Source of the DNA: Anaerosomatales bacterium
GTDB lineage: Bacteria; Actinomycetota; Coriobacteriia; Anaerosomatales; Anaerosomataceae
Assembly (NCBI GenBank): GCA_030019445.1
Contig: JASEEU010000001.1
Location: 124,001-188,000, forward strand
DNA: 64,000 nt
Direction of reading: 5' to 3'
Under the pieces are notes generated by a model that searched no databases, was not told the DNA's origin, and was given only the letters and a program-made list of their open reading frames with translations. Below, in pieces: positions 1 to 64,000 of the stretch. Position 1 is the first letter of the stretch; each line of letters begins with the position of its first letter. The position numbers and the translations under genes were made by a program.

Positions 1-324
1 CTGCTCGCGCAGCCGGAACGGATCATCGATGTCGGCTGGGAGTCGGACCAGAGCACCACGTACCAGGTCGAGATCGTCATCGAGGCGCTCGACCGGACGC
101 GTCTGCTGCAAGACGTCTCGGCGGTGCTCGGGGACTCGGGCGTGAACGTGCTGTCTGCGTCGATGAGCACGGACCGCCAGGGGATCGCCACCATGCGCTT
201 CCTCTTCGAGCTCGGCAACATGGACCAGCTGCAGCGGGTGCTCGCGGCGGTTCGCGGCGTCGACGGCGTCTTCGAGGCTCGGCGCACGCTCCCCGAGGCG
301 GGGAAGCGGAAGGAACGCCCGTGA
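1..324 (+). CDS. rel: (p)ppGpp synthetase/hydrolase (RelA/SpoT), C-terminal ACT end, 5' truncated by window
   Basis: The open frame enters from the window edge and encodes the last 107 residues of a RelA/SpoT-type alarmone enzyme. A short PERIIDVGW stretch, typical of the region just before the ACT domain, is followed by a beta-alpha-beta-beta-alpha-beta ACT domain that includes DRTRLLQDVSAVL. This domain is regulatory; the synthetase and hydrolase domains lie upstream of the window. Its stop overlaps the next gene by 4 bases. The order rel, metallo-hydrolase, hisS, aspS is common in Gram-positive bacteria and supports the call. Other ACT-bearing proteins are possible but less likely. Confidence 0.8.
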   Translation: MLAQPERIIDVGWESDQSTTYQVEIVIEALDRTRLLQDVSAVLGDSGVNVLSASMSTDRQGIATMRFLFELGNMDQLQRVLAAVRGVDGVFEARRTLPEAGKRKERP

Positions 325-941
325 TCGTCGAGCGTATCGTCTGCGGGCCACTGGACACGAACTGCTGGCTCGTCGGCGACGACGAGGGCGGGCCGCTCGT
401 CGTCATCGATCCCGCCGGGGATGCCGAGACGATCCGGGCGCGCATAGCCGGGCGCGACGTGGCGTCCGTCGTGCTCACGCACGGTCACTTCGACCACCTC
501 GGCGCCGCGGACGAGATCCGGGAGCTGACCGGAGCGCCGCTCCTTGTGCACGCGGACGACGCGGGCGCCGTCACCTCCGCCGAGGCGACCGGCGGCATGC
601 TCTTCGGGTTCGACCACCGCACCGCGGCGCCCGATCGCACGCTCGAGGACGGCGTCGTCGTCCGCGCCGGGACGCTCGCGCTCGAGGTCATCCATACGCC
701 CGGCCATACGCCGGGAGGCATCTGCCTGTTCGGAGGGGGCCATCTCTTCTCGGGAGACACCCTGTTCGCCGGCAGCGTGGGGCGCACCGACTTCCCGGGC
801 GGCGACGCGCGAACCCTGCGACGCTCCATCGGCGAGCGTCTCACGCCGCTGCCCGATGAGACGGTCGTGCATCCGGGACACGGCCCCGACACGACCATCG
901 CACGGGAACGGCGCCTGAACCCCTTCTTCCCGCGCGCGTAG
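321..941 (+). CDS. MBL-fold metallo-hydrolase (glyoxalase II-like)
   Basis: A 206-residue metallo-beta-lactamase-fold hydrolase, probably binding two metal ions. The metal-binding motif THGHFDHLG (HxHxDH) is near residue 53. It is followed by HTPGHTPGG, the SGDTLF aspartate motif, and a C-terminal HPGHGP histidine, the normal ligand order for glyoxalase II-like thioesterases. The length matches the short YcbL/GloB-like subgroup. It starts with GTG, with GGAAGGA just upstream, and overlaps the rel stop. Substrate cannot be told from sequence; hydroxyacylglutathione-like or other thioesters are possible, and a low-GSH organism would use another thiol. Confidence 0.85.
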   Translation: MIVERIVCGPLDTNCWLVGDDEGGPLVVIDPAGDAETIRARIAGRDVASVVLTHGHFDHLGAADEIRELTGAPLLVHADDAGAVTSAEATGGMLFGFDHRTAAPDRTLEDGVVVRAGTLALEVIHTPGHTPGGICLFGGGHLFSGDTLFAGSVGRTDFPGGDARTLRRSIGERLTPLPDETVVHPGHGPDTTIARERRLNPFFPRA

Positions 942-976
942 GGCCGGTTGTCGTGGCTATCCCCGTGGTGTTCCAT

Positions 977-982
977 TAGACT
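977..982 (+). promoter_or_regulatory. Possible -10 box before hisS
   Basis: TAGACT lies 38 bases before the hisS GTG. No convincing -35 hexamer stands 16-18 bases upstream. It resembles -10 boxes ahead of several other first genes in this window, so it is offered as a weak vegetative promoter. Confidence 0.3.
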
Positions 983-1019
983 GGGGAGCCGCACCTGCCG
1001 CCCCCGAGGAAGGGCATCC

Positions 1020-2300
1020 GTGGAAGTCCGAGCCCCCAAAGGCACCGTGGACATGCTGCCGGACGTCGCGCGCGTCTGGGAGCATCTGCTGCGCGTGGCT
1101 CAGGAGCTGTTCGCGCGCTACGGCTACGAGCCCATCTACACCCCGATCTTCGAGCACACCGAGGTCTTCACCCGCGGTATCGGCGAGGCGACCGACATCG
1201 TCTCCAAGGAGATGTACACGTTCCTCGACCGCGCCGACCGCAGCCTCACGCTCCGGCCGGAAGGGACGGCGAGCGTCGTCCGCGCCGCGCTCGAGCACAA
1301 TCTCGTGCCCAAGGGCGCGGCGGCCAAGCTGTACTACGCCGGCGCCATGTTCCGCTATGAGCGACCGCAGAAGGGCCGGATGCGCCAGTTCTGGCAGATC
1401 GGCGTGGAGGCGCTCGGCATGGCCGAGCCGAGCATCGACGCTGAGGTCATCGCGCTGCTCGTCCGCTTCTTCGAGGCGGCGGGCATACCGTCGGCCAACA
1501 CGCGGCTCCTCGTGAACTCGATGGGGGACGAGCACTGCCGGCCGGCGTACCGCGAGGAGTTGGCCGCGTTCATCTCGGCGCACGCGGCGGACCTGTGCGA
1601 CGAGTGCAACCGGCGCGCGGACACCAACCCGTTGCGCGCATTCGACTGCAAGAACCCGACGTGCCGGACCGTCATGGCCGAGGCGCCGCTGCTGCGTGAC
1701 CGGCTGTGCGAGGAGTGTGGGACCCACTACGGGTCGGTGAAGCACGGGCTCGACGAGCTCGGCATCGTGTACGAGGAGGATCCGTCGCTCGTGCGTGGGC
1801 TCGACTACTACACGCGGACCGTGTTCGAGATCCAGGCCGAGGGGCTCGGCGCCCAGAACGCCATCGGTGGGGGAGGACGCTACGACCGCCTGATGGAGGA
1901 GTACGGTGGCCCCTCGACGCCGGGACTCGGCTTCGCGCTCGGGTTCGAGCGCACGATGCTCGCGATGCAGGCGGCCGGCGTGACCGTGCCGGAACTGCCG
2001 CGCGCCGAGGTGTACGTCGCGCGCGTCGATGACAGCGTCGCGACGACGGTCTTCTCGGCATGCCAGGCCCTGCGGGACGCCGGCATCGCTGCCGAGATGG
2101 ACCACCAGGCCCGCAGCCTGAAGTCGCAGTTCAAGCAGGCCGATCGCCTCTCGGCGCTGCTGACCGTCATCGTCGGCCCCGAAGAGGCGGCTGCCGGTGA
2201 GGTGACCGTCCGTGACATGCGCACCCGCGAGGAAGCGCGCGTCGCGCTCGATGACCTGATCCCGCGCGTCGACGCGCTACTGCGTCGCGACCACCGCTGA
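1020..2300 (+). CDS. hisS: Histidine-tRNA ligase (HisRS)
   Basis: Cytosolic class II synthetase that charges tRNA-His. The 426-residue length is normal. Class II motifs are clear: RPEGTASVVRA, the motif 2 loop with FRYERPQKGR and FWQIGVE, the histidine-specific GLDYYTRTVFEI, GGGGRYDRL, and motif 3 with GLGFALGFER. The insertion domain has the usual cysteines (LCDEC, DCKNPTC, LCEEC). A longer frame opens at 948, but GTG at 1020 is preferred: GAGGAAGGG precedes it and the protein then begins at the conserved APKGTVDMLPD. aspS follows after 15 bases, probably in the same transcript. Confidence 0.97.
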   Translation: MEVRAPKGTVDMLPDVARVWEHLLRVAQELFARYGYEPIYTPIFEHTEVFTRGIGEATDIVSKEMYTFLDRADRSLTLRPEGTASVVRAALEHNLVPKGAAAKLYYAGAMFRYERPQKGRMRQFWQIGVEALGMAEPSIDAEVIALLVRFFEAAGIPSANTRLLVNSMGDEHCRPAYREELAAFISAHAADLCDECNRRADTNPLRAFDCKNPTCRTVMAEAPLLRDRLCEECGTHYGSVKHGLDELGIVYEEDPSLVRGLDYYTRTVFEIQAEGLGAQNAIGGGGRYDRLMEEYGGPSTPGLGFALGFERTMLAMQAAGVTVPELPRAEVYVARVDDSVATTVFSACQALRDAGIAAEMDHQARSLKSQFKQADRLSALLTVIVGPEEAAAGEVTVRDMRTREEARVALDDLIPRVDALLRRDHR

Positions 2301-2315
2301 GGAGGGCTCCACCCG

Positions 2316-4085
<1,770 letters not shown>

Positions 4086-4121
4086 CGCTACGCGCGTCTA
4101 TGGCGCCGCGTGACGCCGGAG

Positions 4122-4130
4122 TGCTACGAT
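4122..4130 (+). promoter_or_regulatory. Extended -10 promoter for the 6S-like RNA
   Basis: TGCTACGAT is an extended -10 element (TGn plus TACGAT). It places transcription start near 4137, just where the closing stem of the RNA begins. No good -35 box is visible, which is acceptable for extended -10 promoters. Confidence 0.55.
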
Positions 4131-4136
4131 GATGGT

Positions 4137-4305
4137 GCTTCGCCTTGCGTGGCTCGGCACAAGCGGTAGAACCAACACCTCTTGTACGGGAGTCCTACAT
4201 CTCGCGGCGGAATGGTATCCCTTCACGGGGAAGCAGGAAGTCGCGGTGCGGACACCCACCTGCCGAGCGCAGGTTCACCCTGCCGGCCACGCGGGGCGGG
4301 GTTTT
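4137..4305 (+). ncRNA. ssrS: 6S RNA candidate (ssrS/bsrA-like)
   Basis: This gene-free stretch between aspS and a lipoprotein gene folds as one long rod. Bases 4141-4153 pair with 4286-4298 (13 pairs, two of them G-U). After one bulged U, 4155-4159 pair with 4281-4285. Further in, 4204-4209 can pair with 4240-4245, leaving an apical loop with CCC/GGG pairing around 4219-4230. The unpaired middle would be the promoter-mimicking bubble. A TTTT run at 4302-4305 follows the closing stem and could end transcription. In B. subtilis the 6S-1 gene bsrA also lies just after aspS and before yrvM and yrvN (rarA). 6S RNA binds and sequesters vegetative RNA polymerase. The fold and synteny are seen; identity is inferred. 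Confidence 0.68.
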
Positions 4306-4333
4306 GGTGTCGCCACGCGAGTGGAGGACTGAT

Positions 4334-4885
4334 ATGCGTAGATTCGTCGCAGCACTGATCGTAGTCGGTCTCGCGTTCGCCCTCGCCGGATGCGGCGGGG
4401 GGACTGAGGAGGCGCCGGCAGAGGACGAGACGGCCGCCCCGGCACCCGCGGCCAGCGCGCCGACCGGGCAGGGGGAGCTCACAGACCGCTCACCCGAAGA
4501 GCCCGGCTACCCGGCGCCGTTCCCGGCGATCGAGAGCACCGAGACGCCCTCGGCTATCCAGACCAAGCTCGAAGCCGGTCGCCCGATGCTCATCTACTTC
4601 TACGATCAGACCCAGAATGAGTCCAGCGCGGTCCGGAACGAGATCGACGCGGTGCTCGGCGAGTACCGCGGGTTGATCGACCTGGTCACGTTCGACGTCG
4701 TGATCACCGAAGGACAGGCGCCCGCCGACTCGGCCAAGCAGGCCGCGCTGGTCGCCCAGGACCTCGGTGTCACGGCGACGCCCTACGTGATCATGGTAGA
4801 CAGCGGCGGGTTCATCACGTACCGCGCCAAGGGATACGTCGAGTCGGGCATCTTGGAGCGCGAGGTCCTGCGCGCGACGCAGTGA
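4334..4885 (+). CDS. Lipoprotein with thioredoxin-like fold, no CXXC
   Basis: A 183-residue secreted lipoprotein: a short positive N-terminus, a hydrophobic stretch, and lipobox LAGC at about residue 19. An acidic Ala/Pro/Glu linker reaches residue 60. The remaining domain looks thioredoxin-like (MLIYFYDQTQNESS at the position of the active-site helix, a VTATPYVIMVD cis-proline segment, and a final GYVESGILEREV helix). The usual CXXC is replaced by TQNESS, so disulfide chemistry is unlikely. ATG 4334 is chosen because GGAGGA precedes it and a signal peptide begins there; the longer frame runs back through the RNA gene. Its stop overlaps rarA. Function unknown. Confidence 0.75.
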   Translation: MRRFVAALIVVGLAFALAGCGGGTEEAPAEDETAAPAPAASAPTGQGELTDRSPEEPGYPAPFPAIESTETPSAIQTKLEAGRPMLIYFYDQTQNESSAVRNEIDAVLGEYRGLIDLVTFDVVITEGQAPADSAKQAALVAQDLGVTATPYVIMVDSGGFITYRAKGYVESGILEREVLRATQ

Positions 4886-6171
4886 CGATGGACGATCTGT
4901 TCTCGGAGTCGGCTGAGCGTGCGCTCGAACAGAACGCGCCGCTCGCTGTCCGCATGCGCCCCCGCACCCTCGACGAGTTCGTGGGTCAGACGCATGTCAT
5001 CGGTCCGGGGACGGTGCTGCGCGCAGCGATCGAGGCGGATGCGCTCACGTCGCTGATCCTCTATGGTCCGGCAGGGTCCGGCAAGACCAGCCTCGCGCGC
5101 ATCATCGCGGGCATGACGAGGGCGCACTTCGCTGAACTCTCCGCGGTCGACTCGGGGGTCAAGGACGTCCGTGCGGCGATCGGCGCCGCCCGCGACCGGC
5201 TGAAGCTCGAGGGTCGACGCACGATCGTGTTCATCGACGAGATCCACCGCTTCAATCGCTCTCAGCAAGACGCGCTGCTCCACGCTGTCGAAGACCGGCT
5301 GATCGTGCTCGTGGGCGCCACCACTGAGAACCCTTTCTTCGAAGTGAACGCCCCGCTCATCTCGCGTTCGCGAGTCGTCGAGCTGAAGCCGCTTGACGAC
5401 GAGGACATCCGCGGCATCCTCGGGGTTGCGCTGACCGATCGGGAGCGGGGGCTGCGGCTTCCGGCGACGCTGTCGCCCGAGGCCGAGGAGCGCATCGTGG
5501 TGACCTCGGGCGGAGATGCGCGCGCCGCGCTCACGACCCTCGAGCTCGCTGCCTCGATCGCCGAGCGTGACGCGGACGGCGTCGCGCACGTGAGCGGGTC
5601 GGTCGTCGACGACGTGACGCGCACGCGATCGTTGACGTACGACCGGGTGGGCGACGTGCACTACGATGTCGTCTCGGCGTTCATCAAATCCATGCGCGGC
5701 AGCGATCCCGATGCGGCTGTCTACTGGCTCGCGCGGATGGCGTACGGCGGCGAGGACCCGAAGTTCATCGCGCGGCGCATGCTCATCTTCGCGTCTGAGG
5801 ACGTCGGCATGGCCGATCCCGACGGGCTGCTCGTCGCCCATGCCGCGTTCAAGGCTGCCGAGTCGGTGGGCTGGCCGGAGTGTCGGATCACGCTCGCGCA
5901 TGCGGCCATCTACCTGGCGCTCGCTCCCAAGTCCAACGCGGTGATCCGCGCGATCGACACTGCGCTGGCCGAGGTCGAGCGGGGCGCCGCACGCTCCGTT
6001 CCCGACCACCTTCGCGATCGGCATCGCCCCGGCGCCGACGAGTACCCGCCGTATCGCTACCCCCATGACTACCCCGGCGGGCGCGTCGATCAGCGCTACC
6101 TCCCAGAGGGTCTGGAGTCCGGCGCGTTCTGGGATCCGGAGGACCGGTTGCCGGACGGCCACAAGCCCTAG
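4882..6171 (+). CDS. rarA: Replication-associated recombination protein A (RarA/MgsA AAA+ ATPase)
   Basis: AAA+ ATPase of the clamp-loader-like RarA family, 429 residues, acting at stalled replication forks. Walker A is GPAGSGKTSLAR, Walker B is TIVFIDEIHRFN, sensor 1 is GATTENP, and arginine-finger and sensor 2 regions follow. The C-terminal MgsA domain is present (MRGSDPDAAVYWLARM, then RRMLIFASEDVGMADP). The start may be GTG 4882, overlapping the lipoprotein stop, or ATG 4888; the protein differs by two residues. Its position after aspS and the 6S-like RNA matches the Firmicute order. Confidence 0.95.
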   Translation: MTMDDLFSESAERALEQNAPLAVRMRPRTLDEFVGQTHVIGPGTVLRAAIEADALTSLILYGPAGSGKTSLARIIAGMTRAHFAELSAVDSGVKDVRAAIGAARDRLKLEGRRTIVFIDEIHRFNRSQQDALLHAVEDRLIVLVGATTENPFFEVNAPLISRSRVVELKPLDDEDIRGILGVALTDRERGLRLPATLSPEAEERIVVTSGGDARAALTTLELAASIAERDADGVAHVSGSVVDDVTRTRSLTYDRVGDVHYDVVSAFIKSMRGSDPDAAVYWLARMAYGGEDPKFIARRMLIFASEDVGMADPDGLLVAHAAFKAAESVGWPECRITLAHAAIYLALAPKSNAVIRAIDTALAEVERGAARSVPDHLRDRHRPGADEYPPYRYPHDYPGGRVDQRYLPEGLESGAFWDPEDRLPDGHKP

Positions 6172-6199
6172 CCGCGCGGTGCCTGACGGGCGTGCCCTT

Positions 6200-6208
6200 T
6201 GCTACACT
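6200..6208 (+). promoter_or_regulatory. Extended -10 promoter before the DUF948/anti-sigma/sigma operon
   Basis: TGCTACACT (TGn plus TACACT) stands 37 bases before the GTG at 6245 and 29 bases after the rarA stop. It has the same layout as the extended -10 elements before the 6S-like RNA and dxs. The -35 region is weak. Confidence 0.5.
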
Positions 6209-6244
6209 TGGGCGGTAGCTCTGGACCCGGTTCGAGGGAGTCTC

Positions 6245-6583
6245 GTGGACGCCGGCAGCACGCTTGACACCGTTCTTCTCGTGCTCCTTGTCGTGCTGAC
6301 GGGCGCGGGCATCGTGGCTGCCGTCGCGCTCGTCCGCACGCTCCGCGACACCCGTGCGCTCGTTGCGGAGCTGCGGGAGCGTCTCGTGCCCCTCATCGAT
6401 AAGGCGGACGTCACCCTCGATGCCGTGAACGCCGAACTGCTGCGGGTCGACAGCATCGTCTCGCAGGTGGAAGAGGTCTCAGAGACCGTGAGCGCCGCGA
6501 CCGGCTTCATCCGCTCGCCCGTGAACAAAGCCGCCGAGGTGGGCGCCCGGCTCATCGGCGGATTGCGCTCGCGCCGGAAGTGA
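6245..6583 (+). CDS. DUF948 (YtxG-like) single-span membrane protein
   Basis: A 112-residue protein with one N-terminal membrane helix (VLLVLLVVLTGAGIVAAVAL) followed by an amphipathic, coiled-coil-like stretch with evenly spaced leucines and valines (LVAELRERLVPLIDKADVTL, then SQVEEVSETVSAATGFI). This is the DUF948 pattern; the B. subtilis member YtxG belongs to the sigma-B general stress set. GTG 6245 is preferred over the longer frame beginning at 6065 inside rarA because the promoter lies at 6200 and a GAGGGAG site precedes the codon. It is first in an operon with an anti-sigma factor and a sigma factor. Exact role unknown. Confidence 0.75.
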   Translation: MDAGSTLDTVLLVLLVVLTGAGIVAAVALVRTLRDTRALVAELRERLVPLIDKADVTLDAVNAELLRVDSIVSQVEEVSETVSAATGFIRSPVNKAAEVGARLIGGLRSRRK

Positions 6584-6612
6584 TACCCGAACCTCGTAGG
6601 ACCGGAGGAGAA

Positions 6613-7011
6613 ATGCGATCTGACCGAGTGACCCTGAGCGTTCCCGCCAAGGGCGAGTTCGCCAAGACGGTGCGCATGACGGTCGCCGAGCTGGCGAGCC
6701 GCCTCGGAATGAACTACGACGAGGTGGACGATGTCCGTATGGCCGCGGAGGAAGCGTTCGTATATGCGTGCAACCGCCTTCGCGAGGGGGAAGTGACGCT
6801 GCGGGTCGAATTGGAGCCTCAGGGCGTGACGCTCGTCGTCGGGCCGATCCCACGGGATGCCGAGCAGGAGAGCGACCGCTCCGCCGAGCAGTACGCGACT
6901 TTCATCCTCCAGTCGGTCTGCGATGAGTTCGTGATGGAGAGCGTGGATGCGGGGATCGAGCTGCGGCTCGTGAAGCGCATGACGGACCCGGGAGCATCCG
7001 ACCGTGCCTAA
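6613..7011 (+). CDS. RsbW-like anti-sigma factor (HATPase), degenerate ATP site
   Basis: A 132-residue relative of RsbW/SpoIIAB, the GHKL serine kinases that hold SigB/SigF-type sigma factors. The N-terminal half is close to RsbW (LSVPAKGEFAKTVRMTVAEL, YDEVDDVRMAAEEAFVYACN), keeping the N-box glutamate and asparagine. The following G1 region, normally DxGxG, reads VGPIPRD, so ATP binding or kinase activity may be weakened or lost. ATG 6613 follows GGAGGAG. It overlaps the sigma gene by 8 bases, so the two are probably translationally coupled. No RsbV-type antagonist is encoded nearby. Confidence 0.82.
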   Translation: MRSDRVTLSVPAKGEFAKTVRMTVAELASRLGMNYDEVDDVRMAAEEAFVYACNRLREGEVTLRVELEPQGVTLVVGPIPRDAEQESDRSAEQYATFILQSVCDEFVMESVDAGIELRLVKRMTDPGASDRA

Positions 7012-7789
7012 GGCCTCCAAGAGCCAATCGAACCGACGACTCGTCTGGGACAAGCAGCGTACACGAGAGCTCTTCGAGCACTACCGTGAGCACCAGGACG
7101 AGGAGTCGCGCGACGAGCTCATCACCATGTACCTCAATCTCGTGAAGTATCTGGCGAGCAGGTTCAGGAACCGGGGCGAGCCGATCGACGATCTCGTCCA
7201 GGTCGGGACCATCGGTCTCATCAAGGCGATCGACCGGTTCGACACCGGCCGCCAGGTCGAGTTCACCACGTACGCGACTCCCACCATCGTCGGCGAGCTC
7301 AAGCGGTACTTCCGGGACAAGGGTTGGGCCATCAAGGTTCCCCGGCGGCTGCAAGAGCTGTCATTCAAGGTCAACCAGGCGATCGACCAGCTCACGCAGC
7401 AGTTGCAGCGCTCTCCCACCATCATCGAGATAGCGGAGTACCTGGGCGTGACGTCCGAAGACGTGCTCGAGGCGCTCGAGACGTCGGAGGCGTACAACTT
7501 CGTCTCGCTCGAGAACGACCGCTCTGACGGCGGCGACTCGTTCAGCATCCTTGAGTACATCGGCAAGGACGACCATCTCATGTCGGTCGTCGATGATCGA
7601 ACGGCGCTGTCGGAGGTGCTCAAGACGCTGACGCCGCAGGAGCAGCGGGTGCTGTATCTGCGGTTCTTCGAGGGTCTTACGCAGACCGAGATAGCGAATC
7701 AACTCGGTATCTCGCAGATGCAGGTCTCCAGGCTGCTACGCAAGACGCTCAGAGTCCTGCGCGAGAACCTCGTGACCGAGGAGGCGTAA
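7004..7789 (+). CDS. RNA polymerase sigma factor, SigB/SigF type
   Basis: Group 3 sigma-70 factor of 261 residues with regions 2, 3 and 4. Region 2 contains the core-binding stretch DDLVQVGTIGLIKAIDRFD and FTTYATPTIVGELKRYFRD. Region 3 has VPRRLQELSFKVNQAIDQL. Region 4 ends in the helix-turn-helix LTQTEIANQLGISQMQVSRL. It lacks region 1.1, as SigB/SigF proteins do. The start is GTG 7004 inside the end of the anti-sigma gene, which it likely pairs with. A general stress or alternative role is inferred. It is not the WhiG/FliA type expected at the pilus promoters further on. Confidence 0.9.
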   Translation: MPKASKSQSNRRLVWDKQRTRELFEHYREHQDEESRDELITMYLNLVKYLASRFRNRGEPIDDLVQVGTIGLIKAIDRFDTGRQVEFTTYATPTIVGELKRYFRDKGWAIKVPRRLQELSFKVNQAIDQLTQQLQRSPTIIEIAEYLGVTSEDVLEALETSEAYNFVSLENDRSDGGDSFSILEYIGKDDHLMSVVDDRTALSEVLKTLTPQEQRVLYLRFFEGLTQTEIANQLGISQMQVSRLLRKTLRVLRENLVTEEA

Positions 7790-7792
7790 GCG

Positions 7793-8971
7793 GTGCGCGT
7801 GCAGCTGAACTCCAAGGACCGGTGGACACGGTTGCTCGTCGTGTCGTGGGCGCTCGCAGGCCTCGTGCTGCTCGTCGCGGGAGCGCTCTGGGCGCTCGGC
7901 AGGATCGCTCCGGCGCTCGTCCCGTTCCTGCTGGCGCTTATCATCGTCTATCTGTTCCGTGGGCCGGTGGCATTCCTCGAACGTCGCGGGATGAAGCGTG
8001 GGCTCGCGGTCGGGCTCTGCTACCTGGGCGGACTTATCGCGCTTGGCGCGGCGAGCGTCTTCATCATCCCGCCGATCGTCGACCAGGTGCGCGAGTTCGC
8101 GCGTGACTTCCCCCGGTACTACGACGAGGTGAACACGTTCGTCCTCGACCTCCAGCACCAGTACCAGACGCTTGTGGTGCCCGATTGGGTCGAGGAGGCG
8201 CTGCTCAACGTCCGTGACAGCGTGACCACCCAGTTCGCCGAATGGTCGAGCGCCCTGGCCCGGCAGGCGTTCAACGTCGGAGGTCAGGCGGTCACGTTCC
8301 TGCTCAACCTGCTGTTGGCGGCGGTCGTCGGCTTCTGGCTCCTGAAGGATCTGCCGGTCATGAAGCGAGAGGTGACCCTGCTCGCCGGTCCGGGTCGTCG
8401 AGAGGAGGCGCTCGACGTCGCCACCCGGGTCGACCGCGTGCTCTCGGGCTATCTGCGCGGGCAGCTGATCATCTCGACATCCACCGCTGCCATCGTCGCG
8501 ATCGGCCTCGGGATCCTGGGGGTCCCGTACGCGCTCGTGCTGGGCCTCATCGCCGGCATCCTCAATGTCGTGCCGTACGTAGGCCCGTTCATCTCCTACG
8601 TGATCGCGGCGATCGTCGCCGCGTTCGTGAGCCCGTGGCTCGCGCTTGGCGCCGTGGCTGTGAACGTCGGAGCGCAGCAGGTCACCGACATGCTGATCAC
8701 GCCCCGCGTGATGTCCGAGCAGGTCGACCTGCATCCTGTGCTCGTGATATTCTCGCTGCTCGCCGGAGCGACCCTCTTCGGTTTCATCGGTCTGATCTTG
8801 GCCATCCCCGTCGCTGCGGTCGTCAAGGGACTGTTCGTCTACTACTTCGAGAAGTACACCGACTCCACGCTGTCGAGCGAGGAAGGGGCGCTCTTCCGCT
8901 CCCGCGCCGACGAGGACGCGCCGCCGGCAGAAGACGAGCCTGCTGAGAAGACCGAGAAGGAGACCGAGTGA
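7793..8971 (+). CDS. AI-2E/PerM family membrane transporter
   Basis: Integral membrane protein of 392 residues. N-terminal helices (residues about 15-75) are followed by a soluble amphipathic segment with EFARDFPRYYDEV, then a cluster of helices with the family signature region VPYALVLGLIAGILNVVPYVGP and a final pair before a charged, acidic tail (EDAPPAEDEPAEKTEKE). The family includes sodium/proton antiporters and proposed AI-2 exporters, so substrate is open. A relative (yrrI) also precedes alaS in B. subtilis. It starts with GTG three bases after the sigma stop and overlaps alaS by 4 bases. Confidence 0.85.
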   Translation: MRVQLNSKDRWTRLLVVSWALAGLVLLVAGALWALGRIAPALVPFLLALIIVYLFRGPVAFLERRGMKRGLAVGLCYLGGLIALGAASVFIIPPIVDQVREFARDFPRYYDEVNTFVLDLQHQYQTLVVPDWVEEALLNVRDSVTTQFAEWSSALARQAFNVGGQAVTFLLNLLLAAVVGFWLLKDLPVMKREVTLLAGPGRREEALDVATRVDRVLSGYLRGQLIISTSTAAIVAIGLGILGVPYALVLGLIAGILNVVPYVGPFISYVIAAIVAAFVSPWLALGAVAVNVGAQQVTDMLITPRVMSEQVDLHPVLVIFSLLAGATLFGFIGLILAIPVAAVVKGLFVYYFEKYTDSTLSSEEGALFRSRADEDAPPAEDEPAEKTEKETE

Positions 8972-11586
8972 ACTCTGCCGAGATACGCGAAGCCTTCCTG
9001 TCGTACTTCGAGTCGAAGGGCTGCAAGCGACTGCCCTCGAGCTCGCTCGTCCCGGACGACCCGAGCCTGCTCCTGACCACGGCGGGAATGGTGCAGTTCA
9101 AGCCCGTCTTCCTCGGCGTTCGCGATATCGGCACCTCGCGCGCGACGACGTGCCAGAAGTGCGTGCGCACGACCGATATCGACATCATCGGGACGACCGG
9201 TCGCCACCACAGCTTCTTCGAGATGCTCGGCAACTTCAGCTTCGGCGACTACTTCAAGTCGGAGGCGTGCGCGTGGGCCTACGAGTTCTCCACCGAGGTG
9301 CTCGGCCTCGACCCCGACCGCATCCACTACAGCATCTACGAGGACGACGACGAGGCCGAACGCATCTGGCGTGACGAGGTCGGCGTCCCAGCCGAGCGCA
9401 TCTACCGCATGGGAGCCAAGGACAACTTCTGGTCCGCGGGGCCGACCGGCCCGTGCGGGCCGTGCTCGGAGCTCTACTACGACCAGGGTCCCGAGGTTGG
9501 CTGCGGCTCGAGCGACTGCCGTCCCGGCTGCGACTGCGACCGCTTCCTCGAGTACTGGAACCTCGTCTTCATGCAGTTCGACCGCAAGGAGGACGGTACG
9601 CTCGAGCCGCTCCCGAAGCAGAACATCGACACCGGCATGGGCCTGGAGCGGATGGCGGCCATCATGCAGGGCGTACCCTCCAACTTCGAGACCGACATCC
9701 TGCGGTCCATCATGCGCGTGGCCGAGGACATCACCGGAGTCGCGTTCGGGGGTGTCGAGAAGACGGACACGTCTCTGCGCATCCTGGCGGACCATGCGCG
9801 CGCGGTCGTCTTCATGATCGCCGACGGCATCCTGCCGTCCAACGAGGGTCGTGGCTACGTTCTGCGACGCTTGCTGCGGCGCGCGATCCGCCACGGCCGA
9901 CTGCTCGGCGTGGATGATCCCTTCATGGTGCGCCTCACCGATGCGGTGATCGCCGAGATGGGCGATGCATACCCTGAAGTCGTCGAGCATGCCGAGCTCG
10001 TCCGCGGGATCGTCTCGAGCGAGGAGCAGCGGTTCGGTCAGACGCTGAAACAGGGCATCGCCTTCCTCGAGGATGCCATCGCGCGGCTGCGGGCAGCGGG
10101 GGAGGCCGAACTGGACGGCCACGAGGCGTTCACCCTGCACGACACGTACGGGTTCCCGCTCGAGCTCACGACCGAGATCGCCGCGGAGGCGGGCATGACC
10201 GTCGACGTGGACGCGTTCGAGGCCGAGATGGAGGCGCAGCGCGAGCGCGGGCGCGCCGCCGTCAAGGATGAGTCGTGGTCGGCGTACGCCTCGGCGTTCG
10301 CGGACATCGCGCCCACCGAGTTCGTCGGGTACGAGGCCGATGAGGCCGAGGCGACCGTCGTCGCGATCGTGGTGGATGGCGAGCGGGTCTCATCGCTCGC
10401 GCCCGGCACAACGGCTGAGGTCGTCTGTGATACGACGCCCTTCTACGCGGAGCAGGGCGGCCAGGTGGGCGATACCGGCACGCTGGAGGCTGACGGCGTG
10501 CGCTTCAGCGTCGACGACGCCAAGCTGCCCGCGCCCGGCGTGACCGCGCACCATGGCGCGCTCGAATCCGGGACGCTCTCGGTCGGCGACCGCGTGCACG
10601 CGGCCATCGACGTCATGCGTCGCGAGCGCATCCGCCGCAACCACACGGCGACCCACATCCTGCACTGGGCGTTGCGGCTCATCCTCGGCGAGCACGTCCG
10701 GCAGGCCGGCTCGCTCGTCGCCCCCGACCGGCTGCGCTTCGATTTCACGCACTTCGAGGCGGTGAGCGCCGAGGAGCTCGAACGGATCGAGCGCCTGGCG
10801 AACGCCAAGATCATGGAGAACCACCCGGTCCGCAACTATGAGACCTCGCTGGCGACCGCGCGCGAGATGGGCGTGACGGCGCTGTTCGGAGAGAAATATG
10901 GCGACGTCGTGCGCGTCCTGGAAGTAGGCAACTTCAGCAAGGAGCTGTGCGGCGGCACGCACGTCGCGCGCACGAGCGAGATCAACCTGTTGCGGATCGT
11001 CTCGGAAGGCAGCGTCGGCGCGAATATGCGAAGGATCGAGGTCGTGACATCGTTCGATGCGCTCGAGCTCGTCGAGCGTGTCGAACGGGAGCTGGCCGAG
11101 GCGGCGGACACGCTGCGGGTGCCGCGGTTCGACGTGTCCGAGCGCGCCGCGGCGCTCGTCAAACGCGTCAAGGAGCTCGAGTCGACGTCCGCGCGCACCA
11201 AGAGCGCTGTCGCAGACGCATCCGCGATCGAGTCGCTGCTGGAAGGTGCGGTCGACGTCGGCTACCCGCTGCTCGTGGCCCGCGTCCCGGACGGCGACGG
11301 CAGCGCGCTGCGGCATGCGTCGGACGTCTTGCGCGCGCGGCTCGGCGGCGGCGCCGTCGTCCTCGCGACGACCGACCCCGAGAGCGGCAAGGCGCTGCTC
11401 CTCGCAGCGGGCGCCGACGACGCCGTGGCCGCCGGCTTCGACGCCGGCGCGGTCATCAAGGCGATCGCTCCGCGCGTCAAGGGCGGCGGCGGCGGCAAGC
11501 CTGGGATGGCGCAGGCGGGCGGCGCCGATGCATCCGGCATCGATGCCGCGTTGGACGAGGCACGCCGTCTGCTCGGCGCCGGGTGA
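8968..11586 (+). CDS. alaS: Alanine-tRNA ligase
   Basis: Full-length AlaRS of 872 residues. The class II core begins with EAFLSYFESKGCKRLPSSSL and contains RHHSFFEMLGNFSFGDYFK. The editing domain carries the zinc ligands NHTATHILHWAL (HxxxH) and ELCGGTHVART. The C-terminal C-Ala oligomerisation domain ends with the glycine-rich GGGGGKPGMAQAGG. An extra cysteine cluster (CGSSDCRPGCDC) lies near residue 180, as in many bacterial AlaRS. GTG 8968 overlaps the upstream stop. ruvX and mltG follow closely, the common Gram-positive order. Confidence 0.97.
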   Translation: MNSAEIREAFLSYFESKGCKRLPSSSLVPDDPSLLLTTAGMVQFKPVFLGVRDIGTSRATTCQKCVRTTDIDIIGTTGRHHSFFEMLGNFSFGDYFKSEACAWAYEFSTEVLGLDPDRIHYSIYEDDDEAERIWRDEVGVPAERIYRMGAKDNFWSAGPTGPCGPCSELYYDQGPEVGCGSSDCRPGCDCDRFLEYWNLVFMQFDRKEDGTLEPLPKQNIDTGMGLERMAAIMQGVPSNFETDILRSIMRVAEDITGVAFGGVEKTDTSLRILADHARAVVFMIADGILPSNEGRGYVLRRLLRRAIRHGRLLGVDDPFMVRLTDAVIAEMGDAYPEVVEHAELVRGIVSSEEQRFGQTLKQGIAFLEDAIARLRAAGEAELDGHEAFTLHDTYGFPLELTTEIAAEAGMTVDVDAFEAEMEAQRERGRAAVKDESWSAYASAFADIAPTEFVGYEADEAEATVVAIVVDGERVSSLAPGTTAEVVCDTTPFYAEQGGQVGDTGTLEADGVRFSVDDAKLPAPGVTAHHGALESGTLSVGDRVHAAIDVMRRERIRRNHTATHILHWALRLILGEHVRQAGSLVAPDRLRFDFTHFEAVSAEELERIERLANAKIMENHPVRNYETSLATAREMGVTALFGEKYGDVVRVLEVGNFSKELCGGTHVARTSEINLLRIVSEGSVGANMRRIEVVTSFDALELVERVERELAEAADTLRVPRFDVSERAAALVKRVKELESTSARTKSAVADASAIESLLEGAVDVGYPLLVARVPDGDGSALRHASDVLRARLGGGAVVLATTDPESGKALLLAAGADDAVAAGFDAGAVIKAIAPRVKGGGGGKPGMAQAGGADASGIDAALDEARRLLGAG

Positions 11587-11592
11587 GCGAGC

Positions 11593-12033
11593 ATGCGGTT
11601 CCTGGCGCTTGACATCGGCGAGAAGCGGATCGGCGTCGCGGTCTCCGACCCGGCGGGTATCGTCGCGACGCCGGTGACCGTCCTCGATGCCGAGGAGGTC
11701 GAGCGCGACCCCTGCGCGCTGCGGGAGCTGGCCGAGGAGCGTGACGTGCAGGTCGTCGTCATCGGCCTTCCCGTCACGCTGGCGGGTGAGGAGGGTCCCC
11801 AGGCCGCTCGCGTGCGTGCTGCTGCAGAGCGCATCGGTGCGGAGCTGGGTCTTCCGATCGAATGGTGGGATGAGCGCCTGTCCACGGCCACCGCGCGCCG
11901 CGCGCTGGCTGAGGGAGGAGTGAGCGCCCGCAAGAGCCGCGGTGATGTGGACCGACTCGCAGCGGCTGTGTTCCTGCAGGCATTCCTGGATCGTCGCGCG
12001 ACGGCTGCCCCAAAGGAGGACCGCGATGCCTGA
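11593..12033 (+). CDS. ruvX: Putative pre-16S rRNA nuclease / Holliday junction resolvase YqgF (RuvX)
   Basis: RNase H-fold protein of 146 residues. The N-terminal LALDIGEKRIGVAVSDP carries the first catalytic aspartate. VIGLPVTLAGEEGPQAARV and WWDERLSTATARRAL follow, with a C-terminal DRLAAAVFLQAFLD aspartate. E. coli YqgF is implicated in 16S rRNA 5' maturation, and the family is also annotated as a resolvase. It lies 6 bases after alaS and overlaps the mltG start by 8 bases. Confidence 0.93.
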   Translation: MRFLALDIGEKRIGVAVSDPAGIVATPVTVLDAEEVERDPCALRELAEERDVQVVVIGLPVTLAGEEGPQAARVRAAAERIGAELGLPIEWWDERLSTATARRALAEGGVSARKSRGDVDRLAAAVFLQAFLDRRATAAPKEDRDA

Positions 12034-13255
12034 CACGCCCGAACCACGGCCGCGGCGGAGCGCTCGGCCGCGCCGGCGAGCCGGTCGGCGCCAGACGACC
12101 GGACCCGACCTGCGGTCTCGTCAGGGTGCCTCCGTCGGCGGTCCCCGTCGACGAACTGGCTCTCGCCACGGTGACGTCCGGACGTCGCGCGCGCGGCGCG
12201 TGAAGACGGACTCCCGATCCAGGCACAAGACGCTCATCGCCGTGGTGGTCCTCGTGGCGTTGGTGCTCGCGGTCGGGATCCCCGTCTATGGCGCGTGGCA
12301 GCTCCTCATCAAGCCGGAGACCGATGTCGAGGCTGGGCGTCCGGTCCAGCTCGACATCCCGGAGGGCGCGGGCACGCAGCGGATCGCCGAGATACTCGCC
12401 GAGGCGGGTGTGATCGACAACGCCGCGATGTTCAGGCTTCGAGCTCGGCTCGACGGGATCGACGGCAAATTGCGCCCGGGCATCTACGACCTCTCGACGG
12501 GCATGGAGTACGACGCGGTGGTCGATCGTCTGCTTGCCGGGCCGCCTATCGAGTACGTGACCCTCACCATACCCGAGGGGTTCACGGTCGAGCAGATCGC
12601 GGAGCGTGTGGCCGAGGTGACCGGCATCCCCGCCGAGGAGTTCCTCGCCCTGGCCACCGACGGTATCGCGGCGTTCGCGGTGGAGCATCCGTACGTCGCC
12701 GAAATCGAGACGGGAACGCTTGAGGGGTACCTGTTCCCCAAGACGTACCGGATCGTCGAGGGCTCGACGGCGACCGACGTCATCGAGATCATGCTGGACC
12801 AGTTCGACACAGAGATCGCGACGGTCGACCTCAGCCGGGCCACCGAGGCGGGCCTGACGCTGCACGAGGTCGTCACGCTGGCGTCGATGGTAGAGCGCGA
12901 GGCGCGCGTGGCCGATGAGCGGCCGCTGGTGGCGTCGGTCATATACAACCGCCTCGACCGCGGCATGCTGCTTGAGATCGACGCGACCATCGAGTACGTG
13001 ATCAAGGAGCGCAAGCCCCGCCTTCTCAACCGAGATCTTGAGATCGACAGCCCGTATAACACCTACAAGTACCCCGGTCTTCCTCCAGGACCCATCGCGA
13101 GCCCTGGGCTCGCGTCGCTCGAAGCGGCAGCGAACCCGGCGGATACCGAGTACCTGTACTACGTGCTTACCAGCGAGGATGGTTCGCACACGTTCACGGA
13201 GACGTACCAGGAGTTCCTGGAGGCCAAGGAGCGGTCGCGTGACGTCGTCCCCTGA
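12026..13255 (+). CDS. mltG: Endolytic murein transglycosylase MltG (YceG)
   Basis: Membrane-anchored lytic transglycosylase of 409 residues that cleaves nascent glycan strands and sets their length. An unusually long, Arg/Pro-rich cytoplasmic tail (about residues 1-70) precedes one membrane helix (LIAVVVLVALVLAVGIPVYG). A LysM-like segment (TIPEGFTVEQIAERV) and the catalytic YceG domain follow: EGYLFPKTYRI, LASMVEREAR with the catalytic glutamate, YNRLDRGMLLEIDATI, YNTYKYPGLPPGPIASPG. ATG 12026 is chosen because AAAGGAGGA precedes it. The ABC ATPase start lies within its end. Confidence 0.94.
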   Translation: MPDTPEPRPRRSARPRRRAGRRQTTGPDLRSRQGASVGGPRRRTGSRHGDVRTSRARRVKTDSRSRHKTLIAVVVLVALVLAVGIPVYGAWQLLIKPETDVEAGRPVQLDIPEGAGTQRIAEILAEAGVIDNAAMFRLRARLDGIDGKLRPGIYDLSTGMEYDAVVDRLLAGPPIEYVTLTIPEGFTVEQIAERVAEVTGIPAEEFLALATDGIAAFAVEHPYVAEIETGTLEGYLFPKTYRIVEGSTATDVIEIMLDQFDTEIATVDLSRATEAGLTLHEVVTLASMVEREARVADERPLVASVIYNRLDRGMLLEIDATIEYVIKERKPRLLNRDLEIDSPYNTYKYPGLPPGPIASPGLASLEAAANPADTEYLYYVLTSEDGSHTFTETYQEFLEAKERSRDVVP

Positions 13256-14207
13256 CATGCAGAACGGTGATGGCATCCGCGCCATCGAGGTGGAAGGGGC
13301 CCGCAAGGTCTACCCCAAAGGACCCTTCTTGGCCGCGAAGACCGCGGTCGCAGACGTCTCGATCTCGGTGGAGCGGGGCACGGTTCACGGGCTGCTCGGA
13401 CCCAATGGGGCAGGGAAGACCACCACGCTCAAGATGCTTCTCGGCCTCGTCCGCCCGACCGCCGGGGTGTTCCGCGTCCTTGGCGAGGATCCGCGTCGGC
13501 CGTCCGGGCGACGTAGGGTCGGGTTCATGCCTGAGCAGCCGTACTTCGCTCCGCATCTCACGGCGACACAGACGCTCACGCTCTACGGGCGTTTGCTCGG
13601 GCTCGACCGCAGAAGCGTCCGTGACCGCATCTCCGGACTCCTGGGCATGGTCGGCCTCGAAGGATGCGGCCGCCAGGAGCTCTCGACGTTCTCACGCGGG
13701 ATGCTCCAACGGCTCGGCATCGCACAGACCCTCATCGCGTCGCCCGACGTCGTCGTTCTCGATGAGCCGGCGTCAGGGCTCGACCCCATCGGACAGCGCG
13801 ATGTCCGCAATCTCATGCTGGACCTGCGTTCGCAGGGCGTCACGGTGATGCTGTCCTCGCACCAGCTGTCTGAGGTCGAGTCCGTGTGCGACCGCGTGAC
13901 CATCCTCTGCGGCGGGCTCGTCGCAGCCGAAGGGCGGATCGACGCGCTCCTCAATGTCGCCGGTCGGACGTCGGTTCGTGTGCGTGGCTTCGCAGCCGGG
14001 CTGCCTCCGGCGGTGAAGCGCTTTGCGGGAGACGTCGCCCTGGCGGGGTCCACGTGGGTGTTCGATGTCGCCGACGCCGAGCTGCGGGCCGTCGTCGACG
14101 CCATCGACGACGCCGGCGGGAGCCTGGAAGCTGCGGTCCCGAAGCGCTCATCGCTTGAGGACTACTTCGCGCGGCTGATCGCCGGAGACGGCGGTGAGCG
14201 GTCGTGA
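13239..14207 (+). CDS. ABC transporter ATP-binding protein
   Basis: ATPase subunit of an ABC-2-type exporter, 322 residues. Walker A is GPNGAGKTTTLK near residue 52, the Q-loop region follows (VGFMPEQPYF), the signature is FSRGMLQRLGIAQ, and Walker B is VVVLDEPASGLDP with the H-loop histidine in MLSSHQLSE. The C-terminal ~90 residues form the accessory domain typical of this group. GTG 13239 is preferred: AAGGAG lies 7 bases before it, although it overlaps mltG; ATG 13257 is an alternative. The cognate permease overlaps at 14204. Substrate unknown. Confidence 0.92.
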   Translation: MTSSPDMQNGDGIRAIEVEGARKVYPKGPFLAAKTAVADVSISVERGTVHGLLGPNGAGKTTTLKMLLGLVRPTAGVFRVLGEDPRRPSGRRRVGFMPEQPYFAPHLTATQTLTLYGRLLGLDRRSVRDRISGLLGMVGLEGCGRQELSTFSRGMLQRLGIAQTLIASPDVVVLDEPASGLDPIGQRDVRNLMLDLRSQGVTVMLSSHQLSEVESVCDRVTILCGGLVAAEGRIDALLNVAGRTSVRVRGFAAGLPPAVKRFAGDVALAGSTWVFDVADAELRAVVDAIDDAGGSLEAAVPKRSSLEDYFARLIAGDGGERS

Positions 14208-14941
14208 TGCGGTCGGTGGTGCTCATCGGGCAGTTCGTGTTCGTCGATGGTCTGCGACGGCGGATGCTCTATGTCGTGTTGCTGTTCGCCGCGATCATGG
14301 CCGCCCTCATCCCGTCACTGCCGAGCTACGGTCTTGGCGTGGAGGGCGCCGTCTTCAGGGAGTTCGCTCTGGCGGTCATCTACGTGACCGCGCTCGTGAT
14401 CGGGCTCGCGCTCGCGGCGAACCGCGTCCCGGGTGAGGTGGAGCGTCGCACGGCGTACAACGTGCTCGTGAAGAGCGTCAGCAGATCTGCCTACCTCTGT
14501 GGCACCTGGCTTGGCATCACCCTGCTCGTGGGGGCGGCGATCGGCGTATGCACCGCCATCGTGCAGGTGATCGCCGCGTTCTCGTTCAGCGAACCTATGT
14601 GGGTGCTCTGGCAAGGCGCCTTCGCTATCTGGCTCGAGAGCGGAGTGGTCACCGCACTCGCTGTGGCGGTCTCGGCCGTCGCCGGCCCGGTCGTAGTAGT
14701 GGTCGCGAGCCTGGCGGGGATCTTCATCGGGCACGCGCGTGGAACGCTTCTCGGCGAAGAGGGTGCGGTCGCAGCGAGCCGCTTCTACCCGTCGCTCGAC
14801 TCGTTCGCCATCATCAATCCCGTGGCGCACGGGACAGGCGTGGGCGTGCTGCACCTCGCGAGCATGCTCGTCGTCTTCATCGGCTTCGTCGGCGTGTTCC
14901 TCGGCGCGGGCTGTCTCCTCTTCGAGAGGCGAGACCTGTGA
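14204..14941 (+). CDS. ABC-2-type transporter permease
   Basis: A 245-residue integral membrane protein with about six hydrophobic helices, including LYVVLLFAAIMAALIPSL near the N-terminus, LVGAAIGVCTAIVQVIAAF, and a last helix LVVFIGFVGVFLGAGCLLF. The helix pattern and 4-base overlap with an ABC ATPase identify it as the membrane partner. The loop VPGEVERRTAYNVLVKSVSR before helix 3 resembles the ATPase-coupling loop of ABC-2 permeases. It overlaps the following gene by GTGA. Substrate unknown. Confidence 0.85.
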   Translation: MMRSVVLIGQFVFVDGLRRRMLYVVLLFAAIMAALIPSLPSYGLGVEGAVFREFALAVIYVTALVIGLALAANRVPGEVERRTAYNVLVKSVSRSAYLCGTWLGITLLVGAAIGVCTAIVQVIAAFSFSEPMWVLWQGAFAIWLESGVVTALAVAVSAVAGPVVVVVASLAGIFIGHARGTLLGEEGAVAASRFYPSLDSFAIINPVAHGTGVGVLHLASMLVVFIGFVGVFLGAGCLLFERRDL

Positions 14942-15630
14942 GCGCCCGGGTCGCGGGTTCGCAGCGGATCGCCCTGATCGTGGTCGCGTGCTCGCTTGCG
15001 GTTCTCCTCGGCGGGCAGGCGATGCTGGGCTCCGTCGCCTCTGCATCAGCCGGCTCGGCCGCGGTCGAGTCGCTCGGCGATGCGGGACTCGCATATCTCA
15101 GCGGCCTGCGAACGTATGCGGCGGCCGTGCTGTGGAACCGGCTCGAACCGGTGATGCACAACTACTACGAGGACATGCATCTCTCCGAGCAGCGATACAT
15201 GCTGTCGACGATACAGGTCGTCACATGGCTCGACCCTGAGCTCGATCAGCCGTACTACGTCGGAGCATGGATACTGGCCACCAACGACCGTGTCGATGAA
15301 GCGCTCGCGCTTGCCCGGCACGGGGTCGAGAACCGGCCGGACTCGGGCATCCTGCGCGTCTCGTATGCACAGATCCTGCAACTGTTCGCGGGTGACGACG
15401 CGGCGGCTCTGGAGAACGCGCTGTCCACTCTGGAAGACGACGTGTACTGGCGCAATGACCTCGAGAAGCACGATGGTTACTCGATCGTCCGCGGTATCCT
15501 GCTCACCGCGGGCGAGGAAGACCGCGCCGGTCAGGTGCTCGTCGAGATCGAGCGCCTGGATGCCTTGATCGGCGATGAGCTTCCATCAGGCGCGCACGAT
15601 CATGACGGCGACGGCGTTCCCGACCATTAG
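14938..15630 (+). CDS. Membrane-anchored TPR-like protein with a C-terminal calcium-loop-like tail
   Basis: A 230-residue protein of unknown function. It has one N-terminal membrane helix (IALIVVACSLAVLLGGQAML), then mostly helical repeats that look TPR-like (AWILATNDRVDEALALARHG, GILRVSYAQILQLFAGDD). The last residues, DHDGDGVPDH, match the DxDGDGxxD calcium-loop pattern seen in thrombospondin type 3-like repeats. It starts with GTG overlapping the permease stop, so it is probably the third part of the ABC exporter operon. A role in substrate handling is only an inference. Confidence 0.65.
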   Translation: MSARVAGSQRIALIVVACSLAVLLGGQAMLGSVASASAGSAAVESLGDAGLAYLSGLRTYAAAVLWNRLEPVMHNYYEDMHLSEQRYMLSTIQVVTWLDPELDQPYYVGAWILATNDRVDEALALARHGVENRPDSGILRVSYAQILQLFAGDDAAALENALSTLEDDVYWRNDLEKHDGYSIVRGILLTAGEEDRAGQVLVEIERLDALIGDELPSGAHDHDGDGVPDH

Positions 15631-15637
15631 GAAGCCC

Positions 15638-16153
15638 ATGCGGATACCTCTCGTGCGACCCGACCGATACCTGACGAGCGTCCTCGCCATCGAGCCCCAC
15701 GCTCTTGCCTCGGATGGGATAGCGGGTCTCATCATCGACCTGGACAACACGCTGCTGCCGCGGGACACGAGCGTCGTCCCCGACGCGTTCGTGGCGTGGC
15801 TGGCCGAGATGACCGCGCGTTTCGGCGTGTGCTTCGTGTCCAACAACTGGCATGAGCGGGTACACGAGGTCGCGGCGGAGCTGGGGGTCCCGCTCGTCGC
15901 GCGTGCCGTCAAGCCGCTGCCGTTCGCATTCCTGCGCGCATCGAGAGTCCTCGGTCTGAAGCCTCGGCAGGTCGCCGTGGTAGGGGACCAGCTGTTCACC
16001 GACGTCCTGGGCGGGAACCTCGTCGGTGCACTGACCATCCTCGTCGAGCCCCTGTCGCGCACCGATCTTCCGCACACCCTTTTGCTGCGCAAGGTCGAGG
16101 CGAGGATAATGCGTGGTATGACCGTTGAGGACCGCCGAGAGGACGGCTTGTGA
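15638..16153 (+). CDS. YqeG-family HAD phosphatase (subclass IIIA)
   Basis: Haloacid dehalogenase-superfamily phosphatase of 171 residues. Motif I is IIDLDNTLLPRD, motif II is CFVSNNW, the motif III lysine sits in RAVKPLPFAF, and motif IV is VVGDQLFTDVLGG. This arrangement is typical of YqeG. ATG 15638 is preferred over the earlier 15575 start because AGGAAG precedes it and the 15575 start lies inside the upstream gene. In many Gram-positive bacteria yqeG stands beside aroE, as here; the aroE start overlaps its stop. The physiological substrate is not established. Confidence 0.88.
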   Translation: MRIPLVRPDRYLTSVLAIEPHALASDGIAGLIIDLDNTLLPRDTSVVPDAFVAWLAEMTARFGVCFVSNNWHERVHEVAAELGVPLVARAVKPLPFAFLRASRVLGLKPRQVAVVGDQLFTDVLGGNLVGALTILVEPLSRTDLPHTLLLRKVEARIMRGMTVEDRREDGL

Positions 16154-17046
16154 AGATTGACGGCCGGACACGCCCCGCGGGCATCATCGGGTGGCCTGTG
16201 GGACACTCGCTCTCACCGGCGATGCATAACGCGGCGTACGAAGACCTGGGTCTCAATTGGGTCTACCTGCCGCTGCCCGTCGCCGATCAGGCGGGGCTCG
16301 TGCGCGTGGTCGACGCGATCCGGTCGCTGCCGTTCGTGGGCTTCAATGTCACCATGCCGTTCAAGCAGGCGATGCTGGAGCTGTGCGACGAGGTTGCGAT
16401 GTTCGCCCAGATGGCGGGTGCCGTCAACACGGTTCACTGCGTCGACGGGAAATTGATCGGCTACAACACCGATGGCCGCGGATTGCTCGAGGCGCTGGAG
16501 GAGGAGGCCGGCTTCTCGCCCGAGGGCAAGCGCGTCGCGGTGATCGGCGCGGGGGGAGCGGCGGGGGCCGCGTGCGTCGGGTTCGTGCTCGGTAAAGTCG
16601 AGCGGATGACGGTCGTCAACCGCAGCATGGACAAGGCCGAGGAGCTCCTCTCGCGATTCGAGCGCTACCTGCGCGGCGTGGAGGCGCACGCCGCCGTCCT
16701 CGGTCCTGAAGCCGAGGAGGCCGTGCGCAACGCCGATCTCGTCGTGAACGCGACGCCGCTCGGCATGAAGGCCGACGATCCCAGCCCCGTGCCAACGGAG
16801 TGGCTCCATCCCGGACAGGTCGTGTGCGACATGATCTACCATCCGCGAACGACACCGTTGCTGGATGCGGCCGGCACGGTGGGCGCGACCGCGGTCGGCG
16901 GCCTGGGCATGCTCGTCGCCCAGGGAGCGCTGGCTATCGACATCTGGTCCGAGGCCGCCCAGACGCGAGCGCCACGAGAGGTGATGCGTGCCGCCGCCGA
17001 AGATGCGATAGCGGCATTGGAGTCCGAGGGGGAGGGCGACAGGTGA
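16150..17046 (+). CDS. aroE: Shikimate dehydrogenase (NADP-dependent)
   Basis: Enzyme of the shikimate pathway reducing 3-dehydroshikimate, 298 residues. The substrate domain has GWPVGHSLSPAMHNAAYED and NVTMPFKQ with the catalytic lysine. AGAVNTVH and GYNTDGRG contain the catalytic aspartate. The Rossmann domain has VIGAGGAAGAACV, and the C-terminal GGLGMLVAQGALAIDIW is conserved. The next shikimate genes (aroC, aroKB, aroQ) lie 18.7 kb downstream, beyond the pilus locus. GTG 16150 overlaps the upstream stop, and pilB1 overlaps its end by 4 bases, so aroE and pilB1 may be cotranscribed. Confidence 0.96.
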   Translation: MKIDGRTRPAGIIGWPVGHSLSPAMHNAAYEDLGLNWVYLPLPVADQAGLVRVVDAIRSLPFVGFNVTMPFKQAMLELCDEVAMFAQMAGAVNTVHCVDGKLIGYNTDGRGLLEALEEEAGFSPEGKRVAVIGAGGAAGAACVGFVLGKVERMTVVNRSMDKAEELLSRFERYLRGVEAHAAVLGPEAEEAVRNADLVVNATPLGMKADDPSPVPTEWLHPGQVVCDMIYHPRTTPLLDAAGTVGATAVGGLGMLVAQGALAIDIWSEAAQTRAPREVMRAAAEDAIAALESEGEGDR

Positions 17047-18716
17047 CGGCCGCATCGGGCAAGCGCCTCGGCAAGGTGCTCGTGCAGTCCGGGGTCATCT
17101 CGGAGGAACAGCTCCAGTCGGCGCTGTCCGAGGCCGATGGCCGCACCCTGTCGAGCGTGCTCGTCGAGCAGGGCGTGGCGACCGAGCAGAAGATCGCCCA
17201 GGCGGTAGCTGAGAGCATGGGGCTCGCGTACGTCGATCTCGGCGGATACGAGATCGACCCGACGGCCGCCACGATGCTGGCCACGGATCTGGCGAAGCGA
17301 CACTGCGTCCTGCCGATCAAGATCCAGGACGACGAGCTCGTGGTCGCGATGGCCGATCCCGCGAACATCTTCGCGATCGACGACCTGCGCATCGTGACCG
17401 GATACGAGATCCGTCCGGTCGTCGCGGCCGAGAGCGATGTCGTGGCCTCCATCGAGAAGTTCGCCACGATGAACCAGAACGTCGACGAGATGGTCAGCGA
17501 CCTCGATGAGACCTCGGTCGAGCAGGAGGCCGAAGACCGCGCCGCCGCCGCGGACGAGGAAGCGCCGGTGGCCAAGCTCATGAACCTGGTCGTCACCGAG
17601 GCCATCCGGCAGGGCGCCGGTGACATCTACGTCGAGCCGCTCGAGAACGAGCTCCGCGTGCGGTACAGGATCGACGGCGTGTGCCAGGAGGTCGTGCGCA
17701 GCCCCAAGAAGCTCCACCGACAGCTGATCAGCCGCATCAAGATCGCATCGGGCATGGATATCGCCGAGAAGCGCATCCCGCAAGACGGCCGTTTCGGCGT
17801 CGTCCTCGATGGAAAGGGCGTCGACTTCCGCGTCGCGGTCCTGCCCACGGTCCAGGGCGAGATGTCGGTCATGCGTCTGCTGCGTCGCGACGCGATCATG
17901 ATGTCCCTCGAGGACCTTGGTTTCCTTGAGCATGCGATGGGGCAGCTGCTCGACGCGATCAACAAGCCGTACGGGTGCCTGCTCGTGACCGGACCGACAG
18001 GGTCCGGCAAGTCGACCACCCTGTATGCGGCCATCAACAAGACGGCCGACCCCAAGATCAACCTCATCACAGTCGAGGACCCGGTCGAGTACCGGCTCGA
18101 AGGTCTGTCCCAGGTCCAGGTGCACGAGAAGGCGGGTCTCAGCTTCGCTGCGGCGCTTCGTTCCATCCTCCGTCAGGACCCCGACGTCGTCATGATCGGT
18201 GAGATCCGCGACAAGGAGACCGCTACGATCGCCATCGAGGCCGCACTCACCGGTCACCTGGTGCTCTCCACGCTTCACACCAACGACGCGCCCTCGGCGC
18301 TCACCCGACTGACCGAGATGGGCGTGGAGCCGTTCCTCTCGGCCTCGGCGGTCAACTGTGTGCTGGCGCAGCGTCTCGCACGACGCCTCTGTTCGGAGTG
18401 CAAGGAGGCCTACACGCCCGATCCGGCGGCGCTCGACCGCATCGGCTTCCCGTACGACCCCGACAACCTGCCGACCCTCTACCGCGCCGTGGGCTGCAAG
18501 CGCTGCAGCGGGATCGGCTACAAGGGTCGGATGGGCGTGCATGAGGTCATGACCGTCACCGAGGAGATCGAGCGGGCGTGCGTGAACCATGCCTCCGGCG
18601 ATGAGATCGCCCGCATCGCCGTCTCCCAGGGCATGAAGACGCTGCGCGATGACGGCTTCGCCAAGGTGGCGATGGGCACGACATCCGTCGAGGAGATCAT
18701 GCGCGTCGTCGTCTAG
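17043..18716 (+). CDS. pilB: Type IV pilus assembly ATPase PilB, first copy
   Basis: Cytosolic hexameric motor that drives pilus extension, 557 residues. The N-terminal MshEN-type region begins with RLGKVLVQSGVISEEQL (residues 8-24) and a second helix motif, then the 'DPANIFAIDDLRIVTGYEI' stretch. The catalytic half has Walker A GPTGSGKST near residue 317, Walker B PDVVMIGEIRD, the His box GHLVLSTLHTND, and a tetracysteine zinc site (CSEC then CKRC). The Asp box reads GDIYVEP rather than the common SDIHIEP. GTG 17043 overlaps aroE. A second pilB lies at 23096; this one is separated from the other motor genes by a regulatory module, so the two may serve different states or pili. Confidence 0.93.
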   Translation: MTAASGKRLGKVLVQSGVISEEQLQSALSEADGRTLSSVLVEQGVATEQKIAQAVAESMGLAYVDLGGYEIDPTAATMLATDLAKRHCVLPIKIQDDELVVAMADPANIFAIDDLRIVTGYEIRPVVAAESDVVASIEKFATMNQNVDEMVSDLDETSVEQEAEDRAAAADEEAPVAKLMNLVVTEAIRQGAGDIYVEPLENELRVRYRIDGVCQEVVRSPKKLHRQLISRIKIASGMDIAEKRIPQDGRFGVVLDGKGVDFRVAVLPTVQGEMSVMRLLRRDAIMMSLEDLGFLEHAMGQLLDAINKPYGCLLVTGPTGSGKSTTLYAAINKTADPKINLITVEDPVEYRLEGLSQVQVHEKAGLSFAAALRSILRQDPDVVMIGEIRDKETATIAIEAALTGHLVLSTLHTNDAPSALTRLTEMGVEPFLSASAVNCVLAQRLARRLCSECKEAYTPDPAALDRIGFPYDPDNLPTLYRAVGCKRCSGIGYKGRMGVHEVMTVTEEIERACVNHASGDEIARIAVSQGMKTLRDDGFAKVAMGTTSVEEIMRVVV

Positions 18717-18885
18717 CTGCCTGCCATCGTCGAAAGAACACCCGTGTCAACGTGCGGTTTTCGACCGTGCTCTGTTGTCTCGCATACGTCGTCGTGAGAA
18801 ACTGAGAACGCTCGCCACGGGGGGCCGGTGTGTCGCGCTCCCGGTCCGGCGGGCCCTGTGACGAGCGCCGACGGAGGTGACCAGC

Positions 18886-19488
18886 ATGGTGGACAAGGGC
18901 ATCGGCGACTACTTCATCAGTGACGCGGATGACGAGGCGCTCGAGGACGACGACCTGCTCGAGCCACCGGTCGTGATCCCCGTGACCCCTCAGGCCGCGG
19001 CGGCGCCTGCTCCCGCGGCGCCTACCCAGCCGTCTCCGCCAGCGCCGGCTCCCGCGTCAGCGACAACGCCTGCCCCGCAGCCCGCTGCGCCGGCACGGCC
19101 GCAGGCGCAGGCCCGGCAGGCCTCGCGGGAAGAACAGCTCGCACAAGCACTGGACGAGCTGATGCAGCAGGATCCCGACATCCAGGCCGCAGCCCTCGTG
19201 AGCCTCGACGGCTTCACCATGGCGTCTGCGCTCCCGCAGGGCATGCAGCCGGACCGAGTCGGCGCGATGTCCGCCGCCATCCTCGGCCTCGGCGAGCGAG
19301 CGGCCGCCGAGCTCGGCAGGGGCCATCTGTCCCAGGTCTTCATCGAAGGGGAGGGCGGCTACGTGCTGCTCGTCTCGGCGGGGGACCGCGCCGTGCTGAC
19401 GGTGATGGCCGACTCCGGCGCTAAGCTCGGATTGGTGCTCTACGACATGAAAGTCGCTGCCGAGCGGATCGGTCGTATCCTCGGCTGA
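18886..19488 (+). CDS. Roadblock/LC7-domain protein (MglB/CvnB-like)
   Basis: A 200-residue protein. Residues 1-30 are acidic, residues 30-85 are an Ala/Pro-rich linker, and the rest is a roadblock/LC7 domain (QALDELMQQDPDIQAAALVS, GFTMASALP, DRVGAMSAAILGLGERAAAE, GYVLLVSAGDRAVLTVM). Roadblock proteins bind and regulate small GTPases: MglB in Myxococcus, CvnB in the Streptomyces conservons. A matching GTPase lies two genes downstream. GGAGGT stands 7 bases before ATG 18886. The 169 bases upstream hold no clear promoter or terminator that I can defend. Confidence 0.87.
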   Translation: MVDKGIGDYFISDADDEALEDDDLLEPPVVIPVTPQAAAAPAPAAPTQPSPPAPAPASATTPAPQPAAPARPQAQARQASREEQLAQALDELMQQDPDIQAAALVSLDGFTMASALPQGMQPDRVGAMSAAILGLGERAAAELGRGHLSQVFIEGEGGYVLLVSAGDRAVLTVMADSGAKLGLVLYDMKVAAERIGRILG

Positions 19489-19534
19489 CCTTAGTTGCGA
19501 CTCGACGCGTATGGAAGGATGACTGCTCAGGGTC

Positions 19535-21451
19535 ATGGCGCTGCGCGGTAACTTGAAGGACTTCAGCCTCCCCGATGTCTTCCAGCTCGTTCAGTTGAGC
19601 CGGAAGACCGGTGTTCTGCGCATCCGTAACGGCGAGTCCGAGGGCAGCATCTGGTTCCGCGACGGCGACGTGTTCTTCGCGCAGTCCAACTGGCGCCGGG
19701 AGCCGCTCGGCCAGCGCATGGTGCATGCCGAGAAGATCACCCCGAGCGCGCTTGCCAAGGCGCTCGAGATCCAGGAGCGCGAGCCTGAGGGCGGACGGCG
19801 CCTGGGCCAGATCCTCGTCGACGAGGGCTATGTGACCGAGGGCGTGCTCGAGGCGTTCGTGCAGGAGCAGATCCAGGACACGATCTTCGACCTCATGCGT
19901 TGGGATGAAGGCGAGTTCGACTTCGAGCTGCTCCCCGACGTCGTCCATGAGGACATCGGTCTGGCGGTCTCCATCGAGAACATCATCATGGAGGGCAGCC
20001 GGCGCCTCGAGGAATGGAACCGCATCAAGAAGAAGGTGCCGGCCACCGACATCGTCTTCAAGATGGCGACCGCGCCCGGAGAGGGCACGTTCGAGATCTC
20101 GCTCAAGCCGATCGAGTGGAACCTCCTCCTGCTCGTCGACGGAACGCGCGACGTGCGCGAGCTGGCCGAGGAGACCCGCAGGACCGACTTCGAGGTCGCG
20201 CGGATCATCTACGGTCTCTTCTCGGCCGGCCTGCTCGAAGTAGCGGCGCCCGACGAGGTCGAGCGCCTCAGAGCGGAGCGTGCAGAGCGCGAGGCCGAGC
20301 AGGCGAAGACCCGCGCGGCAGCTGAAGCGGAGGCGCAAGCGGCAGCGGCGAAGGCCCAGGCTGCCGCTCCCGTTGTCGCGGAGCCTGCCGCCGAGGCGCC
20401 CCCGGCCGAGGAGCACGTGCCCGAGGTTCCGCACGAGGAGCCCGAGTTCCTGTCCGGTGCCGGTGGCTCGGCGACCGCCGATGACATGGCGGTCTTCGAG
20501 CAGATGATGGAGGCGGTGCTGACGCCGCAGTCGGAGGCGCCGGAGCCGGAGCCCGAACCCGAGCCCGAACCGGCGCCCGAGCCCGAACCGGAACCGGAGC
20601 CCGAGCCCGAACCGGAACCGGAGCCCGAACCCGAGCCGGAGCCCGAACCCGAACCCGAGCCCGAACCCGAGCCGGAACCCGAACCCGAGCCGGAACCCGA
20701 ACCCGAGCCGGAGCCCGAACCCGAACCCGAGCCCACGTTCGATGAGGCGGCTGCCATCCTCGAGTCTCTCAGCGCCGAGGTGCCCGAGGCGGCGGCCACA
20801 GAAGCGGTCGAACCCGAAGCACCGGCCGAAGAGACGGAGCCGAGCGAGGATCTGACGCCCGAGGAGTACGCATTCGGTGCACTGAGCATGGCTGACATGG
20901 CTGATATCCCGGCACCGCCCGTGAGCGAGGAGCTTCCGGTCGATGAGTCGGCCGCCGTGGCGCCGGAGGAGGCCGCAGCGGGTGTGTCCGGGGACTTCGA
21001 GGCAGACTTGCGTGCTCTTGGCCTCGGTGAGCTCCCGGGGGAGGAAGCTCCTGCAGAGCCCGAGCCTGATGTGCTTACGGAGTTCGAAGTCCCCGAAGTC
21101 GAACCGGTGGCGGAGCCGGTCCGGGAAGAGCCCGAACCCGAGGCCGATCTCGACCAGATCCTTCGGTCGCTCGGTACGGAGGATGAGGCAGGGGAGGCCG
21201 AGTCGCCCGGACAGGTGATATCGACCGATGCCTACCTGGCCGAGTTCGATACGGATGTCGGACTGCAAAGCGGGCTCGGTGATGAGATCACCGCGCTCAC
21301 CGGCGCCGGCGGCGGGGCAGGGAGTCGCCAGCGGCCCTCCGCGACGGTATCGAAGCTGCCGGAGCCGGGAGAGGGTGCCGTGTTGCACCGGGATCAGCGT
21401 GTGGATCGCGGGCTGGTCATGAAGATCATCGAGGGTATCGAGAAGCTGTAG
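19535..21451 (+). CDS. DUF4388 (PATAN) protein with MshEN-like motifs and a Glu-Pro repeat
   Basis: A 638-residue soluble protein. The N-terminal DUF4388/PATAN domain ([20 protein letters not shown], then [14 protein letters not shown]) spans about 1-150. Within it are two tandem 24-residue segments (57-80 and 89-112) matching the RLG-x2-hh-x2-G-hh-x4-L-x3-L-x2-Q plan of MshEN c-di-GMP sites; the second begins [18 protein letters not shown] winged-helix-like part ([20 protein letters not shown]) follows to about 245. Then come an Ala/Glu coiled region, a 65-residue Pro-Glu repeat, and an acidic tail. DUF4388 proteins often accompany GTPase and motility modules. A linker or adaptor role between GTPase and pilus motor is inferred. 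No strong Shine-Dalgarno site is seen before ATG 19535. Confidence 0.82.
20540..20734 (+). repeat. In-frame Pro-Glu dipeptide repeat inside the DUF4388 gene
   Basis: A 195-base tract of alternating CCG/CCC and GAG/GAA codons encodes 65 residues of (EP)n with a single Ala interruption. Mixed codon use argues for selection on the protein, probably as a rigid extended spacer, although length variation by slippage is likely. The antisense reading gives a meaningless Ser-Gly frame. Confidence 0.95.
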
Positions 21452-21469
21452 GAACGGAGACGCGCAGGC

Positions 21470-21997
21470 ATGCAGTCCGTCAAGGTCGTCGTAACGGGAC
21501 CGTTCAACGCGGGGAAGACGACGTTCATCAAAGCCGTGAGCGAGATCACCGTGCTCTCGACCGAGCGTCAAGTCAGCGACGTTTCAGGTGAGGGCGGTGG
21601 CGAGACCACCGTCGCCATGGACTTCGGTCGCATCACGGTCTCCGATGACGTGGTCCTGTACCTGTTCGGTACTCCCGGGCAGGAGCGCTTCTCGTTCATG
21701 TGGGAGACACTGTCCGAAGGCATGCTGGGTTTCGTGCTCCTGGTGGATGCCAAGAGCTCCGAGTCGATCTCCGATGCCGTGGGAATGATCGAGTTCTTCA
21801 CCGAGATGTCCGACGTGCCCTTCGTCGTGGCCGGCAACAAGGTCGATGCGGACGACACCGCGACGCTGCAGGATCTGCGTGCCAAGCTCGGCATCGCCGA
21901 TGAGGTCCCGCTCCTTCCCTGCGACGCGCGGGACAAGGACAGCGTGAAGGCCGTACTTCTCGGCCTGCTGTACCGGATCCTCGACACCATGGGATAG
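21470..21997 (+). CDS. Ras-like small GTPase (CvnD/MglA-like)
   Basis: A 175-residue G-domain protein with all five motifs: G1 GPFNAGKTTFIKAVSEI, G2 TTVAMDFGRI, G3 YLFGTPGQERFSFMW, G4 GNKVD, G5 PCDARD. The catalytic glutamine of G3 is present. G1 and the VAMDFG/FGTPGQERF segments are close to CvnD GTPases of the Streptomyces conservons, and the fold is shared with MglA. It follows the DUF4388 gene by 18 bases and precedes a membrane protein by 4. With the roadblock protein upstream it forms a likely switch controlling the pilus machinery encoded around it; that link rests on location. Confidence 0.88.
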   Translation: MQSVKVVVTGPFNAGKTTFIKAVSEITVLSTERQVSDVSGEGGGETTVAMDFGRITVSDDVVLYLFGTPGQERFSFMWETLSEGMLGFVLLVDAKSSESISDAVGMIEFFTEMSDVPFVVAGNKVDADDTATLQDLRAKLGIADEVPLLPCDARDKDSVKAVLLGLLYRILDTMG

Positions 21998-22001
21998 ACC
22001 G

Positions 22002-22997
22002 GTGGACCCGCGGCTCTACATCCTCGGCGGTCTGCTGCTCCTCTTCGTCCTGCTGCTGGTCTATCTGTTGATCGCGATCCGGCAGTACCGGCGCGCACTG
22101 CGGCTCGAGGCGCAGGGGCAGGTGGCCGAGACGGAAGGCGGCGGCAGCTACCTGACCGCGGATGACGAGGGACCGACCGGTCCGCTTGATGAGAGTCCGG
22201 AGAGCCCCGAACCGGAAGTGGTCGCCGCGGCAGAGCCGGTTTCGGCCGAGCCGGTCGCGGCACCGGAGGGGGAGCTTCCCGCATGGGCCGCCGCTCAACT
22301 TGAGGTGGAACGTGCCGCTGCGGCGACACCGCCCCCCGTCATGCAGACGCCACCGGAGCCTGAGCCGGCGCCGATCGCCCCGGAGGTCGTCGAGGCGTCC
22401 CGCCCGACGCGCATCGAGCCGACGCGTGCGGCCGCGGCGCTCTCGGTGGCTTCGGCGATGCCAGGGGAACCGGCCGCGGCGCCCGAGCAGACACCGGTAG
22501 CCGACACGGTCTCCGATGGCGACCAGGAGCTGGACCTGCTCGTGGCCTCTCTGTCCGCGCTGGCGGCCGAGGGAGCGGAGGCGGCAGACACCCCGGGCGC
22601 CACGGAGACTCCCCAGCCCGAGCCCGAGCCGGAACCCGAGCCCGAGCCGGAACCCGAGCCGGAACCCGAGCCGGAACCCGAGCCGGAACCGGAGCCCGCG
22701 GTGGAGCCCACCCCGGAGACCGCTCAGGCTCCGATGCCGATCCCGGCAGCAGCGGCCGAGCAGATCCCCCTGCCCGGGTCCTCCCCGGAGTCAGACATCA
22801 CGCCCACGCCGGCGTCGACCCCGGAGCCGTCCCGTCCGGCAGAGGTCCCGGAGTACTCGCTCATCGCCCCGGTGGAGCTGCACTTCACGGTCGGCGAGGG
22901 CAGGATCGGCGTCAAAGCCGGCACCCGCACGTACGCCGAGTTCCAGCGGCTTGCGCGCGTGCTGCTCTCGGACCTCGAGCGCGCGCGTCGCGGCTGA
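22002..22997 (+). CDS. Single-span membrane protein with Glu-Pro repeat, unknown function
   Basis: A 331-residue protein not recognised as a known family. One N-terminal membrane helix (LYILGGLLLLFVLLLVYLLI) is followed by a long, low-complexity, Pro/Glu/Ala-rich cytoplasmic or extracytoplasmic tail containing a second Pro-Glu repeat. A compact, more ordinary C-terminal piece of about 45 residues (YSLIAPVELHFTVGEGRIGV, then YAEFQRLARVLLSDLERA) may be the functional end. It starts with GTG 4 bases after the GTPase, so it may be its membrane partner or effector. Confidence 0.7.
   Translation: MDPRLYILGGLLLLFVLLLVYLLIAIRQYRRALRLEAQGQVAETEGGGSYLTADDEGPTGPLDESPESPEPEVVAAAEPVSAEPVAAPEGELPAWAAAQLEVERAAAATPPPVMQTPPEPEPAPIAPEVVEASRPTRIEPTRAAAALSVASAMPGEPAAAPEQTPVADTVSDGDQELDLLVASLSALAAEGAEAADTPGATETPQPEPEPEPEPEPEPEPEPEPEPEPEPEPAVEPTPETAQAPMPIPAAAAEQIPLPGSSPESDITPTPASTPEPSRPAEVPEYSLIAPVELHFTVGEGRIGVKAGTRTYAEFQRLARVLLSDLERARRG
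22617..22697 (+). repeat. Second Pro-Glu dipeptide repeat
   Basis: An 81-base tract of CCC/CCG and GAG/GAA codons encodes 27 residues of (PE)n. It resembles the tract at 20540-20734 in a gene two places upstream, so the two proteins share the same kind of spacer. Confidence 0.93.
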
Positions 22998-23095
22998 GTC
23001 ATCGTCCCGCGACGCTAGTCCGCGTTCCCTCTTGTGTCGTACCATGAGGGTGTTCGTTCGCGTCTCAGTCGCCGATCGATCGGGAGACGTCTTCC

Positions 23096-24772
23096 GTGGC
23101 TGCCGAAGCCGGACAAAGACTCGGCCAATTGCTCATGCGCGCCGGTGTCATCACCGAGCGACAGTTGAATGACGCCCTCGAAGTCCACAAGGCCACGGGC
23201 AGCCCGCTCGGTCGCGTGCTCGTCGACCTGGGCTACGCGACCCAGGGCGCTATCCTCGCCGTCATGGCCCGGCAGATCGGCATCCCATACATCGACTTCT
23301 CGGAGCGCAAGCCGGACGCGAACGCGATCTCGGTCGTCCCGCGCGATCTGGCCGAGCGTTACACGCTGATGCCCGTGGACATCGACGAGGACAACCATCT
23401 CGTCGTGGCGATGGCGGACCCGCAGAACGTACTCGCCCTCGACGACCTCCGCATCATCACCGGCTACGAGATCCGACCCGCGATCTCGACGAAGGACGAC
23501 ATCGTCGCGGCGATCGAGGATTACTACAAGGTTGCTGAGCACGTCGACGCCGATCAGTTCATGAGCACGGACGACCTGGAGCAGCCTGACCTCGAGACGC
23601 TGACGGAGGTCTCGGACGAGGCGCCGATCGTCAAGCTCGTGAACTACATCATCAACAAGGCGGTCACCGACCGTGCGAGCGACATCCACATCGAGCCCCA
23701 GGAGAAGGACCTGCGGGTCCGGTACCGCGTCGACGGCGTCCTGCACGAGGTCATGCGTAGCCCGCGGGCCACACAGCAGGCGATCATCAGCCGTTTCAAG
23801 ATCATGTCGGACATGGATATCGCCGAGACGCGCAAGCCGCAGGACGGCCATACCGCGCTCACCGTCGCCGGCCACAAGATGGACTTCCGCGTCTCCACGC
23901 TGCCGACGGTCTACGGAGAGCGTGTCGTACTGCGGATCCTGCGCAAAGACAACATCATGCTGCGGCTCGAGGACCTCGGCTTCATCCCGTCGTCGCTCGA
24001 GCGTTTCGAGAGCTCGTTCCGCAAGCCGTACGGCGCCATCCTCGTCACCGGGCCCACGGGTTCGGGCAAGTCGACATCGCTGTACGCCGCGATCAACGTG
24101 CTGAACTCTCCCGAGAAGCACATCCTGACCGCCGAGGACCCCGTCGAGTACCGGCTGCCCGGCGTCAATCAGATACAGACCAACGCCAAGGCGGGCCTCA
24201 CGTTCGCCCGTGCGCTTCGGTCCTTCCTGCGGTGCTCTCCCGACATCATCCTCGTCGGTGAGATCCGCGACCAGGAGACCGCGAAGATCGCCATCGAGTC
24301 GGCGCTGACCGGCCACCTCGTGCTGTCGACGCTGCACACCAACGACGCCGCCGGTGCGGTCACCCGACTCACCGAGATGGGCGTCGAGCCGTTCCTCGTC
24401 GCGTCGGCGGTCGACTGCGTGCTCGCGCAGCGGCTCGCCCGCCGTCTGTGCTCGGACTGCAAGGAGGAGTACGCGCCCGAGCGGCAGGCGCTGTTGGATG
24501 CCGGCTATCCTGCCGATAACCTGCCCGAGAAGCTCTACCGTGCTGTCGGATGCAAGAAGTGCGGGGGCACCGGCTACCGGGGACGGATGGGCATCCATGA
24601 GGTCATGCTGCTCAGCGAGGAGATCGGCGACCTCACGGTACGGGACGCGACCGCCGAGGAGATCAAGGCGGTCGCAATCGAGCAAGGAATGCTGACGCTC
24701 AAGGAGGACGGACTCGAGAAGGTCCGCATGGGAACGACGTCCATAGAGGAGATCATGCGCGTCGTCGTGTGA
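23096..24772 (+). CDS. pilB: Type IV pilus assembly ATPase PilB, second copy
   Basis: A 558-residue extension motor. The N-terminus has two MshEN-type motifs (RLGQLLMRAGVITERQL at 8-24 and PLGRVLVDLGYATQG at 37-51). The catalytic half has the Asp box SDIHIEP, Walker A GPTGSGKST near 319, Walker B PDIILVGEIRD, His box GHLVLSTLHTND and zinc cysteines CSDC and CKKC. The residues before Walker B read RCSPD where RQDPD is usual. It is followed at once by pilT and pilC, so this is the copy in the standard motor operon. GTG 23096 is chosen from homology to other PilB N-termini; the RBS is weak (GGGAGA). Confidence 0.94.
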   Translation: MAAEAGQRLGQLLMRAGVITERQLNDALEVHKATGSPLGRVLVDLGYATQGAILAVMARQIGIPYIDFSERKPDANAISVVPRDLAERYTLMPVDIDEDNHLVVAMADPQNVLALDDLRIITGYEIRPAISTKDDIVAAIEDYYKVAEHVDADQFMSTDDLEQPDLETLTEVSDEAPIVKLVNYIINKAVTDRASDIHIEPQEKDLRVRYRVDGVLHEVMRSPRATQQAIISRFKIMSDMDIAETRKPQDGHTALTVAGHKMDFRVSTLPTVYGERVVLRILRKDNIMLRLEDLGFIPSSLERFESSFRKPYGAILVTGPTGSGKSTSLYAAINVLNSPEKHILTAEDPVEYRLPGVNQIQTNAKAGLTFARALRSFLRCSPDIILVGEIRDQETAKIAIESALTGHLVLSTLHTNDAAGAVTRLTEMGVEPFLVASAVDCVLAQRLARRLCSDCKEEYAPERQALLDAGYPADNLPEKLYRAVGCKKCGGTGYRGRMGIHEVMLLSEEIGDLTVRDATAEEIKAVAIEQGMLTLKEDGLEKVRMGTTSIEEIMRVVV

Positions 24773-24806
24773 CGCTCGGTGCCGCCCACAGGGGAGGGAA
24801 GCGGCC

Positions 24807-25874
24807 ATGACCGATCTGAACGATCTGCTGCTGAAGCTCGTCGAGCGAGGGGGCTCGGACCTGCACATCACCGTCGGGATGCCGCCGGTGCTGCGCATCA
24901 ACGGGAAGCTGCTGCCTGCCGAGGGCGAACGCCTGACGCCGCGCGACACGAAGGAGCTGCTCTACGCCATCCTCACCCAGGAGCAGCGCGAAACGCTCGA
25001 ACGCAACTGGGAGTTCGACTTCGCGTATGCGATCCCGGGCGTCGCGCGCTTCCGCGTGAACGTCTACTTCCAGCGCAATAGCGTCGGCGCCGCGTTCCGG
25101 CACATCCCTGCAGAGATCATGTCCTTCCAGGACCTGCGCCTTCCCACGGTCCTCGAGGAGTTCTGCAAGAAGCCGCGCGGCTTCATACTGGTGACGGGTC
25201 CCACGGGCTCGGGGAAGTCGACCACGCTCGCCGCGATGGTCGACTACATCAACGAGCACCAGGAACTCCACATCATGACGGTGGAGGACCCCATAGAGTA
25301 TCTGCATCAGCACAAGAAGGCGATGGTCAATCAGCGTGAGGTCGGATCAGACACACGCAGCTTCGCCCAGGCGCTCAAGTACATCCTCCGACAGGATCCT
25401 GACGTCGTGCTGATCGGCGAGATGCGCGACCTGGAAACGGTTCAGGCTGCGCTCACTGCCGCCGAGACCGGGCACCTGGTCCTGGCGACGCTCCATACCC
25501 AGGACGCGGCGCAGACCATCGACCGGATCATCGACGTCTTCCCGCCGTACCAGCAACAGCAGGTGCGCGTGCAGCTCGCGGGCACGCTGCAAGGCATCTT
25601 GAGTCAGCAGTTGCTTCCGACGATAGATGCTAGAAGCCGGGTCGTCGCATGCGAGGTGCTCGTCCCGACATCCGGCATCCGGAACATGATCCGGGAAGGG
25701 AAGACCCATCAGATGCCGAGCGCCATGCAGGCGGGTCACCAGTATGGTATGGTCACGATGGATCAGAGCCTGGCCGAGCTGTACCGGCGCGGGCTGGTGA
25801 GCCTGGACGCCGCGTTGCAGCGTGCGGTGGACCCCAGCATACTGAAGACACTGCTTGGTCGCAGTAACGGATAG
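24807..25874 (+). CDS. pilT: Type IV pilus retraction ATPase PilT
   Basis: Retraction motor of twitching motility, 355 residues, normal PilT length. Seen: an N-terminal PAS-like region with SDLHITVGMPPVLRINGKL, Walker A GPTGSGKSTTLAAM near residue 131, Asp box TVEDPIEYLH, Walker B PDVVLIGEMRD, His box GHLVLATLHTQDA, and the C-terminal retraction signature GIRNMIREGKTHQ (AIRNLIRE type). GGGAGGGAAG precedes ATG 24807. It implies that the pili encoded here are retractable. Confidence 0.95.
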   Translation: MTDLNDLLLKLVERGGSDLHITVGMPPVLRINGKLLPAEGERLTPRDTKELLYAILTQEQRETLERNWEFDFAYAIPGVARFRVNVYFQRNSVGAAFRHIPAEIMSFQDLRLPTVLEEFCKKPRGFILVTGPTGSGKSTTLAAMVDYINEHQELHIMTVEDPIEYLHQHKKAMVNQREVGSDTRSFAQALKYILRQDPDVVLIGEMRDLETVQAALTAAETGHLVLATLHTQDAAQTIDRIIDVFPPYQQQQVRVQLAGTLQGILSQQLLPTIDARSRVVACEVLVPTSGIRNMIREGKTHQMPSAMQAGHQYGMVTMDQSLAELYRRGLVSLDAALQRAVDPSILKTLLGRSNG

Positions 25875-25903
25875 CAGCCAGCGAGCAGGAAGAGGCTAGA
25901 GCC

Positions 25904-27124
25904 ATGGCCACCACCACCTTCAAGTACAGTGTCCGAGACAAGACCGGCAAGGTCGTCACCGGCAAGCTCGAAGGAGAGAGCCGGGAGGCGGTTTCCAGCA
26001 AGCTCCGTTCGATGGGCTACATCATCCTCGATCTCAACGAGGACCGTCTCGCCCAGCTGAACAAGATCCAGTTCGGCACCTCGATCAAGACCAAGGACAT
26101 CACGATCTTCGCGCGTCAGTTCGCGACGATGATCAACGCCGGCCTGTCGCTCACGAAGTGCCTCTCGATCCTGGCAGCGCAGTCCGAGAGCAAGGAGTTG
26201 CGCGACATCATCTCGCAGGTCGGCAGGGACGTCGAGGCCGGCCAGTCCCTCTCGGACGCCATGTCCAAGCACCCCAAAGTGTTTCCGCCCATCTTCGTGA
26301 ACATGGTTCGCGCAGGTGAGACTGGTGGTGTCCTCGATGAAGTGCTCCTGAGGGTGGCTGACCATTTCGAGAATGAAGCGGCGCTCAAGGGCCGTATCAA
26401 GTCTGCGATGACCTACCCGATCGCGATGGGATCGCTCGTGATGATCGTCCTGGCCGCGATGATGATCTTCGTCGTTCCCACGTTCGAGACGATGTTCGCC
26501 TCGATGGGCGGGGAGTTGCCCGGTCTGACCAAGGCGATGGTGGCCATATCCGACGGGGCCCGGAGCTGGCCGGGACTGGTGTTCGTTGCCGTGGTTATCG
26601 GTATCACGGTGGCGTTCCGCACGTGGAAGAGCACCGAGAACGGACGGTACATCTGGGACGGCATCAAGCTGCGGATGCCGGTGTTTGGAAGCCTTGTGCG
26701 GAAGATCGCGCTGGCCAAGTTCACGCGCACGTTCGGCACGCTGGTCTCGGCAGGCGTCCCGATCCTGTCGGCGCTCGATATCGTCGGCGACACAGCGGGG
26801 AACGAGGTCGTCTCTCGCGCTGTGAAGAAGGTGCGTGCCGCGATCAAGGAAGGCGAGACCATCGCCAAACCGCTCGCGGAGTCGCCGGTATTCCCGTCGA
26901 TGCTCGTCCAGATGATCGCCGTCGGCGAGGAGACGGGTGCGCTCGATGCCATGCTCAACAAGATCGCTGACTTCTATGATGAAGAAGTGTCGACTGCCGT
27001 CGACGGTCTTACGTCGCTCATCGAGCCGCTCATGATGGCCTCACTCGGTGGCGTCGTCGGGCTGATCGTCATCTCGCTGTACCTCCCGATGTTCAACATC
27101 ATCACGCTCATCAACGCCGGCTAG
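25904..27124 (+). CDS. pilC: Type IV pilus inner-membrane platform protein PilC
   Basis: Platform protein of 406 residues that couples PilB/PilT to pilin assembly. It has an N-terminal domain, then two tandem GspF/T2SSF domains (FARQFATMINAGLSLTKCL near 67 and FTRTFGTLVSAGVPILSAL near 268), each with VxxGExxG-like segments (MVRAGETGGVLDEV, MIAVGEETGALDAM). Three membrane spans are visible, around residues 170-190, 220-240 and 378-400. AGGAAGAGG precedes ATG 25904. A 121-base gap with its own promoter separates it from pilA. Confidence 0.95.
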   Translation: MATTTFKYSVRDKTGKVVTGKLEGESREAVSSKLRSMGYIILDLNEDRLAQLNKIQFGTSIKTKDITIFARQFATMINAGLSLTKCLSILAAQSESKELRDIISQVGRDVEAGQSLSDAMSKHPKVFPPIFVNMVRAGETGGVLDEVLLRVADHFENEAALKGRIKSAMTYPIAMGSLVMIVLAAMMIFVVPTFETMFASMGGELPGLTKAMVAISDGARSWPGLVFVAVVIGITVAFRTWKSTENGRYIWDGIKLRMPVFGSLVRKIALAKFTRTFGTLVSAGVPILSALDIVGDTAGNEVVSRAVKKVRAAIKEGETIAKPLAESPVFPSMLVQMIAVGEETGALDAMLNKIADFYDEEVSTAVDGLTSLIEPLMMASLGGVVGLIVISLYLPMFNIITLINAG

Positions 27125-27150
27125 CCAGGCGGATCTGGCGGAAATACCCC

Positions 27151-27177
27151 TAAAGCCACCCTGTGTGAAGCCGATAC
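27151..27177 (+). promoter_or_regulatory. Sigma-28 (FliA/WhiG-type) promoter of pilA
   Basis: TAAAGCCA, 11 bases, then GCCGATAC. This matches the FliA/SigD/WhiG consensus (TAAA, N14-16, GCCGATAA) closely, in a genome where TAAA is rare. It lies 68 bases before the pilA ATG and 26 after the pilC stop. An almost identical element precedes the accessory-pilin operon at 28634. Confidence 0.8.
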
Positions 27178-27195
27178 TAGGACTGTGGGCTGATT

Positions 27196-27211
27196 GGGGC
27201 CTGGAGGCCCC
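27196..27211 (+). promoter_or_regulatory. Hairpin in the pilA 5' leader
   Basis: GGGGCC, a four-base loop (TGGA), and GGCCCC form a perfect 6-pair hairpin about 12 bases after the predicted pilA transcription start and 19 bases before the RBS. It could protect an abundant mRNA from 5' decay. There is no U-run, so it is not a typical terminator. Confidence 0.5.
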
Positions 27212-27245
27212 TGGGTGACGAGACACGAAAGGGAGGTGAACATCG

Positions 27246-27611
27246 ATGCGGATGTTCAGGAGGGACGAGGGCTTCACCCTCGTCGAGCTGATGGTCGTCG
27301 TTCTTATTATCGGTATCCTTGTCGCGATCGCTATCCCCGTCTTCAACGCTGCTCGCGGAAGCGCGCAGGAGAAGTCCTGCCAGGCCAACCTTCGCACGCT
27401 CGACGGTGCGATCGAGCAGTGGCGTGCTGAGGACGTCGCGAACGACCCCGACAGCATCACCGGCGCTGCTGACCTCGGCGACTACATCAAGGAAGTCCCG
27501 ACGTGCCCCGAGGACGGAGACGCGTACACGGTCGAGCAGGACCCGGACGGCGACGGCGTCACTGATGACGACCAGGCTGCGTTCGAGTGCCCGAACGGCC
27601 ACACCTACTAG
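27246..27611 (+). CDS. pilA: Major type IV pilin PilA
   Basis: A 121-residue pilin. The short leader MRMFRRDEG is cut before F10; the mature N-terminus FTLVELMVVVLIIGIL has Glu at position 5 and the long hydrophobic assembly helix. The small globular domain contains cysteines at 45, 87 and 115 and a calcium-loop-like DPDGDGVTDDD at 99-109. Such loops are known in type II secretion pseudopilins (GspG), where calcium stabilises the subunit. A strong RBS (AAAGGGAGGTGA) precedes ATG 27246. It is a single-gene unit: sigma-28-type promoter upstream and strong terminator downstream, as expected for the most abundant pilus subunit. Confidence 0.93.
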   Translation: MRMFRRDEGFTLVELMVVVLIIGILVAIAIPVFNAARGSAQEKSCQANLRTLDGAIEQWRAEDVANDPDSITGAADLGDYIKEVPTCPEDGDAYTVEQDPDGDGVTDDDQAAFECPNGHTY

Positions 27612-27632
27612 GATCTGACGCTATCAGCGCTG

Positions 27633-27660
27633 GAAGGGCCGGCATACGCCGGCCCTTCTT
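27633..27660 (+). terminator. Intrinsic terminator after pilA
   Basis: GAAGGGCCGGC and GCCGGCCCTTC form a perfect 11-pair stem with an ATAC loop (27633-27658), followed by a short T-rich stretch. It lies 21 bases after the pilA stop. Confidence 0.88.
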
Positions 27661-27736
27661 GCATCGCGGGCTTCACGCGACGCCGTGGCACCGGTACGCT
27701 GGGATGCCGAGGGGTCTCCGACCGTAAAGGGGCATC

Positions 27737-28576
27737 ATGAGCGACCTCCCCACCTGGTTCTTCCTGCTATCCCTCGGCCTGTTCGGTCTGATCTTCGGCA
27801 GTCTGGCCAATGTGATCGTATGGCGGCTGCCGCGTGGCGAGTCGTTGTGGTCGCCTGGTTCGCACTGTCCCTGTTGTGAGACGCCGATCCGCTGGTTCGA
27901 CAACGTGCCGGTGATCTCGTGGCTCGTGCTTCGCGGACGCTGCCGCTCATGCGGGGAGCCCATCTCCGGTCGGTATCCGCTCGTCGAGGGGCTTTCGGGC
28001 GGCCTGTGGGTGCTGGCAGGCGCACTCTATGGCCCGACGTGGCGAACGGTCGTTGCTATCGCGCTGTTCTACCTGCTGCTCGTGCTGACGTTCATCGATC
28101 TCGACCACTATCGCCTGCCGAACCCTCTCGTCGGGCTGCTCGCCACCGTAGGCCTGGTCTCCGCGGCCTTGACGCAACTCGTAGGTGTCGAGCTGGCTCC
28201 GCTCGTCGGCGTGGCCGATGTGGGCGCGTGGTCTCACCCGCTGCTCGTGGCGCTCGGTGGTGCGCTCGCCGGCGGCGGGCTGAGCCTCTTGATCGCGCTT
28301 GCATACGGCGCCGTCCGAGGTCACGCGGGGTTCGGGATGGGTGACGTGAAGCTGCTGGCGGCGCTCGGGCCGTTCCTCGGCCTGTATACCCTCATGGCGC
28401 TGGTGATCGGAAGCTTCTTCGGCGCGGGCGTCGGTGTCGCCACGGCACGGGGCGATGCACCTCTCTCGCAGCGCCGGATACCGTTCGGTCCGTTCATCGC
28501 GCTCGGGGCTATCGTCTCGGTGGCAATCGGGCCCTCGTTATGGGGCTGGTACGCGCACCTTGTAGGGCTCGTGTAG
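27737..28576 (+). CDS. pilD: Prepilin peptidase / N-methyltransferase PilD
   Basis: Polytopic membrane aspartic protease of 279 residues that removes prepilin leaders and methylates the new N-terminus. The N-terminal methyltransferase part has the two zinc CxxC pairs (CPCC and CRSC). Catalytic aspartates are in FIDLDHYRLPN and in GMGDVKLLAALGPF (GxGD). About eight hydrophobic helices are present. Its substrates are encoded on either side: pilA before and two class III prepilins after. Confidence 0.95.
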   Translation: MSDLPTWFFLLSLGLFGLIFGSLANVIVWRLPRGESLWSPGSHCPCCETPIRWFDNVPVISWLVLRGRCRSCGEPISGRYPLVEGLSGGLWVLAGALYGPTWRTVVAIALFYLLLVLTFIDLDHYRLPNPLVGLLATVGLVSAALTQLVGVELAPLVGVADVGAWSHPLLVALGGALAGGGLSLLIALAYGAVRGHAGFGMGDVKLLAALGPFLGLYTLMALVIGSFFGAGVGVATARGDAPLSQRRIPFGPFIALGAIVSVAIGPSLWGWYAHLVGLV

Positions 28577-28633
28577 GTCGCGGTAGTCTCGCGAGCCACG
28601 TGTTGAGTTCCGATGAAGTCCTGTTCCGCGGCC

Positions 28634-28660
28634 TAAAATGGCCGAGGTGCATGCCGATAC
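28634..28660 (+). promoter_or_regulatory. Sigma-28 (FliA/WhiG-type) promoter of the accessory-pilin operon
   Basis: TAAAATGG, 11 bases, then GCCGATAC: the same -10 octamer and exactly the same spacing as the pilA promoter at 27151. It lies 56 bases before ATG 28716. Three genes (28716-32382) probably depend on it, ending at the terminator at 32413. Confidence 0.8.
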
Positions 28661-28715
28661 GTGAAGTGTGGGCGTGTATCGCGCCTGCTGTGGTGCTGAG
28701 GAGAGGGAGCACGTG

Positions 28716-30263
28716 ATGACCGCAGAGACCCTCCGCAAGAGACTCCGGCGAGACGACGGTATGACGATCCTCGAGATCCTCATCGCGGCCGTCATCCTGT
28801 TCATCGTTCTCACCGCGATCCTCGGGCTCGTCGGATCCACTACCATGACCGGCCTGCAGGCCAAGGAGAAGAATGTCATGGTCAACGCGGTCAACGCGTA
28901 CATCGAGCGCGTTCAGGCCCTGCCGTTCGACGAGGTCGTCGTGGGAACCGGCACAGGTGAGTTGCCTCCCGTGGAGACGATGACGATCGGCGAGTTCACG
29001 GTGACGATCCGGCCGACGATCTCGGCGGGCTCGAACCCAGCGCTGAAGAATCTGGCGCTCGACGTGTCGGTGACATCACCCAAGACCAACCGGACGCTCA
29101 CTATGAACACCACGGTCGCCGTTCGCGACCGGTCCCAATACCTGACTCAGGCGGTGCAGGACCCGGCGACCAACCCGCAGATCGCGTTCGACGATGGGTT
29201 GACTCCACCTGAGAGTACGGTCGTGTGGGATGCTGCATGGTCTGGTGGCGCCCTGAATCTGGCTGCATCGGCGACGGCGTACGAAGGCAGGACGATCGAG
29301 GTCGTCGAGTGCTGGGTGGACGACCAGTACTACCTCAAGAACACCTTCGGTGACCCTGGGCGCTGGACGCCCCAATCGGAGACGTGGTCGGTGACCGGCT
29401 TCATCTGGGACACGCACCAGACCGAGCCCATCCTGCAGGACGATGGAGTGACCTACATCGACGAGGAGGTCATTGCGGATGGCATGCGCACCATCTCGCT
29501 GTATGCGGTAGACAACACCGGCGCGACCTCGCGGGTCATCAGGCACTTCCTGGTCGACAACGATCCTCCCGGAAATCCCGGGACGCCAGCGCCCACGGCA
29601 CGTACGAACGCCGTGAGCGGTCTGACGTGGAGCGCGGCCTCTGACGGCACGCTGCCTGCGGATCACTACGAGGTCAGGATGTGGAAGCAGGCATCCACTG
29701 ACGAGCTGGCCGAGGACCCGACCGCGTACTGGTACGAGGTGCCCGGGGGTGTCACGTCCTCATCCTCGTTTGAGGCCGCTACGACGTCACTGGGACGCTA
29801 CTGGGCGGTCGTCCGCGCACTCAGTCCGGAGCCGAATGAGCGGTCATCGGGGTGGGTGCATGTGGCGCGCCCATGGATCAGCAGGCCGCTCCTGACGGGT
29901 TCGTACACTGCGACCGGCGGTGGCGGAAACGGTGCGGGAGCGTACTGGCAGGTCACGAGCACGCTGAACGTCACCCCGCCATCGTTCCCGGTCTCGGCGC
30001 CGACGGTCTATCGTTTCTATCGCATCGAGCCCAACGGCAGTGAAGTCCTGCTCAATCCGGGCGACCCGGGAGCGACCACATGGACCGACACCGTGAAGGT
30101 GGTCGGCAACAAGGTCCCGTATCCGACGCGCACGTACAAGGTGGTCGTGGACGTGACCCCCGCGGGATACGCAGGTGGCACGGTTGAGAGCCTCATGTCC
30201 AACAGTGTCGAGATAACGAATCGGGGCGTGGGGACGTTCACCTTCACGGAAGGGACGTGGTAA
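28716..30263 (+). CDS. Large prepilin-like protein, putative minor pilin or tip adhesin
   Basis: A 515-residue protein with a class III prepilin N-terminus: leader ending RRDDG, then MTILEILIAAVILFIVLTAI with Glu5 and a membrane helix. The C-terminal 450 residues are far larger than in a structural pilin, mostly beta-rich, with segments resembling fibronectin III or Ig-like repeats (GLTWSAASDGTLPADHYEVR at about 308-328). A large variable domain on a pilin stem suggests a tip or adhesive role, which is inferred. ATG 28716 follows AGGAGAGGGAG; GTG 28713 is equally possible. The next gene starts at its stop. Confidence 0.78.
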   Translation: MTAETLRKRLRRDDGMTILEILIAAVILFIVLTAILGLVGSTTMTGLQAKEKNVMVNAVNAYIERVQALPFDEVVVGTGTGELPPVETMTIGEFTVTIRPTISAGSNPALKNLALDVSVTSPKTNRTLTMNTTVAVRDRSQYLTQAVQDPATNPQIAFDDGLTPPESTVVWDAAWSGGALNLAASATAYEGRTIEVVECWVDDQYYLKNTFGDPGRWTPQSETWSVTGFIWDTHQTEPILQDDGVTYIDEEVIADGMRTISLYAVDNTGATSRVIRHFLVDNDPPGNPGTPAPTARTNAVSGLTWSAASDGTLPADHYEVRMWKQASTDELAEDPTAYWYEVPGGVTSSSSFEAATTSLGRYWAVVRALSPEPNERSSGWVHVARPWISRPLLTGSYTATGGGGNGAGAYWQVTSTLNVTPPSFPVSAPTVYRFYRIEPNGSEVLLNPGDPGATTWTDTVKVVGNKVPYPTRTYKVVVDVTPAGYAGGTVESLMSNSVEITNRGVGTFTFTEGTW

Positions 30264-30826
30264 GGATGTTCCTTCGTGCACAGCGTGACGACGGCTTCAC
30301 CCTGTCCGAGCTCACGGTCGTCCTCGCACTGCTCTCGATAGTCCTGGGAGTAGCCTGGCTCGGATACCGGGCAACGAACACAGGCGTGCAGGTGAGCGAC
30401 CGCCAGGCGGCGTTCTCGCGTGAGATCGGCCAACCCCTCGAGCAAATGGAGCGGGTGTTGTCGCAGCAGTACAGGATCGCGGACACCCCGGCGCCCAACG
30501 GCTACGGCATGCGGGTCAGTACCGACATGGACAGGGACGGCCAGACCGAGTACACGACCTTCGAAGCCACGGCCGACGGCAAGCTGCTCATGAAGCGCTA
30601 TGAGGGCGACGCGGCGGACGAGGTCACGTTCACCCTCTCCGAGCACAACGCGAACCAAGCGGCTGGTGTGCCGCTGTATCGGTACTACCGCTACGACGGC
30701 GTGGAGCTCAACCCGGGTGACGGTTACGTGCCCAGCGATGCGTTCAAGGTCAAGATCACCGTCGTCGTCGAGTATGACGGGAAGCAGTTGATGGACAGCA
30801 GATTCGTCTACTTCCGCAATCGATGA
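30257..30826 (+). CDS. Minor pilin (prepilin-type N-terminal cleavage)
   Basis: A 189-residue pseudopilin (186 if started at ATG 30266). The leader ends in QRDDG and the mature N-terminus is FTLSELTVVLALLSIVLGVA with Glu5. The body has an EF-hand-like DMDRDGQTEY near residue 92 and a beta-rich end; the size fits a PilW/GspJ-like minor pilin. It sits between a large prepilin and a PilX-like protein, the usual arrangement for a priming tip complex. GTG 30257 overlaps the upstream stop; GGAAGGG at 30248 could serve either start. Confidence 0.83.
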   Translation: MVRMFLRAQRDDGFTLSELTVVLALLSIVLGVAWLGYRATNTGVQVSDRQAAFSREIGQPLEQMERVLSQQYRIADTPAPNGYGMRVSTDMDRDGQTEYTTFEATADGKLLMKRYEGDAADEVTFTLSEHNANQAAGVPLYRYYRYDGVELNPGDGYVPSDAFKVKITVVVEYDGKQLMDSRFVYFRNR

Positions 30827-30846
30827 GGCGGACGGAGGAGCGAACG

Positions 30847-32382
30847 ATGGCACGCGCATATCCCAGCAGGTGCCGAGAGGACAGCGGCGTGGCGCTGCTC
30901 ACAGTGCTCGGTGTCGTGGTGATCATCACGATCCTGGCGGCGACGAGCTTCTTCCTCGCGCGGCAGGCGCTCCACGAGTCAGAGATGGTCGAAGACGAGT
31001 CGCAGGCGTTTCGCGCCGCCAACACCGGCCTCGATCAGATTCTCACGGTCTTCTCGGAGGACACCACCGGGTTCCCGCTCTACGGCAGCACGCCCGACGG
31101 ATCGTACGTCATCGACCTCGTCGACCTGGGCGGTGGTGAGTACCGGCTCGACTCGATGGGGACCGGTAGCGACGGGACCACCGAGACCGTCTCCCAGCAG
31201 TTCTTCTACATGAACCTCTGGAAGATGAACTTCGCCGGCACCGGCCCACAGTCCCTCATCAGCGGATCCGGTGGTCTGGCCGGTACGTCCAACATCATCG
31301 GCCCCTTCTACATGAAGGGGAACCTCAACATCGCCAACAACATGGCGGTCATCGAAGGCCCGCTCTTCGTCAAGGGCGGCAACATCAACGTGGGTTCGAG
31401 CGGTTCGCTCGGCTATGACGCCGAGTACATCAAGGTGTATTGCGACGGCACGGTGCCCGAGAACTACAGCCGCGGGAGCGCGGGCGGGGTCTTCGTGAGC
31501 TCGGTGTCACGCTCGGTGCCGGAGATCACACTGCCCGAGCTGACGCAGGAGGAACTCGAACAGTGGGCGACGAAGGCGCAGGCGGAGTCGGTCGACAACC
31601 TCATGGGCTCCCGTGCACCACAGGGCGCCAATCTGGAGACCAACGACGGCCAACCGACGAGCTACGCCACGATGCAGCCGCCGAGCGACGGTGTGTGGAT
31701 CCGCCAGAAGGCGCATGCCACCAACGCCAACTACAAGTTCATCGGCGCTGCCGACGGCACGATCTCGTCCAAGGGAACCGGGGTGACCGGGCTGGTCATC
31801 GGCGGAAGGACGTTCGGCTCGTGGGGATCGCTGACGACCGCGGACGGCATCTCGTTGCCGGGCGACGGCCACTACACGCTCGCGAACTCTCACGACGACT
31901 TCGCGTATGACGATGTCAACAACATCCTGTACATCGAGGGCACCGTCTTCGTGGACGGTCCTGTGACCTTCAACGAGGACATGCGGTATGTGGGGAACGG
32001 CAGCATCATCGCGAACGGTGACATCACCATCAACGGGTACCTGCGACCGTACGGCACCAACGCGCAGGGCGAGAACAACGAATGGGCGCTCGGGCTGGTC
32101 ACTCCCACCGACATCCACGTGTACTCCACGGAGAACAACGCGTTCGGCACGTTCACCGCGCGCGACTCCACGCCAACGCTCGCCGGAGCCTTCTACGCCG
32201 AGGGTGTCGTGCATTTCTACCACAACGTCCTCATGCGCGGCTCGGTGATCGGCGGTCGCATCGACTCCGATCACCCCAACATGTGTCTCGTCACGAACCC
32301 GCTGTTGCCGACGTATCTTCCTGAGTCGCTTCCGGGCGTGGACACCGGACTGTTGATGCCCGGCTTGTGGACGCGCAGGTAG
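30847..32382 (+). CDS. PilX-like pilus protein with large C-terminal domain
   Basis: A 511-residue protein. The N-terminus (DSGVALLTVLGVVVIITILAA) has a pilin-like helix but lacks the Glu5 of normal prepilins, as in PilX/GspK-type proteins; the helix continues into ARQALHESEMVEDESQAFRA. The rest is beta-rich with short repeated GPFYMKGNLNI / GPLFVKGGNINV units around 160-190 and related stretches near 370-400 (GTVFVDGPVTFNEDM), suggesting a stacked beta-helix. ATG 30847 follows GGAGGAG. It ends an operon closed by the hairpin at 32413. Role at the pilus tip is inferred. Confidence 0.75.
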   Translation: MARAYPSRCREDSGVALLTVLGVVVIITILAATSFFLARQALHESEMVEDESQAFRAANTGLDQILTVFSEDTTGFPLYGSTPDGSYVIDLVDLGGGEYRLDSMGTGSDGTTETVSQQFFYMNLWKMNFAGTGPQSLISGSGGLAGTSNIIGPFYMKGNLNIANNMAVIEGPLFVKGGNINVGSSGSLGYDAEYIKVYCDGTVPENYSRGSAGGVFVSSVSRSVPEITLPELTQEELEQWATKAQAESVDNLMGSRAPQGANLETNDGQPTSYATMQPPSDGVWIRQKAHATNANYKFIGAADGTISSKGTGVTGLVIGGRTFGSWGSLTTADGISLPGDGHYTLANSHDDFAYDDVNNILYIEGTVFVDGPVTFNEDMRYVGNGSIIANGDITINGYLRPYGTNAQGENNEWALGLVTPTDIHVYSTENNAFGTFTARDSTPTLAGAFYAEGVVHFYHNVLMRGSVIGGRIDSDHPNMCLVTNPLLPTYLPESLPGVDTGLLMPGLWTRR

Positions 32383-32412
32383 TCGTCTGACGGACGAACC
32401 GGCGACGGGAAC

Positions 32413-32447
32413 CGGGGCCGTTCGCTCTCAAGGAGCGGGCGGCCCCG
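32413..32447 (+). terminator. Hairpin terminator after the accessory-pilin operon
   Basis: CGGGGCCG pairs with CGGCCCCG, and after two possible U-G pairs CGCTC pairs with GAGCG. The stem is long and GC-rich but lacks a T-run, so it may work with Rho or simply block 3' decay. Confidence 0.7.
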
Positions 32448-32473
32448 TCCGATACGGTAAGTACGCGCGCGTA

Positions 32474-32503
32474 TTGACAACACCAGCCCGGTACTGTTGG
32501 ATT
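32474..32503 (+). promoter_or_regulatory. Vegetative promoter of the pilMNOP operon
   Basis: A perfect -35 box, TTGACA at 32474, is followed 17-18 bases later by TTGGAT/TGGATT as a weak -10, with TG just upstream of it (extended -10). The -35 box is the best in the window. No sigma-28 element is present, so this operon is probably transcribed by the housekeeping polymerase. A leader of roughly 120 bases follows. Confidence 0.6.
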
Positions 32504-32631
32504 GTATGCGGTATATGCGCTCGTGACCTTTGAAACCACGAAGGCGGCATGTACTCTCAGGTGATCGCCCGGGGGGAAGTCGCAGCAGCACTCGTCGAAG
32601 TCTTGTCGTTGCAGTCAAGAAGGAGGACTCC

Positions 32632-33750
32632 TTGAGCTCCTTCGGTAGCAGTTCGATGGCGATCGGCCTCGATATCGGAACCGACCACGTCCGTGTGGCG
32701 CAGATCAAAGCCACAGGGGCGGGTTTTGTGCTGTCCGGGTACGGTTCGGTCGAAGTACCGTTGGGATCGGTCGTCGAGGGTGAGATCGTCGACGTGGAGG
32801 CTGTTTCGGCTGCCATCAAGGAGCTCTGGCGCCGTTCGAGCGTCCGCGGCAAGGACGTCTCGACGGGAGTCTCGAATCAGAAGGTCATCGTGCGGCTCAT
32901 CGATCTCCCGTTCATGGAGCGGGCCGAGCTTGAGGGCGCGATCCAGTACCAGGCGCAGGACTACATCCCGATGGCCGTCGAGGACTCGATCCTCGATTTT
33001 CAGATCATCGGCGACTACATGACGCCCGCCGACGAGCACATGATGGAAGTCCTGCTCGTGGCGGCGCACCGCGACATGATCGGCCGGACGGTCGACTCCG
33101 TGGAGGGTGCAGGACTGCGGCTTAATCAGATTGACGTCTCGTCCTTCGCCATCGTGCGCGCTTTGATGGGTGGCGGCATGGGCGTGCTGCCGGATGAGGA
33201 CGAGAGCGCTGCCACGGGCGTCATCCACATCTCGTCGGGTCTCACGAACATCACCGTTGTCGAGCGCGGTATCGCGCGGTTCAATCGGATCTCGTCGCTC
33301 GCGGGCAATCAGTTCACGCAGGCCATCGCGAACGTGCTCAACCTCACGTTCGATGAGGCCGAGGATCTGAAGATCCGCATCGGCCTGCCTGACGTCGAGT
33401 CCGGGACGGGCGAGGTCCCGCCCGATGTGGACGCCGAGATCGTTCCCGTAGTGCACGAGTCGCTCGAGCGCGAGGTCAACAAGTTCATCGCCGAGGTCCG
33501 GCGCTCGCTCGACTACTATCTCACTCAGACCGCACAGGTCCGGACGATCCAGCGGATCCTGCTCACCGGCAGCGGCGCGCAGCTCCGCAACCTGGCCGGC
33601 TACCTCGAGAAGGGCCTGCAGGCGCAGGTGCTCGTCGGAGACCCGCTCTCGCGCGTGCAGGTCGCAGGGAATCTTCAGCAAGTAGTGGAGGCAGACCGGA
33701 TGGGGTGCGTGACTGCCATCGGTCTCGCTCTCGGGGGATTGGAGGAGTAG
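32632..33750 (+). CDS. pilM: Type IV pilus assembly protein PilM (actin-like ATPase)
   Basis: Cytosolic actin-fold protein of 372 residues that forms the inner ring of the pilus machine with PilN. The N-terminus AIGLDIGTDHVRVAQIK is the phosphate-1 loop. Further actin-like segments are FIHISSGLTNITVVERG-type (VIHISSGLTNITVV) and ILLTGSGAQLRNL. The start is most likely TTG 32632: AAGGAGG stands 6 bases before it. ATG 32656 would lack an RBS, and the longer frame from 32530 is not supported. pilN begins at the next base after the stop. Confidence 0.92.
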   Translation: MSSFGSSSMAIGLDIGTDHVRVAQIKATGAGFVLSGYGSVEVPLGSVVEGEIVDVEAVSAAIKELWRRSSVRGKDVSTGVSNQKVIVRLIDLPFMERAELEGAIQYQAQDYIPMAVEDSILDFQIIGDYMTPADEHMMEVLLVAAHRDMIGRTVDSVEGAGLRLNQIDVSSFAIVRALMGGGMGVLPDEDESAATGVIHISSGLTNITVVERGIARFNRISSLAGNQFTQAIANVLNLTFDEAEDLKIRIGLPDVESGTGEVPPDVDAEIVPVVHESLEREVNKFIAEVRRSLDYYLTQTAQVRTIQRILLTGSGAQLRNLAGYLEKGLQAQVLVGDPLSRVQVAGNLQQVVEADRMGCVTAIGLALGGLEE

Positions 33751-34356
33751 ATGCGCATCAATCTGCTGCCCCCCGAGATACTCGAGAAGCGACGCGCTGA
33801 GAAGCGCATCGTGTACGTCGCGCTCGTCGCAGTGGTGCTGTTCGTGGTCCTAGCCGGCGTGTGGGTGCTTGGCTACCTGCGTGTCGAGTCTCGCCGGGAC
33901 ACGCTCGACACCAAGGAGCAGGAGATCCAGGCGACTCAGGCGCAGGCACAACAGCTCGCCATTTTCGAGCAGAAGGAAAGCGAGCTGCAGGCGCGCAAAG
34001 CGGTTGCCGAGGAGGCGCTCGCGGCACGGCGCAACTGGGCCAAGCTATTCGACGAGGTGTCGCTTGTATTGCCGAACGATATCTGGATCGGTGTGGCGAA
34101 CTTCGGCGAGGATGCTGGGCTCAAGCTCGACGGGTACGCGGTCGATTCGGACGAGGACTCGCCCGACCTCGGACACAAGGCCATCGCGAAGATGCTCGTC
34201 CGCCTGGCCGATCTCGACCAGCTCTACGACGTGTGGCTCACGAACTCGGTGAAGACACTCTATGAGCAGCAGGGCGTGATACAGTTCAGCGCGACGTCGA
34301 AGGTTGCGACCACGACCGCGGGCGTGTCCGCCCCGCCAACCGAGACGAACCCGTAG
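33751..34356 (+). CDS. pilN: Type IV pilus assembly protein PilN
   Basis: Bitopic membrane protein of 201 residues. The N-terminal MRINLLPPEI motif is the conserved PilM-binding peptide. A membrane helix (VYVALVAVVLFVVLAGVWVL) and a coiled coil (about 50-95) follow, then a ferredoxin-like periplasmic-type domain with NDIWIGVANF. It is directly abutted to pilM and 15 bases before pilO, the standard order. Confidence 0.93.
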   Translation: MRINLLPPEILEKRRAEKRIVYVALVAVVLFVVLAGVWVLGYLRVESRRDTLDTKEQEIQATQAQAQQLAIFEQKESELQARKAVAEEALAARRNWAKLFDEVSLVLPNDIWIGVANFGEDAGLKLDGYAVDSDEDSPDLGHKAIAKMLVRLADLDQLYDVWLTNSVKTLYEQQGVIQFSATSKVATTTAGVSAPPTETNP

Positions 34357-34371
34357 ACGGCAGGTGCGAAG

Positions 34372-35004
34372 ATGAATCGGCTTTCCTCACAGAATCAGCT
34401 CATCATCGCAGGCGTCGTCCTCGTGCTCATCACCGTCGTCGTCGTGTTGCTTGGCATCATGCCGCTGTTCCAGGAGGCTTCGGACCTCGACTCCCGGATA
34501 GCCGATGCCGAGACGCAGATCAACTCGGCCAAGGCGCTCCTGGCACGACGCCAGAGCGCCAAGGCACGGGCTGCGGCGAACCAGCTTGAGCTCATGCGCA
34601 CCGCGAACCAGGTGCCCGAAGCGCCCGAGCTGCCTTCGCTCATCGTCGACCTCCAGGATGCCGCCAACCAGGCTGGCCTGACGTTCGTTCAGGTGAGCGT
34701 CGGTGAGCCTGTCCCGGTCGCCGAGGGTGCCGCATACAGCGAGGTCCAGCTGGACGTGCTGGTGCAGGGTGAGTGGACCGACACCATCGAGTTCTGGCGT
34801 CGCCTTGACGCGCTCATGCGCGGGATCCGCACCGAGAGCGGCACGGTCAGTTTCAAGCTCGCAAGCGAGGAGGGTGCGACTGACCCGGACTACCTGGAGA
34901 CGGCTCTTCGGCTCAAGGCCTATTTCGCCACACCCACGGAGGCGCCGGCTACCCCGACCGCTCCTCTGACGCCGCCCGCTTCGGCCCCGACGACAGGTCA
35001 GTAG
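34372..35004 (+). CDS. pilO: Type IV pilus assembly protein PilO
   Basis: A 210-residue partner of PilN. It has an N-terminal helix (LIIAGVVLVLITVVVVLLGI), a coiled coil (residues about 38-85), then a globular domain with PSLIVDLQDAANQAGLTFVQ and a FWRRLDALMRGIR stretch, typical of PilO. The tail is Thr/Pro/Ala-rich. Identity rests on helix pattern and the pilM-pilN-pilO order, since PilO sequences diverge strongly. Confidence 0.87.
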   Translation: MNRLSSQNQLIIAGVVLVLITVVVVLLGIMPLFQEASDLDSRIADAETQINSAKALLARRQSAKARAAANQLELMRTANQVPEAPELPSLIVDLQDAANQAGLTFVQVSVGEPVPVAEGAAYSEVQLDVLVQGEWTDTIEFWRRLDALMRGIRTESGTVSFKLASEEGATDPDYLETALRLKAYFATPTEAPATPTAPLTPPASAPTTGQ

Positions 35005-35016
35005 GGAGAGAGCAGC

Positions 35017-35658
35017 GTGGTCGACGAGCTGAACACGCCGGATACACCTCAATCGCCTGAAGCGGCGACGGTCGCCCCTGTCGAGGCTCCCCCAAAGCAG
35101 GGCTTCTTCGCTACGTCGAAAGGTCGGCTCGTTGTGATCGTCGGTGCGCTCGCCGCACTTGCCGTCATCGCCGGCGTTGCTGTCGCCCTGGTATTCTTCG
35201 TGTTCGGTGACTCGGAGCCGGAGGTCGAGGTGCGCGTCACCGGCAGCACCGAATCGACGGCGACGACCGGAGGCGAGCCCACTGCGGAGGCTGCGGCCAC
35301 ACCGGCGCCCGAGGTCCCGAACAGCGAGGTATTCACCTTCCGCGACATCTTCGAACCGCTGCTCAAGCCGATTCCCGAGGCCTCGGGCGATTCGACCGTG
35401 ACCCCTGGCACGTCCGTGCCCACGACGGACACCGCCAACACATACACGCCGGGGACGCTGTTCCTTCAGAACATCGTCTCCGAGAACGGTGAGTTGCTGG
35501 CTGTGCTGATCTACGACGGTACGACCTATACGCTCGGTGAGGGTGAGCGCGTCGGTGATTCTCCGTGGCAGGTGCTCGAGGTCCGTGCGGACTCCGTCGT
35601 GATGCTCTACGGCGACACGCAAGTCGTTCTGACGGTCGGTCAGGGCGTCACGAAGTAG
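35017..35658 (+). CDS. PilP/GspC-like single-span protein
   Basis: A 213-residue protein: a cytosolic acidic N-terminus, one membrane helix (LVVIVGALAALAVIAGVAVALVF starts near residue 37, partly quoted by position), an acidic Thr-rich linker, and a small C-terminal beta domain with LAVLIYDGTTYTLGEGERVG and VVMLYGDTQVVLTVGQG. This C-terminal pattern resembles the homology-region domain of GspC and PilP. Position after pilO supports a PilP-like role. A Gram-positive cell would have no secretin for it to contact, so its partner is unclear. GTG start, 12 bases after pilO; no strong alternative. Confidence 0.68.
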   Translation: MVDELNTPDTPQSPEAATVAPVEAPPKQGFFATSKGRLVVIVGALAALAVIAGVAVALVFFVFGDSEPEVEVRVTGSTESTATTGGEPTAEAAATPAPEVPNSEVFTFRDIFEPLLKPIPEASGDSTVTPGTSVPTTDTANTYTPGTLFLQNIVSENGELLAVLIYDGTTYTLGEGERVGDSPWQVLEVRADSVVMLYGDTQVVLTVGQGVTK

Positions 35659-35678
35659 CCGTGAACGAGCTCATCTCG

Positions 35679-35706
35679 CGAGCGTCGCGGTGCACCGCGA
35701 CGCTCG
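35679..35706 (+). terminator. 28-base perfect palindrome, terminator of the pilus locus
   Basis: CGAGCGTCGCGGTG is followed directly by its exact reverse complement. As RNA it folds into about 12 pairs closed by a tetraloop. It lies 20 bases after the pilP-like stop, and a short T-containing stretch follows. It separates pilus and aro transcription; a protein-binding palindrome is possible too. Confidence 0.75.
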
Positions 35707-35747
35707 TCGCATCTTGGGGGCCAGTGCACGCCGGAAGCGGCCGCCGA

Positions 35748-35756
35748 TGATAGAAT
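35748..35756 (+). promoter_or_regulatory. Extended -10 promoter of the aroC operon
   Basis: TGATAGAAT (TGn plus TAGAAT, close to consensus TATAAT) lies 28 bases before the aroC ATG and after the palindromic terminator. No clear -35 box. Confidence 0.6.
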
Positions 35757-35783
35757 CCATGTACCGAACCCGGGAGGGGTCCG

Positions 35784-36932
35784 ATGCGCTACTGCACCGC
35801 CGGTGAATCGCACGGGAAGGCGCTCGTCGCCGTGGTCGAGGACGTGCCGGCCGGCGTCCCGCTCGTCTCGGCGGACCTCGATCGTGACCTGGTGCGTCGT
35901 CAGCGCGGGTACGGCCGAGGTGGGCGGATGCTGATCGAAGCTGACCGGGCGCTGATCGTCTCCGGGGTGCGCTTCGGACGCACGATCGGAAGCCCCGTTG
36001 CGCTCAGCATCGGCAACCGCGACTGGGACTCCTGGCTGGACGTGATGACGGTCGAGGGAGAGCGTCCCGAAGGCTCGCGCGTCACCGCGCCCCGCCCAGG
36101 GCACGCGGATCTTCCCGGCGTGTTGAAGACCGGAACCGACGACGTGCGGGACATCCTCGAGCGCGCGAGCGCCCGCGAGACCGCCGCACGGGTGGCCGCC
36201 GGCGGTATCGCGAAGGCGCTGCTCCGCGAACTCGGCGTCACTGTGGGGTCGTACGTCGAGCGGATCGGCGACGTAGCCGCCGAACTCCCGGACCCGCAGG
36301 CAGTCGATCTCGAGGCCGCCGAGAAGAGCGATGTGGCGTGCCCGGACCGTGTCGCGGCGGAGCGGATGCGCGCCGCGATCGACGGTGCACGCGTGGCGGG
36401 CGAGAGCCTCGGCGGCGTCTTCACCGTCGTCGTCAGCGGTCTGGTGCCCGGGTTGGGTTCGTACGCCTCGGCCTCACGGCGGCTCGACGCTCGTATCGGC
36501 GCCGCGCTGCTGTCGATCCCGGCTATCAAGGGCGTCGAGTTCGGCGACGGGTTCGCTGCCGCGGGACGCGTCGGCTCTGCCGTTCACGATGCGATCCTCT
36601 ACGACCGGGATCGGGGGCTGCACCGGCCGACCAATCGTGCCGGCGGGCTCGAGGGAGGCATGACGAACGGCGAGGCGCTCGTGGCGCGGGCGGCCATGAA
36701 GCCCATACCCACGCTCATGACCGCGCTCCCGAGCGTGGACCTGGACACGCTCGAGGCGGTGGATGCCGCGCGTGAGCGCTCCGACGTGTGCGCGGTGCCC
36801 GCGGCGGCCGTCGTCGCGGAAGCCGAGGTGGCGCTGGTCCTGGCCTCGGCCTACCAGGAGAAGTTCGGCCACGACGCGCTCGCCGACATGCGCGACGCGC
36901 TCGAGTCATACCGCCAAAGGATCGCGCGGTGA
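35784..36932 (+). CDS. aroC: Chorismate synthase
   Basis: FMN-dependent last enzyme of the shikimate pathway, 382 residues. Seen: N-terminal TAGESHGKALVAVVE, RRQRGYGRGGRM, the RPGHADLPG motif, RASARETAARVAAG, and the C-terminal NRAGGLEGGMTNGE signature. GGGAGG precedes ATG 35784. It opens the aroC-aroKB-aroQ operon; the next gene overlaps its stop by 4 bases. Confidence 0.97.
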   Translation: MRYCTAGESHGKALVAVVEDVPAGVPLVSADLDRDLVRRQRGYGRGGRMLIEADRALIVSGVRFGRTIGSPVALSIGNRDWDSWLDVMTVEGERPEGSRVTAPRPGHADLPGVLKTGTDDVRDILERASARETAARVAAGGIAKALLRELGVTVGSYVERIGDVAAELPDPQAVDLEAAEKSDVACPDRVAAERMRAAIDGARVAGESLGGVFTVVVSGLVPGLGSYASASRRLDARIGAALLSIPAIKGVEFGDGFAAAGRVGSAVHDAILYDRDRGLHRPTNRAGGLEGGMTNGEALVARAAMKPIPTLMTALPSVDLDTLEAVDAARERSDVCAVPAAAVVAEAEVALVLASAYQEKFGHDALADMRDALESYRQRIAR

Positions 36933-38536
36933 GCCACGTCTACCTCATCGGCTTCATGGGTGCGGGCAAGAGCACGGTCGGTGAGTTGCTCGCCCGGCGG
37001 ATGGGATTGCCGTTCGTGGACCTCGACGCTGAGATCGAGCGGGAAGCGGGCATGCCCGTCCGTCGGATCTTCGAGACGAGCGGCGAGGAAGGCTTCCGCG
37101 CCGCCGAGGAGCGGGCGCTTCGTGCGATAGCCGAGCAGCCTCGCGCCGTGGTCGCGTGCGGTGGCGGCATCATCCTGCGCGAGGACAATCGCCACCTGCT
37201 GCGAGCGTCGGGGACGGTCGTGTACCTTGCGGTCTCCGCACCAGAGGCGCTGGCCCGGATCGGCGACGTCAGCGGGCGTCCGCTGCTCGTGGGCGATGCG
37301 AAAGGCATGGCCACGAGCATCCTCGACGCGCGCCTCTCGCTCTATCGCGTCACGGCGCACCACACGGTGGACACGCACGGGCGATCCGCCGAGGAGGTGG
37401 CCGAGGAGGTCGCGCGTGCGCTCGGGTCGCACGACGATCTCGTCATCCGCGTCGCCACCGACCGGCCCTACGAGGTCGTCGTCGGCCGGGACATCCTGAG
37501 CGGCCTTGGGTCCCGCGTCGCCTCGCTGCTGCAGCCGTCGAGCGCCGTGGTGATCACGGACGAGATCGCGGGCGAGCTCTTCTCGGCCACCGTCGAAGCA
37601 TCGCTCGCGACCGCGGGTGTTCCCATCTCGGGGGTGCTCACGGTGCAACCGGGCGAGGTCTCGAAGACGTGGACCCGTGCCGGGGAGCTGCTTGACGAGC
37701 TCGTCGCGTCCGGGCTCGACCGTGGAGGCGTGATCATCGCGCTCGGCGGCGGGGTGGTCGGCGATCTCGCCGGCTTCGTCGCCGCCGTCTACCTGCGCGG
37801 CGTCCCGGTCGTCCAGGTTCCCACGACGCTGCTCGCGCAGACGGACAGCGCTATCGGGGGCAAGACCGCGGTGGACCTGACGGGCGGCAAGAACCTGGCG
37901 GGAGCATTCTGGCAGCCGAGCCTCGTGCTCGCGGACACCGCGACGCTGGACACGCTCCCGGATGCCGAGTGGGCGAACGGGCTGGCCGAGGTCGTGAAGA
38001 CCGCGTTGCTGGCGGGTGAGGAGCGCCTGGCGCGTCTTGAGGAGACGGCTCCGCACCTGGCGGTCCGCGACGAGGCCGCTGTGCGCGATGCGGTCGAGAT
38101 GTGCGTCAGACACAAGGCGGGCGTGGTCAGCGGCGACGAGCGCGACGCGGGGACCCGCGAGACGCTCAATCTCGGTCACACGCTCGGGCACGCTATCGAG
38201 CTGCTGGCGGGCTTCGTGGGCATCGCGCATGGCGAGGCGGTCGCCGAGGGGCTGGTCTTCGCGCTCGAGCTGTCGCACGATGTCCTCGGCATGCCGGAGA
38301 CGGTGCTCGGGCGAGTCGAGTCGCTCCTCGAGGTGCTGGGGGTGCGACGCGTGGACCGGCGGTGGTCGGCCGATGAGGTCCGGGAAGCGATGTCACGCGA
38401 CAAGAAGGGCGCCCTCGGGCGGCCGCGGTTCGTGCTGCTGGAGGCGCCCGGGCGGAGCACGGTCATGGAAGTGGACGAAGAGACACTGATGCGGGCGCTG
38501 CTCGCGTGGTCTCGACAGGAGCGGAGGCGGGCGTGA
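36929..38536 (+). CDS. aroKB: Bifunctional shikimate kinase / 3-dehydroquinate synthase (AroKB fusion)
   Basis: One 535-residue chain joins two enzymes. Residues 1-165 are shikimate kinase: P-loop GFMGAGKSTVGELLA, shikimate-binding FVDLDAEIE and CGGGIILRED, and lid GDVSGRPLL. Residues 170-535 are dehydroquinate synthase: GGGVVGDLAGFVAAVYLRG, VPTTLLAQTDSAIGGKTAVD, NGLAEVVKTALL, and metal ligands in NLGHTLGHAIEL and AHGEAVAEGL. GTG 36929 overlaps the aroC stop; the longer frame from 36788 is shadow. The frame is unbroken, so this is a true fusion. The two steps are not consecutive in the pathway. Confidence 0.95.
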   Translation: MSHVYLIGFMGAGKSTVGELLARRMGLPFVDLDAEIEREAGMPVRRIFETSGEEGFRAAEERALRAIAEQPRAVVACGGGIILREDNRHLLRASGTVVYLAVSAPEALARIGDVSGRPLLVGDAKGMATSILDARLSLYRVTAHHTVDTHGRSAEEVAEEVARALGSHDDLVIRVATDRPYEVVVGRDILSGLGSRVASLLQPSSAVVITDEIAGELFSATVEASLATAGVPISGVLTVQPGEVSKTWTRAGELLDELVASGLDRGGVIIALGGGVVGDLAGFVAAVYLRGVPVVQVPTTLLAQTDSAIGGKTAVDLTGGKNLAGAFWQPSLVLADTATLDTLPDAEWANGLAEVVKTALLAGEERLARLEETAPHLAVRDEAAVRDAVEMCVRHKAGVVSGDERDAGTRETLNLGHTLGHAIELLAGFVGIAHGEAVAEGLVFALELSHDVLGMPETVLGRVESLLEVLGVRRVDRRWSADEVREAMSRDKKGALGRPRFVLLEAPGRSTVMEVDEETLMRALLAWSRQERRRA

Positions 38537-38982
38537 TGAAACGCGTCGCGGTGATCAGCGGTCCCAATCTGAACCTGCTCGGCACACGGGAGGTCGACGT
38601 CTACGGCGATCTCACGCTCGAAGATGTCGAGGCCCAGGTCATGCAGCGCGCCGCCGAACTCGGCGTCGAGATCGCCTTCTTCCAGTCGAACCACGAAGGC
38701 GCGATCGTCGATCGGATCCAGGCGGCCGGAGGCGACGACGACGCGATCGTCCTCAATCCGGGCGCCTACACCCACTACTCGTACGCGATCCGCGACGCTG
38801 TCGCGGCCGTCGGGGTGCCGTGCGTCGAGGTGCATCTCAGCAACATCACGGCCCGGGAGGAGTTCCGCGAGCGCAGCGTCATCGCGCCGGTGTGCGCGGG
38901 GCAGGTCTCCGGTTTCGGGGCTCGCTCCTACATCCTCGGCCTCGATGCCGTCGTGGCGATGTTGAAGGGTGATGAGCGATGA
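38536..38982 (+). CDS. aroQ: 3-dehydroquinate dehydratase, type II
   Basis: Dodecameric type II dehydroquinase of 148 residues. Seen: GPNLNLLGTREVDVYG with the catalytic tyrosine, FFQSNHEGAIVDRIQ, LNPGAYTHYSYAIRDA, EVHLSNITAREEFRERS, and GFGARSYILGLDA. ATG 38536 shares a base with the aroKB stop and has GGAGGCGG upstream. With aroKB and aroC it forms one operon that lacks aroE (16150). Confidence 0.96.
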   Translation: MKRVAVISGPNLNLLGTREVDVYGDLTLEDVEAQVMQRAAELGVEIAFFQSNHEGAIVDRIQAAGGDDDAIVLNPGAYTHYSYAIRDAVAAVGVPCVEVHLSNITAREEFRERSVIAPVCAGQVSGFGARSYILGLDAVVAMLKGDER

Positions 38983-40067
38983 ACGCCCAGGCCCGTCTCT
39001 CATCTCTGCGGCGGCGGCTGGCGCTGGAGGAGGTGCCGGCGATCCTGGTGATGGGCGTATCGAACATGCGCTACGTCACCGGCTTCGAGAACGTGTTCGA
39101 CGAGGGCATCAACGCCGCGTGTCTCGTCACACCCGAGATAGCGCGGTTCTACACGGACCGCCGGTACAGCGAGGCGGCCGAGCGTGCCGCCGAGGGCACG
39201 CCGTGGGCCGTGCGCGTCCAGCGCGAGTCGCTCTACATCGAGCTGTGCGACGAGCTGACGAACGACAGCATCGGTGAGATCGCGCTCGAGCCAGAGGTGC
39301 CGTACGGGCGCTTCAAGTTCATATCCGAGCAGTTCGGCGGCTCGGTGAAGGTCGTCGGGCACTGGGTGGAGGAGCTTCGGCAGGTCAAGGAGTCGCACGA
39401 GATCGAGCGCATCGCGGCTGCGGCGAGCCTCGCCGATCGCGCGTTCGACCACATCCTCGGCCATATCAAGCCGGGGATGACGGAGCGTGACGTCGCGCTT
39501 GAGCTCGAGTTCTTCATGCGCCGCAACGGCTCCGACGGGATGCCGTTCCCGCCCATCGTGGCGAGCGGCCCCAACTCGGCCAAGCCGCACGCGACGGTGA
39601 CCGACCGGGTGATCGCGACGGGTGACGCACTCAAGATGGACTTCGGTGCGCGCGTGCACGGCTACTGCTCGGACATGACGCGGACCGTCTTCATCGGTGA
39701 GGCAAGCGAGCGCCAGCGCGAGGTGTACGCAGCCGTGCTCGCGGCGAACGAGGCGGGTCTCGAGGCCGTGCGTGCTGGAGTCGTCGGCGCCGAGGTGCAC
39801 GAGGCCGCGCGGTCGGCTCTCGCCGAGCGGGGTCTCGCCGAGCTCTTCACGCACGGGCTCGGCCATGGCGTCGGTCTGGACGTGCACGAGCTGCCCACGC
39901 TCAACCCGCGCAGCGACGACTCGATCCGCGCCGGGTCGGTCGTCACCGTCGAGCCCGGTGTCTACGAGCCGGGCGTGGCGGGTGTTAGAATCGAGGACTT
40001 GGTAGTGGTCGAAGAGCATGGGTACCGGCTGCTGAGCCATGCGCCCAAGACGCTCATCGAGATCTAG
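38979..40067 (+). CDS. pepP: M24 family Xaa-Pro aminopeptidase
   Basis: Metallopeptidase of 362 residues that removes residues before proline. An N-terminal creatinase-like domain (1-130) precedes the pita-bread domain with dimetal ligands: LKMDFGARVHGYCSDMTRTV (two Asp), GLGHGVGLDVHELP (His), VTVEPGVYEPG (Glu) and VRIEDLVVV (Glu). It overlaps aroQ by ATGA and precedes efp, the arrangement aroQ-peptidase-efp common in Gram-positives. PepP or PepQ specificity cannot be separated here. Confidence 0.9.
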   Translation: MNAQARLSSLRRRLALEEVPAILVMGVSNMRYVTGFENVFDEGINAACLVTPEIARFYTDRRYSEAAERAAEGTPWAVRVQRESLYIELCDELTNDSIGEIALEPEVPYGRFKFISEQFGGSVKVVGHWVEELRQVKESHEIERIAAAASLADRAFDHILGHIKPGMTERDVALELEFFMRRNGSDGMPFPPIVASGPNSAKPHATVTDRVIATGDALKMDFGARVHGYCSDMTRTVFIGEASERQREVYAAVLAANEAGLEAVRAGVVGAEVHEAARSALAERGLAELFTHGLGHGVGLDVHELPTLNPRSDDSIRAGSVVTVEPGVYEPGVAGVRIEDLVVVEEHGYRLLSHAPKTLIEI

Positions 40068-40078
40068 AAAGGGTCGGT

Positions 40079-40639
40079 ATGTCCGTCTCCACGAACAACT
40101 TCAAGAACGGCATGTGCATCCTCTACGACGGGAAGCGCTGGATCATCCAGGAGTTCCAGCATGTCAAGCCCGGCAAGGGCGGTGCGTTCGTCCGCACCAA
40201 GCTCAAGGAGCTCGAGACCGGACGTGTCGTCGACGTCACGTTCCGTGCGGGTGAGAAGGTCGACGATGTCCGCGTCGAGACGAAGCGGATGCAGTACCTG
40301 TACAACGACGGTGCCGCGTACCATTTCATGGACACCGGTACATATGAGCAGGTCGAGCTGCCGGCCGACTTCATCGGCGATGCCGCCAAGTGGCTCAAGG
40401 AGAACGACGAGGTCGAGATCCTGACCGCCGACGGCGACATGATCGGCGTCGAGCCGCCCATGTTCGTCGAGCTCACCGTCACGGAGACGGATCCTGGTTT
40501 CAAGGGAGACACCGTCCAGGGAGGCACCAAGCCGGCGACCCTCGAGACGGGCGCGGTCGTCCAGGTCCCGATGTTCGTCGAGGTCGGTGACACGCTCAAG
40601 ATCGATACGCGCGACGGGCGGTATGTAACCCGCGTCTAG
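40079..40639 (+). CDS. efp: Translation elongation factor P
   Basis: Three-domain EF-P of 186 residues that relieves ribosome stalling at polyproline. The N-terminal KOW-like domain has [20 protein letters not shown]-type sequence ([15 protein letters not shown]); the conserved loop lysine (PGKGGAF) is kept, so a lysine-type modification is possible. Two OB domains follow, ending with [17 protein letters not shown]. The proteome here is rich in Pro-Pro and Pro-Glu stretches, so demand for EF-P is plausible. Confidence 0.96.
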   Translation: [186 protein letters not shown]

Positions 40640-40646
40640 GCTCCGG

Positions 40647-40652
40647 TATACT
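40647..40652 (+). promoter_or_regulatory. -10 box of the carboxylase operon
   Basis: TATACT, in the 11-mer TCCGGTATACT, lies 65 bases before ATG 40717. The same 11-mer recurs at 54978-54988 before another operon. -35 weak. Confidence 0.5.
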
Positions 40653-40716
40653 GTTCCGACCACCCAGGGAGGCGAATGCCCGCAGGCTCCCGAGCACGCG
40701 ACAGGGGAATGGTGCC

Positions 40717-42591
40717 ATGCGACCGCTCCACATAACCGACACCACCCTCCGTGACGCCCATCAGTCGTTGTGGGCGACGCGCATGCAGATGGCCGACATG
40801 CTGCCGATCCTTCCCAAGATGGACTCTGTCGGCTACTGGTCGCTCGAGGTCTGGGGCGGCGCCACATTCGACGCGGCGCTGCGGTTTCTCGACGAGAATC
40901 CCTGGGACCGGCTGCGCGTCATCAAGCGCCACGTCACCAAGACGCCGCTGCAGATGCTCCTTCGCGGGCAGAACCTCGTCGGCTACCGGCACTACAGCGA
41001 CGACATCGTGCGCCGTTTCGTGCATGCGGCGAAGCGCAACGGTATCGACGTCTTCCGCGTGTTCGATGCGCTGAACGACCCGCGCAACGTCGAGGTCTCG
41101 GCCGAGGCCATCAAGGAATGCGGCGGGCACTTCGAGGGCGCCATCTCCTACACGGTGAGCCCGGTGCACACGCTCGACGCCTACCTCGAGTACGCGCACG
41201 TGCTCAAGGACCTCGGCGCAGACACGATCTGCATCAAGGACATGGCGGGGATGCTGACGCCGTTCCGCACTGAGAAGATGGTGCGTGCGCTCAAGGAAGA
41301 GATCGGCCTTCCGGTCCACGTGCACTGCCACTACATCGGCGGCATGGCCCCGATGAACTACCTGAAAGCCGCCGAGGCAGGAGCGGACATCGTCGACACC
41401 GCCGTGGTGGCGCTGGCGTTCGGGAACAGCCAGCCGGCGGTCGAGATGATCGTCGCGGCCCTCAAGGAAAGCCAGTACGACAGCGGCATCGATCTCGACC
41501 TGCTCTTCGAGATCGCCGAGTACTGGGAGAGCGTGCGCGAGCGCAAGAAGCTCAAGCGCGGAGTCACCTCGCTGCTCCACATGGAGGTCTTCAGCCATCA
41601 GGTTCCCGGCGGCATGATGAGCAACCTCGCCAGCCAGCTGGAGCTCCAGAAGGCCGAGGACCGGCTGCCTGACGTGCTCGAGGAGATCCCGCGCGTCCGC
41701 GCCGAGGTCGGCTACCCGCCGCTCGTCACCCCGCTGTCGCAGATCGTGGGCACGCAGGCGGTCATCAACGTGCTCACCGGGAAGCGGTGGGCGGTGGTGC
41801 CCCGCGAGATGAAGGACTACATCCGCGGCCTGTACGGCCGTCCGCCCGGTCCGATGGATGTGAACATCGTGAACGCCGTCCTCGCGGGCGACAGCCCGCT
41901 GCCACCGGACGTGCGGCCGGGTTCGCTCGTCACGACCACGTACGACGAGGTAGAGGCCGAGATCGGCGAGCTGGCGCACTCGGAAGAGGATGTCTTGATG
42001 TACGCGCTCTTCCCCAACGAGGCGCGCCAGTACCTGCAGGCGCACCAGGAAGGGGCCGAGAAGGCCGTCTTCATGATGGGCGAGGAGTTCGACAGCTACA
42101 GGGAGGAAGAGCCCGTGGACGTGAACCAGATACGCGAGCTCGTGAAGCTCGTCGAGGCATCCGACGTGACCGAGGTCGTCATCGAAGAGGGCGACTCGCG
42201 AGTGGTCGTCCGAAAGGGAGGCGTCTCTGCCGAGGCCCCCGTCGCCGTCGCGACGGCGTCCGGCCCGGCTCCCGGCGCCACGCCCGAGAGCCCCGAGTCG
42301 CCACAGGTGGTCGGCGCTGCCGCACAGCCCAGCGAACGGCCTGCGACATGGAAGACCGTGACGTCGCCCATGGTAGGGACCTTCTACCGTAGCCCCTCAC
42401 CCGGCGCTGACCCGTTCGTGCAGGTGGGAGACTCGGTGACCGAGGGCCAGACGCTCTGCATCCTCGAGGCGATGAAGCTCATGAACGAGATCGCCGCCGA
42501 TGAGCCGGGCATCGTCCGTGAGATCGCCGCCACCGACGCTCAGCCCGTCGAGTATGGAACGGTGCTCTTCTACTACGAGCCGGTCGCCTAG
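40717..42591 (+). CDS. Carboxyltransferase (PycB/OadA type) fused to an AccB-type biotin carrier domain
   Basis: A 624-residue biotin enzyme subunit. Residues 1-280 are an HMGL-like TIM barrel ([16 protein letters not shown], catalytic [10 protein letters not shown], metal [10 protein letters not shown]), followed by the conserved PYC/OADA domain to about 455. The C-terminus is not the short PycB-type lipoyl domain but AccB-like: a helical [20 protein letters not shown] start, a linker, then [18 protein letters not shown] (the thumb) and the biotin site EAMKLMNE. It precedes accC by one base. It could carboxylate pyruvate, decarboxylate oxaloacetate, or also supply biotin carrier for acetyl-CoA carboxylase. 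No OadB/OadG sodium pump genes are next to it. Confidence 0.88.
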
Positions 42592-42592
42592 C

Positions 42593-44011
42593 GTGGCCTC
42601 GGCGCTCAACAAGGTCCTCATCGCCAACCGCGGCGAGGTCGCGCTGCGCATCGTGCGCGCGTGCAAGGAGATGGGTATCGCGAGCGTCGCGGTGTACTCG
42701 GAGGCGGACCGCGACTGCCTCCACGCGCGCATGGCGGACGAAGCGATCTGCATCGGACCGGCCCCCTCGGCGCGAAGCTACCTCAATATGCCGGCGGTCA
42801 TCTCGGCGGCCCTGGTGACCGGCGCGGACGCTATCCACCCGGGGTACGGCTTCCTTGCCGAGAACGCCGCGTTCGCACGTGCGTGTGCTGACTCCAACAT
42901 CACGTTCATCGGCCCGGCGCCCGAGGCGATCGAGCGCATGGGCGACAAGGCGGTCGCGCGAAGCACGATGATGGCGGCGGGGGTCCCGTGCGTGCCGGGC
43001 AGTGACGGACCTGTGGAGACCGCAGACGCGGCGCTCGCGTTCGCCGAGGAAGTCGGCTTCCCCGTGCTCATCAAGGCATCGGCTGGCGGCGGCGGGAAGG
43101 GCATGCGTGTCGCTCGCGATGAACAGGAGCTGCGCGCGAACTTCACCGCGGCGAAGACCGAGGCGGCGGCGGCGTTCGGCAACGACACCGTCTACATCGA
43201 GAAGTACCTGACCCGGCCGAGGCATGTGGAGATCCAGGTGCTGGCCGATTCTCTCGGAAATGCGGTCTACCTGTTCGAGCGTGACTGCTCCATCCAGCGT
43301 CGGCACCAGAAGCTCATCGAGGAGGCGCCGTCCCCGGCGCTCTCGACCGAGCTGCGCGAGGCCATGGGCGCTGCGGCGCTCACCGCGGTACGAGCGGTCG
43401 GCTACGTCAACGCCGGCACGGTCGAGTTCCTGCTCGACGAGGACGGGTCGTTCTACTTCATGGAGATGAACACGCGCGTCCAGGTAGAGCATCCCGTCAC
43501 CGAGCAGATCACCGGTGTCGATATCATCAAGGAGCAGATCCGGATCGCCGCCGGCGAACCGATGCGCCACACCGAGCAGTCGGCTCTGGCGGTCCGCGGA
43601 CACGCCATCGAGTTCCGCATCAACGCCGAGGACCCGTTCGCGGGCTTTCGGCCACACCCGGGACGCATCGAGGTCTACAACTCGCCCGGCGGATTCGGCG
43701 TGCGGGTCGACAGCCACCTGTACTCGGGCTACGACGTGCCGCCGTACTACGACTCGTTGCTCGCGAAGCTGGTCGTATGGGGCGAGACACGCGCTGAGGC
43801 CATCGCCCGGGCGAGGCGCGCGCTCGACGAGTTCATCATCATCGGGATCCCCACGACCATCCCGTTCCACCAGTACGTGGTGGACGAGCCGCACTTCGAG
43901 CGCGGCGAGGTCTATACTGACTACGTGGAGCGGCACGTGCGGCCCGAGGACCTTACAGCACACGGGACCGGCGTCCGGCAGTCGGCGGAAGAGGAGGCGC
44001 GCGATGTCTGA
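42593..44011 (+). CDS. accC: Biotin carboxylase
   Basis: ATP-grasp biotin carboxylase of 472 residues. Seen: [31 protein letters not shown], the glycine-rich [14 protein letters not shown] lid, [43 protein letters not shown] with catalytic Glu/Asn/Arg, and [16 protein letters not shown] 42593 gives a normal N-terminus; the frame from 42500 is within the upstream gene. It charges the biotin carrier fused to the preceding subunit, and possibly others. The tail of about 20 residues is family-atypical. Confidence 0.96.
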
Positions 44012-44357
44012 GGAGATCCGGCTCGAGGGACTTGGCGTCGCGCCGGGCGTGCTCGAGACCATCACCGCGCTTGCCACGAACAACGTCGAGGGCGTCGCGA
44101 GCGTCGCAGGGCAGGGGCTCGCGGGTCTCGTGCAGAAGGGCGGCTCGCGCGGCGGCTCGCGCGGCGTCTGCGTGAGCATCGGCGACGACGGCTCACTCCA
44201 CGTCGAGCTCCACGTGACGGTCGCGTACGGGACCCCGTTGCGCGCAGTGGCGACCGAAGTACAGCGCGCGGTCGCCGACGCGCTGCTGAGCCAGACGGGT
44301 CAGACCGTCTCGGCGGTCGACGTCTTCATCGACGGTATCGATTTCCCGGAGCGGTAG
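44004..44357 (+). CDS. Asp23/Gls24 family envelope stress protein
   Basis: A 117-residue DUF322 protein: [29 protein letters not shown], then a Gly/Ser/Arg insertion (GSRGGSRG), then [20 protein letters not shown] and a final [13 protein letters not shown]. It commonly stands before nusB in Gram-positive bacteria (yqhY in B. subtilis), where it has been linked to acetyl-CoA carboxylase. Here too it follows accC. Overlaps accC by 8 bases; ATG 44004 has GAGGAGG upstream. Confidence 0.87.
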
Positions 44358-44381
44358 CTCCCCGTACACCACGGACGGCTG

Positions 44382-44828
44382 ATGCTCGAACGGACCAAAG
44401 CGCGCCGGCAGGCGCTCCAGATCCTCTACCAACGTGAGATGACCGGCACGAGCGGCGCAGACATCCTCGAGAGCGGCCTTGTCGTGACCGAGGACGGCCC
44501 CGTGACCGAGTACTGTCGCACGCTGGTGCGCGAGACCGAGGCGCGCCAGGAGGCGATCGACCGCATCATCGAGGGCACGTCCGAGCACTGGGCGCTGTCG
44601 CGGATGCCGTTCGTAGACCGCAACATCCTGCGTCTCGCTGTCTACGAGATCGTCTTCGAGCGGGACGTCCCGGCCTCTGTCGCGATCAACGAGGCCGTCG
44701 AGATGGCCAAGGTGTATGGCGGTGACGACTCGTCGAAGTTCGTGAACGGCGTGCTCGGCAGGATCGCCGAGGAGTACGCTGAGGGGCATGCTGAAGGTGT
44801 GGAACCACACGAGACGGAGGCGGAGTAG
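44382..44828 (+). CDS. nusB: Transcription antitermination factor NusB
   Basis: All-helical NusB of 148 residues, part of the rRNA antitermination complex with NusE. Seen: N-terminal ARRQALQILYQREMTG-like segment (RRQALQILYQREM), the central helix with LSRMPFVDRNILRLAVYEI, and AINEAVEMAKVYGGDDSSKFVNGVLGRI, the family signature in pieces. It sits between the Gls24 gene and xseB, a standard order. Confidence 0.95.
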   Translation: MLERTKARRQALQILYQREMTGTSGADILESGLVVTEDGPVTEYCRTLVRETEARQEAIDRIIEGTSEHWALSRMPFVDRNILRLAVYEIVFERDVPASVAINEAVEMAKVYGGDDSSKFVNGVLGRIAEEYAEGHAEGVEPHETEAE

Positions 44829-44831
44829 GGG

Positions 44832-45191
44832 ATGGCGGACGAGCGGTACACGTTCGAGCAGGCCAGGGTTCGGCTGGATGAGATCGCGTCCCAGGTCCGC
44901 AAGAAGGACACCTCGCTCGAGAAGAGCCTCGAGCTGCTCGAAGAGGGCGTGCGGCTCGCCGGGATCTGCACCGAGCTCGTGGACCACACGGACTTCAGCG
45001 AGACGAGAGCCGTTCCGCCGGTAGAGGATGAGGCGACGGGCGAGGGCGAGGACGGCGAGGCCGGTATCCCGGCTGCCGATGCCGAGCCCGCAGGACCGGC
45101 CGGAGATCATGCCGCATCCATGGGCACCGGCGAGGATGCGTCGACCGAGGCGGATGCAGGGGCCGACGTCGACGAGCCCACGGAGGCCTAG
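44832..45191 (+). CDS. xseB: Exodeoxyribonuclease VII small subunit with acidic C-terminal extension
   Basis: Residues 1-60 are a normal XseB two-helix domain (FEQARVRLDEIASQVRKKDT, LEKSLELLEEGVRLAGICTE). Residues 60-119 are an extra, strongly acidic Glu/Asp/Ala/Gly tail not found in typical XseB of about 80 residues. The large subunit gene xseA, usually adjacent, is not next to it or anywhere in this window. Three bases after nusB; GGGG RBS weak. Confidence 0.85.
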   Translation: MADERYTFEQARVRLDEIASQVRKKDTSLEKSLELLEEGVRLAGICTELVDHTDFSETRAVPPVEDEATGEGEDGEAGIPAADAEPAGPAGDHAASMGTGEDASTEADAGADVDEPTEA

Positions 45192-45258
45192 GCGCGCTGA
45201 CGTTCGGTTTTCCGCGTCGTTACGGCGCGGGGTCGGTCATGGAGCGAACGGGCGTGCG

Positions 45259-45267
45259 TGATACGAT
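45259..45267 (+). promoter_or_regulatory. Extended -10 promoter of dxs
   Basis: TGATACGAT (TGn plus TACGAT) stands 48 bases before the dxs start and shares TACGAT with the 6S-like RNA promoter. Confidence 0.55.
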
Positions 45268-45315
45268 TGTCCGGATTCCTGCGAGAGACACCGCCGAGCC
45301 AAGAGAGGGTCACGC

Positions 45316-47265
45316 TTGGGCGAGGAACGCATACTCGACTCGATCGCTTCACCGGCCGATCTCAAGCCGCTCGAGCCTGAGCAGCTCGTCCGCCTGGCCG
45401 CCGAGATCCGGGAGGAGCTCATCAGGACCGTCTCGGTGACGGGCGGTCACCTCGCACCCAATCTCGGCATCGTCGAGCTCACGCTCGGTCTGCACCGGGC
45501 CCTCGATTGTCCGTCGGACAAGATCGTCTGGGATGTCGGTCACCAGTCCTACGTGCACAAGCTGCTCACCGGCCGCCGCGAGCGCTTCGACACGCTGCGC
45601 ACGTACGGCGGGGTCTGCGGCTTCCCCAAGCGCACCGAGAGTCCGTATGACGTGCATGACGCCGGCCACGCGAGCAACTCCATCTCCGTAGCGCTCGGCC
45701 TTGCCGCCGCCCGTGACGCGGTCGGAGGGACCGAGCACGTCGTGGCGGTCATCGGCGATGGTGCCCTCACCGGAGGTATGGCGTTCGAGGCGCTCAACCA
45801 CGCCGGGCACCTGGGGACGCGACTCATCATCGTGTTGAACGACAACGAGATGTCGATCGCGTCGAACGTGGGAGCGCTCTCGAGCTACCTGGCGCGGGTT
45901 CGACTCGACCCGCGCTACCGGCGCCTGCGCGATGACGTGGAGTCCGCGCTGGCGAAGACGCGTCTCGGAGCGGCCATGGTCGCCGCGGGCGAGGCCGCCA
46001 AGGAGTCGGTCAAGCAGCTGCTCGTTCCCGGGATGCTCTTCGAGGAGCTCGGCATCACCTACATCGGCCCCGTCGACGGCCACGACGTCGGTCAGGTCCA
46101 GAACGCGGTCACCTGGGCCAAGTCGAACGACGGCCCGGTCATCATCCACGCCGTCACGCGCAAGGGCAAGGGATACTCGCATGCCGAGGACCGCCCCGAC
46201 ACCTTCCACGGCATCTCACCCTTCTCGGTGGAGAGCGGCAAGGTGAACGGCGGCTCCGCGGACGCGCTGAGCTACACCGAGACGTTCGGCCGCGCGCTCG
46301 TCGCTGAGGCCGCGGACGACGAACGCATCGTCGCCATCACGGCGGCGATGCCTGCGGGCACAGGCCTGAGCTACTTCGCCGAGACGTACCCCGATCGTTT
46401 CTTCGACGTCGGCATCGCAGAGCAGCACGCCGTCGCGCTCGCCGCGGGACTCGCGCATGGGGGACAGGTTCCGGTGGTCGCCATCTACTCGACCTTCATG
46501 CAGCGGGCGTACGATCAGGTCATCGAGGATGTCGCGCTGCAGAACCTGCACGTGGTCTTCGCGCTCGACCGCGCAGGGCTGGTCGGCGAGGACGGACCAA
46601 CGCACCACGGCGTGTTCGACATGACGTTTCTGCGCGCCGTCCCGAACCTCATGATCATGGCCCCGGCCGATGAAGCCGAGTGCGTCCACATGCTGCACAC
46701 GGCGCTCGCCGCCGACGGCCCCGTCGCCATCCGTTATCCGCGTGGCGCCGGCGAAGGCAGGCCGCTGCCCGAGACGCCCGTCGTACTCGAGGCGGGGAAG
46801 GCTGAGATCAGGAGGGACGCCCCGGGGCGCGATGTGGCACTCCTCGCGATCGGTCGGATGGTGGGTGCCGCCGAGAGGGCGGCCGAGCTGCTGGGGACGG
46901 AGGGCGTGGACGCATCGGTCGTCAACATGCGCTGGCTGAAGCCGATCGACCTCGAGGTCGTGGCGTGGGCGGCCGAGCATCGGCTGGTCGTGGTGGTCGA
47001 GGAGAACACGGCGTTGGGCGGCCTTGGTGCGGCCGTGCTGGAATCGCTGTCGGACCTCGGAGCGTTCTCATCCGTTCTCAGGCTCGCGATCCCGGATTGC
47101 TTCGTCACGCACGGAGCGACCTCGCGACTGCTTGCCGAGGTCGGACTCACCCCGGAGGGCATCCGCGGTGCGGTCATGGGGCGCCTCCTCGATCTCGAAG
47201 ACGGCGTTTCGTCTCGGAAGGACGTGGCTCATGAGCAGACGTCGAGCCGACGTCGTGCTCGTTGA
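45316..47265 (+). CDS. dxs: 1-deoxy-D-xylulose-5-phosphate synthase
   Basis: Thiamine-diphosphate enzyme opening the MEP isoprenoid pathway, 649 residues. Seen: GHLAPNLGIVELTLGLHRA, DVGHQSYVHKLLTGR, HDAGHASNSISVALGLA, ThDP motif GDGALTGGMAFEALNHAG then LNDNEMSI, GPVDGHD, and DVGIAEQHAVALAAGLA in the pyrimidine domain. The start is TTG 45316, with GAGAGGG before it. It overlaps tlyA by 35 bases, an unusually long overlap for this window. Confidence 0.96.
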   Translation: MGEERILDSIASPADLKPLEPEQLVRLAAEIREELIRTVSVTGGHLAPNLGIVELTLGLHRALDCPSDKIVWDVGHQSYVHKLLTGRRERFDTLRTYGGVCGFPKRTESPYDVHDAGHASNSISVALGLAAARDAVGGTEHVVAVIGDGALTGGMAFEALNHAGHLGTRLIIVLNDNEMSIASNVGALSSYLARVRLDPRYRRLRDDVESALAKTRLGAAMVAAGEAAKESVKQLLVPGMLFEELGITYIGPVDGHDVGQVQNAVTWAKSNDGPVIIHAVTRKGKGYSHAEDRPDTFHGISPFSVESGKVNGGSADALSYTETFGRALVAEAADDERIVAITAAMPAGTGLSYFAETYPDRFFDVGIAEQHAVALAAGLAHGGQVPVVAIYSTFMQRAYDQVIEDVALQNLHVVFALDRAGLVGEDGPTHHGVFDMTFLRAVPNLMIMAPADEAECVHMLHTALAADGPVAIRYPRGAGEGRPLPETPVVLEAGKAEIRRDAPGRDVALLAIGRMVGAAERAAELLGTEGVDASVVNMRWLKPIDLEVVAWAAEHRLVVVVEENTALGGLGAAVLESLSDLGAFSSVLRLAIPDCFVTHGATSRLLAEVGLTPEGIRGAVMGRLLDLEDGVSSRKDVAHEQTSSRRRAR

Positions 47266-48025
47266 GCGCGGCTTCTTCCCCTCGCGCGAGCAGGCCCGGG
47301 CCGCGATCCTGGCCGGTGATGTGACGGTCGATGGCGTCGTTGTACGCAAGGCCGGCCATGAGGTCGAGGACGACGCTGCGCTCGCCGTCGCTGAGCGGCA
47401 GCGGTACGTCTCACGCGGCGGGCTCAAGCTGGAGGGAGCGCTTGAGCGGTTCGGCATAGATCCGCACGGCCTCCGAGTCATAGACGTGGGTGCGTCCACG
47501 GGCGGGTTCACTGATTGTCTCCTGCAGCGGGGCGCTGCCGAGGTGACCGCAGTCGATGTGGGCTACGGCCAACTTGCCTGGACCCTGCGCACCGATGACC
47601 GTGTCCGCGTGTTCGAGCGTACGAACATACGGCATGCCGCGCCGGAGACGCTCGGCGCACCGTTCGAAGCGGCTGTGGTGGACGTGTCGTTCATCGGTCT
47701 GGACAAGGTCCTTCCGACGCTCCTGCCGATGATCTCCGACGACGGCTGGGTGTTGGCTCTTGTTAAGCCGCAGTTCGAGGCCGGTAAAGGTCGTGTCGGT
47801 AAGAAGGGGGTAGTGCGCGATCCCGCAGTGCACGAAGCGGTGCTCGAGGCGGTGGCGGCCGAAGCGCGTTCGGCAGGATGGACGGTGCGTGGTCTCGGCT
47901 GGTCGCCAGTCAAGGGGCCTGAAGGTAATATCGAGTTTTGGGCATGGTTCACGAGAAGCGGCAGAGAGAGCGACGTGTCGGTCGCCCATGTCGTGGCCGC
48001 GGCTCATGAGGCGTTAGGGGAGTAG
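47231..48025 (+). CDS. tlyA: TlyA-family rRNA methyltransferase
   Basis: A 264-residue S4-plus-FtsJ protein; mycobacterial TlyA 2'-O-methylates 16S and 23S rRNA cytidines. The S4 domain (ADVVLVERGFFPSREQARAA) spans 1-65. The methyltransferase has the SAM motif VIDVGASTGGFTDCLLQRGA and later VKPQFEAGKGRVGKKGVVRD. ATG 47231 has GGAAGGA upstream and begins with conserved residues; the frame from 47024 is inside dxs. Followed by nadK and recN, as in Mycobacterium. Confidence 0.93.
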   Translation: MSRRRADVVLVERGFFPSREQARAAILAGDVTVDGVVVRKAGHEVEDDAALAVAERQRYVSRGGLKLEGALERFGIDPHGLRVIDVGASTGGFTDCLLQRGAAEVTAVDVGYGQLAWTLRTDDRVRVFERTNIRHAAPETLGAPFEAAVVDVSFIGLDKVLPTLLPMISDDGWVLALVKPQFEAGKGRVGKKGVVRDPAVHEAVLEAVAAEARSAGWTVRGLGWSPVKGPEGNIEFWAWFTRSGRESDVSVAHVVAAAHEALGE

Positions 48026-48027
48026 GC

Positions 48028-48876
48028 GTGCGCGTTCTGCTCGTACCGAATCCGGCCAATCCACGCTCGACGGGCGCGGCGGTCGATGCCGCGACGTGGC
48101 TCGTCTCCCGGGGCTATCAGCCGCTGCTCGCGGCGGACGATGCGGAGGCCTGCGATCTGGGGAGGTATGCCGTCGCGCGGACCGACATCGGTGCACCGGA
48201 GCTCGCGGTCGCGCTCGGTGGTGACGGCACCATCTTGAAGGCGGTGCATCTGCTGGGTGACGTGGATACGCCGGTGCTCGGCGTGAATCTCGGCCGCCTC
48301 GGGTTCCTTTCGGGAGCACAGGGCGAGGACCTCCAGGAGGCGCTTGCCGCAGCCGTTGCAGGCGAGGTCGGTATCGAGCGTCGGCAGACGCTCTTCGCCG
48401 ACGTGGCGGTCGGAGGACGTCATGCCGGGAGGTATCGCGCGTTGAACGAGGTCTTCATCGGACGTGGCACGGGTACCCGCGTCGTCGAGCTCGAGATCAA
48501 GGTGAACGGCGGAAGACTGACACGCTTGATCTGCGATGGCGTCATCATCGCCAGCGCGACGGGCTCGACGGCGTATGCGCTTTCTGCGGGCGGCCCGATC
48601 GTCTCGCCGGACGTGCGGGGGATGGTGCTTGTGCCCGTCGCGCCGCATACCCTGACATCCCGGGCGGTCGTCCTCGGCCCGTCGGACCACATCGAGGTGG
48701 CATGTCCCAACCCCGCGCGCGCGGACGCGTGCGTGTCGATCGACGGCGATCAGGTGCCGTGCCGCCGCATGCTCGACGGCGTGACGATCGGGGTCGCCGA
48801 TCACGATGTCAGGCTCCTGCGCATGGATGGCAGGAGCTTCTACGACGTGCTCGCCGATTCGTTCCTGGGAGACTGA
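48028..48876 (+). CDS. nadK: NAD kinase
   Basis: Makes NADP from NAD; 282 residues. Seen: the GGDGTILKAVHLL motif, GVNLGRLGFLSG, and ATGSTAYALSAGGPIVSP with VAPHTLTSR. It starts with GTG two bases after tlyA. The neighbouring dehydrogenase aroE and the MEP enzymes use NADPH, but no specific functional link is implied. Confidence 0.95.
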   Translation: MRVLLVPNPANPRSTGAAVDAATWLVSRGYQPLLAADDAEACDLGRYAVARTDIGAPELAVALGGDGTILKAVHLLGDVDTPVLGVNLGRLGFLSGAQGEDLQEALAAAVAGEVGIERRQTLFADVAVGGRHAGRYRALNEVFIGRGTGTRVVELEIKVNGGRLTRLICDGVIIASATGSTAYALSAGGPIVSPDVRGMVLVPVAPHTLTSRAVVLGPSDHIEVACPNPARADACVSIDGDQVPCRRMLDGVTIGVADHDVRLLRMDGRSFYDVLADSFLGD

Positions 48877-48877
48877 C

Positions 48878-50503
48878 GTGCTGCTCGAGCTGCACGTCAA
48901 GGACCTTGCGCTCGTCGAGGACGTCTGGCTCCGGTTCGACCCGGGGATGACGGTCCTCACCGGTGAGACCGGCGCCGGAAAGACCGTGCTCGTCGAGGCG
49001 CTCAAGCTGCTGCTCGGGGAGCGCGCGGACTCGACGCTCGTGCGCTCCGGCGCTGAGGAGGCGCTCGTCGAGGGCCGCTTCGAAGCCGACGGGGCGGAGA
49101 TCGTCGTGCAGCGCCGCGTGAGCGCGGACGGCCGTTCGCGATGCACGCTCGACGGCACGATGGCGACGGTGGGGATGCTGGCCGAGAGACTCGGCCCCCT
49201 CGTCGACCTCCACGGGCAACACGACCATCAGGCGCTGCTGCATCCGTCGAACCACCGTGCATACCTCGACCGCTCGATCGGTGCCGAGGCGGAACGGGCG
49301 CTCGCAGAGTACCGAACGGCGTTCGCTGCGGCGTCCGCGGCGAGGACCGCGCTGGCCGAGCTTGAAGAGTCGCTGGCGGATCGCGAGCGACAGGCGGATT
49401 TCTTGCGCTTCCAGCTCAACGACATCGAGAGCGCCGCTCCACGCACCGGAGAGGACGATGAGATCGATGCGCTGTTGCCGCGTCTGCGGCATGCGGAGCG
49501 GCTCATGGACGCTGCCGCGACCGCTCACGCGGCGTTGCGCGACGAGGAGGGCGCGTGGGAGGCGCTCGGCGCGGCGGTGGCCGCGCTGTCCGGGGCGTCC
49601 GGACTCGACCCCGCGCTCGATGCACTCCACGACGATCTCGTCCAGGCGGCAGCCGCGGTGGATGGCGTCGGCTCGCGTCTGCGAGCCTATGCCGAGAGCG
49701 TCGAGCACGATCCCCGTGCGCTCGATGAGGCCGAGGCACGCCGTGCCGTGCTCGACACGTTGAAGCGCAAGTACGGACCGACGCTCGGCGACGTCGCGCG
49801 CGTCAGGGACCAGGCTGTGGAGCGGCTCGCGGCTCTCGATGCCGGCGAGGAGGGGCTGAGCGCGTCGCGCGAGCGCGTGGCCGAGAGCGAACGTGCGCTC
49901 CGCGATGCGGGCGGCGTGCTGCAGGGCGTCCGCGACGCGGCTGTCGGAGGATTCGAGAGCGCGTTGCAGAGGGCTGCATCCGAGCTCGCGCTGCCCGGGG
50001 CCGTGTTCCGCGTCCGACGCGAGGAGCTGCCGTTCGAGGCGTGGACGGCCGACGGACCTGAACGTGTGGAGTTCCTCTTCAGCGCGAGCGCGGGAGACGA
50101 GCCCAAGCCGCTGGCGAAGATCGCGTCCGGCGGTGAGACATCTCGCGTGATGCTTGCGCTCAAGAGCGTCCTGGGAGACGCCGATGACGTCCCGGTTCTT
50201 GCGTTCGACGAGGTCGACGCGGGCATCGGAGGTGCGACAGCCCTCGCGGTGGGAGAGCGGCTGGCGTCGCTCGCCGCGGATCGCCAGGTGCTCGTGATCA
50301 CGCACCTCGCGCAGGTGGCCGCGTTCGCGGACCATCAGGTCGTCGTTCACAAGGCGCGCGAGGGGGAGCGTTCGGTCACGCGGGTGCGCGTCGTCGACGA
50401 CGAGGAGCGCGTGGCCGAGATCGCGCGGATGCTCTCCGGCAACGCGAGCGAGACCGGCCTGGCGCACGCACGCGAGCTGTTGTCGCAGGTTGCGGCTCGC
50501 TGA
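48878..50503 (+). CDS. recN: DNA repair protein RecN
   Basis: SMC-like ATPase of 541 residues, used in double-strand break repair. Walker A is GETGAGKTVLVEALKLLLGE near residue 28, a Q-loop HGQHDHQALL follows, two coiled-coil arms span about 150-380, the signature is KIASGGETSRVMLALKS, and Walker B is VLAFDEVDAGIGG. GTG 48878 is chosen because the protein then starts at the conserved LLELHVKDLALVE; the frame from 48806 is inside nadK. A GAGCGA/TCGCTC hairpin (50515-50530) follows the stop. Confidence 0.95.
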   Translation: MLLELHVKDLALVEDVWLRFDPGMTVLTGETGAGKTVLVEALKLLLGERADSTLVRSGAEEALVEGRFEADGAEIVVQRRVSADGRSRCTLDGTMATVGMLAERLGPLVDLHGQHDHQALLHPSNHRAYLDRSIGAEAERALAEYRTAFAAASAARTALAELEESLADRERQADFLRFQLNDIESAAPRTGEDDEIDALLPRLRHAERLMDAAATAHAALRDEEGAWEALGAAVAALSGASGLDPALDALHDDLVQAAAAVDGVGSRLRAYAESVEHDPRALDEAEARRAVLDTLKRKYGPTLGDVARVRDQAVERLAALDAGEEGLSASRERVAESERALRDAGGVLQGVRDAAVGGFESALQRAASELALPGAVFRVRREELPFEAWTADGPERVEFLFSASAGDEPKPLAKIASGGETSRVMLALKSVLGDADDVPVLAFDEVDAGIGGATALAVGERLASLAADRQVLVITHLAQVAAFADHQVVVHKAREGERSVTRVRVVDDEERVAEIARMLSGNASETGLAHARELLSQVAAR

Positions 50504-50530
50504 CGGTGTCTCTGGAGCGATCCGTCGCTC

Positions 50531-50539
50531 TGGTAGACT
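50531..50539 (+). promoter_or_regulatory. Extended -10 promoter of steA-mctB
   Basis: TGGTAGACT (TGn plus TAGACT) overlaps the end of a 6-pair hairpin at 50515-50530 and lies 68 bases before the steA ATG. Confidence 0.45.
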
Positions 50540-50607
50540 CGCGGGATGACCCCGGCCCGGTTGGGGATATGCGTGCGCCATGACGTGCGTACGCGGGAAG
50601 GACGTCC

Positions 50608-51729
50608 ATGCGGTTCGAGGGCACCGCCCGGCTCGACAAGAGGACCAAGGATCTCGTCAAGCGGCTCGGGCGCAACGACATCGCTATCGTCGATCATGCG
50701 GACATGGACCGCGTGAGCGCTGAAGCGTTGCTCGAGACGGGCGTCGAGGTCGTGGTGAACGCCGCGCCGTCCATCTCGGGAGCGTATCCCAACGTCGGAC
50801 CGCTTCTGCTCGTGCGCGCTGGCGTGCGCGTCATCGATGACGTGGGGCAGGACGTGTTCGAGGCGGTCTCCGAGGGCGACCGCGTCGCCATCGTCGGCGG
50901 GGACGTGCTGAAGGACGATGTGGTGGTCGCGCGGGGCACACGCCTCACCATCGATGGTATCGAACACGCGATGGAGGCTGCCCGAGAGGGTCTCGGTGAC
51001 CGGCTGGACAGCTTCGCGCGAAACACCCTCGAGTTCCTGGAGAAGGAGAAGGCGCTGCTCTCCGAGGGTGTGGAGGTGCCGCGCCTGCGCACCGCTATCC
51101 ATGGGCGACAGGTGCTGGTCGTCGTGCGCGGCTATGACTACAAAGACGACCTCCGGGCGCTCAAGCCCTACATCCACGAGATGCGACCGGTCCTGATCGG
51201 CGTCGACGGAGGCGCGGACGCGCTGCTCGAGGCGGGTCTGACGCCCGACATCATCGTCGGCGACATGGACTCGGTCTCAGACAGGGCGCTGCGCAGCGGG
51301 GCCGAACTCGTCGTTCACGCGTATCCCGACGGTCGATGCCCGGGTATGGAGCGGATCGAAACGCTCGGCCTCTCGGGTGTGGCGTGGCCCATCCAGGCCA
51401 CGAGCGAGGATATCGGATTGCTGCTCGCTCATGAGTCCGGCGCGGACCTCATCGTCGCCGTCGGGACGCATGTGAGCCTCGTCGAGTATCTCGACAAGGG
51501 CCGCAACGGCATGGCATCGACGTTCCTCGTGCGCCTCAAGGTCGGCCCGAAGCTTGTCGACGCCAAGGGCGTCAACAAGCTCTGGCGCGCCACCGTCCGT
51601 CCTTCGCAGCTCGTACTGCTCGTGCTCGCCGCCCTGTCGGTCGTCACCTCCGCGATCCTCATCTCCCCGCCTGCCCGCATGTTCATCTCGTTGTTGCTTC
51701 TGCGGGTCCGCACGGCGCTGGGCATCTGA
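50608..51729 (+). CDS. steA: SteA-like protein (thiamine pyrophosphokinase-like fold, Rv1697 family)
   Basis: A 373-residue protein of the family between recN and mctB in actinobacteria; the corynebacterial member SteA is tied to cytokinesis. The N-terminal part (GTARLDKRTKDLVKRL, NAAPSISGAYPNVGP) is family-specific. The middle is TPK-like (LIGVDGGADALLEAGLTPDI, VGDMDSVSD), keeping the GDMDS aspartates, then ATSEDIGLLLAHE. The C-terminus has one or two membrane helices (QLVLLVLAALSVVTSAILI). No adjacent SteB-type gene is recognised beyond the MctB-like protein. Confidence 0.85.
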   Translation: MRFEGTARLDKRTKDLVKRLGRNDIAIVDHADMDRVSAEALLETGVEVVVNAAPSISGAYPNVGPLLLVRAGVRVIDDVGQDVFEAVSEGDRVAIVGGDVLKDDVVVARGTRLTIDGIEHAMEAAREGLGDRLDSFARNTLEFLEKEKALLSEGVEVPRLRTAIHGRQVLVVVRGYDYKDDLRALKPYIHEMRPVLIGVDGGADALLEAGLTPDIIVGDMDSVSDRALRSGAELVVHAYPDGRCPGMERIETLGLSGVAWPIQATSEDIGLLLAHESGADLIVAVGTHVSLVEYLDKGRNGMASTFLVRLKVGPKLVDAKGVNKLWRATVRPSQLVLLVLAALSVVTSAILISPPARMFISLLLLRVRTALGI

Positions 51730-51746
51730 GACGAAGGGAAGCTTCG

Positions 51747-52625
51747 ATGTTCAATCTCCGCTACCATGTCGCGTCGCTCATCGCGGTGTTCCTCGCTTTG
51801 GCGGTGGGGCTCGTGCTCGGCACCGTCGTGGCCGAGGAGGGCACCATCACCGACCAGGGGGCACAGCTCGTCAGCGACCTGCAGAAGCAGTTCGAGGATC
51901 TGCGCCGTGACAACGCCGACCTCCGTGAAGGGCTCGAACTCGACCGGGCCTTCGCGCAGGATGTCGTGCCCCTGCTCATCGAGGAGCGTCTCGCGAGCCA
52001 GACGATCATCGTGCTGGCGAACGCGGGGCGGGTCGACGGGCTCAACGCCACGGTGACCACGATCGAGGAAGCCGGCGGGATACCCGTCGTCGTCACGCTC
52101 GAGCAGCGGGGCTTCGGTCTATCGGCGCTGGCCGATGAGCATCGGACTGCCGTGCTTGACGCGCTCGCGTTCTGGGGGATCGACGGCGACGTGGCCGATG
52201 ACGCCGGTCGTCTCTCGGCGGCGGTGGCCGACACCCTTGCGAACGAGTGGCAGCAGGCCGGACAGCGACCGCTCACAGACGCGCTCGTGCAAGCGCAGGT
52301 CGTCGGCCTGAGCACCGAGACGTTCGGCCCCGCTCGCGGCGTAGTGGTGATGGCGGCCTGGGCGGACGCCGCCGACCCGGTGGCGGTGGGAATCGGTGCG
52401 GCCTTCTCGGACGACGACCTGCCGGTCGTGGCGGTCGAGACGTCAGGGCGCGAGACGGGCGTCGTCACTGCCGCGACCCAGCTGGGTTACTCGGCAGTGG
52501 ATGACATCGGCACGCCGCAGGGCGAGGTGTCCCTCGTGTGGATCCTGTCCGGCGAGACGCGCGGCTACTTCGGTGTGCGGCCTGAGGCGGAGGCGCCCTA
52601 TCCGCAGATGCGGACCGCCGAGTAG
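51747..52625 (+). CDS. mctB: MctB-like protein (DUF3186, Rv1698 family)
   Basis: A 292-residue membrane-anchored protein. The N-terminal helix (YHVASLIAVFLALAVGLVLG) is followed by a coiled coil (QKQFEDLRRDNADLREGLE) and a globular extracytoplasmic domain. In Mycobacterium the member MctB was described as a copper-handling channel; in Corynebacterium the equivalent gene next to SteA (SteB) acts in cell-envelope assembly. Given steA directly before it and envelope genes after it, the second role seems more likely here. Its stop is two bases from the stop of a convergent gene. Confidence 0.82.
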   Translation: MFNLRYHVASLIAVFLALAVGLVLGTVVAEEGTITDQGAQLVSDLQKQFEDLRRDNADLREGLELDRAFAQDVVPLLIEERLASQTIIVLANAGRVDGLNATVTTIEEAGGIPVVVTLEQRGFGLSALADEHRTAVLDALAFWGIDGDVADDAGRLSAAVADTLANEWQQAGQRPLTDALVQAQVVGLSTETFGPARGVVVMAAWADAADPVAVGIGAAFSDDDLPVVAVETSGRETGVVTAATQLGYSAVDDIGTPQGEVSLVWILSGETRGYFGVRPEAEAPYPQMRTAE

Positions 52626-52627
52626 CG

Positions 52628-53302
52628 CTACCGCTCGAACGCGAGCCGGAGCAGCGCCCGGGCGACATGCACGAACTGCCGCCCGCGGTGGGCGAACCCC
52701 GCGGCATCGCGGCCGGTCGCCCGGTGCGTCATCGACGTGGGGACCTCGATGACTCTCAGTCCCTTCCGTGCGGCGCGCACGGACAGCGCGACCTCCACGC
52801 CGTAGCCGAACGCGAAGGGCGTCACCGCACGCCATGCCTGGCGGTTGAGCGCCCGCTGCCCCGAGAGCGGCGCGGTCGTCTCGAGCCCTCGGCCGAGGAC
52901 GCGGATCCCCGAGCGGGCCAGTCCCTTGACGAGGCCGAAGCCCGCCGGCCGTTCCGGACGCGGGAACGTCGCGATCGTCATGTCCGCGGAGCCGTCGAGC
53001 ACGGGGTCGAGCAAGCGCGACGCCTCGCCAGCCGATGCGCCGAGGTCGGCGTCGAGCAGCAACAGCGCGTCCGCGTCCGCCGCGACGGCGAGTCCGACGT
53101 CGAGCGCGCCGCCCTTGCCGAGGCGGCGCGGGGTGGTGACCACCTCGGCGCCCGCCGTGCGCGCCTCGTCAGCGGTGAGATCGGTCGATGCGTCGTCGAC
53201 CACGATGACGCGCGAGATCGCGGGGAGCGCTCGCACCGCGCGGACGGTCGCGCCGACGCGCTCGGCCTCATTGCGGGCGGGTATCAGCGCGACGACGTTC
53301 AC
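52628..53302 (-). CDS. Family 2 glycosyltransferase
   Basis: A GT-A fold transferase of 224 residues. Seen: ALIPARNEAERVGATVRAV, VVDDASTDLT with the nucleotide-binding aspartates, GKGGALDVGLAVA, and LLLLDADLGA (DxD-like). A GQRALNRQAW stretch and a short amphipathic C-terminus follow; no membrane helix is seen, so it resembles UgpA/glucosyl-3-phosphoglycerate or dolichyl-phosphate-sugar synthases only loosely. GTG at 53302 overlaps the murJ stop by 4 bases, so it is the second gene of a minus-strand pair. Confidence 0.88.
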   Translation of the reverse strand: MNVVALIPARNEAERVGATVRAVRALPAISRVIVVDDASTDLTADEARTAGAEVVTTPRRLGKGGALDVGLAVAADADALLLLDADLGASAGEASRLLDPVLDGSADMTIATFPRPERPAGFGLVKGLARSGIRVLGRGLETTAPLSGQRALNRQAWRAVTPFAFGYGVEVALSVRAARKGLRVIEVPTSMTHRATGRDAAGFAHRGRQFVHVARALLRLAFER

Positions 53303-54861
53303 GTCCGCTCCCGTCCCCGCGTCATCCGGGAACGCACGCGGCGGACGATGTCGGCGACTTCGTCCACACCGAGGATGGCCGACATGCCGTACGCGACGAG
53401 CAGGCCGCCGACGCCCGCGAGGAGCAGCTGCAGCAGGAAGCCGAGCGCAAGCGACGCCAATCCTTCCGAGAGGCGCAGTATCCCCCAGGCTGCCGCTGCG
53501 CCTGCCGCCGCCGCGACGAGGATCCGCGCGGTGGTGGCGGCGATGTCGCGCATGCCGAAGGATCCGACGCGACGATGCAGGATCAGCAGCAACACGGCGA
53601 GGTGGCCGAAGAAGAACACGCCGTCCGCGATGGGGATGCCCGTGATGCCGAGGCCGGACCATCCCCCGATACCGGTGGTCAGCACGGCATAGAGCGCGAT
53701 CTGCACGACGCTGGCGCCGATGTTGGTGTACATCGGCGTCTTGGTGTCCTGGAGGGCGTAGAAAGTCTTGAGCACGAACATGTAGCCGGCGAAGAAGAAG
53801 AGACCGAGTGCCCACCACGTGAGCACGCCGGCGACGACCGGGACGTCAGCGGCAGTGAAGCGTCCTGCCCGGTACAGCGTGATGATCGGCGTGGCGAGCA
53901 CCGCGAGGAGCGCGGCGAGGGGGATGATGAGCGCGGCGGTGGCGCGGAACCCGCGCGAGAACATCGAGCGGAACCCGCCCCAGTCCTCGGCGTTCGCGCG
54001 CTGCGCCAGCTCCGGGAAGAGCGCTGTCGCGAGCGCCACGGCGAAGATGCCGTAGGGAAGCTGGTAGAACTGCCACGCGTAGCGCAGCGCAGCCTGACCG
54101 CCCGGGCCGGTGGCGACCGCGAAGTTCGTGCGGAACGTGATGGTCACAAGGTTGGTGATCACATAGATGAGCGTGGGACCCATCTTGGCCGCGACCTTCC
54201 GAAGCCCCGGATGTCGCCAGTCGATCCGCGGGGTCCAGTGGACGCCGAGCTTGACCAGGCTCGGGATCTGGACGAGCGCCATGACGAGCACGCCGAGGGT
54301 CGTGCCGACGGCGAGTCCGGTGATCGCGAGATCAGGGTCGCTGTCGCGGAACGGGACGTAGAAGCCGAGCAGCGTCACCGTCACGACGAGGTTGTTGAAG
54401 ATGGGCGCGATAGCGGGGGCGAGGAATCGGCGATAGGAGTTGAGCACGCCGGTGAAGACGAGCCCCGCCGCATAGAAGACGATCTGCACGGCGAAGAAGC
54501 GGAACAGGTGGATGGCGAGCTCGGCACGCTCGGCAGAGATCGTGAGCGTCTGGGAGCGCACGAACGGCTCCGGGAACAAGGTAGCCAGGAACGCGACCAC
54601 GCCGAGGCCGAGCACCATGATGTTGAGCACGTAGCTGCCGAAGCGCCATGCCTCGGCATCGCCATGCTTCTGCAGCTGCTCCATGAACAACGGGATGAAC
54701 ACCGAGGAGAGGACTCCCCCTGCGAGCAGCTCGAAGATCATGTTCGGCAGGTTGTTGGCGATGTCGTACGAGTCGGCCACGACGGTGACGCCGAGGGCGA
54801 ACGCCATCGCCCACGTGCGGATGAATCCCGTCACGCGCGAGATGGCGGTGGAGACCGACAT
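53299..54861 (-). CDS. murJ: Lipid II flippase MurJ (MviN)
   Basis: MOP-superfamily membrane protein of at least 520 residues with about 14 helices. Seen: SRVTGFIRTWAMAFALG, NLPNMIFELLAGGVLSSVFI, YAAGLVFTGVLNSYRRFLAP, and YQLPYGIFAVALATALFPEL. It flips the peptidoglycan precursor. ATG 54861 has no RBS. A strong AAGGAGG (54902-54908) sits upstream and is followed only by ATC at 54897 in frame; starting there adds ISTPSVARSTAS, the kind of extension MurJ relatives have. The true start may therefore be a rare ATC codon. Confidence 0.93.
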   Translation of the reverse strand: MSVSTAISRVTGFIRTWAMAFALGVTVVADSYDIANNLPNMIFELLAGGVLSSVFIPLFMEQLQKHGDAEAWRFGSYVLNIMVLGLGVVAFLATLFPEPFVRSQTLTISAERAELAIHLFRFFAVQIVFYAAGLVFTGVLNSYRRFLAPAIAPIFNNLVVTVTLLGFYVPFRDSDPDLAITGLAVGTTLGVLVMALVQIPSLVKLGVHWTPRIDWRHPGLRKVAAKMGPTLIYVITNLVTITFRTNFAVATGPGGQAALRYAWQFYQLPYGIFAVALATALFPELAQRANAEDWGGFRSMFSRGFRATAALIIPLAALLAVLATPIITLYRAGRFTAADVPVVAGVLTWWALGLFFFAGYMFVLKTFYALQDTKTPMYTNIGASVVQIALYAVLTTGIGGWSGLGITGIPIADGVFFFGHLAVLLLILHRRVGSFGMRDIAATTARILVAAAAGAAAAWGILRLSEGLASLALGFLLQLLLAGVGGLLVAYGMSAILGVDEVADIVRRVRSRMTRGRERT

Positions 54862-54926
54862 GGACGCCGTCGATCGTGCTACCGATGGGGTGCTGATGAC
54901 GCCTCCTTGGCCGTGGTACGGCTCTC

Positions 54927-54932
54927 AGTGTA
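54927..54932 (-). promoter_or_regulatory. -10 box of the murJ-GT2 transcript
   Basis: TACACT on the minus strand; transcription would begin near 54920, giving a leader of about 20 bases that contains AAGGAGG. This makes a start at 54861 improbable. Confidence 0.55.
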
Positions 54933-54982
54933 GCGAAGCGACGGCCCGGTGACCGCACTCCTGCGGCGCCGTCGGCATCCGG

Positions 54983-54988
54983 TATACT
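54983..54988 (+). promoter_or_regulatory. -10 box of the envelope-gene operon
   Basis: TATACT within TCCGGTATACT, diverging from the murJ promoter 50 bases away. The roughly 90-base leader contains a GC-rich hairpin (CGCCCG, GTC, CGGGCG, near 55024-55038). Confidence 0.5.
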
Positions 54989-55079
54989 TCTCCACGGGCA
55001 TCTCGCGCCCGGGCGATGTGTCACGCCCGGTCCGGGCGCATCCCCGAGCGGAACGCCGTCGACGCGGTCGGAGTCTGTC

Positions 55080-56813
55080 ATGTCTGCCGAGAGGAGCACC
55101 GTGCGCCGTCTGACGCTCTTGCTCGTGGCGCTGCTCTCGGCATCCGTATGGTCTCCCGCTCTGGCTGCCGGCGCGCCGGGTGGCGAGCGGGGCTTGACCC
55201 TCGTGATCCTCCCTTCCTCCACGTGGCGCGACGTGGCGGCTGGTAGCGAGCCCGCGTTCGCGTCCCTCGCCCAACGGGGGGTCGTCGGGTCGGTCGTCTT
55301 CGGCGCCCGGAACGGCACCGACTTCCAGACCGCGTTCGATCCCGTGCTGGACGCGCTCGGCGAGCATGGCGGCGCCATCGTCGACCTGAGCGAGGCGGAT
55401 GCGCAGCGCGTCGGGGGGTATCTCGATGAGCTGGAGGCGATCGGCCGCCTGCTCGTGGTCGCCCGGCCGGCGCACGCGAGCGAGGGACTCGCTCCGTTCG
55501 TGCTCGTCGACGGAGAGCGGATGGGCGTCGCATACACATCGGCGACTCGTCGCGAGGGACTCGTGACGCCCGGGGCGCTCGGCGAGACCGCGATGAGCCT
55601 GCTCACCGGATCCGGTTCCGACGAGTATCCGCATGCCATCGTCGCGCGCGACGCCGATGACCCCGTCGAGACGATGCTGGCCGAGGAGCGACGTCTGCTG
55701 GCCGTCCGCGGCCATCAGCTCGACTTCCAGATCGCGTTCGCATCGTTCGCGGTGCTCGCGGCGCTCTGGGCCGCGGCGCTGCTGGTCTGGGGCCGGCGTC
55801 GACCGCTGCGCGCCTGGATGGTGACCGCGGTGCGGGCCATCATGCTCGCCGCGATCAGCATGCCTGCCGGCTCCTGGATAGCCGCGGCTCTCGTGCGCTG
55901 GCCCGAGACGAGCATGGAGGTCCTCATCGGCGCCAGCGTCGCGAGCGTCGGCGTGTTCGCTGCGGCCGTCGCGTGCTGGAGGCGGTGGGGCCTGGTCGAA
56001 GCGGCTGGCGGCGTCGGAGCGCTGACGGTGCTCCTGATCGCGGTCGACGGCCTGGCGGGCGCACCGCTCTCGCACATCGGGCTGTTCGGCTACTCACCGC
56101 TGTTCGGCGCACGGTTCTACGGGCTCGGGAACGAGGCTGCCGGCCTGATGGTCGGCGGAGCGTTGCTCGCGGTGGGTGCCGCGGCGGAGCGCTGGCCGGG
56201 ATCGGGTCGCTGGCTTGCCGGCATCGTCGGAGCGCCGACGGTCGCCGTCCTGGCCCTGCCGACGATCGGTGCCAACGTCGGTGTCCTCGGGTGGGGGAGC
56301 GTGGCGTTCGTGGCGCAGTGGGCGTATCTCGAGCGGCGGCGCGTGTCGTGGAAGGTCGTGCTCGGCATCGGCGTGTTCGTCGTGGCGGCGCTCGGCGCGC
56401 TCGCGTGGATCGACTACAGCTCGGGCGAGCCGTCGCATCTGGGGCAGCTCGTCGCGGCGGTCGCCGATGAGGGCATCGGCGCGTTCATCGCCATCGTCGT
56501 GAGCAAGACGGCGCTCAACCTCACCACGCTCATGGCGACGCCGCTGCCGATCATCGTACTGCCGCTGGTCGTCGTGGTCGCGCGCGCCGTCTGGGGTCAC
56601 CGCGGCGCCGCCGGGCGTGCCGCGGCACGACACCGGGGGATGGCGAGCGCTGTGGCGGCCGGCCTCGTGGCCGGCCTCGTTGCCGCGGTGACCGAGGACA
56701 GCGGCGTGACCATCACCGGGCTCGCGTTGCTCGCTCCGGGTCTGACGATGCTCGGCGAGGCGCTGTCTCAGACGGCGGGCTCTCGGACTGAGGAGGCCGT
56801 TCATGACTCGTGA
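55080..56813 (+). CDS. Polytopic membrane protein with degenerate alkaline-phosphatase-like N-terminal domain
   Basis: A 577-residue protein not assigned to a named family. A signal peptide (to about residue 29, SPALAAG) is followed by an extracytoplasmic domain of about 180 residues. Its pieces GLTLVILPSSTWRDV, FASLAQRGVVG and SATRREGLVTPGALGETA resemble the first strand and the final segment of alkaline-phosphatase/sulfatase-like domains, but the metal-binding Asp and His residues are missing. About ten membrane helices follow, with the conserved-looking GARFYGLGNEAAG near 343. ATG 55080 has GGAG upstream; GTG 55101 with GAGGAG is also possible. Envelope polymer work is inferred from neighbours. 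Confidence 0.7.
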   Translation: MSAERSTVRRLTLLLVALLSASVWSPALAAGAPGGERGLTLVILPSSTWRDVAAGSEPAFASLAQRGVVGSVVFGARNGTDFQTAFDPVLDALGEHGGAIVDLSEADAQRVGGYLDELEAIGRLLVVARPAHASEGLAPFVLVDGERMGVAYTSATRREGLVTPGALGETAMSLLTGSGSDEYPHAIVARDADDPVETMLAEERRLLAVRGHQLDFQIAFASFAVLAALWAAALLVWGRRRPLRAWMVTAVRAIMLAAISMPAGSWIAAALVRWPETSMEVLIGASVASVGVFAAAVACWRRWGLVEAAGGVGALTVLLIAVDGLAGAPLSHIGLFGYSPLFGARFYGLGNEAAGLMVGGALLAVGAAAERWPGSGRWLAGIVGAPTVAVLALPTIGANVGVLGWGSVAFVAQWAYLERRRVSWKVVLGIGVFVVAALGALAWIDYSSGEPSHLGQLVAAVADEGIGAFIAIVVSKTALNLTTLMATPLPIIVLPLVVVVARAVWGHRGAAGRAAARHRGMASAVAAGLVAGLVAAVTEDSGVTITGLALLAPGLTMLGEALSQTAGSRTEEAVHDS

Positions 56814-57909
56814 GATCGCCTACGCGATCGCTCTCGGCGCCCCGCTGCTGGGCGGCGTGCTGTTTCCTGTCGTCGCGATGCGGGCGCTCGTCCACGCGCT
56901 CGAGCGTTCCTCTGTGAGGGTGGTCAACTACCGTGGCGTGTCGCTGCCGGTCGGGCTCGGCATCGTGTGGGTGGTGTGGGTGCTCGGCCTGCTGACGGCG
57001 TCGACCGCCGTCACGGCGTGGCGCGCGCTCGTTCCCGAGACCGGTGGCGCGGGCGAGCTCCTCTACAGCGGCTACCTGAGCGTCGCGCTCGGCTCGGTCC
57101 CGGCGCTGCTCACGCTGGCCGCGTTCGCGCTCGGTGCGTTCGATGACGTGTTCGGCGCCGCTGCCGAGAAGGGCTTCTCCGGTCATGTCAGGGCGCTCCT
57201 CGGCGGGCGCCTGACGACGGGCATGCTCAAGCTGCTCGGTATCGGCCTGGCGTCCCTCGTAGCCGCACTGACACGCACCACCGGCTGGCGTGTGTGGGAT
57301 GCCGACGGCCCGCTGTCGGCAGGGTCGGGGATGTTCTTCGCGACCTGGTCCGGCTCCGCGCTCGTCATCGCGCTCATGGCCAACCTGGTCAATCTGCTCG
57401 ACCTGCGACCCGGTCGGGCGCTCAAGGGGTACGTGGCGCTCGTGACGCCCGCGGTGCTCCTGCTGCCGGCCGGGGTTCGCGCGGTCATCGATCCGCAGCT
57501 GGATCTGCTCGGTGCCGCCGCGCTCACGTCGCTCGATCAGGCCGTGCTGACGGTCGCGCTGGCGCTGGTCTTCCTCGGGCCGGTGTCGGCGGTGTGGCGG
57601 TTCGATCTGGGCGAGCGCGCGATGCTCGGCGACGCGGGATCGAACGCCGCCGGGGCCGTGGCGGGGTGGCTGTACGCGCTGGTGCTCCCGCCGGTGGGGC
57701 TCGGGATCGCGGTACTGCTGCTGGGGCTCGCGAACGTCACGTCTGAGCGGGTGTCCTTCTCGGCGGTGATCGAGCGTGTCACGGTGCTGCGCTGGCTCGA
57801 TGGTCTCGGCAGGCGTGTCGACGCGCCGCACGAGGCGGCGTCGGGACCCCACAGCGTCGGTGAGTCACGGTATGATGCCGGAGAGAGCCGAGACGACAGG
57901 GAGGCGTGA
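56803..57909 (+). CDS. MraY/WecA-like glycosyltransferase family 4 membrane protein
   Basis: A 368-residue polytopic protein. Three hallmarks of polyprenyl-phosphate GlcNAc/MurNAc transferases can be seen: [10 protein letters not shown] (42-51), an FDDVFG aspartate pair (113-118), and [20 protein letters not shown] (191-210) plus AMLGDAGSN (273-281). The FDD segment lacks the usual DDxxD/N completeness, and the histidine-rich HxHH region is absent, so activity is uncertain. It overlaps the preceding membrane gene by 11 bases and has GAGGAGG before ATG. A lipid-linked sugar step for a secondary envelope polymer is a reasonable inference. Confidence 0.78.
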
Positions 57910-57917
57910 TCGAGAGC

Positions 57918-59531
<1,614 letters not shown>

Positions 59532-59535
59532 GGAC

Positions 59536-60645
59536 GTGACCGCGCCGGTCGTGCAGACGTTCCTCGAGCTCGTCCGGATCGACAGTCCCACCGGCAGCGA
59601 GCTGGGCGTCGCGCGCTACGCGGCCGACCGGCTCGCGGCGCTCGGCTTCGACGTGCAGGTTGACGACACCGCCACAGAGACCGGATCGAACACCGGCAAC
59701 GTCGTCGCGACGTTGCCGGGGACCGCGGACGGCAGGAGCGTCGCGTTCTCGGCGCACATGGACTGCGTGAGCCCGTGCGAGGGCATAGAACCCGTCATCG
59801 AGGACGGCGTCGTGCGGTCTGCGGGCGACACCGTTCTCGGCGCTGACGACAAGGCGGGCATCGCCGCCATCATCGAAGGGATGGCGGCCGTGATCGAGGC
59901 CGGGACGCCTCGGCCAGACGTCCGCGTCGTCCTGACGGTGGCCGAGGAGGCCGGGCTTCGGGGCGCCAAGGCGCTTGCTCCCGAGAGTTGCCGGGCGGAC
60001 CTGTGCCTCGTGCTCGACGCGGACGGCCCGGTGGGCGGCATCGTCACCGCGGCGCCGACGCACCACACCTTCATCGCGCGCTTCACGGGCGCTGCCGCAC
60101 ACGCCGGCGTGGAGCCCGAGAAGGGCGTCTCGGCCATCGAGATGGCATCGGCGGCCGTGTGCCGCATGGAGCTCGGAAGGCTCGATGCCGAGACGACCGC
60201 CAACATCGGCACCATCCGCGGCGGAACGGCCACGAACGTCGTCGCCCCCACGTGCGTCGTCACGGGTGAGTGCCGATCGCTGGACACCGGGCGCGTCGAG
60301 GCGGTCCGTGCGTCGCTCGACGCCGCGCTCCGCGGCGCCGCCAACGAGGCAGGCGGCGAGGTCGAGGTGACGTGGACGCTCGAGTACCGCGGCTTCCGAT
60401 TCGCCGATGACGCCGCCGAGGTGGCGATCGTGAAGGACGCCTGCCGCTCGATCGGCGTCGAGCCTCGGACGTTCGCGACCGGCGGGGGGAGCGACGGCAG
60501 CATCTTCGCGGGGCATGGCGTGCGGACGCTCGTGCTCTCCTCGGGCATGACGTCGGTGCACAGCATCGATGAGCGCATCGCCGTCGAGGACATGGAGCGC
60601 CTCGCGTCGCTCGTCGGCGCGGTCCTCGCCCACGCGGTGGAGTGA
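59536..60645 (+). CDS. M20 family metallopeptidase (PepT-like)
   Basis: A 369-residue di-zinc peptidase or deacylase. Seen: FSAHMDCVSPCEG (first metal site), VLGADDKAGIAAIIEGM, TVAEEAGLRGAKAL with the catalytic glutamates, a dimerisation domain (FTGAAAHAGVEPEKGVSAIE), and a final TSVHSIDERIAVEDM histidine. Closest in pattern to tripeptidase T-like proteins. GTG 59536 follows pyrG by 4 bases and has AGGGA; the frame from 59218 is a shadow in pyrG. Substrate not determinable. Confidence 0.9.
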   Translation: MTAPVVQTFLELVRIDSPTGSELGVARYAADRLAALGFDVQVDDTATETGSNTGNVVATLPGTADGRSVAFSAHMDCVSPCEGIEPVIEDGVVRSAGDTVLGADDKAGIAAIIEGMAAVIEAGTPRPDVRVVLTVAEEAGLRGAKALAPESCRADLCLVLDADGPVGGIVTAAPTHHTFIARFTGAAAHAGVEPEKGVSAIEMASAAVCRMELGRLDAETTANIGTIRGGTATNVVAPTCVVTGECRSLDTGRVEAVRASLDAALRGAANEAGGEVEVTWTLEYRGFRFADDAAEVAIVKDACRSIGVEPRTFATGGGSDGSIFAGHGVRTLVLSSGMTSVHSIDERIAVEDMERLASLVGAVLAHAVE

Positions 60646-60648
60646 ACG

Positions 60649-61716
60649 ATGCGTCTCGTCCAGGCGACCGTGACGGCGGTGAGCGACCTCGGCGACACCC
60701 AGCGCCTGACGCTTGAGGGCGATGCGCGGGTCCCCTCGGCTCCCGCGATCTGCTATCCCGTGCTGACAGGGCGCTGCTTGGTCGGCGACCGCGTCGTCGT
60801 CAACACCACGGCGGTCGATCTGGGGCTCGGCACCGGCGGCGCGCACTTCGTCGTCGCGCGCATCGCTCCCGGCGAGCTGTATGAGGCCGCGTCGGGCGGG
60901 CACATCATGAAGCTGCGCTACACGCCGCTGCAGCACGACGTGCTCGCGGTGGAGGAGCCGGCAAGTCCGGACCACGACGTTCTGGCGGCGCCGACAGACC
61001 TGGACGGGACTCCGGTGGTCTGCTGCGGCCTGCACAGCCAGGTGCTGCCGGTGGCGGCCGCGTTCAAGGAGCGGCGCCCTGATGCGCGCCTGGCATATGT
61101 CATGACCGATGAAGCCGCCCTGCCGCTCGCCGTCTCGCGTGTCGTGGCCGAGATGCGCGCTGCCGGACTGATCGACGTCAGCTACACGTGCGGGCAGGCG
61201 TTCGGGGGCGAAGTGGAGGCGGTGACGCTGCACTCGGCGCTGATCGCTGCGAGGATCGTGAGCGACGCCGACGTCATCGTGGTCTCGATCGGACCCGGCA
61301 ACGTCGGCACGGCGACAGCGTTCGGTCACACCGGCGTCGCGCAGGCTGAGGCGATCAACGCCGTCGCGGCGCTGTCCGGGACCCCCGTTGCGGTGCTGCG
61401 CATGTCATTCGCGGACGCGCGACCGGAGCACCGGGGCCTCAGCCACCATACGGTCACCGCGCTCGGGCGCGTCGCGCTCGCCGCGGCCGACGTGCCGGTG
61501 CCCACCCTCCCGGCGCAGCACGCCACGCCGCTCGAGGACGCGCTGCGGACGAGCGGGATCTTCGACCGCCACAGACGACACGACGTCCCGGTGCCGCGCC
61601 TGCCGGACACCCGCGGCATCGAGATGCGCTCGATGGGGCGCTCGGCGGACGATGATCCGGCGTTCTTCGAGGCCGCGGCCGCTGCGGGGTACCTGGCAAC
61701 AGACATTCTCGGCTGA
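60649..61716 (+). CDS. DUF3866 family protein
   Basis: A 355-residue cytosolic protein of unknown function found in many actinobacteria and Firmicutes. It begins with a beta-rich half (CYPVLTGRCLVGDRVVVNTT, HIMKLRYTPLQHDVLAVEEP), and the second half is Rossmann-like (PVVCCGLHSQVLPVAAAFKE, DADVIVVSIGPGNVGTATAF, RMSFADARPEHRGLSHHTVTA in pieces). It lies 3 bases after the M20 peptidase, so the two are probably cotranslated. No catalytic role is known to me. Confidence 0.82.
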   Translation: MRLVQATVTAVSDLGDTQRLTLEGDARVPSAPAICYPVLTGRCLVGDRVVVNTTAVDLGLGTGGAHFVVARIAPGELYEAASGGHIMKLRYTPLQHDVLAVEEPASPDHDVLAAPTDLDGTPVVCCGLHSQVLPVAAAFKERRPDARLAYVMTDEAALPLAVSRVVAEMRAAGLIDVSYTCGQAFGGEVEAVTLHSALIAARIVSDADVIVVSIGPGNVGTATAFGHTGVAQAEAINAVAALSGTPVAVLRMSFADARPEHRGLSHHTVTALGRVALAAADVPVPTLPAQHATPLEDALRTSGIFDRHRRHDVPVPRLPDTRGIEMRSMGRSADDDPAFFEAAAAAGYLATDILG

Positions 61717-61727
61717 ACCGACGATGC

Positions 61728-61755
61728 TTGCGCGGCCGGTCCCATGAGATACACT
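61728..61755 (+). promoter_or_regulatory. Promoter of ald
   Basis: TTGCGC and TACACT are separated by 16 bases, the best -35/-10 pair among the vegetative promoters here apart from pilM. A leader of about 100 bases precedes the ald GTG. Confidence 0.55.
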
Positions 61756-61860
61756 TGGTGGGGCCGATGTGCGCTTCTCTATACGAACACTCGGCCAGAT
61801 GCGTGCTCACGCTATGCATGAGCACTGGCGGACGCATCCAAACCAGCGAGAGGAGTGCAC

Positions 61861-62973
61861 GTGATCGTCGGTGTACCGAAGGAGATCAAGGACAACGAGT
61901 TCCGCGTCGCCATGACTCCAGGCGGCGTGAAGGAGTTCGTGGCCCACGGGCATACGGTCCTCGTCGAGCGAGGTGCGGGCGAGGGTTCCTCGTTCCCCGA
62001 CACCGAGTACGAGGCGGCGGGAGCGCAGCTCGTCGGCACAGCGGACGAGGTCTTCGCGCGCGCCGAGATGGTCGTCAAGGTCAAGGAGCCCCAGCCGGTC
62101 GAGATCGATCGCCTCCGAGAAGGCCAGATCCTCTACACGTACCTGCATCTCGCTCCGGATCTGCCTCAGACGCAGGGTCTGATCAAGTCGGGCGCGGTCT
62201 GCATCGCGTATGAGACCGTCGAGCTTGCCAACGGCTCGCTCCCGCTGCTGGCTCCGATGTCCGAGGTCGCGGGACGCATGGCGGCCCAGGTGGGCGCGGC
62301 CTATCTGCAGAAGCCGAACGGCGGCCGCGGCGTGCTCATGGGCGGCGTTCCCGGTGTGCCGCCGGCGCGCGTCGTCGTGCTCGGCGGAGGCGTCGTCGGC
62401 ACCAATGCCGCCTACGTGGCGATGGGCATGGGCGGCGACGTGACCATCATGGACGTCAATCTCGACCGCCTGCGCTACCTCGACGAGATCTGGGGCAACC
62501 GGATCCGGACGCTGTTCAGCAGCAAGCACAACATCGAAGAGGCCGTCTACCAGGCCGACCTCGTGATCGGCGCGGTGCTGCTTCCGGGCGCCAAGACCCC
62601 GTATCTCGTGACGAGCGACATGCTGCCGCAGATGAAGGACGGCTCGGTCGTCGTCGACGTCTCCGTCGACCAGGGAGGGTGTATCGAGACGACGCACCCC
62701 ACGACCCACGCCGATCCGACGTACTTCGTGGACGGGGTGCTGCACTACGGCGTAGCCAATATGCCGGGTGCCGTGCCCAACACGTCGACTCTCGCGCTCA
62801 CCAACGCCACCCTGCGCTACGGTCTCGCGATCGCCGGCAAGGGCTGGAAGGATGCGGTCAAGGACGATCCAGCACTGGCCAAGGGCGTGAACGTCTTGGA
62901 TGGCAAGATCACCTACAAGCCGGTCGCCGAGGCGCACGGCATGAACTACACGCCGCTTGAGAAGCTTCTCTAG
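61861..62973 (+). CDS. ald: Alanine dehydrogenase
   Basis: NAD-dependent enzyme of 370 residues interconverting alanine with pyruvate and ammonia. Seen: [20 protein letters not shown] with substrate-binding Arg, the MVVKVKEPQ lysine, YLHLAPD with the catalytic His, [20 protein letters not shown] for NAD, and [13 protein letters not shown] with the catalytic Asp. GTG 61861 is chosen because GAGAGGAG lies 5 bases before it. It forms a single-gene unit between a promoter and a terminator. Confidence 0.96.
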
Positions 62974-62996
62974 CGAACCGGTCGGAAGAACCCGTG

Positions 62997-63026
62997 CGGC
63001 GGCGGTCCGAAAAGGGGTCGCCGCCG
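62997..63026 (+). terminator. Intrinsic terminator after ald
   Basis: Bases 62997-63008 pair with 63015-63026 (12 pairs including two G-U) around a GAAAAG loop; TTTC follows at 63031. It ends 24 bases before the xerD ATG. Confidence 0.8.
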
Positions 63027-63040
63027 TCCATTTCGTGGAA

Positions 63041-63046
63041 TACTGT
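63041..63046 (+). promoter_or_regulatory. -10 box giving a leaderless xerD transcript
   Basis: TACTGT is only 4 bases before ATG 63051. Transcription would begin at or next to the start codon. No RBS is visible, which fits leaderless translation, frequent in actinobacteria. Confidence 0.45.
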
Positions 63047-63050
63047 GACT

Positions 63051-63956
63051 ATGGATCGAACGGTGGACGAATTCCTCGGCTACCTGGTCACCGAGCGTGG
63101 CGCATCGCCGCACACGGTGGACGCCTATCGCCGAGACCTGGCCGAGTATGAGCGCACCCTCGGAGAACGCGGCAGGAGCTCGCCACGAGACGCCGAGCGC
63201 GATGACGTGACGGCGTTCCTCGGCGAGCTGCACGCGCGCGGCCTGGCGCCGAGCAGCATCGAGCGCAAGCTGTCCGCCGTGAAGAGCTTCCACAAGTTCC
63301 TCGTGCGCGAAGGACTTGCCGAGACGCTTCCCACCGAGCAGATCCCGCTGCCCAAGGTCCCCGAGCGCCTGCCCGACGTGATCTCCATCGCTGAGGCGAC
63401 CAAGCTGCTGACGCAACCATTCCCCGCGCAGCCGGTGGGCTATCGGGACCACGCGATCCTTGAGTTGCTGTACGGATGCGGTCTGCGCGTGAGCGAACTC
63501 ACCGGGCTGGACATGTCCGACCTCGATCCCGAGGCGGGCTTCATCCGGGTCTTCGGCAAGGGGAGCAAGGAGCGGCTGGTACCCATCGCCGGTGCCGCGC
63601 TCCGGGCGCTCGAGGAGTATCTCGCGCACGGCAGACCGTACCTGCGTGCGAAGAAGTCGACGGCGCTGCAAGACCCCTCAGCGGTGTTCCTGAGCCAGCG
63701 CGGTCGACGCTTGTCGCGTCAGACGGTCTTCGAACAGGTGCGGCGTTACGGTGGGCTTGTCGGTCTCGATCTCCACCCGCACACGCTCCGGCACTCGTTC
63801 GCGACGCACATGCTCGAAGGTGGCGCCGATCTGCGGGCGCTGCAGGACATGCTCGGCCATGCTGATATCGGCACGACGCAGATCTACACGCATGTCGACA
63901 GGTCGCACATCCGCGAGGAGTATCTGACGACGCATCCTCGGGCAAAGATACGATAG
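63051..63956 (+). CDS. xerD: Tyrosine recombinase XerD
   Basis: Site-specific recombinase of 301 residues for chromosome dimer resolution. The N-terminal SAM-like domain (EFLGYLVTERGASPHTVDAY) covers 1-90. Catalytic residues: Arg in GCGLRVSELTGL, Lys in GKGSKERLVP, His-Arg in HPHTLRHSFATHML, His in LGHADIGTTQIY and the nucleophile Tyr in IYTHV. ATG 63051 is preferred to the 62994 frame, which runs through the terminator. XerD also lies near pyrG in Mycobacterium (Rv1701), supporting the assignment. Confidence 0.94.
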   Translation: MDRTVDEFLGYLVTERGASPHTVDAYRRDLAEYERTLGERGRSSPRDAERDDVTAFLGELHARGLAPSSIERKLSAVKSFHKFLVREGLAETLPTEQIPLPKVPERLPDVISIAEATKLLTQPFPAQPVGYRDHAILELLYGCGLRVSELTGLDMSDLDPEAGFIRVFGKGSKERLVPIAGAALRALEEYLAHGRPYLRAKKSTALQDPSAVFLSQRGRRLSRQTVFEQVRRYGGLVGLDLHPHTLRHSFATHMLEGGADLRALQDMLGHADIGTTQIYTHVDRSHIREEYLTTHPRAKIR

Positions 63957-64000
63957 GAAGCGTGCAGGGAGCGGGCTCGGAGCAGGCCCCGAGAAGCGGC

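Follow-up and report, generated by a model that had tools for sequence, protein, structure and literature searches.

The window that we analysed, a 64,000-nucleotide stretch of an Anaerosomatales genome (contig JASEEU010000001.1, positions 124,001 to 188,000), carries a type IV pilus operon with a gene for a DUF4388 protein. The genes around it are as follows, in window coordinates.

17043-18716, forward strand: PilB1, with motif copy II broken (TLSS...S); Pfam T2SSE and MshEN; 40 orthologs.
18877-19488, forward strand: Roadblock/LC7 (MglB-like) protein; Pfam Robl_LC7, E 1.3e-18; present at 41 of 44 ortholog loci.
19535-21451, forward strand: DUF4388/PATAN protein of 638 aa; Pfam PF14332, E 3.6e-35, residues 4-162.
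21470-21997, forward strand: small Ras-like GTPase (MglA-like); Pfam ATP_bind_1 and Ras; NCBIfam small_GTP above cut-off.
22002-22997, forward strand: next open reading frame in the operon, a protein with a hydrophobic N-terminal segment and an EP-rich middle.
23096-24772, forward strand: PilB2, with copy I ending in His and copy II in Gln; Pfam T2SSE and MshEN; 25 orthologs.

A preliminary description of this DNA, made from the letters alone, had placed the DUF4388 gene between a Roadblock protein and a GTPase. We found this to be correct: the Roadblock gene lies upstream and the small GTPase gene downstream, and the GTPase has the P-loop GPFNAGKT and an NKVD. The Roadblock protein and Ras-like GTPase expected of an MglA/MglB module are thus both there, but the Roadblock protein scored 18.8 bits against a cut-off of 200 for the NCBIfam MglB equivalog NF052242 and so fell short of it. 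Related genomes share the gene order AroE-PilB1-Roadblock-PATAN-GTPase-tail protein-PilB2-PilT-PilC. At the 44 ortholog loci we counted Roadblock in 41, PilB1 in 41 (PilB2 orthologs being labelled "PilB1" in this count, since the two are alike), and the GTPase in 35. The nine loci without a GTPase break off within the PATAN gene or shortly past it, and missing genes fall mostly at contig ends. Wherever the contig extends far enough, the gene at 22002-22997 is found at the same position. The EP-repeat region of its product resembles the tail of the PATAN protein in style. MglA and MglB genes have been found near PATAN genes before (PMC4316618), and, as in those modules, a Roadblock protein and a small GTPase flank the PATAN gene; here, however, they are fixed inside a PilB/PilT/PilC operon of Anaerosomatales.

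The 638-aa protein scored 121.1 bits against the DUF4388 model (PF14332), for which the Pfam gathering score is 25. We take DUF4388 to be the PATAN domain of the literature, which is supported by the helical insertion and the pilus context. Relatives were present in 66 of the 79 related genomes searched, and those of high identity came nearly all from Coriobacteriia-type metagenome-assembled genomes, including one from Anaerosomatales. The protein is laid out as follows.

19535-19684, forward strand: PATAN core, first half (one strand, one helix, then three strands), residues 1-50; AlphaFold (AF2) model.
19703-19774, forward strand: copy I of the MshE-like 24-residue motif, residues 57-80; NF053729 match; helices 58-64 and 70-82.
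19775-19798, forward strand: spacer between copies I and II, 8 residues (81-88); sequence and alignment.
19799-19870, forward strand: copy II of the MshE-like motif, residues 89-112; NF053729 match; helices 90-96 and 102-121.
19871-20020, forward strand: remainder of helix 102-121, then PATAN core, second half, residues 113-162; Pfam and AF2 model.
20021-20251, forward strand: winged-helix-like unit, residues 163-239; structure comparison.
20366-21406, forward strand: Glu/Pro-rich low-confidence tail, residues 278-624; pLDDT mostly below 50 in the full-length model.
21407-21445, forward strand: conserved C-terminal helix, residues 625-637; pLDDT about 80; similar in most complete orthologs.

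In structure comparison, the winged-helix-like unit resembled parts of GATOR1 chains as well as many winged-helix proteins (Z up to 9.7), and it is followed by a long helix (residues 239-277). Besides the GATOR1 parts, the folds closest to residues 163-239 were other winged helices and RRE/PqqD-type domains. The Glu/Pro-rich tail is probably disordered, judging by the model, and has short conserved patches in the ortholog alignment and short helices. The C-terminal helix, with a consensus of roughly VD+xLxxKIIxGIxxL in most complete orthologs, is likely a binding peptide, and the tail looks like a tether with this peptide at its end. As quoted in PMC11580455, Makarova 2006 gave PATAN as the PatA N-terminal domain "with an alpha-helical insertion". 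The protein described here shares with DUF4388/PATAN proteins a region (residues 4-162) that scores as DUF4388, a helical insertion in a beta core, and an association with pilus control. It differs in that it has no receiver domain, in place of which stand the winged-helix-like unit and an extended acidic tail whose terminal helix is conserved.

The full name of NCBIfam model NF053729 ("c-di-GMP_motif, MshE-related") is "cyclic di-GMP-binding domain-containing protein, MshE-related". This model matched residues 57-112 of the PATAN protein over its whole length (positions 1-53 of 53, E 1.3e-12), with 47.3 bits against a curated cut-off of 38, and all 50 of 50 orthologs and paralogs matched it as well. 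When all PDB sequences were searched, residues 52-134 matched PilB (5tsg, E 5.9e-5) and residues 54-136 matched MshE (5htl, E 4.7e-4). We also considered a chance match of residues 57-112 to the MshE-type motif, and the E-values from NF053729 and the PDB ruled it out. The PATAN insertion is firmly related to MshEN_N, the c-di-GMP-sensor half of MshE/PilB. The preliminary description had read tandem 24-residue MshEN motifs at residues 57-80 and 89-112; the homology stood up to NF053729 and the PDB, whereas the fit of copy I did not.

The NF053729 cut-off was rejected as proof of ligand binding: PilB1, whose copy II is plainly broken (TLSS...S), also scores above it. Therefore, passing this cut-off is evidence of descent and not of binding. 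Conversely, Pfam MshEN (PF05157) gave no match in the PATAN protein. This silence means little, because the Pfam model covers the region after the tandem motifs, matching residues 62-147 of PilB1 and PilB2. In the PATAN protein the helix bundle continues into DUF4388 sequence and a PATAN strand, at the place of MshEN_C in MshE.

An AF2 model of residues 1-239 (alignment of 50 sequences; pLDDT 88 overall) placed the helices 58-64, 70-82, 90-96, and 102-121 at the positions of both motif copies. The helical insertion (58-121) sits in the PATAN beta core, between strands 45-50 and 127-132. The top PDB match of the model in Foldseek was MshE with c-di-GMP (5htl; probability 1.00, rmsd 1.5 Å, 59 columns, 32% identity), and the Foldseek E-values for the whole 1-239 model were weak (0.066 at best) because the insertion is small. 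VIA gave Z 6.3 to 5htl on residues 55-144 and Z 5.7 to PilF GSPII-B on residues 55-115; values of this size may arise by chance for small helical pieces, but here the sequence agrees. The VIA-align rows were dominated by the winged helix (163-239), and the PATAN beta core was barely covered there. By the model and the Foldseek match to 5htl, the insertion has the four-helix fold of MshEN_N. The preliminary description had named a predicted fold unlike MshEN as one thing that would refute it, and the prediction came out on the side of MshEN.

The same author had proposed a profile search of DUF4388 proteins for the c-di-GMP motif. In other families of the phylum, 40 DUF4388 regions were sampled, with a bias toward high-scoring DUF4388 matches, and the motif model matched 30 of them. 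A few DUF4388 proteins (loci L238, L239, and L241) had no insertion at all. Thus, the insertion is a separable module. Nesting of an MshE-like insertion in PATAN is widespread, and the parts are of known kinds. At position 5 of copy I, 49 of 52 DUF4388 insertions have a basic residue (Arg or Lys); MshE has Leu there, and PilB orthologs almost all have a hydrophobic residue. In these alignments the basic position 5 is a consistent difference between DUF4388 insertions and MshEN proper.

Six key positions (R, L, G, L, L, Q) have been defined per motif copy (Wang et al. 2016; PMC5013675). The PATAN protein keeps 10 of the 12 ligand-contact positions, the exceptions being P57 and V109; accepting Val in place of Leu would raise the number to 11. 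Both LG pairs and both final Gln are present: the final Gln reported earlier for copy II was confirmed, and copy I ends in Gln too. The earlier statement that both PilB copies here lack it was right for PilB1 (A in copy I, S in copy II) and wrong for PilB2, whose copy II keeps the Gln (PLGRVLVDLGYATQGAILAVMARQ). Copy I does not start with RLG, as had been claimed. It starts with PLG, has E66 in place of the turn Gly, and has K67 at a core hydrophobic position. Against the strict 24-residue motif (Wang et al. 2016), copy I departs at positions 1 (P57), 6 (M62, a mild change), 10 (E66), and 11 (K67), and copy II departs at positions 11 and 21, the latter being the second Leu (V109). Under the relaxed motif of the same paper copy II fits, and copy I fails at E66 and K67. 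The spacer of 8 residues compares with 5 in MshE and 10 in a paralog from the same genome. Because the protein has neither two strict motifs nor two relaxed motifs nor a 5-residue spacer, we do not class it as an MshEN receptor but as a PATAN adaptor whose insertion is related to MshE.

Set beside MshEN_N of MshE and of type IV pilus and type II secretion ATPases (PMC5013675; NF053729), the insertion has the same tandem 24-residue copies, four-helix bundle, and most contact residues. It differs in being nested in PATAN instead of standing at the front of an ATPase, with no MshEN_C detected, and in its spacer, its R/K at copy I position 5, and its deviant positions 1, 10, and 11.

In the conserved pilus operon the protein is best explained as a PATAN (DUF4388) adaptor of the type IV pilus in Anaerosomatales, whose insertion derives from MshEN_N or shares its ancestry; we put the probability of this reading at about 0.7. 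The computation shows the relationship in sequence and fold, the nesting, the conserved operon, the disordered acidic tail, and the conserved C-terminal helix. To our knowledge, binding between PATAN and PilB is known solely from cyanobacterial PATAN-receiver proteins. In Synechocystis, PATAN regulators bind the pilus motor protein PilB1 (PMC12288463, PMC10519157) and PilC (PMC12288463). The folded N-terminal part of the protein would dock on the pilus motor in the same manner. The MglB-like and MglA-like neighbors would decide where and when the adaptor acts, and the tail with its terminal helix would tether a partner. If direct c-di-GMP control were absent, the insertion would serve as a docking surface. 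The Synechocystis response regulators PixG and PixE, which bind PilB1, likewise place a PATAN domain in pilus control, but they take their input through a receiver domain in a light-driven pathway, and the protein here has no receiver.

The state of the putative ligand site bears on whether the adaptor senses c-di-GMP. In 43 orthologs the final residue of copy I is Arg in 23 and Gln in 14, position 10 is Gly in 13 and has lost the turn Gly in 30, and a basic residue (Arg or Lys) occupies position 11 in every one. Across the same orthologs copy II hardly varies, and this holds also for non-contact residues such as E106, F108, and E111. A second sample of 42 orthologs gave the same picture for both copies. 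On this sequence evidence the copy I half-site is not conserved as a ligand site among the orthologs. These observations suggest that the site may be a relic: the insertion would be only a docking or structural element, and c-di-GMP would reach the pili by another route, such as a paralog encoded in a chemotaxis operon or a third PilB. In all 36 orthologs of that paralog the two Gln and the two contact Gly are retained, and copy I is complete in the third PilB (RLGELLVAAGLVTRAQLDHALQVQ). Counting against a relic, most contact residues persist, and the copy I leucines are retained in nearly all 43 orthologs (position 2 in 41, position 17 in 43, and position 21 in 40). We regard a relic site as close to an even bet.

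The paralog is the second DUF4388 protein of the genome, 54% identical to the first (L068:7084-7827; contig C11, about 29083-29826). Its gene is the first of an operon that also encodes CheR, a PilB-like ATPase carrying an MshEN domain, two CheW, MCP, CheA-REC, and CheB. Position 24 is Gln and position 3 is Gly in both copies in each of those 36 orthologs. Because these residues are kept, the paralog is a better candidate for a c-di-GMP receptor than the pilus-operon protein, and binding is more credible for it. The PilB-like ATPase in its operon ties PATAN once again to pilus-type control.

Alternatively, the insertion of the pilus-operon protein might be a working c-di-GMP receptor, in which a ligand held between the copies would shift the pose of the insertion and so change the grip of the adaptor on the motor or the GTPase. 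The 10 retained contact positions, with both Gln and both LG, speak for this, and Pro is permitted at position 1 of the relaxed motif, with perfect motifs perhaps not required (PMC5013675). GSPII-A of PilF from Thermus thermophilus (PMC12002112) is an MshEN-type fold with motif deviations that fails to bind, partly because its helix 1 extends into the pocket, and it is a precedent against a working receptor. However, PilF GSPII-A has lost both final Gln, whereas the PATAN protein has both, and in the AF2 model helix 1 of the insertion begins only at residue 58, directly after P57. We infer from the model that P57 would disfavor a PilF-type extension of this helix. The genome also offers reason to expect receptors of this kind. 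It has 15 GGDEF domains and 2 EAL domains, and we found no PilZ domain in it. GGDEF was present in every genome of the order that we searched (about 5-23 domains each), and no PilZ domain scored above the cut-off in 79 related genomes. With many GGDEF domains and no PilZ, MshE-like modules, in PilB ATPases and PATAN adaptors, are obvious receptor candidates. We also sought DUF4388 insertions in GGDEF-free genomes, which would have spoken against c-di-GMP as the ligand; all 48 of 48 genomes checked have GGDEF, and hence this test had no power. Against a working receptor stand the changes to the final Gln, turn Gly, and position 11 of copy I among the orthologs, the spacer longer than that of MshE, and the lack of a detectable MshEN_C after the insertion. 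A working receptor is therefore conceivable but somewhat doubtful on balance. Direct sensing or control of this protein by c-di-GMP can likewise be proposed only tentatively, because copy I drifts among the orthologs.

A ligand other than c-di-GMP, whether another cyclic dinucleotide or a nucleotide, is very improbable for the insertion: the non-canonical position 1 of copy I and the basic position 5 found in nearly all DUF4388 insertions would fit such a change, but we know of no other preferred ligand for the MshEN fold. Moreover, binding of c-di-AMP to MshE was undetectable, and its binding of cGAMP was weaker (PMC5013675).

If the PATAN insertion does bind c-di-GMP, it would gain a function, and a single adaptor would bring together the second messenger, the pilus motor, and a Ras-like polarity switch. 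It is plausible that the messenger is connected in this way, by the GTPase switch, to the motor. Ligand binding, if shown, would be of real interest. A wider proposal would make the "alpha-helical insertion" of PATAN/DUF4388 domains a c-di-GMP receptor nested in the fold. PATAN adaptors would then pass the signal of the messenger straight on to the pilus motor and to an MglA-type switch, and they would supply the receptor that seems to be missing in GGDEF-rich, PilZ-free bacteria; we consider this proposal unlikely in its full form. Part of the picture is already known: NF053729 labels such regions, and both the PATAN insertion and the gene neighborhoods have been published. In the open literature that we searched, subscription papers lying outside it, we found no paper equating the PATAN insertion with MshEN, and the one paper that mentioned DUF4388 dealt with another subject. 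That the insertion is the same module as MshEN_N was therefore not found written down there.

The genome holds further PilB-type ATPases. In the PilB-like ATPase of the chemotaxis operon (L068:9846-11711), the MshE-type N-terminus is degenerate (19.3 bits against a cut-off of 38) and the Walker A region is irregular, read by eye as APVAGGRSST. Therefore, this ATPase may be a non-motor relative. A further PilB-type ATPase (C11:467597-467755, reverse strand, locus L242) scores higher for the c-di-GMP motif than any other in the genome (65.2 bits), and its first copy is complete.
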